This document shows, in pieces, positions 1 to 64,000 of a stretch of 64,000 nucleotides of DNA. The position numbers and the translations under genes are program-made. Position 1 is the stretch's first letter, and each line of letters opens with the position of its first letter. The notes under the pieces were generated by a model. That model made no database searches. It was not told where the DNA came from and saw nothing but the letters and a program-made list of their open reading frames with translations. The DNA is taken from positions 372,001 through 436,000 of the forward strand of contig WHUZ01000009.1 in the NCBI GenBank assembly GCA_015179045.1, written 5' to 3'. The DNA is from Kalaharituber pfeilii (taxonomy: Eukaryota > Ascomycota > Pezizomycetes > Pezizales > Pezizaceae).

Positions 1-116
1 ATTTTTAGTACTTGGATACAATTTCATGATCGATGGAGGTTCACCATCAGTCCCGAACCGGATTACCACTCAGTACTGCGTTCGTCATAACCGTAAGGGA
101 ATTGCCCATGTGGTAC

Positions 117-149
117 ATCCAAACCTAGTCTCGTAACCAGATCCAAACC
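117..149 (+). mobile_element. 15-bp micro-element with 9-bp target duplication
   Basis: The 15-mer TAGTCTCGTAACCAG (126-140) is flanked by perfect 9-bp direct repeats ATCCAAACC at 117-125 and 141-149. The same 15-mer, in reverse orientation, sits at 22675-22689 between a different 9-bp repeat, and a 19-bp form sits at 62012-62030. Flanking direct repeats that differ from locus to locus while the insert is constant is the signature of a mobile insertion. I know of no named element of this size. Confidence 0.7.
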
Positions 150-907
150 ATGCTATCCTTTCTGTGCAACGAATTTGTGCAGTCTCGCACTAAGATAGTA
201 CTAGTCGATTACTTTATCTGGAAGTCTAGTTGCCAGGCATTCTTTCCTTCTTCGCGATCACCCTGGGTCGATCAATCCATTGCCACGGCTTCGTTATGCA
301 TTCTTACTACTCAAGGATCGGCATCAATACCGCATTCAAAGCCAAGCAAGGGGCGATTCAAAGGTAAGACAATGACGGATCAGATCCATTCTGCGGGCTT
401 ATCATTTATGTCGGCCAAATAGGAAAAAAGCAAGCTGTGGGCATCCGTATTTCGCTTATCGACCTTTTTCTTTTTTTTCTTCCCTATATCATTACCCGAC
501 ATGAACAACGTAGGACTAGCTTACCGCGCGCGTGTGTTTGTTCATATATCTTAGCACCGTGTCCGCAATTGAAACTCACCCATCTCTGCTATCTCCTGTT
601 GAAGTCCCCAACCTAGCCACGATAGCGTAGCAACAGACAAGAAAAATGGTGCTTGCTCTATGAGCGTGGGGCGCGCTGCACCTAATTCCACTACTCTACG
701 CACTGGGTCCTCTGCTGGGAGGTCGCTGGGCGAAGGAGGAAGTGAAGGCAGTATCAGGTAGTTGAATGAAGAAGATTACTGAGAGTGAGCGAGAGTTCTT
801 TGAGTGTATAGCAAGTGCAGAAATTAATATTAGAAAGACATAACTGTAGAAAGGTTGAAGGTAATGGAAAATGAGTATGAACAGATGAATAAACAGTGAA
901 TAGGAAG

Positions 908-960
908 GATGAAAGATGAAGACGAATATGAAAGATGAAAGATGAAAGATGAAGATGAAG
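908..960 (+). repeat. GATGAAA-type tandem repeat
   Basis: Purine-rich tandem units of GATGAAA and GATGAA are seen directly. This is simple-sequence DNA with no coding signal. Confidence 0.7.
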
Positions 961-1457
961 AACGTAGAAAACATGCCTTCCTTAGACCAGTTTGTGTAGC
1001 ATTACCATTTCAAAGCATCTCCCATGCCACTGGGCTTACCCCCACCATGTGTATGTTTGCCTATATCATCATACAACCCTCATGACCTGCGGCGTCTGAG
1101 CCCAGCGTCAGCACAGTAGTAGTAGCTAAGGCGCGCTGCCTACCACGGCTCCTACCAACCGAATACTCAGTACTGGAAGTGAGCTGGATGGTCATTTTAT
1201 TTAGGTTTCTAATTCTTCGGTTTTGGGTTCATCAATGGAAGCAAATAACGTGGGCGTTATCAATCAGTGATGCCTGTATCACGTTGGCATGGATGATTGC
1301 GGTAGATGGGATGGTGCTTCTTGTTCTTGAGCAGATCCAGTGAATCCAGTACGACAAGTTGGTAAAGAGGGCTCACGCTGTGGTGGTAATTATAGTACAG
1401 ATGGAAAGGATAAGGCTAAACGCGGGCTGGAACGCCACTTATTGGTAGGGCTATATG

Positions 1458-1505
1458 ATGATGCGTATACCTCGCCATAGCCCATCGGGCGGCACGCGAG
1501 TACTG

Positions 1506-1549
<44 letters not shown>

Positions 1550-1561
1550 ATGATGCGTATA
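1458..1561 (+). mobile_element. Ultra-short hairpin-poly(A) retroposon, subfamily 1
   Basis: The insert begins at 1470-1471 with CCTCGCCATAGCCC, folds as a hairpin (CTCGC pairing with GCGAG, inner GCCC with GGGC), continues to TACTGATATT and ends in 38 A residues (1511-1548). Perfect 12-bp direct repeats ATGATGCGTATA lie at 1458-1469 and 1550-1561. Poly(A) plus a target-site duplication indicates retroposition. The unit apart from its tail is only about 41 nt and starts exactly at the base of the hairpin. Confidence 0.85.
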
Positions 1562-1885
1562 TATGCTAAGGAAGCGAGCTCATATTTAGCAAGCGAGATG
1601 TGGATGTATAGGCTCAGATGGAAGGTGAAGGTGGTCTATACATTGATGTAGATAGGACTGTATGGGCACACAAGCAAGCAAGCAGAGACAGACATGGATA
1701 CGCAGATATAGATCAGACAGACCAGACATACCGCCCGTGAGACCTCCTTCCGCCAGCTCTAGATACCGGTACCCTGTGCAAGACAGTGGATGCTGTTGAG
1801 CCTTCATCACAACGCGGGGGAAGCCTGAGATGAAAATTGCATTAATAGGAATACACCCTCTTATAAAGTCTCAGATTCATAAAGC

Positions 1886-1932
1886 AAGTGATCTACCCAA
1901 AAAAAAAAAAAAGAAAAAAAAGAAAAGTGATC
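1886..1932 (+). mobile_element. Possible poly(A)-only retroposon remnant
   Basis: An A-rich tract preceded only by TACCC (1894-1924) is flanked by 8-bp direct repeats AAGTGATC at 1886-1893 and 1925-1932. This could be an extreme 5' truncation of the same poly(A) retroposons. The repeats are short and chance cannot be excluded. Confidence 0.4.
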
Positions 1933-2009
1933 CAACTTGGAGAGATGGCAGTTACGTTTAATATAGATTCATAACCTGGCATTTATGAAGTGAGTGTCAA
2001 TTCACCGCT

Positions 2010-2414
2010 ATGTACGAGATCATCCCATCACGAACGCACCTACATGCAAGCCCTCGTCTAACACGTAACGATTTATTCGTCGTTTCCTTCGTTGTGTCTG
2101 TGGGCACCGTCTCTATGCCTGCCTTAACTGTGCATTATGTTGTTATTTACAGGACATCCAAATTTAGCATGGGCTTCAAGGATGAAGTCAAAGAACTTGC
2201 AACGATGCTACTATGCAGCTGTGTGGAGATATGGATAGCAATGCTAGCATTTTGTCTACCTTCTGTCAGGGTCTTCTTGCGTGAGCACATTAGCCTTAGG
2301 TTGGCTCGAAGAGTCAGTGACTTGGTGCTGGGACTGCAGCTCACTGGGGACACATGGCGATGGATATATGTTCAGCGAGCGAAATGGAGGAATTGCAGTC
2401 TGATTATTATATAG
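2010..2414 (+). pseudogene. Fragment resembling a fungal rhodopsin-domain membrane protein
   Basis: The 134-codon open frame has two hydrophobic stretches (about residues 22-46 and 66-84). The passage around VEIWIAMLAFCLPSVRVFL resembles the sixth-seventh helix region (VEIW..M.A.CLP.) of fungal plasma-membrane proteins with the rhodopsin-like domain (Pfam Fung_rhodopsin). The N-terminal helices are absent upstream, where A-rich retroposon debris sits. The 3' end is cut by the hAT-like element starting at 2412. The sequence after that element (from 3704) resumes with the same nucleotides, AATTGCAG, seen just before it, so the gene was probably interrupted by the insertion. I infer a dead fragment; the family call rests on one motif region only. 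Confidence 0.4.
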
Positions 2415-2493
2415 TGAGCGGCACGAGCTAGCTCGAGCCGAGCTGGAGGGTGAGCTCGAGCCAGCTCGTCAAATAGAAGGTGAGTTCGAGCTT

Positions 2494-2575
2494 GATTACA
2501 TGATATTTTTTTTTTTTTTTTTTCACGTGACCCCGCTTGTAGCTGTTCGCCATGGCAGGGCGATTACATGATATT
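2494..2575 (-). mobile_element. Ultra-short hairpin-poly(A) retroposon, subfamily 2, nested in hAT
   Basis: Fourteen-bp direct repeats GATTACATGATATT lie at 2494-2507 and 2562-2575. Between them, on the minus strand, are CCCTGCCATGGCGAACAGC, CTACAAGCGGGGTCACGTG and then a poly(A) of about 16 nt. CCCTGC can pair with GCGGGG, giving a hairpin analogous to subfamily 1. The non-A part is about 38 nt. Its 5' end is at the hairpin base, like the copy at 10833-10929. Confidence 0.85.
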
Positions 2576-2580
2576 GATAA

Positions 2581-2775
2581 CTAATCTAAACTATCTACAG
2601 CTTCATACTCCTCGCCGCTATCCACTAAATTCAGTATTTCTTCTACATTTACTCCTGCTGCAAGTTCCTCCACTGCTTCCTTCAGCTCATCAACATTGAG
2701 CCAGGTCTTTAAGCACATAATAGCGCTCATAGTCTCACCTTCCATTCCGTTTCGGCGCTTGCCGAGAACTTCGCC
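2581..2775 (-). pseudogene. hAT transposase C-terminal (dimerisation) remnant
   Basis: Reading the minus strand, an open stretch ending at a TAG at 2583-2581 contains RRNGMEGETMSAIMCLKTWL followed by an acidic tail. This resembles the R.NRL...T..A..CL.SW motif of the hAT dimerisation domain. Upstream parts of the transposase are scattered in other frames (about 2833-3229), so it is inactive. The match is from memory of the motif, not a search. Confidence 0.5.
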
Positions 2776-3703
2776 TTTTCTAAACTTTGGGGTTGCAATA
2801 TTGGAGGAGCTCTAGAAATGATGCCTTTTCTGCTAGTTTGATTGGTGAATTTGTTGAGATAAGAAAGCGGCAAAGGAGTTCACGATACGTATTTCGGAAA
2901 AGCCCTCTGGTTTAGCTCGCTTTGTTGGAACCATCATCTCAAATGGTATTCGTCGCTTCAATTCTGTGGCGTTACTAGCTGACGTGAAAGTGGAACTGAT
3001 GCATGTGACTTCCGAAAATAGTGAAGTAACATGGATGTGGTTGTTGTACAGCTTTTGACTTGCCAAGTCTTGAAACAATGCACACATATAAAATTTCGTG
3101 CTCATTATCTGATATCTTTCGCCGCAAAATCATACATCTTTCATACAAGTAACTATGATGATGAGAGTTCAAAACAGTATGCTGATCTTTAACTGAAGTA
3201 TCGGCCAGCCAGGCTGGCAAGAAAGGCATTATAAATTGATATAGAATTGGTTGTCATATTGATAAATTGTTAATGTAGTATAAGGAACAAGAATCTTGAA
3301 GTGTAGTATGAGGATTAAGGGTCTCGAAGCGTAGTATGAGTCTCGAAGTCTTGATATTGGGTAGTAGTAAAGAGAAAAGAATTTCAAGAGGATAGAGAGA
3401 ATAGAGAGGCCTAATATACACTCTTAAAATGTGCAACTTATCTTCTAAAGACCCTGAGAGATATTAAACATAAAAGACTTGATATAGGTCTATGTAATCG
3501 AACCACTTTTGATATTTATAGAAGTTGTTGGCAGGTCGGAATGAGCTCCGAATCTAATTTATTACCATGTTAGGTATTTACAGTTTATGAAACCCTGCGC
3601 TGGCTAAGCATTTTAGCGAGCTGTCAAGAGAAACACTAGCGTGATCTTGGCTGTCTCAAGCTCGAGCCAGGGCTCGAGCTGGCTCGGCTCGTGCCGCTCA
3701 CTA

Positions 3704-4210
3704 ATTGCAGACTAGCAATACGACAAGTCCCACGAGCCGGAGTCATGGAAACCGGCAAGCTACAGCAGTGTGGTTTCGAGCTTGGCCGAAATACATCAAG
3801 GTTAGAACTGTGACAGTCTGTGCAATCCACGGTTGCGAGTCCAAAATCTAGTAAGACTGCTACAGATAATGATAGACAAACTGCAGGCTCGGGTGGAGGG
3901 ATAGAGATGAGGAGCAATAGCAGTCTAAAGTCACCAGGGTCGACATTCTTGCCCAGCCGACGGGATGCCCTCGTGGGGTGCCGTTTTATATGTACTCGAT
4001 GGAGGGATTTGGAAATACTAAGCTGGGAGGCGACGGCGACGGATTGGGAAGAGGGGAGTGGGATTATCCTCGGCCGTCGTATCTCAGGTGATGACATTAC
4101 ACCCACTGGATGTTATATATATGAGTTTATATTTGCATTTGTTTTATTATTTTACTTGTTATGTAATATTATTTTTCCTTTCTGCGACATCTTATTCCTG
4201 GGTGGTCAAT
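3704..4210 (+). other. Possible 3' remainder of the interrupted rhodopsin-like gene
   Basis: After the hAT right end, open frames run in two registers. One at 3820-4212 is Ser/Gly-rich (about AGSGGGIEMRSNSSLKSPGS). Another ends GRGEWDYPRPSYLR at about 4086-4090. This could be a frameshifted cytosolic tail of the membrane protein fragment at 2010-2414. I cannot establish that; no start codon or splice structure is convincing. Confidence 0.2.
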
Positions 4211-4483
4211 AAGAGCTAACACGTTCACGGAGGAGAACTGGAAACGGAGGGCGGAGAATGGAGAAGAGTGGGATGAGCTAGAGAGATTCTTCTCCGAGAT
4301 CAGGTGGTAGGGGGTAGGGGGAGGGGAGAGGCCGGCGAGAAGGTCATGTAGTTAGATTTCTTTTTCTCAGCCTGTCTCCGAGCTATGAGGGCTTGCCCAG
4401 GGACCCTGCCATGGCTTCGTGCTGTAAGCGGGATTATGTGATTTAAATTATAAAAAAAAAAAAAAAAAAAAAAGAGCTAACAC
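4211..4483 (+). mobile_element. 5'-truncated LINE-like copy, subfamily 2 (249 bp)
   Basis: Twelve-bp direct repeats AAGAGCTAACAC lie at 4211-4222 and 4472-4483. The 249-bp insert is open from its first codon to a TAG at 4308-4310 (28 residues, with ENWKRRAENGEEWDELERFF). About 120 nt of untranslated sequence follows, then the subfamily 2 hairpin (from CCCTGCCATGG at about 4404) and a poly(A) of about 20 nt. An open C-terminus, UTR, hairpin and poly(A) is the layout of a 5'-truncated non-LTR retrotransposon. It shows that the ultra-short copies are the 3' tip of a longer element or hitch-hikers on it. Confidence 0.75.
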
Positions 4484-4841
4484 ATTGGAGGAAAGCTATG
4501 GTGTAGCCACCTACAAACGACAACAGAACATATAGGAAAGATAAGTGCAAATTAATCTCCTCCGCTCTCCCCATCGCAAAGCCTCCACCACCACCTCCAC
4601 GAACTCCTTGAGCCTGTCCACCTCTCCTCCCTTCGTTATATAGGACAAAAGCTAATGATATACTCGGGAGCGACCAGGAAACAAGCACTGCATCAACCGC
4701 CTGAAGAACCTCAAGACGGCAAGCAAGGGCACCAAATTGAAGCAGTCGACGTGCCAGGATTGCTCAATAACAACAGTAAGTAGTCACTGCTTTAAGCTGT
4801 CTTGCGCAGGCCGATGACGTGATGAGCCTTGGCGTGTAGTT

Positions 4842-4921
4842 GGACTCTCCAGGTCTTTTTTTTTTTTTTTTTTTATGTCACATGACCCCGCGTGCAGCTG
4901 TTCGGCAGGACTCTCCAGGTC
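4842..4921 (-). mobile_element. Ultra-short hairpin-poly(A) retroposon, subfamily 2
   Basis: Fourteen-bp direct repeats GGACTCTCCAGGTC lie at 4842-4855 and 4908-4921. The insert on the minus strand is TGCCGAACAGCTGCACGCGG, GGTCATGTGACAT and a poly(A) of about 18 nt. It begins inside the hairpin, so the left half-stem is partly lost. The non-A part is about 33 nt. Confidence 0.85.
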
Positions 4922-5013
4922 CATTTTTTTTTTTTTTTTTTTATTTCATTTACTCGCATGCCGCCTGGAAGGCTATGGCGAGGGTTTAAGTAAAAAAGGA
5001 TCCAGGTCCATTT
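4914..5013 (-). mobile_element. Subfamily 1 retroposon inserted beside the previous copy
   Basis: Direct repeats TCCAGGTCCAT at 4914-4924 and 5001-5011 (extending into T residues) flank a minus-strand insert. The insert has about 18 nt of upstream sequence, the subfamily 1 hairpin CTCGCCATAGCC...GGCGGCATGCGAG and a poly(A). Its target site overlaps the right-hand target duplication of the copy at 4842-4921, so this copy inserted later. Confidence 0.8.
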
Positions 5014-5526
5014 ATATAGGTTTGCATATTGTTCCAATTTTTTAGCACATTTTTTGATTTTTTCGCAATCTTTTGAGTTCAGCTCGAATTGCAAGGTACA
5101 GAGCGGTCGCTTGGTCGCATGTCTCACACGACCTATGGGATACTGAGTGGGGCCGCTGGTGAGCAAAGGTACTCAGTGATTAGCCATATCTACAGTACTT
5201 GCTGCGCGATATGTAGATTATGCAGCACACGCCTCTTTCTTTCTTGCCATTCTGCCATCCTGCTGCCTTATTATATCATGCCTAAAGGATATACATGATT
5301 ATATTGTCTGTTTGATTGTGCCGCTGCCTTGCTAGAGTGACAGTCCGCCGAGTCTCTGATCCGACAGTCCTCTCGTACATGTAGTTGTAGTATCGCTGCA
5401 TACTTGCTGCCTGTGCACATCACCATCATCATTACTGTTGAGTAGTGCAAGCTGATGCTAAAAATAAGCTGAACTGTCGTCAGGTTCAGCTGTACTGTCG
5501 TCACACTGTCGCTGTACTAGTACAGC

Positions 5527-5775
5527 TGACTTTACCCGCTTTTTTTTTTTTTTTTTTTTTTATATCATCACTCGCGTGCCGCCCTCGGGGCTATGGCGAG
5601 ATTAGTTACATGAGATTAGATACATATGAAGGTAGAAGAAAAGGAATAAGAAAAGATCCTGTGTGTCTCCTATGCCCCTGCCCACTCCAAGATGTCTCTT
5701 AGTGGGTCTGTGTCCTTGCTCTTCGGAGGAGTGACCAAGTCTTGCATGCCTCCTGGCCACTTTGACTTTACCCGC
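5527..5775 (-). mobile_element. 5'-truncated LINE-like copy, subfamily 1 (223 bp)
   Basis: Thirteen-bp direct repeats TGACTTTACCCGC lie at 5527-5539 and 5763-5775. On the minus strand the insert is open from its first base to a TAG at 5672-5670 (30 residues, ending DPLRDILEWAGA). About 110 nt of UTR follows, with the subfamily 1 hairpin and a poly(A) of about 20 nt at 5540-5560. This shows that subfamily 1 also derives from an ORF-bearing poly(A) element, probably a LINE. Confidence 0.75.
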
Positions 5776-5790
5776 ATGCATGTCCCAACT

Positions 5791-5909
5791 CAGCTACTAT
5801 GTTTTTTTTGTTTTTTTTGTTTTGTTTTTTAGTATCATTACTTGTATGCCGCCCTAAGACAAAGTAGCATAAACCGATGTCAGAAATGCAGCTCGCTTCA
5901 GCTCCTATG
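5791..5909 (-). mobile_element. Decayed subfamily 1 retroposon
   Basis: An interrupted T tract (5802-5830) is followed by AGTATCATTACTTGTATGCC and GCCCTAAG, the right half of the subfamily 1 hairpin on the minus strand. CAGCTACTATG at 5791-5801 and CAGCTCCTATG at 5899-5909 (10 of 11 identical) may be the eroded target duplication. Confidence 0.5.
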
Positions 5910-5961
5910 ATATGGCAAACCCATACTCATGACAACGTGATAGAATTCTCTATTTCCCTTG

Positions 5962-5969
5962 TATATAAA
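5962..5969 (+). promoter_or_regulatory. TATA box of the epimerase gene
   Basis: TATATAAA lies 64 nt upstream of the ATG at 6033, followed by a pyrimidine-rich leader and an A/C-rich context (CACAACACACATG). Position and context suit a fungal core promoter. Confidence 0.55.
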
Positions 5970-6032
5970 CTGTCTCTTTAGTCTGTTATATTCGACATTA
6001 ATCAATTCATCAATCTATTTACCACAACACAC

Positions 6033-7052
6033 ATGTCGACGATTCTGGTGACAGGCGGTGCCGGGTTTATCGGCTCGCATACGGTCGAGGCGCTACTCAA
6101 GCTGGGAAAGACCGTCGTCGTAGTGGATAACATGAACGATGCCTATGACACGCGCCAGAAATGGGACAACATTCAGCTCTTACAAGATGTTTGCCAGCGC
6201 CAAGCGGCCAGTGTACTACACTTTCATCATGTGGACATTTGTGACATGGCCGCTATAGACGCTCTCATGAAGCAGTATCGCCCTGACATTATCTGCCACC
6301 TGGCGGCTCGTGCTGGCGTACGCCCATCCATCCAAGACCCAGGAATTTATATTCATGCCAACGTGCAGTGTACATTGGTGATGCTACAGCTGGCGGTGAC
6401 GCACCGCGTGCAAAACTTTGTCTATGCCTCATCGAGCTCTGTCTATGGCAATATCCAGCCTGCTGACGCAGATGGCTTTCGCGAGGACCAAGTGACCGAC
6501 CGGCCTGTATCGCCATATGCTGCCACGAAAAAGGCGACCGAGCTGCTTGCGCATACGTACCACGCCCTCTATGGCTTGCCCTGCAGCGGCTTGCGGTTCT
6601 TTACTGTCTATGGCCCTCGTGGCCGGCCAGATATGGCGCCTTTTCAATTCACCGACAGAATCTACCATGGCTTGCCCATATATCAGTATGGCGACGGGAC
6701 CTCCCAACGCGACTATACATTTATCGACGACATTGTGGAAGGCATCTTGCTAGCCATGTTCTCGCCAAGGCCGTTTGAGATTTACAACCTCGGGCGTGGG
6801 CAGCCTGTTCTTCTGGAACAGCTGATTGCGTGCATCGAACGCGGATTCGGCAAGCAGGCAAAAAGAGTAATTGCGGACAAGCAGCTGGGGGATGTCGATT
6901 TTACCCTGGCCAACATCACCAAGGCCAAGAATCTTCTGGGATACTGCCCACGCGTTACACTGGAGCAGGGGATGAAAGCATTCATGTCATGGTACCTAGC
7001 CTCTCAGTATAAGAATGAGCGTGCCGCCTTGGATGACCCAAGAGGAAGATAA
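6033..7052 (+). CDS. UDP-glucuronate 4-epimerase-type sugar-nucleotide epimerase
   Basis: A 339-aa intronless gene of the extended short-chain dehydrogenase/reductase (NAD-dependent epimerase/dehydratase) superfamily. Visible motifs are the NAD-binding GGAGFIG (residues 8-14), LAARAGVRPSI (90-100), SSSSVYG with the catalytic Ser/Thr region (133-139), YAATK with catalytic Tyr162 and Lys166, and FFTVYGPRGRPDMAPF (189-204). LAA.AGVR and TVYGP.GRPDMA are typical of enzymes that interconvert UDP-glucuronate and UDP-galacturonate. No signal peptide is present, so it should be cytosolic, supplying sugar nucleotides for wall or capsule-like glycans. Full-length with an intact active site. No introns, richer G+C than the surroundings and an all-transposon neighbourhood suggest horizontal acquisition, perhaps bacterial; this is inference. 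A TATA box sits at 5962-5969. A related decarboxylase or UDP-glucose epimerase is possible but less likely. Confidence 0.85.
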   Translation: MSTILVTGGAGFIGSHTVEALLKLGKTVVVVDNMNDAYDTRQKWDNIQLLQDVCQRQAASVLHFHHVDICDMAAIDALMKQYRPDIICHLAARAGVRPSIQDPGIYIHANVQCTLVMLQLAVTHRVQNFVYASSSSVYGNIQPADADGFREDQVTDRPVSPYAATKKATELLAHTYHALYGLPCSGLRFFTVYGPRGRPDMAPFQFTDRIYHGLPIYQYGDGTSQRDYTFIDDIVEGILLAMFSPRPFEIYNLGRGQPVLLEQLIACIERGFGKQAKRVIADKQLGDVDFTLANITKAKNLLGYCPRVTLEQGMKAFMSWYLASQYKNERAALDDPRGR

Positions 7053-7404
7053 CCATCTCCGTCACCCATCATAGATTATGGTGTTGTAAGTATAGTGAGT
7101 ATAGCTTCCGGTGATAAGTAACCTTACTCAATGATTAGTTGTAACTTGTTTGCTGTACAGTACGGATATATGTACTCGATTACTGAACGGAGTCTGGACT
7201 GTCTGTGCTGTGAATCGAGAAGAGGAGACAACACATATCTGAACTCGATGCGTGGTATGGAGGGAAAGGTGGCCGGAGGGCTGGAGGTAATAAAGAACCG
7301 TCTGGTGAAGCTCACGAGATGGGTGGAGGGATGGGGGGTTTGTATTCGCTTCCATTGTTGATTGTATCTCCTTTGTTTTTATTGTTATTGTTCATAGTTT
7401 TTTC

Positions 7405-7466
7405 CTTTGTACTTAATCTCGTCATAGCCAACAGGGCGGTATACGAGTAGTGATTAAAAAGAAAAG
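7405..7466 (+). mobile_element. Decayed subfamily 1 hairpin-poly(A) retroposon
   Basis: CTTAATCTCGTCATAGCC, then CAGGGCGGTATACGAG, TAGTGATT and an A-rich tail match the subfamily 1 3' end with several substitutions that weaken the hairpin stem. No target duplication was recognised. It lies about 350 bp downstream of the epimerase gene. Confidence 0.6.
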
Positions 7467-8515
7467 TATGAAATAGAGAACATACATTATCAATGCTGGA
7501 CAGAGTTTCATCTTGCTGGGATGAAGGTTGATATTCATGGACTTGGTTTTCCACGATAAACCTCCTGGTACTGTATGTGAATTGACTGTAGGGGGGTCGA
7601 GAGGGTGAAGTAGCGACATATGCAGTAAGTGAGTTAGCCTTCATACGAGAATTTTATTAACGGATCTGGTACTCAGGTATCCGATTTTTACATTCTTGGC
7701 GGATACTGGCCTTGGCAGACTCGGGACTGCCATATGCAGGGTGCCAGAGGCTAGCACCGGTGGAAACCACATACTTTCCTCATAACTTGTACTGCACCCA
7801 CTTCGACGAAGCTCCATAAAGCCAGACCCGGATACTAGCTACCTGCTAGTGAACGTGCATGCTTGTCTCATTGCCAGTACTCTACCACAATGAGGCCGAG
7901 TGTGAGGTAGAAACCGTGGACTGATGAAGGCACCGCAATTCAAGAGCACTGCCAACTGGCCAGCCCGACGAAGCCGCTTCATCCATTCTAACCATCACAC
8001 GGCAGCAGGTATTGTCCTCTGTTAAGGTCTTAGGATGACCTCGACTACCAAATCCTGTGCCGCGTGGGCCGTCTCACAATCCTGTGTCTGCGAAGGTTGC
8101 GCAACAGAAGGCACTGGCCGCTGCATCGGTGCCCAGAGCAGAAGAGAGGGAAGGCTGCCGCAGGCTAGGGCAAGCGTGGCTTGTAACGTAGCTGAAGTCG
8201 TAAGAACACGGTCAGTCGCGCCTAGAGTAGGTAGAGCCCTGTTCACGTGGCCAGATTATTATTTTCGGCCTTCGCGGCCGTAGAAGAGCCCGGATTAGCT
8301 AATCTGGCTTCAAGTGGGCCAATGTTCCCTGGCGGCCGTGCGAACAGCTCGAGGCCCTGTGTAGTGACTATGTCAATGTGAGAACTGCAGAGAAAAACGG
8401 CAGCTTATCCTCTCTGCAATGTCTTCCAAGTTCTTAGAGCGGTGTACGATCACGCTCCATCCGTTCAATTCAAATCATTTCTATAATGTATTTCAACCAG
8501 GAGTGAGTTCGAAGC
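7467..8515. other. Gene-less stretch
   Basis: Only short overlapping frames on both strands; no motif, repeat or RNA structure was recognised. Confidence 0.4.
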
Positions 8516-8610
8516 TTTTTTCTTTTTCTTTTTTTTTTTTGGGAGGGGGGGGAGGGGGGGGAAGGAGAGTCACGTAACGCCGCATACAGGCTATCAGCTA
8601 TGGCAGGGAC
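8516..8610 (-). mobile_element. Decayed subfamily 2 hairpin-poly(A) retroposon
   Basis: A T-rich tract and a G-rich tract are followed by AGTCACGTAACGCCGCATAC and GCTATGGCAGGGACCC. On the minus strand this reads as the subfamily 2 hairpin CCCTGCCATAGC...GCGGCGTTACGTGACT and a degenerate A-rich tail. No target duplication was found. An interposed oligo-G/C run between hairpin and tail is unlike the other copies. Confidence 0.55.
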
Positions 8611-9460
8611 CCGGATACCCTGATCAGGCAAATGTGTTTGCCGACACTGTGCTTTCGTGGCTAGTTCTCTGGAAAGACTAGAAAATGTGTTAGAGAGCAA
8701 AGCCGTAGAGCAATTGCAACAAGCGTCGTTGATGGATGCGACTTCCAGCTTGGCAGTTCAGACATTATGGGGAAGGCGATAGAATGGGTAGGTACATGCA
8801 AAGGCAAAGAGGATGAGGTTAGAGTTAGAAACGTGTCACTTTGGCAGAAAATGTTCTAGTCGATTTGGCAAACCGAAGTACAGGTATTTACTTGCCCCTA
8901 ATAAACCAATTTATAAAGCAGTGTTCAATTAGCAAGGCCAAAACAGGTGACAGCGATGAGGGAAGTAGACTGTCCCAGACACTCTGACCAAACTACGTGC
9001 AAGGTCATACGTATGGTTTGGGCTGAAATTTTTTTTGGATGATACCAATATTTTAGAGGGCGAGGGCCTCTTTCACTACAGAGAGCTTGTCTTCAAGTTA
9101 ATAGAGTCGTTTCTTGCAATGGCTTGGGCTCTTGCTGCGACGTTCTGAGGCTATTCACGACCTCGTCCGAATACTCAATAAGCCCGTAACGTTTTTGAAG
9201 GTCTCAAAGGAAAATCATCTGAGAGGGCTCAATAGTGGAGCTACTTATGGTTACATCCATAACATGCACATATTTTATCGTTCTTCGGATAATCAAGTTG
9301 CTAACACCGTTCTACATCCTCATAGAACGTATATCTGACTGTAAATTGCTAAAGCATCGATTTTTCAAGATTTCCGGGCGAGGGGTTAGTCCCGGGGACG
9401 GACGCGCGATGGATTTACTTCTATTTTTTCGTACTTGTACTTTGTTTTGATGTAACTAGA
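8611..9460. other. Gene-less stretch
   Basis: Two overlapping plus-strand frames (9114-9450) show no family resemblance. The part leading into the retroposon at 9461 may be its 5' extension. Confidence 0.35.
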
Positions 9461-9516
9461 CCTCGCCATAGCCCATAGGGCGGCACGCGAGTAATGATAT
9501 ATATATATATAAAAAA
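9461..9516 (+). mobile_element. Subfamily 1 hairpin retroposon with (AT)n-A tail
   Basis: CCTCGCCATAGCCCATAGGG and CGGCACGCGAGTAATGATAT are a near-perfect subfamily 1 hairpin. The tail is an AT dinucleotide run plus A6 instead of pure poly(A), suggesting tail decay or slippage. No target duplication was recognised. Confidence 0.65.
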
Positions 9517-9644
9517 TGTTGCTCAAGAGTATGCAAATTACGGTCTTCACTTAATTTCATGACGTTATGAACTTATGCACAATGCGCTTGTCCTTTCATG
9601 TTGCCATAACCCTAATCCAGCCACACATTTTATCGAGATTCACT

Positions 9645-9708
9645 TGTCCTGCCATCACGAGTAGCTACAAACGGGGTCATGTGATATTGAAAAACAAAGA
9701 GAAAAAAA
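9645..9708 (+). mobile_element. Decayed subfamily 2 hairpin-poly(A) retroposon
   Basis: TGTCCTGCCATCACGAGTAG, CTACAAACGGGGTCATGTGA and TATTG followed by an A/G-rich tail match the subfamily 2 3' end with substitutions. No target duplication was found. Confidence 0.55.
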
Positions 9709-10832
9709 GGGCCGAGTTTCAATTCAGCGAGATCTCTTCCAAATCTAGGACCCACACCCTGGGCGGCAGCCTTGAGGCTTTTGTGCATCGACTATATAAT
9801 CTTGCATTATAGCTGTCAGGGGATTCCTGTTAGGGTGAAACAAGAGGGAGCTAGGAACAAGGCCAGGTGAAAGAATACAGTATGTAAGTTAGAGTAGAGG
9901 TCTCAAAAGGTCTTGTACTGTCAAGTACAAGTCCGGAACCCTGCTCCGGTTATCTATGGCGGTGTACTACAGTAGTACAAGTATATTAGGGCTTTTTCCA
10001 GAAAGGTTATGCTTGTGCTCTAACTAGCATAGATTTAATGTAGTTGAAGCGATATGGGCCCACATGATGGGACTAGACCAAATCGTAATATCTGCTCTCG
10101 TGTGTCCTCGTGCCCAGACTCTGCTCCCTCGTAGAGGCGGAAAAAAAAATAAAGAAAGAAAGAAATAAAGAAATAAAGAAATAAATAATAAACAATGAAA
10201 GTAAAAATTAGTAACATAAACTATCTAGACATATTGTAACAAGGGGCCACTAAACTTAGGCTGTCGTAACTTCCGCAGTTTTGAATTATTTCCCGCTAGT
10301 GCACTACAAATAACATAGGCACAGTGCAGTTACACCTTGCTATACTGGACGACCAAAATCCAACACTTTCTGTCCGGTTTAACCTAGCGTCTGGTGATAA
10401 CAAATTTTGCAGGGGTGCCTGCTAGGGGGTTAAAGAACTTAGTAGGCCAATTGAGAAATACAATGTGCCTGGAGACTGGTATTCCAGTGGGGTATTCTCT
10501 TCTTAATCTCCCAAGATATCACAGAACTTTGAACATTGAATTCATGATATTGAGAATACTTCAATAATACCACTGTAACACACAGAAGGTACAAAATAAG
10601 GTTTCATGGTTGAGGCCTTTGTCTGGTTCAGCTAGTTAGTTTGTATGTAATTTGAATTAAAAAGTCTATACTTTTGTTCTCCGGTTCGGTTTAGCTGGGT
10701 GTCCGGTATAGCTAATTTTTTTTTGTATGTAAATTGCAAAAACCGTCAAGGGTGTATTTGGTTGCTGAGAAGATAAATTAGATGTAGTAGTCGGACCCCA
10801 AGCCTGTGGGGCAGGTTTGGAGAGACACGAGC
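9709..10832. other. Gene-less stretch with A/G microsatellite
   Basis: A purine-rich AAAG/AAAT simple repeat lies at about 10141-10195. Nothing else was recognised. Confidence 0.4.
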
Positions 10833-10839
10833 AAATGAA

Positions 10840-10878
<39 letters not shown>

Positions 10879-10929
10879 CACATAACCCCGCTTGTAGCAC
10901 TTGGCCATGGCAGGGTAAATGAAGTATTT
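10833..10929 (-). mobile_element. Ultra-short hairpin-poly(A) retroposon, subfamily 2
   Basis: Thirteen-bp direct repeats AAATGAAGTATTT lie at 10833-10845 and 10917-10929. The minus-strand insert is ACCCTGCCATGGCCAAGTGC, TACAAGCGGGGTTATGTGAT and a poly(A) of about 30 nt. Its 5' end (one base before CCCTGCC) is the same position as in the copy at 2494-2575, although the target sites are unrelated. Confidence 0.85.
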
Positions 10930-13192
10930 GGTTTCCGGTTTTGTGGATCAAGTCTCGAGTGAAAGGCCCCAATATTACCTCGCGTCTGTATGTCATCCTT
11001 GTATACCCATACAGTACAGTAGGTAAGTAATCATGTGCACAGATGATAACTACAGATGAACGGGCCCAGTGGACAAATGATCAATTGTTTTACCCTAGCT
11101 TGCGTGGCTTCATTAGCAATCCAACAAAAGTTTGGTCGATGAATTCTACTTCTTCTGCAGTCTAAGCGGTAGTCTGGTTCGAGATTGCTTCTTATGCTCT
11201 TGTATTTCTGAGCAGCTTCCCGTTATCTCCAACCGAATACACGCTGCCATGTTGTGACTGTTATTGTTGGGTAACTAGTAAGTATAAAGCGAATTCACCA
11301 TTACTATGGTCGAAAGACCAGTCATGTTCACACACACTCGGCACATGTACACTCCGGACGTTACATTCTGTTTTATGCTATTTTTATATGTATGCAGCAA
11401 TTTGGAACATTCAGGACGCCTGCAAGGATCTGGGAACCTAATACCGCATCCGGCTGAAACCGGGTCAATGTTTGGTTGTTCTACCCACTTACTATTGTAC
11501 TCCATTGGGTTGCTTTGATAATGAACTTGATCACAATTACCCTCTATCTGATTTGCCTGAATATTTCATGCGCCTACTAATGCTTTGTTAGCCGTCCCTA
11601 GATGCCTTGTTGGCGTTTGCCCGAAATTCCAAAGTCGGTTAGCTTTGCCCGCAAGTACCCATGCTGGATTCCCAACTAGATATGGCATTTTCAATAACCA
11701 CAAGCAAGTGTTACTCAAACGTTGTGCTACAGTGTTTGACACTTCTCGCTTCAAAACGTGCGCCTTCACATGATTGCAGCGTTGGCTAATCCCACTCCGG
11801 AAATGAAGAATCCGATTCGCCCCTAGAAGTATGCTAATAATGTCATTATCAAGCTCGGTAGATTAGGTCATTCGTCATTGCCAGTCAAATTATGAACACG
11901 AAGGATGGTACTATCTTGCTGTCAGCTATATTGGTTGCAAACGCAGTTACATTGCCTCCATGAACGATACGCCAATAATCCTTTTGAGTCGTCGATTTAT
12001 GACGTCTTGATATGCGCGAGATTCTCCTATCCGATCTAGACTGTCTTCAATTGGCGTGTGCATTTGGAATAGAACGAGTGCAGCTCTATAAATAGCTCCA
12101 TGTGTGTGAAGTTCCACAGATATCGATATTTCAGTATGCAGTCGCGACACGATACCATCTGGAATTGTGTCAAAATGTGGTAATATCGGTCGTACGGCGC
12201 AAAAGGCGTTCTGTGATTCCTGCGATTGCATTATGCGTACTAGTAGTAGGAGTTTGATGAGCAAAGAGTAACTCAAGCAATGCTTCTCGATAGCCCTGGC
12301 TGGGGTACCTGCTGATCCTTAAGTCTGTAGGGAATAAAAAAAGCAGCAATGGAGAGATAGGACCTGTGCAACCATAAGTTGTCTAAGTTCGCTTTAAGTA
12401 GCTCTAAAGTTATGAGTGATGGATCCTCAAAATACATGCATTGTTAGCTTTCCCTTGCACATCAGTCAGGACACTAAATTAAAATATCATACCCTAGACT
12501 AATCGGTATCGATATCTACCAGGGCCTGGACGACTTATAGCTACCCTGCAAGGGTACCAAAGAGCATTGCCGGGGTTATAACTTGACCTCTTTTATTGAC
12601 CAGTTATAGGATACTTTAACGTAAACACAATGAAAAAATCTGAGAATCAAGACCTCTAGATTTTCGCCTGTGCGCAGATGGGCTGATGTGATTATGTTCT
12701 CGTGTAATACTTGAGATCATGAGCTGCTAGCTCTATTTGATGCAGGGCAAGCTTTTGGATTAGCTGCGTCATATGTTACCACCAATTTGACCGGGTCCGT
12801 CTTATAGCCCTCACTTTGAATTTTTGGGGAGAAAACTCTATCCAGCTGTTATCTTGGGTTCCGGTTACTTAAGTTTGCCATGCGCCCCGCCTCATGTAAG
12901 CATCCATCAGGTTCATTGCAAGCCTGAAGTTGCCTCCTGTGTGCGTTACATACCTCTTCTTTGGATAAATTGTACATTTTCTGACTAATTTTCCGTAGCG
13001 GTGAACTTGGGTGTGGCTTGTGTGGTTAACCCAGCCTTCGAGATCGATATCCCGTCTCTCGCTTGAGAGGGTTTGCCCTCGACCTTCGTTAGCATTGCTC
13101 AATACCGCTCGCGCCTATTCCGGCAGCAAGAAGAAGCGAAATCAGTCCTACAATTTTGCAATATATTAACCTGATCTGTCAGTATTCGCAAA
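10930..13192. other. Gene-less stretch
   Basis: No gene could be supported over 2.2 kb. A minus-strand 109-codon frame at 11947-12276 shows no motif. CGGTAGTCTGGTTCGAGATT at 11167-11186 recurs with one change at 41329 (see that entry). The last part is the promoter and leader of the gene at 13193. Confidence 0.4.
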
Positions 13193-14032
13193 ATGCGCCT
13201 CACATTCTCTATCCTCGGGTTGGCTCTGGCAAGCGTTGGCATCGCCGCGCCTCCCGGCAGATGTCCTGGTCCTTCCAGATCGACAACAGGGGCACCAACA
13301 CCAACCTGCACTTACAGTATTTGTGAAGACCGGATCAATGAGTGTGGGATGGGATACGGGGGGTGTTTTCTAGCTCCTGAATGCGGCGGCACGTGGCCTA
13401 CTTTTACTCCTCCCCCGTGTCCCACGACAACTACCACAAGCTCCTGCAATTTCCAGATCTGTGCGGATTATATCAACTCTTGCGGAATCTGGTATGGGGG
13501 CTGCTTCCTGGCTCCTGAATGCGGTGGCACCTGGCCTAGTTTCACCGCCCCACCGTGTCCATCCACTACCACCACGGCGTCCCAGTGCTCGTACACATTA
13601 TGTGCCGATTATGTTAACAGTTGTGGGTATCCCTATGGAGGATGTTTTCTAGCACCAGAGTGCGGTGGTGTTTGGCCAACAACTTGGAACACACCGCCAT
13701 GCACTTCGTCGACATTGCCGCCAAGTAGCAGCTCATTTCCTACATGGTGTGCGGCCACCAGCACTATCTGCACCGACAGATATAATCCGTGCAGTCCGTA
13801 TAATATTGGAACCTGCTATGTCAATCCACTATGTGGCGGAACATCCTTGGAGCCTGTGAACACTGTCTGCAGCACCAGCACAACTATTTCCGTCACAACA
13901 ACGCTGCCGAGATATGGTTATGAAGTTGTGAAACGTACAATTGAGTGGTACTCTTGGACGACAACCATTCCGGAGGCAACACCAACCCCGGCTTACAGGC
14001 ATCACAAGCCAGGCCCTCAGACGATCTTATGA
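13193..14032 (+). CDS. Secreted cysteine-rich repeat protein
   Basis: A 279-aa protein with a hydrophobic N-terminal signal peptide (about residues 1-19, cleavage near SVGIAA). Three near-identical six-cysteine modules follow at residues 39-76, 85-122 and 132-170. Each has the pattern C-x4-C-x6-C-x6-C-x6-C and contains YGGCFLAPECGG.WP, ending PPC. They are separated by Thr/Ser/Pro-rich linkers. A diverged fourth module (about 186-226) keeps the cysteines and CGG. The tail (227-279) is Thr-rich with KRTIEWYSW. The layout suggests an extracellular disulfide-stabilised, O-glycosylated protein, perhaps wall-bound or an effector-type protein; no enzyme motif is visible. The ATG at 13193 was chosen because it precedes the signal peptide. 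No intron is needed. I do not recognise a named family. Confidence 0.75.
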   Translation: MRLTFSILGLALASVGIAAPPGRCPGPSRSTTGAPTPTCTYSICEDRINECGMGYGGCFLAPECGGTWPTFTPPPCPTTTTTSSCNFQICADYINSCGIWYGGCFLAPECGGTWPSFTAPPCPSTTTTASQCSYTLCADYVNSCGYPYGGCFLAPECGGVWPTTWNTPPCTSSTLPPSSSSFPTWCAATSTICTDRYNPCSPYNIGTCYVNPLCGGTSLEPVNTVCSTSTTISVTTTLPRYGYEVVKRTIEWYSWTTTIPEATPTPAYRHHKPGPQTIL

Positions 14033-14850
14033 AGGATTGGGTGCGTATTGAGCAAAGATTGGAAGGTTCCATGCACAAGATAGTTGAATATAGAGGTGCG
14101 AATTGATGCAGAAATGAAGTCGTACTCTTTCCTCTTTATACTTCTTGTTTTGTATGATGTACGTTCGGATTATATGATTACTTGCACGCCAGTAACGTTC
14201 TAGTGAGAGGAAAGGGTGAGATGGTAGCTCGCCTTTAGGTAATAGCAACTTCAGGTTATCACCCAATACTTCGTATTGATGTTTCCTTTTATCAAAGAAA
14301 TGACAAATGTGAGCCAAATGAGTTCTGGTTGTATTGGCCAGCGTTCTGCTTCCCTGTGAAGTTCGACGCATAGAGGACCACGAAGCTTAAAATTTACCCC
14401 AGAAGTAAGCGGAACTGCGGTCTGTCCTCGGGAGAGAAATGTACTGAGCATGCCTGTAGACTGTACAGGAACGAAGATGGAAATATGGGTAAGATTGATC
14501 AAATGGGTGGAAGGTGAGGTGAGGTGAAGTACGAGGCTGAGACTAGCTCGACAGGAGACATAATAGTATTCATTATGTAAGCATCTGGGTCCCTGCCTAG
14601 TGCCATGAGACCAACTCCATCCCCAACCAGGGTACTTCCACCTACATTACGTCTCGTGACCCGTTCAAGCCTGCCCCTGGCCCATTAGCATACTTCCAAA
14701 ATACATACATAACTTGTAAACCCTGATCCTCTCGACTATAGATACTCAAGCCAAATCCAAGACCACCATGAAACCAGAATACCACAATAACATGTAACAT
14801 TCCTTCACGGCCCCAATAATGGAGACATCAATAAGCGCAGACTTTCACGG
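14033..14850. other. Gene-less convergent spacer
   Basis: This lies between the plus-strand secreted protein and the minus-strand phosphatase, and so holds both 3' ends. A short GGTGAGGTGAGGTGA repeat is near 14511-14527. No gene was recognised. Confidence 0.4.
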
Positions 14851-16072
14851 TTATTGTACCAGAAGGAACTTCCTTACGTTAATAATGACGGAGAGCCCGT
14901 CGAGCCCAAGGTGGTTTAAATAGCCCTCAAGTCCCCCATATCTGATCTGCAAAAAATGAACAACTTCCTCTACAAACCGAGGGTCCACATCAACAAACGA
15001 TGGAGGCAAGCCTGAATCATTGACTATCTCTCTTATCATCAGAGCACGAATTGGAAGAAGCCCAACTTGAGTCAATGCATAATCGTGAGAGATAGCTGAC
15101 AGGGGAACTAGTAGGTCTTCTGATCCCGCTCCCACTGGTTTCGCCACATGAAGACAAAGCAATATCAATACGATGGCTAGGCCAGTGCGGTCTTTCCCTT
15201 GGGTGCAGTGGACTACAACCGGATATGGCAAATTACGATGGTCAGTCATAACCTGAAAGATCTAAGCCCAGGTTTAATAATGTTAGTATGCGAAGATAAA
15301 CCGAGCAACATTCACCGACACACCTTCTTGATCTCCTCGCCTGAATGTTCAATTCCCATCTTCCCCATTCCTGTGAGCCCAACTCCCTTTATAACCTCCT
15401 TCGAAATGATCTTGACGGCAGGAATACGGAGCCGGAAGATCATGAGAAAGATAACCTTTCTTCATCATCCCCTTCATGTCAGTTCCAACCAGTCGTCCAC
15501 CTATTCTCAAGGGAATCCTTCCAGATTACATACATGAGACTCCACCACTTCAGCATTTTCAAAAGTTGCTTTTCCAGGTTTCGTCCAATGATACAAATGT
15601 GGTGGGTGGTCACTCCAGGGAGGGGCGTCACTGCGAGATTCTTTGGAGTCTGCCTTTGAACATGGTCATGTCGACTCCGCTCCGAGCGAACAATGCGTTC
15701 AGTACTGAAAACTGTCAGACAAAATTTATTTTGGGAATTCGAACATGAGGTTGCATACTCAGTTCTGAGGTCCAATATTGTTCTAATACTATATTCCTGT
15801 GCCAATCTCTTTCTATCCTCCGCTGTAGCTTCGTCTGTTACGGGGTTAGAAACGTATCATAGTATGACCGTTGGCATACCTAGTCTTCCGGATCGATATA
15901 GAAGTCCCTCTTTCATAACTCTACGAAGGCTTAGCATATATTCGCCAATTTCTCTTGTATTTTATATACAGTACCTTCGACCCAGGAAACGGTTGATCGT
16001 GGTCCCAACATCCCGAAAGTTATGTATCCCTTCAAATACGTCTGCAGGTGCCCATGTACTGTTGTTCATCAT
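14851..16072 (-). CDS. Tyrosine-specific protein phosphatase-like protein (six exons)
   Basis: By eye the gene splices as 16072-15975, 15920-15880, 15834-15759, 15704-15534, 15459-15324 and 15252-14851. All junctions are GT-AG and in frame, giving 307 aa. The protein opens MMNNSTWAPADVFEGIHNFR and continues DVG, then GLLYRSGRL, the usual start of the fungal/bacterial Tyr-phosphatase 3 family (Pfam Y_phosphatase3). ILDLRTE follows at about 65-71. The P-loop HCTQGKDRTG lies at residues 189-198, with catalytic Cys190 and Arg196. The middle part (KWWSLI...VIFLMIFRLRIPAVK) is the hydrophobic insert common in the fungal members. The active site is intact, with no signal peptide. It should hydrolyse phosphotyrosine, phosphoinositide or a small phosphoester; the substrate is unknown. 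It is divergent from the GH31 gene, 351 bp away, so they may share a promoter. Confidence 0.85.
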
Positions 16073-16423
16073 TCGGCGAAAATGATTTGTCGTTCGTCCT
16101 GTTTCTGCTCGAGCCTGACTACCTCGAGTACGCGTCTTTAGTAAATTTTTGTTGCAATGCTCTCAAATCTGCAATGTGGTTGACTAGCGCCCCGAAAAAA
16201 AACGCACTAAATTTTCCGATTCACGCATAGGACACAAGATGTACTAAGCAGGGATCACAACAGCTAACTCTCATAGACACAACTGCACCGTTGACTGAGA
16301 GAATCCCCGCAGTAGAAAACGGCAAAAGAAATACATGCAAAATGATGGAACTTTACCAGTTCAACTCTCAATTTGTTTGCAGTCACATTCGCTCCGCCTG
16401 CGAAACCCCAATACACTGCCACA
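16073..16423. promoter_or_regulatory. Divergent intergenic region, phosphatase and GH31 gene
   Basis: A 351-bp space separates two start codons facing away from each other, so it must hold both promoters. No conserved operator was recognised. CACTGCCACAATGG is a reasonable start context for the GH31 gene. Confidence 0.45.
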
Positions 16424-19420
16424 ATGGTCAAGTTTTCGAAAGGCATGTGGCATAATGCCCCGGACACGGTGATTGACTGGGCCGTTGAGTCCTGGAAAGC
16501 CGAAGCAAACAAGGCTGAGGGAAAATTGAGAGTGCTCGCGGTATGTGATTCATGAATTCGCTTCACTTCATACGCTGAGAAAAATTGCCTTTTAGCCAAC
16601 GAAGGCGATTAATCATCGCGGTGATATTTTGAATTGCCCGACATTGACTGTAGAACTGGAAGCCTCATCTAAAGATGTCATGTTGTTACGAAGCACACAT
16701 TGGAAGGCACGAAAAGCAATCCAGGAATTGGGTTTCGAACTGTACCCTAATGGCAAGGTAAGAACTTGAAAATGTTTATACTGGAAACTTGCGGTGCGAT
16801 AATTTGATGTTGATCAGAAAGAAGCACCTGTTACCAAAACTGAGAAAACAGCAACATATTTGGCTTTGCAATCCGGAAAATTGAGGGCAGAAATTAATAC
16901 CCAACCTAAGTCCTTCGAAATCGAGTTCACAGCAAACTCTAAGTTATTAACAAAACTTGGGTGGCAGTCGCTTGGCTACATTCGCAAGGGAACTTCTGTC
17001 CATCCAAACGATGAATTAGTTGATCCAGATAAGGGTGAGAGATGGATGACCTATCAACTGCAACTTGGTGTGGGAGAAAAAATATATGGTCTAGGGGAGC
17101 GATTTGGGCCTTTTGTAAAGAATGGTCAGGTTAGTAGTACCGCAAAAGAATTCCAGCAAAGAATGGTCCACTGGTAGTCTGGTAAGACTGACTTTCCCGC
17201 CCTGTAGAGCGTGGCAATGTGGAATGAGGATGGTGGTACCTCAAGTGAACTTGGGTACAAAGACGTGCCGTTTTATATGAGTTCCAAAGGTTACGGAATT
17301 TTTATTCCCAGCAGCGCGTACATAAGTTACGAAATTCAGTCAGAGAGTACGCCATCTGATTCGCACTTGAGATTTCATCCCTAGCTTATCCTACGTAACT
17401 AACCCTCCATATTGACACTCTTTAGGGACTACCCGGGTCAACATTGCGATTCCTGGAGAAACTCTATCGATGTACCTTATCTACGGCCAAACACCTAAAG
17501 AGGTTCTAAATTCTTACTGCCATATCACCGGGATTCCTCCGCGAGTTCCAAATTGGAGCTTTGGTTTGTGGCTCAGTACTTCCTTTACCACAAACTATTC
17601 CGAAGAGACTGTGAATGAACTTCTCGAGGGAATGAGTTGCCGGGGAATTGACGTTGCTGTCTTTCACTACGACTGCTTTTGGATGAAAGGCTTCCAATGG
17701 TGTGACTTCGAATTCGACCCTGATTTCTTCCCTGACCCCCGAGCACAACATGCGCGGCTCAAAGAGAAGGGAATTAAGATTTGTGTATGGATCAATAGCT
17801 ATATTGCCCAAGAAAGTAAACTGTTTGATGAGGGAGCGGAAAAAGGATACTTTATCAAGAGAAAATCTGACGGCGGTGTCTGGCAATGGGATGCATGGCA
17901 AGCTGGGATGGCTTTAGTGGATTACACTAACCCGGCAGCCTGTGAGTGGTATGCGGGAAAGCTAAAGAAGCTTCTAGACATGGGCGTGGATGTTTTCAAG
18001 ACTGACTTCGGTGAACGGATCCCGACGGGTAACGTGCAATATTATGACCCTGCTGCAGACCCAGCAACGATGCACAACTTGTACCCATTTCTGTATAATA
18101 AGTGCGTTTTTGGTGCCATTGAGGAACATTATAAGTCGCGCAAGAGCAGAGAGCCTTGGCCAATTGTTTTCGCCCGCTCTGCTACTGCCGGAGGCCAACG
18201 ATTCCCTGTTCATTGGGGAGGCGATCCCATGAGCACTTATGAGGCTATGGCAGAAACATTACGTGGTGGTCTTAGTCTTGGTCTCTGTGGGTTCGGCTAC
18301 TGGGCTCACGATATAGGTGGATTCGAAGGTACACCCAGCCCAGGCCTGTTCCGACGTTGGATTGCGTTCGGTTTGCTCTCCTCGCATTCTAGGTTACATG
18401 GCTCTGGCTCTTTTCGGGCGCCGTGGATCTTGGATCCATCTGAGATTAGCTCCAAAGTGCTTAAGCGATTCACAGATCTGAAAAAGAAGCTCGTTTCATA
18501 TATCGCATCGGTAGGACAGAAGGAAACCTCCGTTTACGGCTGGCCTGTCATGCGAGCCATGCTGCTTGAGTTTGGCCTTCCTGATTCTTCGGATCGCACC
18601 GTTTGGGACCTCGATACCCAGTATATGCTTGGTCCTAGTCTTCTAGTGGCACCTGTCTTTAACGACGAAGGTGATGTCACCTACTACTTACCTGCTGAGC
18701 TAACCCAAAAAACGCCAACTAAGGCTGCCTGGTATGGTCTCCTCGATGATAAATTCCGATATACCACCAGTGAGGGCACCGGAAAATGGATCTCCGAGAA
18801 ACATGATTTCTTCTCGATTCCGTTACTGCTAAGACCTGGAAAAATGATCGTCGTGGATAGCCCAAGTCACCAACCCGTTACGATTCTCTATAATGACCCG
18901 CTTCCATCCAATTGTGGGTTCGAGGAATCAACCCAGGCGGTTGTATATCTAGACAGCATGGAGTTCCAAGTCACTAGGAAGCTCATTAAGGCACGATGGA
19001 AGAATTCACAAGGCCACGTATGCATCACGTATACGTATGAACTCAAAGTAACATCCAGCGGCCATGACAAGAATTCAATTCTTGAGCGGTAGGCTCCCGT
19101 CCACACCTATGGATGAACAACTGAAGAGCAAACAGGGAGACTAACATCCACTCAGATCGCAATACAACATGACCATTCTTGGAGCTGGCCGGAAATTCTA
19201 CAACATTGTCACAGTAGAGAGTGCGTGCAAGAAACCAGAGTGGTATCGAGTGAAGTATGAGTACGGAACTGAGCTGTCAGGGTCAAAGTATAATGCAGAC
19301 GGGGAAGCTGTACCAGCTGGTAAAGAAGACGACCAGGAACAACGGTTGAGGGTAGAGATCGTTGTTCCGGAGGCACTGCTTAGCCCAGTAATGTTCGAGG
19401 TCACTTGGTTAGAGGCATAG
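16424..19420 (+). CDS. Glycoside hydrolase family 31, alpha-xylosidase (YicI-like) type
   Basis: Six exons by splice motifs and frame: 16424-16540, 16596-16757, 16818-17129, 17208-17346, 17426-19088 and 19156-19420, giving 885 aa. The catalytic barrel contains FHYDCFWMKGFQWCDFEFDP, ICVWINSYIAQ, the nucleophile motif FKTDFGERIPTG (Asp437) and WGGDPMSTYEAM with probable acid/base Asp510. KTDFGE and the fairly short spacing match bacterial YicI-type alpha-xylosidases rather than secreted alpha-glucosidases. The conserved LGVGEKIYGLGERFG loop precedes the barrel, and a beta-sheet C-terminal domain continues into the last exon. No signal peptide is present, so it is intracellular, probably releasing xylose from xyloglucan or isoprimeverose-type oligosaccharides after uptake. 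It is intact; a stop seen on reading through at 19090-19092 lies inside the last intron. Confidence 0.9.
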
Positions 19421-20239
19421 CTGTCGTGTACTACTAGATCAAGGCCCAGGGTGGGAGGTCCATGTACGTGCTAGCTAACACCTAGTGATTCGAGAATAGC
19501 ACTGTTGCAATGTGTATTCGAGTTTACTCGCCATGATAGAGCGCGTTATAGATTGTGGGCTATTTTTAATATAGGGCTGCTGAATTACATTGCTGTTACC
19601 GCACTGATTTGGTCGCGCCTACTGCCGGGCCGCTAATTCTGTAGTGGCGGCTCTAGAAGACATATACTCGGTGCAATACACCGTCTTACAGCGTAATTTG
19701 TTGATCTCGCCATTAAATGGGCGTGGAAAAGGTACATGGAGGACCATCGAATATTCATACTGCCACAGAGGTCTGTATGTAGTGAGACTGCATTAACAAG
19801 GGGTCGTAACAGTCGCCTGGTTGTTAATGAGTTGGCGGCAAAAACCTCAAGGAGAATGTAACTGACGTCATTTCGTCATATTCCCCATCTGTGTTGCAGT
19901 TCTTCTTGACCGAGCTCAATGCATAGATACGGTTTTGAATGCGAAGCCCTTCGTCATGGCTCCGTTTTGGCGTGAAAGAAGACGAACCTCATTAACATAA
20001 AACACAGATCTCAGGGTCGATTAAGCAGGCTGCATGCTGGACGCTGATAGAGACTTGCCTTTTCTCAAATCGAGTTTAACCTTTTTTATTTGGTAGTGGG
20101 ACTTTCTTTCACTTGAGATCTACTTTGTACATAAACGCAAGTGTTGAAATATTACGATAGGAAAGTAGTCTACTTAATGTACCTAGCAGAGTAATTCATA
20201 TGTAATTGCTACAGAATATCGCAGAATAATGTGACAGTA
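19421..20239. other. Gene-less stretch
   Basis: The 3' flank of the GH31 gene. No coding region, repeat or RNA gene was recognised. Confidence 0.4.
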
Positions 20240-20837
20240 GTGGTTGTCACTGAACAACTGAGAATGACTACCAGAAGGTACCAGAGAAAATACGCCAACC
20301 AAACTAGGCAGGTGTCGTGAGGTACTCCTTTTACCCTCGCGAAATTTATTGGTAAGTAATCTGAATTACCACGAATATGTCCCACAACATTGCATACGCA
20401 TATCAACTTTACGTGCAACATGCCCTCTCTAAGTCAACAAGCAGTAATACAACAGGCGCTTATGAGTGACATAAATGCTATCATGACACTTATGGTTTTT
20501 AATTCAGATTCAGACTCTAATTTAGATTTGAAGAGAATTGATGTGTGATGAAGACATAAATATGAATAGGATATGTGTGCATTATTTGTGTTTGTAGATA
20601 CGCACTGAATGTTTTACGTGAAGCGGGATGTGAATGCACAAGTGCTGCATATGGTGCGAAATAATGCGCTACTAACTGAGTTGTTACCAGTCGAATTTGA
20701 CTGGTAGGTAACAGGCGTTATGTTGATATTGGAGACTACCAGCCAACAGACCAATGAACCCAAGGGACCAAGGCAAAAGCGCCTCATTAGTAGTGGTACT
20801 TTCTGGTAGCCATTCTCAGTTGTTCAGTGACAACCAC
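20240..20837. mobile_element. 598-bp MITE with 44-bp terminal inverted repeats
   Basis: The left arm 20240-20283 (beginning GTGGTTGTCACTGAACAACT) and right arm 20794-20837 are inverted copies with 2 mismatches in 44. The interior has no transposase-like frame. It contains a small palindrome ACCAGTCGAATTTGACTGGT at about 20687. No clear target-site duplication is seen next to the arms, so the superfamily is undetermined. Long, nearly identical arms imply fairly recent activity or gene conversion between them. Confidence 0.75.
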
Positions 20838-21867
20838 GTTTAACTACAGGAGACATAGTGAGCTGTGATGTTGTCATGAGACATATTGTCAAACTATGAT
20901 GTTTTCATGAGCATAAGTTTGCTATCGTAGCTGAGACAAGATCTCAAGACATCGTGATACCAACAATGTGGTGACACCTGATTACAGATGATATTTTACT
21001 CCAGCATATGTCTTGTTTCAGCCATGTCATGTCTTTCAACAATTCGAAGTAACTTGTGAAAGGGTCTTTTCACAAGTTCCCGGGAGATTTTGAATGAGCC
21101 GTCTATCCCTTGGTCCGTTGAAACATGCATGAATTTTGTGCCGGAAGTTAACCGTTTTCATCCCTGTCCATGCCGATCAGACCTATCAGATTGCAACCTC
21201 AGAGCTCACGCAGTCCATGATTTATGATAGCATCTACGGAAATAGTACATTGCGTGAACTCACTGCATGAATTATGCTTACTATGAGTTCTAAATGTGAG
21301 TCCAATGGAAATAACCAAAGTGGCAGTTATTCTATTATGTACAGAGTAATATATTATATGTGATACTAATATAGTGAGTTTGAGAAATTTGTATACAGTG
21401 ATGAGTGGCATAGCTGCTGAGCTATTGTAGGGGTTAGAGGTCAGCAAGTCTAGTTTGAGACTGGGACAAAGGTATGTACCTCAGTTATTCCATAAACTCA
21501 ATGCTGTTTCAAATGCGTTTTGACCTCTCCATAGAGATTTTCTATCGTATCTACTAAATTCTGTGGCAGATAGATTACAAACTTTGTATTCTGATACTGT
21601 ACAGGCTGTCTCTTGGTGTCTCTTGGCGCAGCCCCACCCGGCACAGAACTCATGCATGTTTCAACCGCCCAAGGGATAATTCAACTTCTATTGTTGAATA
21701 CTGTTCTAAGCATCGGAATACTGTATCATGCTAGTTCCGGCTTTAATATCTTGCCATAGTTACTCTTATTCCAATGCCCATTCCTACGCTTAGCTATTCT
21801 TCTTACCCTAGTAGCTTTTCTTCGAGAACAAAGCTAATGTAGTACCGATGTAAATTCAAAACTATCT
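20838..21867. other. Gene-less stretch
   Basis: AT-rich; only short frames. Nothing was recognised. Confidence 0.4.
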
Positions 21868-21985
21868 TCCTTTTTCTTCCCTTTTCTTTTTTTTTTTTTT
21901 TTTTTTTCTTTTCTTTTCTTTTCTTTTTTCTTTTTTTGCGTAAGGTTCGATTGAAATGGCAGTTCGATTGAAATGACTGTTCGAT
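21868..21985. repeat. Polypyrimidine tract and 17-bp tandem repeat
   Basis: A T/C tract with TTTTC units runs from about 21868 to 21936. It is followed by three imperfect copies of GTTCGATTGAAATGGC (about 21946-21985). Possibly a decayed poly(A) tail of a minus-strand retroposon, but no hairpin follows. Confidence 0.5.
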
Positions 21986-22665
21986 TTGAATTTATTGTGG
22001 GAGTCCAACGGTCTTTCTTTGTGAAGGTTGTATTTTGCAAGGCGAAGGTAAGTGCATGCTGCTGAAAGTGCTCAGCATACTACTTGTAGGTGTACTGTAC
22101 AGGATTGAATGGGATGTATCTTAGTCTTTCTATGTTGAGTCGATGCGTGGTTTGTCGATGTCCTGCGCTGTTTGTTGTTGTTGAATGAATCGAATCTCTA
22201 ATATTTGATCAGCTCGGGACTGCGACTCATATCCACTTATATCCAAATATTCACCCATAGGTTGCTTTATGAAAAAAAGGAAATTTGGGGTGTGGGAGGA
22301 TCCGACCGTAGTTGTGTATACTATCATAGTGGCTTCTACGGGGAAGCTTGAGAACTACTGTAGTGACAAAGTCAAGCATCCTAGTGCGCTCAGTGCTTTT
22401 TCTTCTAACATCCCCCTTGCCTGCTCTACACAGCCACAGCAGAGCTAGTCTTGTAACTAGATCTCCTAACTGCCTACGGAATACTGTAGATGCCTCGTGC
22501 AAGCCCCTCCCGGGGGTGGTGCAATCAGAACATTATGTAAGTGAGAATAGTACTATAGACTTCATAGTTGGGGCATAGTCGTTGTAGCCTGGTTGTAATC
22601 CGACTAATTTCATTGATAGTGAACTAATCGGAAATCGATATTTTTAACGCAGTGCTGTAAAGAAT

Positions 22666-22698
22666 GGGCTTCGTCTGGTTACGAGACTAGGGCTTCGT
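22666..22698 (-). mobile_element. 15-bp micro-element with 9-bp target duplication
   Basis: CTGGTTACGAGACTA (22675-22689), the exact reverse complement of the 15-mer at 126-140, is flanked by perfect 9-bp repeats GGGCTTCGT at 22666-22674 and 22690-22698. This is an independent insertion of the same unit at an unrelated target. Confidence 0.7.
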
Positions 22699-23195
22699 AG
22701 ATTGGATGCTTCTTGCAGGGTACAGTAGAGTACTTTAGAGCTCATGTCGACTCAATGTCACCTATTTTCTGTATCATAAGCCACTAATAGCACCCCTTTT
22801 CGAAATACGTTCGTATAGCGAGGGCTGTGCCCTGTTCTGATGCTTTGGACTCCTCTATTTGCGTATGGTTACATACTTCTTTCTGGGAACGGGAACGATT
22901 TCTTTGGAAGCGGTACGAGAGCGGTTGCACTGCCAGATGTCAGCTGGTGTTGACAACGCAACTTTAGGGTAAATTAGAGTTGTCGACACCATTTGAAGTC
23001 TGGCTAGAGACCTCGCTCACCGTCTCGGGCGGCGTACCCGACCGTTACTCATCCAAACATCCTAAAGAAACAAAATAAAACTTGCAATGCCAGTGAGAAT
23101 ATCTCCCGAGTATGCCTCTTGCGAGATCCAAAACTGCTCTACGCATGCCTAGGGCTTCCCCCCCCTGCCATCCATTGCCGCGGGTTCCCCTGTAG
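22699..23195. other. Gene-less stretch
   Basis: Nothing coding was recognised. It precedes a small MITE. Confidence 0.4.
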
Positions 23196-23288
23196 TACAG
23201 TGACTCGTAAAAAGTCTTGGGGAGTAGGCAATATTGGGGTAAGTGTATATGCAAGCCTATTCCCCAGGACTTTTGACGGGTCACTGTA
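23196..23288. mobile_element. 93-bp Tc1/mariner-type mini-MITE
   Basis: The arms TACAGTGACTCGTAAAAAGT (23196 onward) and, inverted, TACAGTGACCCGTCAAAAGT (ending 23288) extend about 34 bp with 5-6 mismatches through GTCYTGGGGARTAGGC. TA at both ends followed by CAGTGAC is typical of Tc1/mariner or pogo termini with TA target duplication. The loop is about 25 bp. Confidence 0.7.
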
Positions 23289-24010
23289 TGAACATCACAC
23301 TGGCGCAAAAAAATTTCGACGAGGGTAAAGAGCCCTCAACTACTGGCATTGTCACTGCCAGCTAGTCGAGGTTATGCATGAGGAAGGGGATGGTAGAATC
23401 AGAAGAACTGCGGTATGTAACATTGTGACACGGGGTAGGTAGGGCATTGTGACCTGTTGTTCATGGTCGCACAGGTCATCGTAATTTTTGACCAATGACT
23501 GTTGATCCTCCTGTGTGCTGCTAAGAGTAGCCCATTCGCAACCCAAAGGGGCTGAGCAACTGGTAGGATCCGCTTGCCGGTGTAGGCTGACATGGATCCA
23601 CACATTATTATTTGTTACCACAGGTGCGGAAAACATTTCTACTCCGCTTTATTGTTAAAGAGTAGAGCAGGCTTTCTTTAAACCCTTCATACATGTCGCA
23701 CACGTCGTCCTTCTGGTCCAAAAAAATTTCCGTTCTTTTTCCTCACGTCAAAAGAGGGTAAATATTCACTTTTCTAAAAGGAGAATTGATCCAAGTCAGC
23801 AGTGGAAGCCGAGGACTGCACCAGCTCATTGCACCAACTCAGGCACGGGAAAAGCAAGGAAGAATCAGACACGCAGAGGAAAAAACTTTGAAGGTGCCAA
23901 CCGTCAAAACAACGGGATTTTTGCTGAATTACCATAGCAACTCAGTCCTCAGCAAACAAACACTCCGGTTCCCCTTCCACTTCCGTTTGTTGGTTCTCAC
24001 GTCAACGAAG
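23289..24010. other. Gene-less stretch and promoter/leader of the next gene
   Basis: Only antisense frames without motif. The plus-strand part after about 23786 is open without being convincing, and is treated as 5' untranslated leader of the gene starting at 24011. Confidence 0.4.
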
Positions 24011-24994
24011 ATGCTCTCGCTAAAACGTCTATCCTTACTCCTCCTTACCCTTGCTATCACCAATGTGGCAGCTTCTGGGTCGCAAACGCAGAATCATAAG
24101 AAAATGGACGCCGAGCACGCCATGAGGCGTGATTTGACCGAGGCGCTGAGGGTGGATGTTAGGAGTGTTGGGTTTTCGCCAAAGATTAATTCAAGGAGTT
24201 TGTTTGAGAGACAAAATGAATGTTATGAGTATGCTACTCTTGGAACTCGTTGCCCTAATTCTTCCGCATTTTCTTCCCATTAGACGATATCACGTCCCTT
24301 TTAACGCGATTTCATTTGAGCACTCTTCCTTTCGCGCTGATCTCTTATTTTTCATCGTTCGTACTAACCATCCACTCCCTTTGCACCTACAGAAGCGATT
24401 CCACCATTTGCGAAACAACCTCCCGCTATGTATATTGCTGCCCAGACAATGCTGACTGCGTCAACGACAATGGCGTCTGGCGCTGCAACGACAATCCCTT
24501 CGGACTCACGAGGGGCCAAAAAATTGGGATCGGGATCGGTGTCACTGTTGCCTTCTTCGTCGTCTGCATTGCAGGCTTAGTCATCTTCTGCTGCTGCTGC
24601 AGGAAAGCCGCAAAGATCGCGTCTGCCGCGGTTTCTAATCAGCAAAATCCACAGGCTTATCAATCGCAACCGCAACCCGTGATGTATGGGGGACCGCCAA
24701 TGCATGATCAGCACGCGATCCCAATGACGGCGACAGGACCCCACGTGGCCGGGGAGGGCAAGTCGTACGCAGATCAAGGTTACCCGCCGCAACAGCGTAA
24801 GTAGTTCATTACTTGCTCTCCATGCGAATTTGAGATGCTAACTGGTATTGGGGTTATTAGCATATGACCCGTATGCGGCATCAGGACAGTATCCACCGCA
24901 GCCATACCCATCACAACAATACCAATCACCTCCGTCACCGGCACCACCATATCAACAGCCCCCGCAACAACAATATCAACAGCAAGGGTACTAG
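24011..24994 (+). CDS. Single-pass membrane protein with Cys-rich ectodomain and Pro/Gln tail
   Basis: Three exons read in frame: 24011-24228, 24393-24796 and 24861-24994, giving 251 aa. Residues 1-20 are a signal peptide (LSLLLLTLAITNVAAS). A short ectodomain with six cysteines (79-104; YVYCCPDNADCVNDNGVWRC) precedes a Gly/Val-rich transmembrane helix (117-138) that ends in CCCC-RK (139-144). The cytoplasmic tail is rich in Pro, Gln and Tyr with repeated QPQP, QYPPQPYP and YQQ motifs. The arrangement is common among uncharacterised ascomycete type I membrane proteins and resembles small wall-stress or signalling receptors in shape only. The four cysteines after the helix could be palmitoylated (inference). 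No premature stops once spliced. Confidence 0.8.
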
Positions 24995-25991
24995 TTGCCC
25001 GCTCAATAATGGCTGCTGGGGAGTGATGTTCTGGTAGAAGAGAGGGTATTTGTTAATTTTATAGCTGCAGGGCAATGGGGAGGAAATTGTGATTAGTTAC
25101 CGTGGGTTGGTGATATGGCAGTAAAGCAGTGCATGACTTGATGGAGCTGAAGAGGAGGATAAGGTGGAGTCAAACGGCTGAGTTAAGGATAATGCAAGGC
25201 AGGTGCAGGAAATGGAGAATGGAATATGCCGAACCATGCAGAGACTAAGTACAATGTTTCCATGTTCCTTACTTGGGACAGTTGATTCTTTTTTCAGCAT
25301 TTGACTGACGCCCTGCTCTCCATCGAGAACACACATTTTTTTTCCGTTGGCCAGGGGCTGTCTTTCCTTGATGTATTCTTGCGTGCTTCATCCACGAATC
25401 ATAACATGACTACATCGGGTGATAGTTGTAATCGGAAATGCCTTTCCCGTCCTTTTCTTAGAATTTCCACTAACACCTTTGTATATACCTCTAAAGGTGA
25501 TTAAGTGAGCAAGCCCATGAACCTATTGTGCATCTGTTTAGTTGACGCCACATTTTTGGTTTTGCTTGTTAGTGTTGAGATTTGTGGTTTTTCTGGGCAT
25601 TTTCGTTCCCAGGGCTGTCATGTTTTCATTAACCTTTTCTTTTAACCAGTATTCAGGGAGCATGCACGTGGGAATTCTTGTAATTATGTCCTAGTTATAT
25701 TAATAAATCTGTTTAAGGAAGCCTACTGCATTGTTGTGTTCAGCATCAGCAGCGGTTAGAGTCAAGACTCTTCAGGGCTTAAGTGCCCAGGGCAACGAGG
25801 TAAACTTTGGTGTTGGAGAACCGGCGAACATACATGTAACTTCTACTTGAGTACTCCAGCTGAAGCCTTGCCTACGCTGGTGTCGCTGAGGGCGGGATGT
25901 AGCCTGAGTTGAGTGGTTGTATGTAATCTGGTGCCAGGGGAATTTCGTGCTGGGCCCACGTGCCCAACGTATGTAAATAGTAGTCAGCGTC

Positions 25992-26006
25992 CTGGTTACG
26001 AGACTA
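25992..26006 (-). repeat. Micro-element copy without visible target duplication
   Basis: CTGGTTACGAGACTA is identical to the 15-mer at 22675-22689. The flanks (GTCAGCGTC and TGTAGGTTG) do not match each other, so the duplication has decayed or the copy moved by another route. Confidence 0.5.
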
Positions 26007-27397
26007 TGTAGGTTGCACGAATCCCTGTCTCAGACAGCCAGTGTTAGTTTTGAACACAACTGGAAGTATTTAAATATAAAGAGTTCCGCTTCCTTGATTC
26101 TGCTTTTTCCAGACAGAAAAAAGGTGCGACTTGGGATAACCCCTGAGGAAAAGAATGAAGCAGCAAACACTGGCTTGAGAAAGTGGTTAGAATATCTGTC
26201 TTTTCCTGATGGTGATAAACGTATGCAGGTAAGAATTGCATGCCAAAAGCACCGATTTGCTAACGAAATTGCATATTTCTGAAATTTTTGGGGCTGCATA
26301 AACAGAAACAGATGACCAGTTTTCCGCTTTTTTCGTAGAGTCTGGGCACTAGGACATTTTTCCGTCAGAATTCGGTTCTGGTGCCCAGATTCTCAGAATT
26401 GCACTTGTGTTGTCCACGAAATTTTTTGGCGTGGTGACGAAAAAATTCCAGAACAGAATTTTTATATTTGAATACCCTAGTTCGTAGCTCACCCCTCCTC
26501 CTGAGTTCTTTCCTTCCTCATGGCATGCAGATGCTGGAGTACGCCAGCAGTTATAAAACACCAAACTCCAAATTCTTTATTCCCTCTGTATCCTCCAACC
26601 TTCTTTTTGCCCATGTCCTTTTGATTCTGCGCCCGTTTTGTTGATCGCGTTGTGCAAGCGAATCTATCCCCTTCTGTTGCATTGCTTCCCGGTGTCACGC
26701 TGATAACTGAAGTGTGAAGTGGTCGATCAAGTAAGTTGGTGGATGTAATTTCTCGGGACGGACTGTCGATGTGAGAGGACCTTGATACACATGACAGACT
26801 TAAGCTTTTTTTGAGGGTTACTCACCTGTCGCTCTCCTGGGGACATCCCCACGATTATATACCTAGTTTAACACATGCTGCACTGTCAGGGAGGGAGAAC
26901 AAGCCCACTGCTTGTAGAAGGGCCTTACATGAGCCCTGTGTAGCAGGCATGCAGATTGGGGCACGCTTCCTCGGCGATTGGAGCGATATCTGGGGGTAGG
27001 CCTCAGACAAGCGCTAGATACGGGTAGGCGGCTAAGGCACTCCTGGTTAAAATTAGCGCACCGAGGGACAGTCTGAGCTACATGGCAAGGAGGATCAAGA
27101 CTGGATATCAGAATTGTCGCAGGGGGCACAGGGCAACAATGCTACAATCAGGTGGCACGGCTGGCGGAAAATGAATAGCACCGTAGATTCCTGGAGGAGG
27201 CGCGAGAGGCGCGGGAGGCACAGAATACGTACAGTATACGGTACTTAGCACAAAATTTAATTAATGGAGCAAGAAGTGATTGTAGAGTACTAGTAGGGTA
27301 CTCGCAGTATTACTTGCGTCTTAGGGGTGAAGAAAGCCCTTCTGCAAAACCTCTGAAATACCAGAGACTGGGCACGAGAAATACCCTCATATCATAG

Positions 27398-27429
27398 TAG
27401 TCTGGTTGCACTACCCTGCAACCAGACTA
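27398..27429. repeat. 32-bp perfect hairpin related to the micro-element
   Basis: TAGTCTGGTTGCA, a 6-nt loop CTACCC and TGCAACCAGACTA form a perfect 13-bp stem. The outer TAGTCTGGTT is shared with the micro-element family, suggesting two fused ends or a related palindromic unit. Confidence 0.55.
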
Positions 27430-30400
27430 CGCATATAGCTCAATTACGATTACAAATTTTTAAGAGCGCGCCAACCACCAGTCTAAAACCTAAAGAAATT
27501 TGAACGAGTTTCACCTTATTAGAACCTCTGTGTAAGATCAAAAATATATAAAATGTATAAAATTATAGATATCGTTAAATTATGTCTATATGATGTTTGC
27601 CGGATGTTTCATCAGCAATTATTTTCTATAGGGGCATTCAAAGTAAAGTTTATCGCCGAATTATGATTTGTCGTGATTTTTATAAAATCCCGGAATAAAA
27701 GATGATTCTCCATGGCCTCACAAACGACATGGAAAATCCAACTTAAAGTGTCTTCCCGGACTCAGATTTTAAACTGCTCAGATATTCGTCTTGTAACCTC
27801 CCAAATATGTATTAGTTATTGACTCTACCAAGAAAATTGAAATGATCTTCATCACGATTGTCGACCTAATTTTAGCATCGGGGTTTCAGAGTTCAACACT
27901 TTCAACTTATTATTTTGATCCTCCTTCGGAGATGTAACAAGAATTTTGATTATGTGTTTTTAACATGCTTCTACTCTTAAATACGTACTTGTTCTAGTGC
28001 CCCGGAGGATACTGGCATGGGACTAGGAACATCCTCCTTCTTCTCACTGTGGGCATTAACTTATCCTGTTCTCGGAACAACTTATCTCACAATTCTGACT
28101 TCATAGTCATGTTCACTCCCCTGATATCCCGTGCTTCCGCATATCTTCCGACCATGTTACCAGTCATGTAGGGGTAATGCCAGCATACGTAGATACGCTG
28201 TCGACTGACCACACTGCAAGGGACCCAATAATATGGCTTTACTTGCACAAAATCTCTCGCACGAATGCCACAGGAACATTCCCGCCATCAATTGCAGTGC
28301 AATCCGACTACAACAATGACTCACATCCTACCCTCGACATTATCACATTTAGGAGGTGGCTCTTTCATATCTGCAGCGTGAGGACTCTTTTTTTCATCTC
28401 CATGAGAGGACTCACCACACACCACGGTATAACGACACCAGATGCCAGAAGCATACTGTAGAGGGTAAAACTCGATTTGGTAAAGTACCATTGGGGGAAC
28501 TGATAACTAGAATCAAACGACTAGCAGTTTTGAAGGAAGATCGATCAAGAAGCCTTTTCTAAATTCATTGGGACGGCATGCTAAACTGCAGATTTTCTTC
28601 ATCTTCGAAACGGATTATTCCTTGAAGACTTGATGACGTTTCTAGTCAACAGTGTTAAATGTGACACGGAAGGTTTTCAATCATACCTTGATAACTCCTT
28701 CACTGTAGGATGGTCAGAATATACTTTTTTTTTGAACGAATCCCCTGGTATAACTGTATCCACTGGTGACAGAAATGTATATAGAACAGGAGAATGAACG
28801 GTCCAGAGGTGAAGAGTGTGTCCAGACCACTAAGTATGCACTAACCAGACTAGTATGTAGTTATCAACAGCCCAACCAGTTTCTGTCTCCTACTTGCTTT
28901 GTCAACTGCGACAGCAACCCGTCTCTTTAGGCTGGGCACGAGAACAATTTCTCAGCTTCCATCGTCTCTTACTGGATCTCAGACAAGCAACACAACCGGA
29001 CTAGCAAGTGCCCTGAATCTCTCATCTACAAAACTGTACCTCAAATATGCCTATTTTTTCAGCTTTTATTTCCTAGATGCTCCAAACCGATACTCTTATA
29101 AGATTTTCATCTTCAAGGCAGGAAATAGCATGCAGCGAAATATTTCATGGAATTCATCTCCGCCACAATGGATCCTCTTCTCTTCGATATCTTCCTCTTG
29201 CGGTCTGTAGGGAATAAGGGGCTGCTCAATATCAAGGTCATCTAACTATACTTTTAATGAAGATTAGCTGTTTCTGGAGCTAAAGGAACCTTGTCCTTCG
29301 AGGGAAGTCACAAAAGGGGAAGGGCAGCTGCTGCAGCACTTCTTAACAGATGTGAAATTTTGGTCAGATATAAGTGAATGTGGGTGTCGATGTACTTGAA
29401 GGTTACATGAAAACGGAAATTCGCTCCGTTTGCTAATCTATTTACTAGACGAACTCTCACTGATCTGCCCAGAATGTAATTGAGTGTCCTTTGGTATGAT
29501 GGCAATTACCACTCCTTATACAAGAGACTCGTCCCATCAAGGAAATTATTTCTCGGAATCTACTTCTACCCGCAGCCGTGTCCGGGGTCCCTTCTCAGCT
29601 TCCTGGCTTTACCACTAGCGAACATATTGTGAAGATAAGGGCCATGGAATGTTTATTGATTTTGTCTAGTGCCTCACAGTGCACACCCCAGTAATTGCCA
29701 TTCGCAAAAGCATAACACTTTCCATGATTTAGGAAGGTTCTGAGCAGCTTGCCGAAACTGAAAAGAGCACTTACACCTCCGTAACTCTCGAATGTATGAA
29801 CTTGCAAGGGGTACTGGGCTCAACCGAGCTTGGTTCACATGTCCTCAACTCCGCACACAATGAGCGAAGCTACAGTTGTTACACATTACGGAGGCGAAAT
29901 CGAGCCCGTTAGGTGTGTAACAGATCGAGGACTCCGGATATAGCTCCAAGTTAATTATATAGCAGTCAGGACAAGCGGGTATTTTTTTCAAGAATGTCGT
30001 TATACGTTGGATGCATATGAGCACACCTGTTCAAGCTTCGGGTGCGGCCCGGTTACTACCGTGCCGATCGCACCTTTTCAAATTGTAGACAGGTTTTGTA
30101 CGAACCCTGTGTAACTTACTTAGTAACCATGCTAAACTGTTGATGTGTCTTTATTTCCTTGTCCCTCCTCTGAGCCTTTCTCCCTCTCGACCCTCGAGTT
30201 TGGTCCGCGCTAATCTAATATCTCTGTCCTGCTTCCTTCCTAAAACATCAGTTCCCTATTCGGGTTCCCACATAAATCCCTACAAGTGCGTGAGGTTGTG
30301 CAAGTTAGCCTGAACACTCAAGAATTAACTACTGGTACACTACCAACGTTGTGATGTAGGTTGTGGTGTACTAGTTACAGAATTGACAACTGGAGATTGA

Positions 30401-32994
30401 GAGGCCTGTGGAGTGCGCCCATAATGTCGTACTAGGATAGAATTTCCTTCAGTAGGTAGAGGAGTGCTTTGGCTCATTTCTCGCATTTATTGGATGTAAA
30501 TATCTTGAAAATTGAGTGTTGTGGGAATTTTACAGTGTTAAGGGTCAGTTTTCCGGATTTCGGAGGGGGAAATTTTCCGGACTTGGCAATAATAAACACA
30601 TTGTTGCTAAGGCAACGTATTTTTTTCCAAATCCTGAAAAAAGTTCGGGGTTTGTAAAACCTCTCAAGTAGATATCGGAATATTTGATGGCTTCCCTAAA
30701 TCTTGCGATTGATATTGGTGTGAGGGTCGCATTTGGGAGCGGGGGGATGCCCCGCAGTTTGATTGAGTCCGGTAAATATCCAGACTAGGTAAATATATCT
30801 TGAGTGGATTTGTTTGGATCGTCAATCCAAGTCAAAGATGAAGAAACACCATGACATGGATTATTTCACTGATGATCAATCTTGGCTGGAACTATATAGA
30901 TGTCATCAGAGCAAGGCCCTGTTTGGTTGCAGTAGGTCGTATCAGATAGTTTAGACCTTAGCATCGGTATGAATGGCTAAGACGTAAGAGGTGCAATTGG
31001 AACTGGGGAAGTTTGTTTGCTCCAATTTGACTACGTACCTACAGATATCTATAATCGAGAAGCTCCGGCTAATTTCTTCTAAATCCTGTCATCAGTAGAT
31101 GTGCTAACAAACCAACTTGGAAAAATGCAGGGCGATCTTGTTTAGGGTCTCCAAGTCGGATGTCGTTATTACCCGATAGGAAATACGGCATGCCCATTGC
31201 TTCCCATGACAACTACAGTAGCTACCAACGTACAACGTCTCTGGGCGCAAATAATCATTTACATACACTTTCCCCGGCCGGAAGAATTTCATCCCTGCCA
31301 GTTCATGTATATAGCCCCGGCCCCGAACGCCATACGTACGACCGTTGAAGATGAACGTGGGTCTGGGCCGGTCCTAGCATAAGGGAACCTGGTACAGTAT
31401 GTTGGTGTGTGGGGTTATCTTTCCATACTACCTTGACCTTGCAGCCCCCTGAAACCACTCATGGCAGTTGAAAAGTATGCATATAGTTTTACGTTGCCAA
31501 TAATAATTTCGGAACTACTGCTCGCCTAAGAGAACAGCATGTCTGGAATATACTCAGGAAACTTCTGGCTTCGCCGCAGTGTGAGAAGAAACCTCCAAAA
31601 GGATTTTGATAAAATTGCTAAGGCCGCAGACCAGAATATATCAGGTGCAAGAATTACCTCGTTTAATTATGATCTGTTGACCACAGTTTGCAGTAGCATA
31701 GGCACGTATTGTCCTCTACTAGTAGTAGCCACGACAATTTGCAGCGGGGGTCCTTCCGGCCTCTCGAGAGGACCCAGATAGTCGTTAATAGTACTCCACT
31801 TATGAAGCTTGATGCAATTTGGACCTGGTGACCATATTGTCACCGCCCTCGCGTACACAATAGCCATACCCCGGGCCGCCAGTATTTATCGATGCAGTGT
31901 ACAATAGCACTAGACGAGTTTAATACCTGCATGGAGGGCGCTGGACGTACGAAGGTGTCGATGTCTGTGTTGCTTAACGTCGTATGCTACAATTTGTTTC
32001 TTGTGCAGCTAGTTCCGGCCAGCCCTATTGCGAATAGGGCCAGCCCACTGACTCCTAAAATATTTGTTGTCATCGATATATTGATTGTTGCACTCCACAT
32101 GTATAATAAACCTGAAGACAGTTGCGTTGAGTATGCCCAAGCAATTCTTATGCCGCTGTCAACGTGACACAACTCTAGAGGCTCAGTCACACGAGCTGCT
32201 GCCAAAGCCGTGTTGCCAAGACAACGCCAAGTCATGCTTTCTTCCCTGCCGACCCCACACGGCGCACACAAGCTTCCTGAATTCCAGCCTCCAATCAAAA
32301 CATCACTCGGGGTTTGCTCTTCCTTGTCAAGCTCATTTGACACCACCATATTGAGGATAGAGCGTTCGTTTAGAGCAGCATGCAGCTTCGGCCCCCCAGT
32401 TTTTCCTCTGCTTCAACAAGGGCTCTGCTTCTGCTCCCTAGGTATGTACTGATCTTTTATGCAGATATCAGGTGCTTTTTGGAAATGAAACGTGACACTT
32501 TACAGACAATGCGAACTCAGCTTTATCATTATATGGTATTCCGTAGGTTCTCACATTAGCGAGATGCAGGTCTCATTCAGCACCCTAAGCTCACTTTTCA
32601 GCTTGGGTTAATTGAGGTCTTCAACTTTGAGGAATAGGGACCGAACGTCGATCAGCGCCCGCTTGGAGATGTTTTGCTTCATGCTTAGGATGATCACGAG
32701 CATTCCCGGTTGCTTGTTTTTGAAATTCTATAAAAACTGGGATGATTTACTTTTTCTTGAGTGAACGAATGATTTCGTACATGGCTAGCTATTTAGCTCA
32801 TATGTAACTTCATGGATCTGAACTGGAGGAAAAGATGAATGATGCTTGACTCAACTTGCCTGGACCCCAGTTATTTACCATATCTACCTTATCTATCCCC
32901 AGTGATCTGGAATTCCACCACATCACTTCGCCACCATCATCTATTTCATCATTTTGCAACTTTGGCTTTGGCATACGAATAGCAACCAATCACA

Positions 32995-33852
32995 ATGGAG
33001 CGCAGCATGTCAAAGCACATCATCGTTTCGTAAGTCTCCATGGTCAAGCCATCATGATCAATCAACCCCGCCACCCCCTCTGCCATTCCCAGCTCTGTCT
33101 GTGCCAAACGCTCACCGATACCTTTCTCCAACAGTCTTGCTATTGTCCTCAGTCTTCTATTCATTCTACTTATATCGCACCGCCTATATGCTCGACGTCA
33201 GCTCCGCCGCCACATACCACGAAGCCCCTCTGACCCACGGTTCCTGACAGAATGGCACATCCCCTCAAGCACCTCCGGAGCGGCCCGCGAACCCCCACTT
33301 CAATGGGTCAACGGCGACATCATTATGACTGCACCTGCGACGTCACCTGTATGGGCTGAGGGACGGCACAGCTTTTACGAAGGCGGCACTCCAAGCGTGT
33401 GGGGGATTGATCTAGACAATGCACGCGGAGGAAGGAGGCCTTCGATTCAGATCCCACGCCCGGGGAATGTGTATGTGGTTGCGGCACCGAGACCTCCGGG
33501 GCGGAGAGAAAGTGCATATTTGGGGAGGAGTATAGCGCAGGATGCGGAGCCGGAGCGGGTGGATTTGCCGCGATATGAGGAGCCACCGCCTGAATATGAG
33601 AAAGTTATTGAGGAAGGTAGGGGGAGCGGGTTGGGACTAATGGGAGAGGCGAGCGAGGGAAGCGGAGGAGCTGGGTCTGTGCAGATTGGTCGAAACATGG
33701 TAAGGGGGGAAGGCATGAGGGTGAATGGTAGGGCAGAAACTGGATCGGTATTTTCAGCAGGAAATGCAACCGCAGAAAATACATCTACAGCACCACCTCA
33801 GAGCCAACACTCAGGAGCATTTATACCACTATCTTCCGGCACTGGATCATAA
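32995..33852 (+). CDS. Single-pass membrane protein with PPxY motif
   Basis: Two exons, 32995-33029 and 33093-33852 (donor GTAAGT, acceptor CCCAG), give 264 aa. A short N-terminus (MERSMSKHIIVSS) is followed by a transmembrane helix (about residues 26-44, NSLAIVLSLLFILLISH). Then come an Arg-rich stop-transfer segment (YARRQLRRH) and a cytosolic tail of about 210 residues that is Gly/Ser/Pro-rich. LPRYEEPPPEYEKVIEEG contains PPEY (177-180), a PY motif of the type bound by WW domains of Rsp5/Nedd4 ubiquitin ligases. Family unknown. By analogy with small PY-bearing membrane adaptors it may recruit a ubiquitin ligase to membranes (inference). The small first exon is supported by splice sites and frame only. 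Confidence 0.65.
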
Positions 33853-34920
33853 TTTGTACACCCTCTGCGTTATGGTTACGCCCATAGGATTGTGACTCAA
33901 TGACAGGCCATACCGCACAGCTTCCGAAACAGTGGTACAGCGTTGCTGTTAAGCAATCGTGATTCCATTCTCAGTCTTTGGGCTGGGGCGCTTACAACCC
34001 AACAATCACTCGCTTATGTATTTTCTCCGCTGCTATACTCCGGGCTATGGTTATAGCAGCTATAGTCATGAATCTCTGAGATGGATTAAATATTTATATT
34101 CCAAAGTTGGCATCTTACCTCTATTCTCAACATTTCTGTCCACACAATCATCACGCCAACATAATATCCACTTCCCCGCTATACCATATCTCATTCATGA
34201 ATCAATTCCAAACCTCCCCTCCCCTCCCCACCTCCTCCCCCACCCTCCCCATCTCCGCCTCCCTGATTTTGGTTGAGTGCCTGGAAGCAATCTCCAAGAT
34301 CTTGAGAACATCAATTAGCGCTATTCCTGGGATAATATCTTCTGTGTTGCGTTTTTAACTTATACAATATATATCTTCTAAGCCGCTGATGGTCATCAAC
34401 CCAACGCAGCTATTTAAGTAGTGATAATACCACTAGCTAGTGTCATGCGGCCACGGGAAAGAGCGCCTACGTGAACTAGCTGGACAATGTGAGCGTGACA
34501 ACAATGTATTGTACTGGCGCCGCCAACCGTACGTTTTACACTGGCATACAAAATGTCAATTGTTGTTCATAGCCAGCTGCACGCGCACCATAATCTTCTT
34601 GCCTAGGTTTCTCCAAATAACTGCAATTTACCGCACCTTTTCAGCCTCATAAGTCACCGCTCCCTAGCACTGGCCAAAGCCGAGGCAATAGGGCTGATTA
34701 GCTGGGCCATTGGGCAAAGCGGGGATGTATGATATGAGTCAATGACGGTATTGTCTTGGTAACGAATATGTAGGATAGCTAACTGGTAGGGCATACACTT
34801 TACAGAAGTGCGATGACCAGTTTTAAGGTCCTTCGTCGCTAGAGTTTCAATATTTGATTTCTTACATGACTATAGCTGTCACATTCTCCATACCAGATTC
34901 TTCTTGGCTACCCTATACGT
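33853..34920. other. Gene-less; 3' part homologous to upstream flanks of the ankyrin family
   Basis: No gene. From about 34480 onward there is recognisable similarity (GTGAGCGTGACA..., ACTGGCCAAAGCCGAGGCAA) to sequence upstream of the HeLo-like copies at 57.3 and 62.4 kb, so this is duplicated promoter-side sequence of the pseudogene at 34921. Confidence 0.45.
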
Positions 34921-36110
34921 TTAACCAGTGCAAAAGCGGTGTCGGATCCCATTGTCTATAGTTGCTTCCGTTGCCAGTCTGATTTCAATCTCTGCAAAGA
35001 TTTTAAGTGTATCAAACGGCTTCTATGATCGCGGTGTCCGAGTCAAGCATGCACCAGAATCCATCAACCGCCTAATAGAAGAAATTCAGAGTATGAATAC
35101 TATCTTCTGCCTTGATGTGTTTTAATCGTTTCCAACCTGGATAAGTGTTTGAGGATCTTGGAAAATTGCACGAGATAGTCTATCATATTTTTAGAAACCA
35201 ACTGTACTACCTCCATCCAGTTGCGAGAGCTTATCAGCCATCACAGACCTCCGATAAATGATGAAATCGAGCAATCAGCATTCAGTATTCAACCTAAGGT
35301 TACAAGGATAGCGTATGCAAAGAAACTGATTTCAATATACCGAATAAAGTGGTGAGCATGACCCCCTGCCAGACGACGGAAATGGAACTCAAAGGTATGC
35401 GCGGGTAGATAAGAATAATGTTGTACAGTACTGAGATTCAGCTTTAATGTTCGCATAAGGTCTTGCTCCCCAATTCATTCGGTACCATAATACGCAATCA
35501 AGCAGGACCAGGTCCCCGATGACAAGGATGATATCACATCGATCAGATCAACATTAATCTCGTGTACGCTTTCGAGTGACGATGCTTCCTCCACATTCTG
35601 TGGAAAGCAGCTCCATAAGGGGTTGTGGCTGGCCAATGCTTTCAAACATGAGCTCTCGATGTTGGAAATCCCTATTTACTTATCTGATCTCAGGGATTCA
35701 CGACCGTACCAACTTCAATTTCCGCTTCACACCGCGTATCACGTCTAAAAAAGGAATTTAGGTCTTTTCTGAAGGACATCCACTTGAGATCTGCTCGCTT
35801 CAGGAATAAATTTAGAGGAAAGGGATTCAGAAGCCCGAACATCACTCCATTATGCTATATATATCGGTCGTGAAAGCATCCGCAAATTACCGTTCTGGAG
35901 AGGAGTATGTGTGGAAGGGATAATCCATGGTGCTTTTCTCAAGGGGAACCAGAATGCCGTTGCCTTTACCCCACTCCATTACAGCGACAACTCTCTCATA
36001 ATTGAGCATGGAGCATCTCTAAACATCACGGAAAAATACCGTACTGCGCCATGGTAGCCTCGAGGTGGCGATATATCTATGGTTGCACCGAAAATTCCTC
36101 CAACTGTAGC
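34921..36110 (+). pseudogene. HeLo-like/ankyrin family pseudogene copy 1
   Basis: Remnants of the family read in several frames. LSIVASVASLISISAKIL and APESINRLIEEIQSMNTIFC (34959-35108) correspond to residues 5-60 of the intact gene at 57326. A linker remnant reads IPIYLSDLRDSRPYQ (about 35670-35710). Repeat-like tail fragments include LTPLHYSDNSLIIEHGAS (about 35968-36022). A one-base shift follows the start (GGATCCCATTG), and stops and frame changes occur throughout. It carries the type B 3' end (ILAG...FLGICIM region at about 36140) shared with the copies at 38.0 and 55.3 kb, not the long ankyrin array. Confidence 0.7.
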
Positions 36111-36326
36111 GGAATGGGGCTGATTATATTCCTAATTTACCTTGCTGGTTATTTTCCTTGGTATTTGTATTATGATACCTTTATTTTATTTTATTTTATT
36201 TCTTTTTCCTTTCATAACGTAGTTGTTTTATCCTATTTTCGAAAGGAATACTGTGTGGTACTATGTATGTTCTTGCCTGTTGGGCCCTTGATGATGACCC
36301 CTAGGACAAAGAAACTGTCATTGACA

Positions 36327-36372
36327 TAGTCTGGTTACGGAAAGTGATTAACCTAGTCTGGTTACGAGACTA
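36327..36372 (-). repeat. Tandem pair of micro-element-like units
   Basis: TAGTCTGGTTACGG (36327-36340) and TAGTCTGGTTACGAGACTA (36354-36372, the full 19-bp unit) are separated by 13 bp. The flanks of the second copy, TGATTAACC and TCAGTAACA, match at 6 of 9 positions, possibly an eroded duplication. Confidence 0.5.
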
Positions 36373-36881
36373 TCAGTAACACATTCCGGAGGAAGAGCTT
36401 ACTGTCAAGCTTCAGCTGGCAAGAGATGTTGCCACGGTGGGGCACCACCTTCCTGTTAGTAAACTACCTAATGAAAATTTACCGAAAATGGAGGTAATAA
36501 AGAACAACGAATACATAGCATCATTAAATAAGAAACAACAAGGACTATTCTATTCTGATTTCCCTTGATTTTATTGCGCCTGCAAGTGGCGTTTGTACAA
36601 TATTTGATTGATTGTACTGGTGGATCCAGAGCTAAATTCATAACGGACCCGATGGAGAAAAGTGAAGAGGTATATTCTATTTACATAAAAATTACTCTTG
36701 CTCATCTCACACACACAGGCATACACTTATTTGTTCTCATTTATACGCACTCGAGTACACATGCTCTACTTATTCGGTCGCACACGCTATAAAGGAACCT
36801 GAGGTTTTTCCCCTTCTTAGGTATTTTACCTTTTATGGACTTTATATATTACAGTGACATCATAGTACTCTCTGAATTAGT

Positions 36882-37904
36882 TATGGTTGGGGACATCTGT
36901 ATGCGGAGGAGGGCGGACATTTGCTTCGATGATGACTAAGCACTATAAGCACTAGTTATGTAGTCGTTACATGCACTGATGCCCCGCGATTTTCTTCCTA
37001 CCGCCCTACAGCACCAATCCACTGTCCACCGCTGGTTGACCCCTATACTTGCATACTTGATACCTGTTGCATCGGTCGCACATATCGGCCTGTTCAGTCA
37101 CCCTGTCGCTTGAATCAAAGAATTAAATTGGTAAATACGTTCCTATGCTTGAGTTAATTAATTAGTCTGGCTCACTTAATGTTAATACAGATTCACAAAA
37201 ATGTTGCGCACGAACTTTACTCTCTCAGCAACCTGATTTTATACAGCAAAAAGGCGGGCTAGAAGAAGAATTAGAAGCTGCTGGTCAACAGGTAATTTTT
37301 TATCCTAAGTTTCATTGTGAACTTAATTTTATTGAGCGTTATTGGTGTTCTGTTAAGTATTATTTACGAGAAAACTGTTCTTATTCATTTGATGGTTTAC
37401 AAGATACTCTTCCTCTGGCATTACATTCTGTTTCTTTTGCATCTATTAATCGTTTTTATTATCATTGTTTACGGTCTATTGATGCATATAGTGAAGGATT
37501 AACTTATGGTACGAAGGAGTTTCATTCATATATATATAAAGGTCATAGACAAGTACCAGATAAAACGAAGTGGTAGAAGGGATATGTATAGGGTATATGT
37601 ATATACTATTCTATTTTAGGTTAGCGTACTTCCTTTTCTGGTTAGGTTGGTTTATACTATACTATATTTAGTAGTTACTAAAGGTGGACAATTTGACCGA
37701 TTCCCATATAAAACTGCTCATCTTTGACTGTCAAATCACCAGTACAAAAAATTAATTAAATAGATATCGCTCTATAGAATTATTTTTCATTCACTAATTT
37801 ATCATCGTATAGCATGAAACTAATTTTATCTATTTATTTTAGTTGTGATTTGAGTGTTGAAGTTGATGCGAAATTTGATCCGAGTACACATGTCCCCAAC
37901 CATA
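36882..37904. mobile_element. Tc1/mariner-type DNA transposon relic, about 1.0 kb
   Basis: Inverted ends TATGGTTGGGGACATCTGTA (36882-36901) and its inverse, with C to G at one position (37885-37904), are bordered by TA. Between them lies a decayed DDE transposase C-terminus (37202-37576). The element is AT-rich and lacks the first part of the transposase, so it is non-autonomous. Confidence 0.65.
37202..37576 (+). pseudogene. DDE-superfamily transposase C-terminal fragment
   Basis: One frame, open with no ATG, runs from CCARTLLSQQPDFIQQKGGL through FYPKFHCELNFIERYWCSVK to a TAG at 37574-37576. KFHCELN.IE.YW is the hallmark of the last catalytic Glu region of fungal DDE_3-type transposases, and LRSIDAY..GL is the conserved tail. 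Only the C-terminal third survives, so it is inactive. Confidence 0.8.
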
Positions 37905-38024
37905 TTACGGGTCTCTTACGCTTGGCAGTGACTACTAATTTATATTCTACCTTTACGGGACAGATTTTTACCGTCCGGTATAGCAATGGTTAAAAGATAA
38001 AGGCTCATAACAATTTAAACACCG

Positions 38025-39840
38025 TTTAGGAATTGCTTCACACCAGAATCCATCAGTCACCTAATAATAGAAATGAAAGATATGAATGCCATCTTCTGCC
38101 AAGTTCAGCAGTTGATGTCTGGAGAAACTTAGAGAAGCCAAAGCAGATTAAAGATGTTGTCTATTGGGGTCAGCTTGCTACAACTTTGAGTGAATATGTT
38201 TCAGTTACATCTAACCTGAATTAAGTATCTGGGAGGGATTAGTGATCCCAGCTGCATACAATCTCCAGCAAGCAAAGCGAGCCTTTTAGTCGAGAGGATT
38301 AAATGGGTACTGTGGAAGGAAGCAGAAGTTGCAGTAAATATTGAGGATCTGCAGCGGCATAAGTTGAGTTTGAACTTAGTGCTGGAGATTATTTGATGGT
38401 AACTTGAGAGCCTAGTGCATTAATGAAACTTAATCGACTTTTTCTGGGAATGCAGAAACACAGATTTCTTTGCATAGCCATATTGCTTCTGATAACCTTG
38501 GCAAATTGCATGAAGCAGTTGATAAGATATCAGCCGTCACAATCCTCCAGTAGGTGATGGAGCCGAGCCTTCGGTAATGGATATTCAGCCTCAGGTTACG
38601 AGTATATGATATCACTTGCAAAAACTGATGCCAATATACCACAATTCAGGAGTACCTGGTCCTTGATGATCCTGCATCAATCAGAACAGCAGCATCACCC
38701 CATCGTATAGTATCCCTGCATTCTAAACTCCGTGCTATCAACGTTCATGGATGAATTGAAAAATTCAAAGCCGTAGGCGAATTCAGAATCGGTGCATAAG
38801 CAATGATTCTAACTCCATATTCTCTAGAGGTCGCTCCTCAAGAGGTTGTAGCTGGTCAATGCTTTCGAACACACAAGCTTGGATGATCTCCCAATTTCGG
38901 ATGTTTCAGTGATTGACCTACCTATTTGCTTATCCGATCTCCGGGGCTCACGACCTTTTCCAAGATACAATATTCCACTTCATTCAACTGTTGATCTCTG
39001 CATAATACGCCAAGCATTGGGATTGAAATGGGTTTATCGGTTCCGCGTCCGCCGAACCATTGTCCAAGGGAGCAATGATGTGCCATTCAAAAACTACTTG
39101 CTCAAGGAATTAGTAGAAATGAGTGGGATTCAAAAGGCCTTACACCATTCGCTTACGCTACATGCAATTACCTTGAAGGGGCCTATGAAGAACTCTTGGA
39201 TGGAGGAGCAACCGAGGAAGCGATAGCTTCCGTGACCTCTCCGATTGACCTTACTGGTGCAGCCATATTGCACTGAATAAAGACAGTGAGCCCATGGTAC
39301 GATTGCTGATCATAATGGGTGTGGGCATCGAGGAATGATACGGTCGGTTGAGCATGACACCTTTGTTCCGAGCGCTATGCCGCGGCCAAACAGCAATTGC
39401 AAGGCTCTTGATTGAGAAGGGGGCGGATCTTTTCGTACATGACGTGGAGACGGTGTTACTTGCGCAGTTAAGGAGAACGATCCCGAGGCATTGATAGAGG
39501 TTCTGGAGCGAGGAGCGTCGGGGCTCATCAACGAGAGCGGATTGAAAGGCTTTACCCACTACAGCAATCATTCTCTCATGCTTATGAAGATATTGATTGT
39601 GCATGATGCATCTCCAAAGACCAAGAATATATACGGAGAAACACCTTACGATACGGCACTGTGCCATGGTAGCGCAAGGTTGCGATATATCTTTGGTCGC
39701 AACTTCCAGCGGAGGAGCAGGCCCGGAAAATTCCTCCAACTGCGTCGGAACGATGCTGATGATTCTCTAAGCGGATCCCTTGGGGAATCTTGTTTTATTT
39801 GTATCTTGCTGGTTGCTTTCCTTGGTATTTGTATTATGTG
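38025..39840 (+). pseudogene. HeLo-like/ankyrin family pseudogene copy 2, 5' deleted
   Basis: The leader sequence AGGAATTGCTTCACACCAG, found in the 5' leaders of the 57.3 and 62.4 kb copies, is here joined directly to AATCCATCAGTCACC, the coding sequence for PESISHL. The signal-less N-terminus is therefore deleted. Further pieces are the linker LPICLSDLRGSRPF (about 38920-38960) and repeat-like segments such as VLERGASGLINESGLKGFTH and IYGETPYDTALCHGSARLR (39490-39690). It ends in the type B tail CFICILLVAFLGICIM with a stop near 39841. Multiple frameshifts and stops are present. Confidence 0.7.
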
Positions 39841-39841
39841 A

Positions 39842-40380
39842 TTATGATGTATCTTTTCTTTTTGTCTTGTTTTAGGGGATACTATGTGGTACTTAGTATA
39901 TATGTTCGTGAGCATCGGCATGGACGGCTGTGCTCATGGATGGTTGATATCCATGAGCGCCCGGCATACGTATATAGCGCTGTTGGGGAGCTACTCGAAC
40001 GTTATGGTTGATACCTCCCGTGTTATCATTGCTTCTTTCGTCCTAGAATCTTGCGTCTAGCCTTTATCACTGTGGGGATAACCGTGGAGAAAAAGAGTTC
40101 GATATTCTTTATTTGTTTGATATAGATTTGGTAATATTGTGCTATGTAGGAGGGGGGAATTGGAACGGGGGAAAAGAGGATAGGAATGTAGAGGGATGGT
40201 ACATAGGAGGCTAGGTTGACTACAAGTATACAGTAATGCAGAACATGGTCATAATTGAGATGCCCTATGCCTGCCATGGGCGCGAGATGGGATAATCTAA
40301 TGCAGTCTCTGATGGCCCTTGCTTCCAAAAACTGGTCGGCGGGGAATTTATTAGCTATTGTGGAACCTAGTAATAATTAT
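39842..40380. other. Gene-less stretch
   Basis: 3' flank of pseudogene copy 2, sharing GGGGATACTATGTGGTACT-type sequence with the flank of copy 1 (about 36240-36270). No gene. Confidence 0.4.
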
Positions 40381-41070
40381 GGGAATGGGTGCCTTCCGCT
40401 ACATAAGGATTTATGTGAAATTCAAACCAAAATTTTACCAGGGTACATTTTCCACTGCAAGCAGGGGGTAGTTTCTCTAACGTGAGTAAATAATAAATCA
40501 AGAAAACTTTTTGTTTATGCAGACATTTTACACCTTAAATGCAGAAATTATGAGCCAGTAAACAAGCTATCAATCTCACCACAAAAGACAACAGGAGCTC
40601 TCAAGTACCAAGAGAGAGCACTAGGTTCTTAAGAAACAGCAGTCAAGTTTTGCTGGCAAGCACTAGGTAGCAGTCAGGTAATTAATGTATCTGAAAAGCG
40701 AAAGAGTAGAGGAGGCTGAACTGTCGGAGTGAAAATTTCTCGCTAGAGCATAAGAATGCATTACTGGATATTACATATGCAAGCAGGAATAGGTGTGAAT
40801 GATACAAATGTGAATTTAAATATCCTCTATATGGTATAGTTATTGTAGACTATGCTACTTCAGCAGTAGTGTACTCTAACTAACTGCTTTTGAAATTTAT
40901 TGTTTATTGTTTATCCAAGTGAGTATTGAAAGTGGGGGGGTACCCCTCTTTCAAAAAATATTGTTTCGAACGCTCTACCAAACAATAAAACAGGGATACG
41001 GACCCCGGTTTTTTTTTCAAAGCAGGGGTTTGAATTTCACATAAATCCTTAGCGGAAGGCACCCAATACC
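40381..41070. mobile_element. About 690-bp inverted-repeat element
   Basis: The left arm starting GGGAATGGGTGCCTTCCGCT (40381-40429) is matched inverted by 41027-41070 (GGTTTGAATTTCACATAAAT ... AGCGGAAGGCACCC) over about 44 bp, with a 4-nt gap. The interior (about 600 bp, AT-rich) has no transposase frame. Likely a MITE or solo non-autonomous DNA transposon; target duplication not resolved. Confidence 0.65.
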
Positions 41071-41319
41071 CTATGTAAGAAGGCATGTCATTGTTCCTGC
41101 TCTCATACTATTATTCGGAGATTTCGATGGGGGACGGGGACAAATAGCGCGCACGTTGAAGGGGGGTGCGATAACCAGTGGCATGGCGTAATGGCACACT
41201 CAACTTTCACGTCAATAAATCTCGCTTGGTCCCTGCATCTTTTCATATTGGCCCGCTCCCCGTGTGGCACCCTCCCCAACCCAACACAATGCTCCCTCGC
41301 TGAACCTCCCACCACTCTC

Positions 41320-41358
41320 CCAGTCTACCGGTAGTCAGGTTCGAGATTGCCAGTCTAC
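41320..41358 (+). repeat. 21-bp variant micro-insertion with 9-bp direct repeats
   Basis: CGGTAGTCAGGTTCGAGATT followed by G (41329-41349) lies between CCAGTCTAC at 41320-41328 and 41350-41358. The same core occurs at 11167-11187 with T for A. Because CAGTCTAAG also precedes the 11-kb copy, the upstream CAGTCTA may belong to the unit, so the target-duplication reading is uncertain. Confidence 0.45.
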
Positions 41359-41501
41359 ATCCTTTTCCCTGCTGCATCGCCCGCATTGCACCCGATTGCA
41401 GCGAATCGCCACTTGCAAATGCACCGACATCGGAAAACTCGAGCCCCTCTCGCACGGTATCCTAAAGTAAAAAGATAAGTTCTTTCTTAAGCCAGCCCTG
41501 T

Positions 41502-41534
41502 GAGACTACCCTGGTTACGAGACTAGAGGCTTCC
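41502..41534 (-). mobile_element. 15-bp micro-element with eroded 9-bp duplication
   Basis: CTGGTTACGAGACTA (41511-41525) is identical to the insert at 22675-22689. The flanks GAGACTACC (41502-41510) and GAGGCTTCC (41526-41534) match at 7 of 9 positions at exactly the spacing of the perfect cases. Confidence 0.5.
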
Positions 41535-41873
41535 CGGCATCCCTGGTCCTTCAAGACTTGAAGCCAGGCTCCCAAACCGGCACCTTTCCCAGTCATGCGT
41601 TAATCAATTAAGGCATCCAGACGTGAACATGTTCTGCGCCATAATACAACTACGCCGTTCAGTACATCTTTTTTTTGCTTAGCATTTTTCCAGCATGAAT
41701 ATCTATTTCTTTGGCTGAGATAGGTAAAAGAAGTCTCCAGGTGGTATAACGCAACATCAAGTAATATTGCCAAACGGTGAGTGACACTTAGTGACACTTA
41801 TAACCCTGAGTCATCTAGACGCCCTACCCTACTCCTACTTCCCAGCCCTAGCCCTAACTTGCCAATAGGGATG

Positions 41874-43073
41874 CTAAAAGAACTTCCTTCCACCCCACTT
41901 CTCCTCCATTGCCTTGATCTTCTCACCATAGTTCTCCTTCTTCGCGTCGAAGGCAGTCTCCCTTAACCACTCCTCCCACGTGGTCATCTCTCTACCCATT
42001 TCTTTCTGATACAGCGCACGCCCGACAGTATTCTCCTCCTCACGCGTCAAATACGCTTCTGCATTTAGGATCGCCATGAGAGCCATCCACTGTGATTCCA
42101 GAATAGTTTCCATTGGAGCACCGCGTAGTGGAATTTCGCTCGGTGAACTAGTGACGGTGGAGATGGGATTGATGGCTCGGGCGGGCTGGGAAGTTACTGT
42201 GTGGCGTTTTCGTCAGTTCTTGATGCATGGTTTAGGGGTTTTCAATGGGAAAAACTTTTTTGATACGTGGAAGCAATTTGTTCCATTGTGAGAAGTTCAC
42301 CCACAATAGGTATCTCCGAGTTAAGATATGGCTCTGGATGATCGATGATGGCCTTCACGATGGGGCCGAGGTCAGTGTAGGTGCTTACAAACGGGACTAA
42401 AGAAGCGGTGAGCGTTCAGTTAGCCTCAAAACATGCTGTGATTGCCTTGGGCATCTTTAGCATCCACCCTCAACCCTGTCATAAAAAACTCCACCACTCC
42501 ATCCTCTTCGTTGACCTTCGGATCATGTTCTTCAACAAAGTTCGTCAAATACCATCCCACTTGCACAAACACTACCCTCAAACCAGTCTTCTGAGCAACT
42601 TCGCGAGCGTATCTCATTCCTTCCACCTTATTCTTGAAGCCTGGGCTTGCTTCTCCGATGGCACCAATGTCGGGCATTGTGCTGAGTATCAGCAATTCGA
42701 CATTTGCTGCAACGGATGCATCAACGATATTGCGTAGAGCATCAACTTCGGTGAGTTTAGAGTCTGGGCTGAAGAAACGCGGGTCCTGGGTGTTGGTGTT
42801 GCCATAGACCACCTGCTTGCCCTGGAAAATAGGAATAAGAGTAGATATGTCTGTGGGATCAGCTTGGTGAACGGTGAGATTCCGATGGTCCGCTAGGGAT
42901 GGGAGGGCGGGAGAATGGGGTTTAATAGGGCTTTGAGTGAGCGCGTGGAGTTGGAATGAGGTTGTGGGCTGTTTGAGGAGGTAGTGGAGCACGGAGGCTC
43001 CTTGGATGCCCGTAGAGCCTAGAATGGCGACGCTTTTGCTTTTGGTGGAAGAAGCTGTGATGTAGGCGGCCAT
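41874..43073 (-). CDS. NmrA-like NAD(P)-binding protein (atypical SDR)
   Basis: The ATG at 43073 starts MAAYITASSTKSKSVAILGS, with the dinucleotide-binding GSTGIQG at residues 19-25. The frame runs to 42446 and then needs splicing: exons 43073-42446, 42396-42256 and 42196-41874 give 363 aa. Intron 1 would be GC-AG (GCAATC donor, CTAAC branch site). Intron 2 uses a weak GTTTTT donor, with ACTGAC branch and CACAG acceptor. With both removed the protein continues VPFVSTYTDLGPIVKAIIDH, SEIPIVGELLTMEQIASTY and an acidic helical C-terminus, as in NmrA/HSCARG-type redox sensors or isoflavone-reductase-like proteins. No catalytic Tyr-x3-Lys is obvious, supporting a sensor or reductase of the NmrA class. 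If the odd introns are not real, the gene is frameshifted and dead. Confidence 0.7.
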
Positions 43074-43108
43074 TGTGGGTTTGGCTTGTGAAAGATTTGG
43101 GTTGTGAG

Positions 43109-43144
43109 GCTGCGGGGCTGCGGGGCTGCGGGGCTGCGGGGCTG
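43109..43144. repeat. Four tandem 9-bp units GCTGCGGGG
   Basis: Perfect tandem GCTGCGGGG units lie just upstream (minus-strand sense) of the NmrA-like start codon, in its leader. They would extend the frame with PAAPQP-type residues if translated. Length polymorphism is likely. Confidence 0.7.
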
Positions 43145-44399
43145 CTGATCGCGAGGTCTGCAGAAACAGAGGGTACCAGATGATCTTCAAAATTACGGGG
43201 TCTCATGATGGGCCTATGTGTAAGCGCATGCAACACCTCACCCCTGTCACGAGTAGGCTAAGCCCAATGGGGCCAGCATTTGTGCAGCATTGCAGCATTA
43301 ATGGGGCAAGTGTTGGGCACTGCCGAATGGGGGCAAATATTGGGGCAAAATGAGGGCAAACGGACTCTCAAAGAAAAGGAATGTAAAGGGGCGGAAAGCC
43401 ACTTCTGGATTTTGTATCCCAAAGATTACCGAGCGAGCGAATAAACTCTTTTCTCTCCAGAATATCACACTACGGCCTACGTACTCAGGTAGCATGGGTA
43501 ATCCATGCCTTACTTCGGCCAATGCACTGAGCCTATAAGGACACGGCGGATCCAGATCTGAAGCTACAACTCAGCTTGCGCTCGGAATTGGTTCAGCAGT
43601 TTTCTCCATTGGAGCAGCGGACAGGTAGGTACCGGTTGGAGGGAACCCTAAGCTTTTGACGCCTAACTGAAGCTGGAAACGAGGGCAATCACAATTGTGG
43701 TAAACGTACAGTAATACAACACAGCTCTTCTTGGTAGGTGACACAGAACGTTTAGAAGCGTCTTGTTGGTTAGCCTTTGAACACAGGTAATCGCACAATA
43801 TATGCACATGATATATAAATCTTAATCTCTATCCACAGTCATCAAGCAAACAGTACTTGGAAGCACTTGTCGACCGTAACCAACGTGAACATCATATCAA
43901 TCTGCTAATGATGAGACGTACTTGTAGCATACATAGTCTCACAATTTGAGAATCTGACTTCCCTCAAGTATGTAGCCATCGGGTTATGCAGAGGTGCTGC
44001 TGGCTTCTATCAATACTACAAGTATGCACAATATCAGTTTGCACTAGTAAGCACTAGTACATACATACAGGTAACCTACATAACATACTTGGAGAAGCAC
44101 TTACCAGAAGGGCGGCAGTACGTACTTCATATGCACTGACCAGGCTACATATGCACCCGAACTTAGGCCTTACCACAACCTAAACTGGAAATCTTCAAAG
44201 CACGACCTTTTCTCAGCAAAGCTTCCGCGGAGGGTAATAGCTGTGCAAGGAATTAGAGAAGAGCAGCTCCACCGCTGCTGCCGCTCGAGTATAAATCCCC
44301 CTCTCCCCTCTCGTTTCCGCTTCTCCTCCATGCTCGCGGAACCATCACTCCTGCATCAACCTCTCTTCCTCCATCCCCAAGATTCTAGCACTTGATATC
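43145..44399. other. Gene-less stretch ending in a promoter-like region
   Basis: No supported gene. TATAAAT at about 44291 followed by a long CT-rich tract (44299-44385) looks like a fungal core promoter pointing right. Confidence 0.35.
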
Positions 44400-44651
44400 A
44401 TGCCAGCCTTACTCTTGTACCCTCCCATCCGTTACCATCGCCACCTATCGCTCAGATCATATTTGTTTCACCTTCGAACCCACTTTGCTGACCTATTCTC
44501 CAGATTCAACGTATCTCTTACGACAGATCTTGTCCCCTCCGCCGGGACACACACTTGGATGTCCCAGATTTTGGCTTGCAGTCGGAAAAGCTATCCGGAG
44601 CGCGAGAACTCCAAAAATAAAAACCGCACGGACATCCCCAGACGGACCTGA
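44400..44651 (+). CDS. Weak hypothetical small ORF behind a promoter-like region
   Basis: An 83-codon frame starts with ATG about 110 nt after TATAAAT and a CT-rich leader, begins MPALLLYPPIRYHRHLSLRS and is Arg/His-rich. A second frame, 44651-45028, overlaps its end and includes MPPGPGPEGH at 44774. No family is recognised. It is listed because the upstream promoter-like architecture is unusual for this gene-poor part; it could equally be a leader of a non-coding transcript. Confidence 0.2.
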   Translation: MPALLLYPPIRYHRHLSLRSYLFHLRTHFADLFSRFNVSLTTDLVPSAGTHTWMSQILACSRKSYPERENSKNKNRTDIPRRT

Positions 44652-45112
44652 TGACCTTGACTAGCAATTCTGCCTCTAGTGGGTCTTTTATAGTCCTGCC
44701 CGCCCCCTTGAAACCCTCCTGCTGGCGTCAAATTCACACAAAAAAAACAATTAACGTCTGCTCTCGACAAAAGATGCCTCCTGGGCCTGGGCCCGAAGGT
44801 CACCTATGCTCTCCCTCACCCTACTTTCGTTTCTTCTTTTACTTCGAGAATAGAAACATATATCCTGATTCTTCAGTTGCTAGGATCTTTTACGATGTGA
44901 GATACAGAGGTGATCTAGCGAACGTTCCAAAATCTAGAAAGAGACTAGAGCCTCCTCATGCACACCATGGTCGCCATTTGACATATTTCAACATTTACGA
45001 TGTGGCAGGTGGGAATTTACTTCACTAGATGACAATTTTTTTCTTGGTAGGTCATTTCTCCCTTCTTTTTTTGCTTTGCTCTGTCCAACACCCCCCTGCG
45101 TCCGATGCACGT

Positions 45113-45814
45113 CTACTTCCTACATGACACAATAAAGAGAGAGAGAAAGAGAGGCAAAGTGGTGTGATGGTTCTTTGAATTGTGAGCAGTTTCGGCAATT
45201 TTGCTTTGGGTTAGTTTTGTAAACAGTGTAGCAAAGAACGGAGTCTCAAGATGTATCGTTTCCATATACCTAGAACTTTCCCATCTATGAAGGCGAGATT
45301 TCCTTTGTTGTATGTACATAATGCTCAGCGTTTTAGTACCTAGTACAATCGTAACCCCAGAAAAGGGTGCGGACTGTTTAGTAGCTAAGTTTCCAAACCC
45401 CAGTATCTGGATCAAATTTGTCCCTACCTCTCTCCACTGCAACACGACAGGTGAGGAGAAGGAAAAGTAAAGGAAAAGTAAGTCAAAAGGAGTATTTGGT
45501 TTTATTCCACATTTATTTGGATACAACAAAATCGAATACTTGACGATATAATATAATACCGTGTTCGGAAGGTCCACAGACAAAGCTGACATAAGTACGT
45601 AACGATAACCTGGAGGGATGAAATACCTAATCTGCAGTATCTTGCTGCAGTAAAATAAACCTTCCGGTATGTTAGGCGCCCCGCGCGTGGGATTACTGTA
45701 GCATCGACACCAGGTTCCGGTATACAATGGCCAAAGCACAATGAGATATGAGGGTAAGGAGGTGGTACTCGCATCGACCCAAGTGTCTTTACTGTCACCA
45801 CTGATTTTCGTCAT
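45113..45814 (-). other. Uninterrupted 233-codon frame of doubtful coding status
   Basis: Starts with ATG at 45814 and runs to a stop at 45113. The translation has no signal peptide, no motif and an irregular composition (LYTGTWCRCYSNPTRG, PPGYRYVLMSALSVD). It is long for chance in this composition, but nothing else supports it. Confidence 0.15.
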
Positions 45815-46860
45815 TCACTTTTCTTCTATTGTTCTATTAGTCGTCGTACATAGAATTTCCTTCATTGCGTCGAGCGGCTGTGAAACCAGCTTTCTCCCTC
45901 ATAACTCTCAAACCAGCAGATCCTTACTATCGCCACCTATTTTTTTTCTGTTTCTTTTTTCTCTTACCTCCGGCACTGAGCTGTCATCACGGATCCTCAA
46001 AAGCCGAACACAAACATGGCAGCCGTGATGTGTTCAACAATATAACAATGATGTACAAAAGTACAAAGCAATTGACCAAATAAAATAAAATAAAATAAAA
46101 TAAAAAGTAATCACAATAAATAGCATGAGCTGAAGTTGGTTCTCCACACCGAACCCGCATGTACCTGACAACCCAGATATTCCCACAACCCCCTTAACCC
46201 ACCAGTACTTTGCGGAATACCCAGACGCTCACTTCGATACTGAACTGCAGTGTACCCACAAGTTTTTAATTGCTAGTTATTTAAGGTGCACCCCCATTTC
46301 GCTTTGGAGTTCATAGCCCTACTGAGTCAGGGTTTCGTCCGCAGATCATGTTATTGACCTAGTGTGTCTGGAGCCCCCATGTGCCCACAACCCACTTGAT
46401 ACGCGGAATGAAGATGCCATTGATATAAGGTATATGAAAGCAATAAAGAATCGGATAAAACGAAAGCAATAGAAAATAAATTGAATCAAAAAACACACAC
46501 ATGGGAGTAGGCAATGCACCAAGGAATAATACTAGCTTACGTTATATGGGAAAAGACAGTTATGGTAGAGCGGCTGGTGGAGGGGTCGTCGTGGGGGCGC
46601 TGCTGAAGGGGCTGCAGAGAGGCAGTGGAAAAGTGGGACGGTGAGACTGGGTGGACGGGGGACGGAGGGACCGGCAACCGGGGAGGCCGGTGGAGGGGGG
46701 CGGAACGAGGGGAGTGGGAGGGACAGTGGGTACAAGAGGAAGAGAAGTTTTCTACATTCCGAACTGACCTAGAGCTTGGTGAAGTAGTTTGCCTATTGTC
46801 TCTAGTGATGGAGGTAACACAATAGGGCATGCAGTGGTATAGAATTGATTAACGACCCCG
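45815..46860. repeat. Duplicated spacer, copy at 45.8-46.9 kb
   Basis: TTTCGCTTTGGAGTTCATAG, GTCAGGGTTTCGTCCGCAGA and ATTGACCTAGTGTGTCTGGA correspond in order to sequences at about 53060-53140 (CTTCGCTTTGGAGTTAATAG..., CAGGCTTTCCTCAGCTGACC...) and 60860-60930. It is a diverged copy of the spacer that accompanies the ankyrin family. It includes an (AAATA)n microsatellite at about 46078-46106. Confidence 0.55.
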
Positions 46861-47392
46861 CCTCGATTCCGAGCTGGGGAAGATGGTTGTCCAGCATCTT
46901 GTCAAAGATAAAATGAAAAGTGGACTGTAAGCTCCGGTCCCATATGATTGTATTCTATTGGAACTCGCGCAATCTGTTTTTGATATTTGCGGCGCATGAA
47001 TTCTAATATTTTCACGTTGCCTCTGAAAGTCTGTGCCGACTTGTGCTAGTATAGAAAAAGACTATTTCATGTAGAGTACCTAGCCTCTATGGGAGGGATG
47101 GGTGCCAAGTCAGAATATAGCTTCCGGAAGCATCTGATAGCAGTTTCTGGTATAAAATCTATAATGTGGATAAGTAACTGCGACTCCTACTATGCGGCTC
47201 ACCTTATCGAACAAGAGTAAAGTAAGTTCAGCAGTCTCCCACTCCCAGGTTGTTCAACGGACAGACCGTATCGTGGGCTTTCATCAATTGTCCTTCGATC
47301 TCTGAGGCTAGCAGTTTAGCAGCGCAAATGTCTACACAACCCTGAATCGCATCACTAATATCAATTCTGATACAATCTAGGAAAACCTTCCC
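46861..47392. other. Gene-less stretch
   Basis: No gene recognised. The minus-strand frame at 47228-47479 is antisense to the start of the aldo-keto reductase remnant. Confidence 0.35.
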
Positions 47393-48282
47393 CTCAATAA
47401 AGGTGCTGCTATTCCCGCAGTGGGCCTTGGCACATGGCGGGCCGGACCAGGAGAAGTTGGCAAGGCCGTTGAATGGCATTGAGGCTTGGTTACAGGCACA
47501 TTGATAATTAAGCAGCTATGCAATCGTCAAATGTATGCTGCAACTAATTCTCGGAAGACCCTTGGAATATGGCAATGAGAAGGAGATCGGTGAGGGAATC
47601 CGTGCATTCGGGGTTCCTCGAGAGGAAATCTTCATTAGAACCAAGCTAGCCAATATCTGGCACAAGCGAGTTGAGGAGGGCCTCACCATCTCTTTAAATA
47701 ACCTCGGAGTCGACTACATTGACCTCTATCTCCTGCTTCACAACTCCCGAGGACATGAAGAAGGCCTATTATGACTGGCACTTCGTCAACACCTAGGCTG
47801 AAATGCAGGAACTCCCTTCTTCTGGCCGTGTGCGTGCCATTGGTGTGAGCAGCTTTAACATTAGGTACCTCGAGAGGCTGTTTTCGGCGCCTACTACCAC
47901 TATTGTACCTGCAGTGAACTAAGATTGAACTCCACCCCACCACCCCTCACCAAAGCTTGTGCAGTAGTGCATCTCCAAGGGCATCCACCCCTCCGGCTAT
48001 GCCCCTCTTGGTGCAACCAACTCTCCAATCTACAACAAGATGGTCCAGGACATTGCCGCCAAGTACGGAAAGTCTGTTCCGCAAGTCCTCCTTGCCTGGG
48101 CCATACAGCCCGGCTGGAGCGTGCTGCCGAAGAGTACCAATGAATCGAGGATCGCAGCTAACCTGAATGGATTGAAGGGATGGGAGTTAGAGGAGGAAGA
48201 CCTTAAGAAACTGTCTAGTATTCCGGACAGATTTAAGGCCTTTACTGATGGGTGGTTGCAAGGTGTGGTTCGGTGGGGATGA
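47393..48282 (+). pseudogene. Aldo-keto reductase pseudogene
   Basis: Pieces of a typical aldo-keto reductase appear in order across three frames. They are AAIPAVGLGTWRAGPGEVGK (about 47402-47465), LRLGYRHIDN (about 47482-47511, the HID region), EKEIGEGIRAFGVPREEIFI and RTKLANIWH, NNLGVDYIDLYLLLH (47698-47742), GRVRAIGVSSFN (about 47824-47860), IELHPT, and the C-terminal YGKSVPQVLLAWAIQPGWSV with LPKSTNESRIAANL to the stop at 48282. Interruptions include a TAG at 47794-47796 where Trp is expected, a one-base shift near 47920 (AACTAAGATTGAACTCC) and disruption around the catalytic Tyr region (about 47510-47570). It is therefore a decayed NAD(P)H-dependent aldehyde or ketone reductase. Confidence 0.8.
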
Positions 48283-48762
48283 CGAGTAAATTTGTTCCAT
48301 TATAAAGGCATGTACTCGATGAATACTAGTTACATATAGCCGGCGCCAGAGAAAAAAAACTCTATTCCTACATGTAGAAAATACGTAGCGCTTTATCTTC
48401 GCGCAAGTCTGGTTGATTTTCCGTAACCGGACTAGATTTTTGGGGACTTGTTTGGGATCCCTTCTGGGCCTTCGTTGCCAAGTACCCAAATTGGGCAGTA
48501 GCCCATTGCGTCAAATCGATCGCCCACATGGAGTGCTGAGGGCGTGACATATTCATCAGCGCCCCTCCCTTGGCGCCACTTAGAAGTTGAAAGAACATCA
48601 AGAACGTGTCATCAACTGCACTTATTTTGTTCTCCGAAGTGTCCGCTCTTGAGCTTCTTCTGAATTTCTTCTACGGGCACCGCTAGCCTTCCATCTTTAG
48701 CTCGCCTACTCAACAAATATATCCCCATCAATACCAATACCCTATCATATACGTCATATACC
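48283..48762. other. Gene-less spacer with a micro-element-like hairpin
   Basis: Holds AGTCTGGTT ... AACCGGACT at 48407-48433 and the promoter of the RidA gene. Confidence 0.4.
48406..48434. repeat. Micro-element-related inverted repeat
   Basis: AGTCTGGTT and AACCGGACT form an imperfect 9-bp inverted repeat around GATTTTCCGT. The reverse strand (TAGTCCGGTTACGGAAAA) matches the unit at 36327-36345 (TAGTCTGGTTACGGAAAG). Confidence 0.5.
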
Positions 48763-49261
48763 ATGTCCACCTCTCAGTCCTCGCAAAAAACTGTCGTTAA
48801 CACCACATCCGCCCCGTCTCCATTCCCCGGCATCTTCAACCAGGCTATCGTACACAACGGGCTCGTATACAGCTCTGGCTGTATCGGGATCGACCCTGCC
48901 ACAAACGCGCTCGTGGGACCGGGCATTGGGGAGCGCACAACGCAGGCACTTAAGAACCTGCAGGCGGTGCTGGAGGCAGCCGGGAGCGGGCTGGATAAGG
49001 TGGTGAAAGCGACCGTGTATATTACCGACATCAACAATTTCGCGACGGTGAATAATGCATGGAGGGAGGTTTTCAAGGGATTGGAGGTGCCGGTGAGTTA
49101 AATGTGCTCTTTGTGGTGAAAAGTTGTGTAGAGTTGATTTGGAGATGGGTTCGCTAATGATGCATGATATTGGGGCATATATGTAGGCACGAACGTGTGT
49201 CGCAGTGCACCAGCTCGCGTTGCGGACGGACATTGAGATTGAGTGTATTGCGCATTTGTGA
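48763..49261 (+). CDS. RidA/YjgF/YER057c/UK114 family enamine-imine deaminase
   Basis: Two exons, 48763-49092 and 49187-49261 (donor GTGAGT, acceptor TGTAG), encode 134 aa, the usual RidA length. Visible family features are PFPGIFNQAIVHNGLVYSSG, GDP-like GIDPATN, TTQALKNLQAVLEAAGSGLD, KVVKATVYITDINNFATVN, and after the intron ARTCVAVHQLALRTDIEIEC. ART with the conserved Arg and IE.E are the signature residues of the active pocket between trimer subunits. It hydrolyses reactive 2-aminoacrylate-type enamines/imines made by PLP enzymes, protecting metabolism; cytosolic or mitochondrial. No clear targeting peptide was seen. Intact. Confidence 0.92.
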
Positions 49262-51841
49262 CTAGCTGCGATACAAGTTAATATTGGAAGCAACAATCAA
49301 ATCAATGCATTATAATACATTACTCGAGTCCTTTCGAATTCCTGCATTTAGTATTATATGCTTAATTTTCTCATCGTGGACTTGTGAACCTTCGTTGGTC
49401 ATATACATTGGAATTTCCTACGCTGAGAAACCCCCTTTATATCCAAATTCATGTGAACCGCATTCAGACTTTCCTCCCCACCTTCCACATACCCACTTAC
49501 CACATACAACTCTGCATTCCTTCCCCTCATAACCTCCACTTTCCTACCTCCTCCTAACACCTACTTTACCACTTCGTTAACTCCTGCTTCCCCCGTGTAT
49601 TCCAACCGTAATCAAACCATTCAATGCCCCTTACCACTTCTCTCTAGTCCCCAGTCATCAATGCAGGCAATTGCACATCACACGTATGCGTTACATACTG
49701 TACCGCAGAAACTAACTTGAACTCAACCTCCGCTCCCCCTTGCCTCCGCCTGCTGCATTTTTTGGAACTTGCTTGCATTGCAGCGCTGGGCAGGATATGG
49801 CGCGTGAATTGAAGGGGTATCATATGGGTGCCAATATGAGGTTGATACCCAGGAAAAGCCGAGTTGTGAGGATTGTAAATGTAAATGAGTGCGGGTTGCG
49901 ATGGTGTATGGGGATTAAGGCTGTAAGTGCTAGGTTGTGGGTTATGGGGACATTGGGGAGAGGCGTAGGAATAGGAGCTATTTGGTACATACAGCACTAC
50001 GGCTGGGTATACATACGTATCTGCTGGACCGCTGGTGTTCTGCCAGGCCTACGGCGGGCATTAAGTGGTGCATAGAGCTACTTCGTATGCTACACTGTTC
50101 GACGGGCTGCTCATGAATGGATTATTTAACTAGCCAATGCGTGATATACTGTTTGACAGGTTATTTACAGCAGTTAGTGATACTAGTACTAGCCATATTT
50201 ACTAACTATCGCCAATTGACCAATGAGTGCCATATAGGCATGTACTTTGCCGTATTGGCATTCCCAAACAAGGTATCTATGAAGCCTAAGATACGGAGTA
50301 CTCAGGACATCAATAGTGTCTGCGGCAAGGTCTCGTTGACACAGAATAGGGGCATGCTGATATGAAATTGAAGGTACTTCTTTAAGCTTCCGGGGATGAG
50401 TATGTCGCCTCGGTAGGGCACTGTGAGAAGAAATCACGATTTAAGTGTGGGTTACTAAACTACTGGATTTCCTCTGCTGAGTCGTGCCAACAAGACCACT
50501 ACAGGAATTGTCCGTCTCCTATTCTACTCCCCAACCTCCAGCTTCTCCTCCTCCTTCCTATCCGAGTAGTCGCCATCATCCTCTTTCCTCCTAATTTAGG
50601 GACCCAGTCCCCAGCTTTTTTTTTACGCCGCCTCCTTTCCTATATTCGTAAACTAACAAGAAGCAAAAAGTATCATCAAATACAGGAAAAGCGGCACCCC
50701 ACAGTAACGTCGTACCATTTTCTAGGAGAGAAAGAATTATAGCCGAAGCTTTTTAGGTTGACAGGCTGGCGTAAGTACTTGATGATATGCCTGAAAACTG
50801 AATCTAATTTCAACACTGCTTTACACCCTCAAACCTCCGGTCCTTGCGTTCTCATCCGAAGCAGTACCGGCGGTTGCTGCAGTTCTATGGCGTGGGCGAT
50901 TGAAACGACATTCCGGGACATTACAGAGCCTAGTTTGCGATGTCTAAAATCTCATGCGTTGATATGAGGATAAGGGGTGACGCTCCCTTCGACGCAATTC
51001 TTTTTTACACATGATTTATTCCTCCCAGATGTTCTGTGTTTTGCGTGAGCAATAGCAAGCAGCAGAGAGTTGATTCTACTCGTCGGCTACCTACTCATTC
51101 ACCCTACTTGTTTCTCCCTGCGGCAGAGGAGTATTGTGTAGAGTAGCTATGAAAAGTGTTCCTCCAGCCCGCACATATAGTCCTAGGTATACTTTTTACC
51201 GGATAAGTGATTTACCACTACGCGGTGCCAGCTACTAACTCAAGTTTTGACCGAGACTGCGCATAGTAGTAGCAGATGGTTTAAGACTTGCCTATGAATT
51301 TACATCTTCGCAACATTTAGGGGCACATGGAGATGTATCTATGTTGATGCATTAGTTCCGTGACTAGCCTTAGTTGCTATTCGTCAGCGTTGAATTTATT
51401 AAGCACAGTACGCACAACGTCCCCGGATTTCTTGTTCTTGGCGTCAAAGAGAGACCTATAAAGGATTCCATTTTTGTGTTATCGTGAACTTTATTTAAGA
51501 TTAGACTCGTGCAGTGTCAGGTACCTACCTAATCAAGTAGTGACTACTGTTTTCAGAATCGTGAACTGCTGGATTGAGGTGGTTAATTAGTTGTTAGTCA
51601 GCAGAACTAGAATGCGATTGCAAGCACATTCACTAGACGCTCCAAGCGGTACTCTATCTATGCATAATAACGGCATTCAGAAGTTTTAGCCGGTTAAACC
51701 GCTTTATTTTCGCGTTTTTTCGCGAAATAAGTTCGGGTCGGATTTTTGTGACAACTGCATATATGTGATGGGTATTGCAGATTTGTTATTGTTTTACGTC
51801 CCCGACGGTGCATGGCTATTGCACTTTTTCCGGGACTACGC
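49262..51841. other. Gene-less stretch; second half contains spacer-like repeats
   Basis: No supported gene on either strand. From about 51006 (ACATGATTTATTCCTCCCAG...) and again at about 51540-51660 (GTGACTACTGTTTTCAGAAT...) it resembles the spacer sequences at 52.7-53.8 and 60.4-61.5 kb, so this is another diverged spacer copy. Confidence 0.45.
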
Positions 51842-52260
51842 GTGGCGAGCTTCCATTGAGGGCTGGGCACCACTGAACATCGCAGCTAAAAATGGGCATG
51901 ACACGGTAGTGAAGCTGCTGTCGGCAGGTGGCAGGTTTGACGTCAATAAACCTTCTATTGAGGGCTGGACACCACTGAACATCGCAGCTAAAAATGGGCA
52001 TGACACGGTAGTTGAAGCTGCTGCTGGCAGATGGCAGGGTCGATGTCAATATGGCTACAACTGAATATGGCTGGACACCACTGAACGCCGCAGCTGACAA
52101 AGGGCATGAGAACGTCATTGAGCTGCTTCTTGCAAATGACAAAGTCGACATCACGAAGGTCAATTCTGCTTCCAAGACTGCTCTGCACTTGGCCGCTGAG
52201 CATCGGCACATTGAAATTGTGGCGATGTTATGTTCCAAGCTTGAAAATAATAAGACATAA
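51842..52260 (+). pseudogene. Ankyrin-repeat fragment of the family, frameshifted
   Basis: Four to five repeats without the N-terminal domain. Two are nearly identical (GWAPLNIAAKNGHDTVVKLL and GWTPLNIAAKNGHDTVVE), a 102-bp tandem duplication. An extra T in GTAGTTGAAGCTG near 52015 shifts the frame, after which LLLADGRVDVNMATTEYGWT and the terminal type A repeat (SKTALHLAAEHRHIEIVAML) follow to a TAA at 52258-52260. The sequence before 51842 is unrelated. This is the 3' remnant of a type A family member. Confidence 0.8.
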
Positions 52261-55200
52261 CTGGTGCTCGTCTCTGTCCATGGGTGTATCTCTGTGTTGA
52301 TCCACTTAACTCCAATCATTCTTCATTTCATTTCTATTGGCAAGGTAATTGTGAGAGGGTGGCCGTTTTGTTGGGCTTATATATATTCTTCGGGATACAA
52401 GGATTTCAGTTAAAACCTTGGATCTTGTGCCTTTTTTGTGCGTGTATGCATCAATTGTTTGTCACTCAAAAGTCCAAAATTATTTCTCTTGTGTATGTCG
52501 GTAATATTCTAGTTGGAAAAAGTCTGGTCTTCATTGAAGCGGGTGATCGTGGGCTACGGAATCTAAGTTGCGCACTTTTCCTAACCCCCGCAGAGGTGAT
52601 AACACGGTTCAGATGGTGCTCTCCTCCCCCCCTGAGCATCACAGACATTCTTGGACATCACTCGTTTTGTTATACGCACTCCTACGGATGAAAAGACAAA
52701 GAAACGTTCGTGGGGAAGCTTTCCATTGGCTACATATGATTTAATCTTCAACTGTTCTGTGTTTTATACATGCAATAACCAGCAACTGAGATCTATTTCT
52801 CCTCTTGGCCTTCTAGTAGAGGGTGCATTGTTTTGAGCTGCTGTGAAAACAGTTCGTTTCCTCGTACTGCTCACATCATCATATTCACACTTTTCCCACC
52901 TCTTTCTGTTTCGCTTCTCTTACTTGCGCCAAACCCCATACACAAACAAATCAGCCATGGGTGAACAAAGAAACAATGCCACACCGAACCCGGTGTACCC
53001 ACAATCCCCATACCCACAAGTTGCTTGCTTTTTTACAAAGAAAAGCCAGCGCTGCACTTCGCTTTGGAGTTAATAGCGCAACTCAACCAGGCTTTCCTCA
53101 GCTGACCATAATATAGACCTGGTCCGTCTGAGGTCCCATGTACCCTAAGTAATAGTCACAATGCAGATGCCATTGCTGTAGACTCCCAGATGCTAGCCAA
53201 CAGCTATAAGGAAAAGGAATAACCTACTGATCAAACAGAACAATACAAAAATCAAAACAAAAAGTAAGCGAAGATAGAAGGAGTCAGTCAACCTACCAAT
53301 TAATAATTTGCATGATCTAGGAAAAAGCAGCTGTGCGAGGCACTGCCTAAAGTGCTGTGGAACGAGCGATTGGACGGGCGATTGAGCGGAGGTGGGAGGG
53401 GGGAGAGGATGGTGAACGTGTGAATGAGAGGTACCTGACACTGCACGTGTCAAGAGTGGTTAGTCGAGTAGCGCCTGCTCGATTGAGTACTAATTGCTGG
53501 ATTGAGTAGTGACTGCTAGATTAGTGGTTAGTTAGTGGTTAGTCAGCTGAACTAGGTGTCGATGTGCTCGAGAGCTTGGAGAATGCTTGCAGTAACCACT
53601 AAGTAGCAGTACTCTGTTGACAGCGTGTCTCCATACCCGCTTGAAGCTGGGTTCTAAATCTAGCTCACCATGCATGGCGAACGAGCCAGCGCCAACGCCC
53701 AGACCTGCGCTTCGTTCTATTGATTGCAACGCTCACATCAACCTTTAGTAGCTATAGACAACTCCTACCACCTCCTGTCACCGTTCCTGCCCCTGCTCTT
53801 GCTACCGAGACTCTTGACTGTATGGTGATGTGCATCAATAAGGGACCGAAATTATGGGCTTAAAGTTGAGACTCTTCCTTGTCACCCAACCAGATCTGAT
53901 TGAAGTGTAAACCCCATAGATAAGTACTATTTCGTCTGCTCTACAACTTGATGATATCCAATTTAAAAAATATGAAGGCGTTGTTGAGTTATAGGGTTTT
54001 GAAAACCTTATACTTTGTATGAGAAGCCCTTGAAATGTAATACGCCAAAATAGCCAAGAATTTCGAATTAGTACTAATGTAAGTCAAATTCTAACTAAAT
54101 AAGGAAATGATCTACTTAATCCTTGCTTACGTACCATCTAGAGATATGCTCGCAAACATCTATAAAAAAAAAAGCGATTAATGATGATATCAGAAATATG
54201 TGACAGACCTATAGACCATGTTGATATCTGAGCTCAATAGCAGAAAAGTCCATGTCTATTATATTTTCATCAACTCCTGATAAACATTTGTTGCCATCCT
54301 CAAATCATGAATCTCCTGTGCATCACGTTGTTCCTCCTCTTCTTGATCTGACTCAAAATTATCTTCCAAAGATTCTTCACTTTTGCTAAATACAATGGAA
54401 GTATCCACTTCCACCGTAACTGATATTTTTTACTTCCTGCTAGCGGCAGTGCGCAGGCAAGCTCTTCACTTAGTAGGACGAGGCATTTGGCATAGATGAG
54501 GCCAACATGTTCTACAGAACTAGCCTCTCCATAGAGAACGAGTAAGTAGAATATGCTCACTCTTAGGAACTTCACTCAAGTTGTCCAATGGCAAAAAACA
54601 GGTTCGTTATAGGGATATATGGTACTGAATTTGCGAAGTTGTGGGCTCAGGGGCGAGCAGGCGACAACAGTACAAGGGGAACAAGACAATTTTTGTCATA
54701 TTAGTCAGCAAGCGGGCGAATGTAACAACTGGTCCCTTGTTGATGCACATCACCATATATAAATATTCTGCATACTCCGAGCTTCCGGAAGACATGGGGA
54801 GTTTCAGTACTCAAATCAACTGGAATGGGTTTGGTTGCCGCCAAGTAAACACACAGTGATAGTGCTGCTAGAGGCCATTTCTGAATTCAACACTGGCCTA
54901 TAGAATGTTGATAGTTGTCTATACCCAGCTGCAGCCATTTCGCATAATTGTTTGCAATATCGTAGTCAGCCTTCTTGAAGCCACCACTTTTGAGCACTAG
55001 CCAAAAGTCGAGACGATGGGCTAGCTACTTCATAGGAGGAAAGCTGGGGTGACGCGAAACAACAGATCGTATCAATCATGGTAGCGAATATGGTAAGATT
55101 ACTAGCTGCAGAGCATATGCTTTATGATAGTTCATTTTATAAGCCTTCCTCATTATGAGAGTTTGAGGTTCCAACGCCACCTAGGAAGTGCTTCACAATA

Positions 55201-55288
55201 AACTAGCCTTTCCCTACAGGACTACAGCTAAGTCAAACTGTCTTCACAAGAATCCGCTTGACCTATACGTACACCTAGTTCATAAGCG
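52261..55288. repeat. Duplicated spacer between ankyrin family members
   Basis: About 52.7-53.8 kb matches 60.4-61.8 kb in order: TTTAATCTTCAACTGTTCTG, CAACTCAACCAGGCTTTCCT, GACCATAATATAGACCTGGT, AACGAGCGATTGGACGGGCG, GATGGTGAACGTGTGAATGA and ACCATGCATGGCGAACGAGC. At 54640-54830 a segment (ATATTCTGCATACTCCGAGC) recurs near 61768. No gene was found. An AT-rich tract lies at about 53940-54250. Confidence 0.6.
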
Positions 55289-56690
55289 ATGGCCAGTCCG
55301 TTGTCTATAGTCGCTTCAGTTAACGGTTTCACCTCAATCTTAGCATAGATACTAAGTATGCTGAAGGATCTCTATGAGTGCAGCATACGAGCGACGCAGG
55401 CACCAGAATCCATCAGTCACCTAATGGAAGAAGTGCAAGGTACGAATGTCATCTTCTGCAAGGTTCAGTTATTTATTGCTGGGACAACTAAGATTCCCAA
55501 CCAAAGCAGATTAAAAATGTTATCTATTCATCATCTTGTCACAACTTTGAGAGGATGTGTTTTGATTGCTTCCAATCTGGATAAGAACTTTAGTGAGGTG
55601 GTGACAACTCGTGACCCCAGCGGCATACAGCTCCCAGCAAATAAAGCAAGTCTTTCTTTGAGAGAATTAAATAGACACTGTGAAAGGAACCAAAAGTTGG
55701 GTTTGAACTTGATGTTGGGGATTACTCAGTGGTAGGTCCAGAGTCTACAGCATTAATTCTATCGTGTTTTCTTGGGAGCGATGCACAAAAGCTGTTATCT
55801 TGTATAGCCATACCATAGCAGAGGCTTTCGAGAACCATGAGAGATTGCTTGAATTAGTAGTCAAATGTTTGAATCCAATCAAGCAATCTCAATCCAGTTG
55901 CATGAACTTATCAGCCATCATGACCCTGCAATGAGTCATGAAATCGAATTTTGAAAAGCTGATAATCAACCTAAGGATGCAACTAGACTGCCTCCGAAAG
56001 ACGATTTCAAGATACCATTATCCACAATTACGGATGACCGGGTCCCCGGTGGCAATGATGATGCTGCACCATTCAGAACAGCACCGACATCTCGTCGCTC
56101 ATTCTCCTTGTGGTCCATGTGGTCCATGTGCCCTATGCAATTAGTGCTGCCATGCTACATGGACGAACTCAGAAACTCAAGGCCTTATAAGCGAATCCAG
56201 AGGTGGGGCATAAGTGACGATTCTTCCACCATATTCTCTAGAGCAACTCCACAAGAGGTTGTAGCTGGCCAATGCTATCAGACATGACCCTGGGTAATTT
56301 TGACAAGAGTTCGGAGATCTCGGTAGTTGTGCTGCCTATTTGCTTATCTGATCTCTGGGACTCACAGCCCTATCAGGTTTCGCTTCATTCTGCTGGTGGT
56401 CGCTACAAATCACGCCGAGAATCAAAATGGTTTTCTCCTCATCCGCTATGCCATTCGTCAAGGGAGCGAGAATGTTGTTCGAAATCTACTTGTTTCGGGA
56501 ACAGATATAGTTGAAAGGGATTCAAAAGGCCTAACATCACTCGCTCAGGTTGCATATAAGTGCCATGAAGGCATCCGCAAATTACGAAAGAGTACCGTAC
56601 CGTATGGAACTGGGCGGTCATCGTTTTCGCGAGGCGATATATTTTTGGTCACAACTTTCGTCTGAAGAGCAGGCCGGAAAACTCCTCCAC
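55289..56690 (+). pseudogene. HeLo-like/ankyrin family pseudogene copy 3
   Basis: The start codon is preserved at 55289, but codon 20 is TAG (55346-55348) where the intact paralogue has AAG. The frame then continues LKDLYECSIRATQAPESISH through NKASLSLRELNRHCERNQKL to 55735, with the same GTAGGT donor position. The second exon is broken into several frames. The linker LPICLSDLWDSQPYQVSLHS is at about 56330-56390, and repeat-like SENVVRNLLVSGTDIVERDS at about 56465-56530. It carries the type B tail near 56750-56800. Clearly dead. Confidence 0.8.
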
Positions 56691-57325
56691 AGGGGACTGG
56701 GACATGTTATTTTCTAATAGGAACCCTAGGGGATTGCTTTCTAATTTACAACTTGCTGGCTATTTCCGTCGTCTTCGTATTATGTGACTATAATGTATCT
56801 CGTTTTTCTTCTCACAGCGCGCTTGTTGTCCTGTTTTCCTAGGGGAATATTGTGTCGTAGTAGTATATATGGACAGGGTTGGCTTAAGCTTAAGCCCCGT
56901 GTATCCACCAATTGATCACAGGAAAGATGCCAGTGGTATGAAACTTCAAACTGTTTGGTTGCTGCGAACTGAACTATAATGATATTGATAGTAATCATAA
57001 ATGCGACCAAGAGGTTATCTGGAGTTATTTGCAATTTTCATACCGCAACCTTTCAGTCGTACTCGGCGCTTTTTACGGCTGGCCAAAACTGAGACAATAG
57101 CTGACTAGCTACCAATGGGGGTGTGAGGCGAAGCAATCCTATAAGCCATTCTCAGAGGCTTGAGGTTCACAATAAAATAAACACTGTTACCTCTAGGAAT
57201 TGCTTCACACCAATTCAGCCTCCCATTGCCGCACCATAGTTTCATCAGTTCTCTGCAAGACTAAATCACATTCCCTCCACAACATCTACTTGGCTACTCT
57301 CTATACCCAACATATACCAGCAACA
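56691..57325. promoter_or_regulatory. Upstream region of the intact HeLo-like/ankyrin gene
   Basis: Contains the tail of pseudogene copy 3 and then the leader shared by the family (AGGAATTGCTTCACACCA at about 57197, GCCTCCCATTGCCGCACC at about 57220). The leader is conserved in the 62.2-62.4 kb copy and partly at 38.0 kb. The A/C-rich ACCAGCAACAATGTCC gives a good start context. Confidence 0.5.
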
Positions 57326-59992
57326 ATGTCCGATCCACTATCTATAGCTGCATCAATTGCTGGCCTCATTGCGAGCTCTGCAAAGATGGTATCTTTACTG
57401 AAGGATCTCTATGACTGTGGAGTGCGAGCAAAGCAGGCACCAGAATCCATCAACCACCTAATGGAAGAAATGCAAGATATGAACTCTATCTTCTGCCAGG
57501 TCCAGCTGCTTATTCTTGGGACAACTAAGGTTCCCAACCAAAGCAGATTAAAAATGTTGTCCATTCATCACCTTGGTGTTACATTGAGTGGATGTGTTTT
57601 GATCACTTCCAATGTGGACAAGTATCTGAGTGAGGTAGTGGGGATAAGTGATCCCAGCGGCATGCAATCTCCAGCAAACAAAGCAAGCCTTTTACTCACA
57701 AGGATTAAATGGGCACTGTGGAAGGAAGCAGAGGTGGCAGTTTTTATTGAGGATCTGCAGCGACACAAATTAAGTTTAAACTTAATGTTGAGTATTATTC
57801 AGTGGTAAGTTAGGGGGCCTACAGCGTTTGGGGGGTGCAGAAAAGCTGATCTCATACACAGCCATACTGTAGCAGAGGCTTCTGAAAGTCAAGCGAAATT
57901 GCAAGAAGTAGTTCATCAGTTATTAGAATCTAACTATGCGACCTCAGTCCAATTGCGAGAAATTAACAACCGCCTCAAGGATCTAAGCAATGAAATACAG
58001 TCCTCAACAGTCAATAACCAACCTAAGTTCACAAGTGTACTACCTGCAACAAATAATTTCAACAAACCGTTATCAGCAATTGAGGATAACCAGACATCTA
58101 ATGACAATGATGGTGCTGTATCGACCAGAACAACAGCATCATCTCGGAGCATATTATCCTTGCGATCCATGCGAACAGTGCTACCATCATTCCTGGATGA
58201 ACTGAAAAATTCCAGACCTTACAGGCGCATTCAGAAGCGGCGCATGAGCAATGATTCTGACTCCATATTCACTCGGAGTAGCTCTACAAGAGGTTATACC
58301 TGGTCGATGCTTTCAAGCATGAGTCTAGGCAATCTCTCAATTTCGGAGATCTCGGTGATTGGGCTACCTATTTGCTTATCTGATCTCTGGGATCCACAAC
58401 CCTACCAAGGTGAAACTCCGCTTCATTGCGCTGCTGGCCACCACAGATTACACCTACAATTGTTGTCTTCTTTGGGGTCCATCCACCATGCCATTAGTAA
58501 TGGGAATGAGTCTGTTGTTCGATCTCTACTTGCTCTAGGAACAGATGTAGAGGAGAGGGATTCAAATGGCTGGACACCACTGTTTGCAGCTGCTGAGAAG
58601 GGGCAGGACAAGATGGTGGAGCTGCTGCTGGCACATAGCAGCATTGATGTCAATATTGCTAACAAAGATAACATGACGCCACTATATGTAGCAGCTACCA
58701 AAGGGCACAGTAAGGTGGTAGGGTTGCTGCTGGCAGACGACAGGGTTGATGTCAATATGGGTGCCAACAATAGCATTACACCACTGAATGGTGCAGCCTA
58801 CGGAGGGCATGACGAAGTGGTGAAGCTGTTGCTGGCAGACAGCAGAGTTGATGTCAATATGGTTACCATTAAATATGGTTGGACACCACTGAATAGCGCA
58901 GCTAACAATGGGCATGACAAGGTTGTAGGGCTGCTGTTGGCAGACAGCAGGGTTGACGTCAACATGGCCGAAATACATGGCTGGACACCACTCAACAGGG
59001 CAGCGAACGTAGGGCATGACAAGGTGGTGGAGCTGCTGTTGGCAGACAGCAGGGTTGATGTCAATATGGCTACCTTTAAATATGGCTGGACACCACTGAA
59101 TATCGCAGCTAACAACGGGCATGACAAGGTAGTGGTGCTGCTGTTGGCAGACAGTGGGGTTGATGTCAATATGGCTAATGAAACTGGCTGGACACCACTC
59201 AATAACGCAGCTAACCGAGGGCATGACAAGGTGGTGGAGCTGCTGTTGGCAGACAGTAGGGTTGATGTCAACAGGACTGAAATACATGGTTGGACACCAT
59301 TGAATAGGGCAGCAAACGAAGGGCATGAAACGGTGGTGGAGCTGCTGTTGGCAGACAGTAGGGTTGATGTCAATATGGCTAATGAAACTGGCTGGACACC
59401 ACTCAATAACGCAGCTAACCAAGGGCATGACAAGGTGGTGAAGCTGCTGTTAGCAGACAGCAGGGTTGATGTCAACATGACTGAAATACATGGTTGGACA
59501 CCATTGAATAGGGCAGCAAACGAAGGGCATGAAACGGTGGTGGAGCTACTGTTGGCAGACGGCAGGGCGGATATCAATAAGGCTACCATTAAACATGGCT
59601 GGACACCGCTGAACGCTGCAGCTTATAAAGGACATTACAAGCTAGTGGAGCTGCTGCTGGCAGACGACTGCGTGGATGTCAATATACCTACCGAAGATGG
59701 TTGGACACCACTGTATAGTGCAGCGAACAAAGGGCATGATAAGGTGGTGGAGCTGCTGTTGGCAGACAGTAGGATTGATGTCAACCATGGTGCCAGGGAT
59801 GGTGACACCCCACTGCATAAGATGGCTTACGAAGGCAATGCCAACATAATTAAGCTCCTTCTTGCACATGACAAAATCGACATTACGAAAGCCAATTCTG
59901 CTTCCAAAACTGCCCTAGACTTGGCCACCGAGCATGGATATGACGAAATTGTGGCGATGTTACGCTCAAAGCTTGATAGCAATAAGAAGTAA
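57326..59992 (+). CDS. Intact HeLo-like (fungal STAND N-terminal) domain protein with about 14 ankyrin repeats
   Basis: Exons 57326-57804 and 57862-59992 (donor GTAAGT, acceptor ACACAG) encode 869 aa. Residues 1-160 start MSDPLSIAASIAGLIASSAK and are all-helical, matching the pattern of the fungal N-terminal domain of STAND proteins (Pfam Helo_like_N). That domain is related to HeLo-type cell-death domains. A coiled segment follows (LQEVVHQLLESNYATSVQLR, 173-210), then a Ser-rich linker and the family signature LPICLSDLWD (328-337). A degenerate ankyrin-like segment (343-395) leads to about 14 repeats of 34-35 residues (396-869), most reading GWTPLN.AAN.GHDKVVELL. No NACHT or NB-ARC ATPase is present, unlike classical fungal NLRs. 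It probably senses a ligand through the repeats and signals through the N-domain, in self/non-self recognition or incompatibility (inference). It is the only intact member among six copies here. Confidence 0.85.
58568..59989 (+). repeat. Tandem ankyrin-coding repeat array with a 204-bp higher-order duplication
   Basis: About fourteen 102-105-bp units with high mutual identity. The two-unit block 59174-59377, starting GCTAATGAAACTGGCTGG, is repeated at 59378 to about 59570 with roughly six differences in 185 bp. That is a recent tandem duplication or unequal exchange inside the gene. Confidence 0.85.
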
Positions 59993-60119
59993 CAGGTCCG
60001 CATTTCCATTCTTCTTTGTTTTCTATGAGCTGTTGATGTGCTTCCTGATAGGAGGGTTTATTTTCTAATCTTGTCTACGTATTTTGTATATGTATCAAAT
60101 TGGGTAATGGAATTCAATC

Positions 60120-60289
60120 TCCGCACTTTTTTTTTTTTTTTTTTTTTATATTATTACTCGCATGCCGCCCCATGGGCTATGGCGAGATTAGGTACATAAG
60201 AGAATAAGGAAATAAAGTTGAGATCCTCCCCCTCTTTCCCTTTTACCAGAAAAGATCAGTGATGACGGAAAATTAAAATGTTCCGCACT
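60120..60289 (-). mobile_element. Subfamily 1 hairpin-poly(A) retroposon, 154 bp
   Basis: The 8-bp repeats TCCGCACT at 60120-60127 and 60282-60289 flank a minus-strand insert. It has about 95 nt of upstream sequence, the hairpin CTCGCCATAGCCCATGGGGC...GGCATGCGAG, TAATAATAT and a poly(A) of about 20 nt. TATGTACCTAATCTCGCC matches the 5' extension of the copy at 5527-5775. It lies 130 bp downstream of the intact ankyrin gene. Confidence 0.75.
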
Positions 60290-60439
60290 GTATCCTGTCT
60301 CTAACCTCCAAAAGGTGGTAACACAGTGCAAATGGGGGCTCTTCCCCTAAGCGCCCCATGACATCACTGGAGATACTGTCGCAAATGCTCTCACTACTGA
60401 AAAAGCGCTGAAATATTCACAGGGAAGCTTTCTATTGAC

Positions 60440-61770
60440 TACACAGGATTTATTCTTCCCGACTGTTCTTATGTTTTACGTGTACAGTAACCAGCAACAA
60501 AGAGTTTTCCACCCCTCCCCCTTCCAGCAGAGGACACGAGCTGCAGTATCGACTGTTCGTTCCCTCCTACCACTCACATCGGCCATCTTCAGTACATCCA
60601 CACCTTTCCCACCTACCTTTTTCTCTCAATTCTTACTTCCGCCCTGAGCTGTCACGGATTCTAAAACTATATGCAAACAAGTCAGCGACTCAAAGAAACG
60701 ATGATATGGCACAAATTCTAGATATAGACCAAATAAGTAATATTAAATAAATAAACAATAAAAATTAAATTTATAGTATGAACAGCCGCAGACTCTCCAC
60801 CCTAAACCCCCGCGTACCCAGAATTTTGTTCCCTTGTTTTTGGAGGAGAGAGCACACTCTTGGAAATAAGAACCAAACTCAGCCAGGCTTTCCTCCGCTG
60901 ACCATACTATAGACCTGGCCTGTCTGAAGCTCTAGTGTGCCCGTCAATTGCTTTTGGAATCTCAGGCTTCCTCCGGGCGCAGAGCAAATAATGGACCTGG
61001 TGCATCTGAAGCCCTATGCACCCTCCCGACACTCACAATGCAGATGCGATTGCTATAACCTACCAGGAAAGACAATAAACTATCGGATCAACAAAGCAAT
61101 ACAAAATGAAAATAAAAAGAAAAACGCAAATGGGAGTTACTCAACCTAGAGAGGAGTAGTTTGTATAATCCGGGACAGAACAGTTATGCAAGGGACTATT
61201 GAAGACTATTGAAATTTAAAGTGTTGTGGAACGAGCGATTCCGCGAGCGACTGAGAAGGCGGTAGGAAGAGGAAGAGGATGTTGAACGTGTGAATGAGAG
61301 GTGGCTGACACCGCACATGATTAGTCAAGTAGTGACTGCTGGATTGAGTAGTAACTGCCGGATTCAGAGTAGTAACTGCTGTTTCTAGAATAGTGACTGG
61401 TGGATTGCGATGATTAGTTAGCGGTAAGTTAGCTGAGGTAAATGTCGATGTATACATGTACCGGTAGAATGAGAATGGAAGCAACGCTCGCAACAATAAC
61501 TAGATACTCGAAGCAGTACTTACAGTACTTACTCTATTGACATAAAACCTGTCACATGCATATCTACTTACACATCGACCTCCAGCACCATGCATGCACG
61601 ACGATCCCGGTCGGCACCAATGCCTAGTACCTACCACACCTGCATTTCGGTCTTTTAATTTGCAACATTAACCTTACAACAGTAAACAGACTCATGGCAC
61701 CTCAAGTTACTGCTCCTGATACTGCTCTTGCTAAAGAGAGTCTTCACTGTGCATCAATACTCTGCATACT
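60440..61770. repeat. Duplicated spacer, copy downstream of the intact gene
   Basis: Collinear with about 52.7-53.8 kb (CAGGCTTTCCTCCGCTGACC, ATAGACCTGG, GTGTTGTGGAACGAGCGATT, GAACGTGTGAATGAGAGGTG, ACCATGCATGCACGACGA). No gene is present. With the neighbouring family members it defines a duplicated unit of several kb. Confidence 0.6.
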
Positions 61771-62002
61771 CTGTGCTTGCGGAAGGCATGAGGAGTTACG
61801 TATATTACTCCGCAACGTAAAACAAGTTTGGTTGCTGCCAGGTAGGTAACCACAGTAAATGAAAGACTGGCAACTGGACCAAAGGAGATCTTTGGTGCTA
61901 GGTTTGCTAGGCCTAAAACCCATTCCAACAGGTAAAATACCATGTAGCCACGGGCGAGCTGCACTATGTGAGCGTGACATCACTGTACTGGCACCGAATT
62001 CT

Positions 62003-62039
62003 TCACTTGCCTAGTCTCGTAACCAGACTATCACTTGCC
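62003..62039 (+). mobile_element. 19-bp micro-element with 9-bp target duplication
   Basis: TAGTCTCGTAACCAGACTA (62012-62030) lies between perfect 9-bp repeats TCACTTGCC at 62003-62011 and 62031-62039. The insert has 6-bp inverted ends TAGTCT/AGACTA around CGTAACC and contains the 15-mer of the other loci. It is the longest clean form of the unit in this window. Confidence 0.75.
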
Positions 62040-62386
62040 TACTTAATGTTGAAACATGGGTATGCTGCAGCTCCTAACTACGTAGCGCTGTTTAAATATC
62101 TAATCGTTTAATTGCATCATACCGCATCCTTGCAGCCTTACTCATTGTAAACCAGCGTTGACAAGACTTAGACCATAGGCCGACGAGCAACCAATGCCAG
62201 AGATGAGGCGAGACAATCGTGAGATTCACAGCAGATTAAATACCATTACCTTTAGGAATTGCTTCACACCAGTTCAGCCTCCCTTTGCCGGCACCATAGT
62301 TTCATCAATTCTCTGCAAGGCTAAATCACTTTCCCTCCATGAGAATCTACTCAACTATTCTCTACATCCAACTTATACCAAATGAA

Positions 62387-63963
62387 ATGTCTAATCTGCT
62401 GTTGATAGCTGCATCAATTTCTTGCCTGGTTGCAATCTCAGCAAAGAGTGTAATTGTGTTGAAGGGCCTCTATGACTATGGAGTACGAGTGAAGCAGACA
62501 CCAGAATCCATCAACCACTCATTGGAAGAAATGCAAGATATGAACTCCATCTTCTGTCAGGTTAGGTTACTTATCCTTGGGACAACTAAGATTCCAAACC
62601 AAAGCAGAATAAAAATGCTGTCCATTGATCACCTTGGTATTACTTTGAGTAGATGTGTTTTAATCACTATGTGGACAAGTTTCTGTGTGACGTAGTAGGG
62701 ATAAGTGATTCCAGCAGCAAGGAACCTCCAGCAAACAAAGCAAGTCTTTCACTCACAAGGATTAGATGGGCACTGTGGACGGAAGCAGAAGTGGGAGTTT
62801 TTAGTAGAGGACCTGCAGCGGTCATAACTCAAGTTTGAACTTGATGTTCAGCATTATTCAATGGTAAGTAATGGGGCCTACCGTATTAACTCAACTCTGT
62901 CACCTTTTCTTTTTTTGGGGGGGTGGAGTGGTTGTAGAAATGCTGATTTCTTGCACAGCCATACTGCATCAGAGGCTTCTGAAAGTCAAGCAAAATTGCA
63001 TGAAGTAGCATATCAATTGTTAGAATCCAACTATGCAACATCAATTCAATTGCGAGAAATTAACAACTGTCTCAATCATCTAAGCAATGCAATGAAATCC
63101 AGTCTGCGATAGGCAATAAATAACCTAAGGCTACAAGTGTACTACGCAACAGATAATTTCAAAAAGCCATTATCGGCAATTAAAGATATCCATGTTCCTG
63201 ATGGCAATGACGATGCTGCATCGGTCAGAACAACAGAATCATCTTATAGCATATTATCCTTGTGGTCCATGCAATTGGTGCTACCATTATTCCTGCATGA
63301 ACTGAAAGATTCCAGACCTTCCAAGTGTATTTAGATGTGGGGTAGAAGCAATAATTCTGACTTCATATTCATTAGGAGTAGCTCCATAAGGGGTTGTACC
63401 TGGTCGGTGCTTTCAAGCATGAGCCTAGGTGGTCTCTCAATTTCAGGGGTCTCAGTTGTTGACCTACCTATTTGCCTATCTGATATCTGGGACCCACAAC
63501 CCTTAAAACTCTGCTTGATTCAGCTGCTGGCCACCACAGATCATGCCGACAATTGAAGCTGAGGTGGTCTTCTTTGGGGCTCATCCACCATGCCATTCGC
63601 AATGGGAATAAGTATGTTGTTCAAACTCTACTCGCTTTAGGAGCAGATGTAGAGGAGAGGGATTCAAATGGCTGGACACTGCTGTTTGCAGCAGCTGCGA
63701 AGGGATGGGACAAGGTGGTGGAGCTGCTGCTGGCAGACAGAAGGATTGCTGTCAACCGTAGTAATAAGGATGGTGACATCCCACTCTATATGATAGCTTA
63801 CAAAGGCCCTGCCAACATAATCAAGCTACTTCTCCCACATGACAAAATCGACATTACAACGGCAAATGCTACTTCCAAGACTGCCCTGAACTTGGCTACT
63901 GGGCATAGACGCAAAGAAATTGTGGCACTGTTACGCTCAAAGCCTAAATATAATAATATGTAG
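62387..63963 (+). pseudogene. HeLo-like/ankyrin family pseudogene copy 4, short repeat array
   Basis: Starts MSNLLLIAASISCLVAISAK at 62387 and follows the intact paralogue closely. A 4-nt deletion near 62667 (ATCACTATGTGG for ATCACTTCCAATGTGG) shifts the frame. Exon 2 resumes after an ACAG acceptor near 62960 (CHTASEASESQAKL) and is broken again by shifts and a TAG at about 63332. The linker LPICLSDIWDPQP is at 63463-63501. The tail, 63553-63963, has only about three repeats: one GWTLLFAAAAKGWDKVVELL unit directly followed by the terminal GDIPLYMIAYKGPANIIKLL and SKTALNLATGHRRKEIVALL units. It ends in TAG at 63961-63963. It may preserve the short ancestral array, or a contracted one. Confidence 0.8.
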
Positions 63964-64000
63964 CCAGTGCTCGTCTCTGTCCTTCGCTGTACTTACATGG

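Follow-up and report, generated by a model that had tools for sequence, protein, structure and literature searches.

Short inserts of constant sequence between 9-bp direct repeats that differ from site to site are real in the genome of the desert truffle Kalaharituber pfeilii (Pezizales). They are probably the excision footprints of a cut-and-paste DNA transposon, which is probably an AcademH element. On each strand, its transposase would make one cut at the 3' end of the transposon and a second about 15 nt inward of the 5' end; we place the probability of this reading at roughly 0.7. The 15-nt stagger is read from the footprints and is the novel and testable part of the proposal.

Inserts in the Window and in the Genome

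The window, the whole 64,000-nucleotide stretch of DNA that we analyzed (C350:372001–436000), was known from a preliminary description to contain four copies of a 15- to 19-bp sequence, and each of them is borne out. The 15-mer TAGTCTCGTAACCAG, which equals the first 15 bases of a transposon end, lies on the plus strand at positions 126–140 between two copies of ATCCAAACC (117–125 and 141–149) that match without mismatch at 15-bp spacing. An inverted copy is found on the minus strand at 22675–22689 between perfect repeats reading GGGCTTCGT on the plus strand (22666–22674 and 22690–22698). The 19-mer TAGTCTCGTAACCAGACTA, identified in our listing of end joins as a left end joined to a right end at AG, occupies 62012–62030 of the plus strand between perfect copies of TCACTTGCC (62003–62011 and 62031–62039), and the 15-mer at 41511–41525 (minus strand) has a decayed flanking repeat that matches at 7 of 9 positions. 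Two further exact 15-mers, absent from that description, are located on the minus strand at 36358–36372, within a 19-bp form (36354–36372), and at 25992–26006, within a 26-bp form composed of TAGTCTCGTAACCAG and GACGCTGACTA (25981–26006); the flanks of both forms match at only 6 of 9 positions. No flanking repeat was found around a diverged relative, TAGTCTTGTAACTAG, at 22446–22460 on the plus strand. With up to three mismatches allowed, the window contains 11 matches to the 15-mer, some of them overlapping on opposite strands, compared with 1.13 expected.

Other short inserts between perfect 9-bp repeats were seen in the window at 44137–44147 and 32026–32037 (TGACCAGGCTA; TATTGCGAATAG). Pairs of 9-bp repeats around a short insert number 26 in the window, some being simple repeats, and 7 to 9 in three Markov sequences.

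The genome-wide search for the 15-mer that the preliminary description had proposed, with a test of the flanks, gave repeats well above chance. In the 78.03-Mb assembly (360 contigs), we found 777 exact copies of the 15-mer and 48 of the 19-mer, and none of their reversed controls. Insert lengths were computed for the first 100 listed of the 777 places, all on contigs C1–C24, counting as a repeat any 9-bp direct duplicate within 400 bp, or less where the stretch was shorter, that had no more than 1 mismatch. At 48 of the 100 places, such a repeat surrounded an insert of exactly 14, 15, 19, or 25 bp. The commonest length was 15 bp (n = 25), followed by 25 bp (n = 12), 19 bp (n = 7, one of them not the ACTA form), and 14 bp (n = 4), and none of the 100 places had an insert of 16 bp. 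As the chance of a repeat at one given length is 0.00136 per random window position, about 0.5 cases per 100 are expected at the four lengths. When the flanks of the same places were shifted by 20, 30, and 40 bp, no repeat was observed at any of the four lengths. Within the full 400 bp, 64 places showed a repeat with at most 1 mismatch, 42 of them perfect, and 36 showed none; because the range of lengths searched is wide, isolated lengths (20, 23, and 60 bp) can be chance. The pattern of transposition recognized earlier, a constant insert between varying 9-bp duplications, is thus upheld by 48 places in 100 against about 0.5 by chance, and by the empty paralogs.

Empty Sites at Paralogous Targets

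Where a paralog lacks the insert, the 9-mer is present only once, so that the inserts are true insertions; taken together, the repeats and the empty paralogs establish, at the level of sequence, insertion with a 9-bp duplication. Such empty sites, which had been suggested as a check, were found for inserts in two repeats, in two further pairs of loci, and at one shared target. The 15-mer of L129 sits in a repeat of which we scored 40 copies among 128 candidates, a list that includes neither L129's own copy nor the copies left unscored. Each of the 40 aligns across the site with no more than 7 extra bases and therefore lacks the insert. L027 is empty at the position of the 15-mer in L076, and L034 is empty, base by base, at the position of the 25-mer in L081, with other small differences close by. 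In the repeat holding the 19-mer of L019, the insert is present in four copies, and at least 22 of 42 matches cross the insert point with a difference of at most 1 bp. L194 on C15, a further copy of this repeat, has no 19-mer and has a short duplication of its own instead.

The shared target, CTCAGGGCC, has six matching places, of which five were read. L128 holds the 15-mer; L125, L192, and L193 are empty; and the paralog at C23:118926–118944 holds TAGTCTCGTAACGAGACTA, a 19-bp sequence in which 12 bases from one end and 9 from the other overlap at AC. Two separate insertions into the same 9 bp are a less likely origin of this pair than two excision outcomes of one insertion. In no case did we find a full element in one paralog opposite a 15-mer in another.

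Larger Elements and Their Proteins

The 15-mer is the start of a longer end, TAGTCTCGTAACCAGACGCTGACTAAGC, with 74 copies genome-wide, and the proposed search for larger elements with these ends yielded four of 3.2–10.7 kb as well as miniatures. The four lie between convergent ends, each with a perfect 9-bp duplication, and measure 9,616 bp (C296), 3,244 bp (C317), 10,707 bp (C335), and 5,803 bp (C112); the interiors of C296 and C112 were read whole, that of C335 except for about 320 bp, and C317 at its ends only. The outer ends on C112 are 5,881 bp apart, and a 69-bp form with the same 9-mer is present at the right border; the large element is therefore 5,803 bp long. A single element of 5,881 bp was rejected, as the 69-bp form stands between two more copies of that 9-mer.

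Two convergent pairs of 15-mers were dropped as full elements. In the 2.6-kb pair on C12, C12:156044 has its own 25-bp insert with 1 mismatch and C12:153478 has no repeat. In the 2.1-kb pair on C13, C13:106794 has its own 15-bp insert; the 1-mismatch matches of C13:104705 at 2,083 and 2,107 bp are not flush with the far end at 2,104 and were therefore taken as chance.

Miniature forms of 57–140 bp have the same ends and 9-bp duplications; one of 132 bp lies at C24:686759–686890. Those of 77–140 bp have the two inverted terminal repeats by which a MITE is recognized, and the 15-mer has a single end only. The remnants form a graded series from 15 bp up to full elements. The two ends of L064, of L111, and of the C317 element are one and the same inverted repeat for more than 50 bp.

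These observations bear on the earlier view that the 15- to 19-mer is a micro-transposon itself, moved in trans by a transposase. Such a unit would account for the constant insert, the differing 9-bp duplications, the 777 copies of the 15-mer, and the empty sites. We nevertheless consider it very improbable, as the 15-mer carries a single transposon end, graded remnants with the same end exist, and two different remnants occupy the target CTCAGGGCC in two paralogs; all three points favor excision. To our knowledge, transposases pair two ends. The related suggestion of a MITE reduced to its fused ends comes close to the truth for the 19-mer, in which two ends are joined.

Of the three interiors read, that of the 9,616-bp element on C296 encodes a DUF6589 protein (PF20231, E = 8e-70) and, on the opposite strand, a helicase in two frames with a match to the RecQ family, as would be expected of an AcademH transposon. 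Its DUF6589 frame has 100% identity, from end to end, to a Kalaharituber pfeilii protein. The 10.7-kb element on C335 still contains part of this helicase gene, with 88% identity across 131 amino acids. On C314, where one end of the element was located, a DUF6589 match in a 993-amino-acid open frame begins 1,461 bp past the same end, the distance on C296 being 1,462 bp. Genome-wide, 34 stretches match DUF6589, 30 of them above the cut-off, and there are none in 14 control genomes. The position of the DUF6589 protein inside an element with these ends and duplications points to it as the putative transposase. The Mutator-like origin considered earlier was rejected: the 9-bp duplications are common to both, but none of ten element frames scanned with domain models matches a MULE model, and the 9.6-kb element carries DUF6589 and the RecQ-like helicase.

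A Pfam scan of four proteins, P0001–P0004, gave DUF6589 and one subthreshold match to CREPT in P0003; P0001 and P0003 are without the N-terminus. DUF6589 was the sole family above the cut-off among the Pfam and NCBIfam matches of these proteins, with no Academ family among them, and the P-element domain models (THAP and P-element transposase) had no match in the scanned frames and proteins, two of the four proteins being without the N-terminus. Protein searches for DUF6589 relatives returned three Kalaharituber proteins and one other relative (P0003), and these four sequences are too few for a better alignment. The fold was not resolved in an AlphaFold2 model of P0002 computed from the four-sequence alignment (mean pLDDT 39.5, pTM 0.40).

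Within the C112 element, L123 contains a fragment of a DDE_3 transposase, probably a nested Tc1/mariner-like element. Within the C335 element, L121 contains long frames that, by eye only, resemble a nested LINE with reverse transcriptase and RNase H, and a minisatellite within the helicase-related frame.

Proposed Excision Model

A DDE transposase must free the 3' ends of the transposon at its border. In the proposed mechanism, each strand would be cut twice, exactly at the transposon 3' end and some 15 nt inward from the 5' end, and both broken flanks would then keep a 15-nt 3' tail, TAGTCTCGTAACCAG. Direct ligation of such a tail to the recessed 5' end across the break would give the 15-mer between two target duplications, in either orientation and with no trimming. 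Such a pair of cuts is in keeping with the commonest product, which has 15 bases from one end and none from the other. The 19-mer would arise if the terminal AG of one tail annealed to the AG in the other. Partial copying from an intact sister copy followed by joining would give the 25-mer, through a 5-bp match of GACTA, and the longer deleted forms.

Joining two 15-nt tails at a match of 2 nt allows 13 products, some of which are reverse complements of each other. The join that uses the 3' terminus of the tail (AG) is the observed 19-mer, with 48 copies in the genome compared with 5 for the AC join, these two being the only joins counted genome-wide. The palindromic blunt join of 15 + 15 has no copies in the genome.

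The short inserts could instead be ordinary internal deletions of miniature elements that arose through replication slippage or microhomology repair and call for no particular cut geometry. The 25-mer and the 19-mer can be read in this way, as deletions between short repeats of the ends (GACTA, 5 bp, and AGAC, 4 bp), and these two forms could be plain microhomology deletions. The commonest form, 15 + 0, has no junction repeat and, in 25 of the 100 places, runs precisely up to the target duplication; this sharp breakpoint counts against internal deletion, since a random deletion would not prefer one breakpoint, and we regard the explanation as unlikely. Even less credence is due to asymmetric ends: a flush border cut at one end, a blunt cut 15 bp into the element at the other, and no 15-nt stagger on both sides. 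Such cuts would likewise yield the 15 + 0 form, but no asymmetry is visible in L064, L111, or the C317 element, where the ends are alike, and neither the AG join of the 19-mer nor the AC join at CTCAGGGCC is predicted.

Of 54 places of the 28-mer end, 26 had a 9-bp repeat within 28–200 bp. In these forms with a long left arm, the right arm measured 0–14 nt in 15 cases (11–14 nt in 8), 15–16 nt in none, and at least 17 nt in 11; 3 of the 15 short arms are without right-end bases, have 1-mismatch repeats, and may be chance, and two elements were counted from both ends. The lengths partly back a tail of at most 15 nt, whereas the 11 of 26 right arms longer than 15 nt count against the 15-nt stagger. 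Remnants shorter than 15 bp are under-counted because our seed demands an intact 15-mer. Ten 12-mers without CAG gave inserts of 14 bp in three cases and of 16, 19, and 11 bp in one each, with repeats of at most 1 mismatch; another was ambiguous (15, 19, or 27 bp) and three were without an insert. Judging from these lengths, the stagger may be 14–15 nt or variable.

A second family of ends, TAGTCTGGTTG, has 1,634 copies genome-wide, with 59 for the reversed control, and 396 of the copies continue with CAC. Among 17 places where CAC does not follow, four have 9-bp repeats around inserts of 12, 12, 13, and 21 bp, and inserts of 11 bp were seen in three further places (family loci L026, L062, L084, L179, L184, L186, and L188). 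The figure of 15 is therefore not universal: this family seems to leave 11–13 bp.

For the more specific statement that AcademH/DUF6589 transposases, like P elements, cut the strands about 15 nt apart, and that ligation of the tails to the opposite flank left some two hundred 15-bp scars of identical sequence (extrapolated to 777 from 25 of 100 places), we see roughly even odds. On this reading, the RecQ helicase encoded by the element would be involved in the repair. If the scars have been read correctly, they provide a testable cleavage model, with the 3' cut at the transposon border and the 5' cut 15 nt further in, and the cut geometry of an enzyme would be readable from a genome alone. DUF6589, a Pfam family without a name, would be tied to excision. 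By the same scaling, the genome would bear around two hundred precise insertions of 24 bp (15 + 9 bp), which could be mistaken for mobile units or random indels in comparisons of genes or strains.

Comparison with Known Systems

AcademH was reportedly defined in Kojima 2020. The elements described here resemble it, in a fungus, in their perfect 9-bp duplications, found around four large and many small elements, and in an element-borne helicase, of the RecQ family in the C296 element and as a fragment in the C335 element. According to an excerpt of PMC10045372, AcademH makes 9- or 10-bp target duplications, a feature linked there to its helicase. The parts of the literature covered by our searches returned nothing on the excision footprint or cut geometry of Academ elements, and the literature searched included no bench study of an AcademH/DUF6589 enzyme; a full-text search found no paper with the 15-mer and none on DUF6589.

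The Drosophila P element leaves 17-nt 3' extensions on cleavage, as stated in an excerpt of PMC7776569. The proposed likeness, as far as that excerpt describes it, lies in a cut at the 3' end combined with one far inside the inverted repeat and in the resulting long 3' single strand, 17 nt in the P element and an inferred 15 nt or so here. The duplications differ, with 8 bp in the P element and 9 bp here, and the elements in our data carry a helicase and have no P-element domain match.

Footprints of MITEs and other transposons (Stowaway/Mariner and mPing) keep the duplications and some end bases in the portion of PMC4561436 consulted. Short nonautonomous forms and retained duplications and end bases are thus common to both, whereas the footprints in that portion are short end sequences only, and here one defined 15-bp remnant recurs genome-wide.

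Additional Short Forms

Tandem doubling of the insert together with its 9-mer was observed in the arrangements 9-15-9-15-9 and 9-19-9-19-9, at L069 5338–5385 (C2:713537 and 713561) and L015/L016 (C68:728557 and 728585). At L102 (C112:2215574–2215660), the 69-bp form beside the large element comes with the same 9-mer three times. Tandem units of insert and 9-mer may reflect either re-insertion at the same target or slippage in repair. Forms of 30–31 bp in L034, L037, L125, and L127 run into an inverted copy of the inner part of the end (starting TTAGTCAGCG) and are either an unexplained joint or a subfamily. Finally, L127 with L191 (C23:118850–119120) has a 12-bp insert, TAGCCTCGAACC, between perfect GTTGCCAAT repeats; it is missing in four paralogs and is probably the remnant of a third related family.
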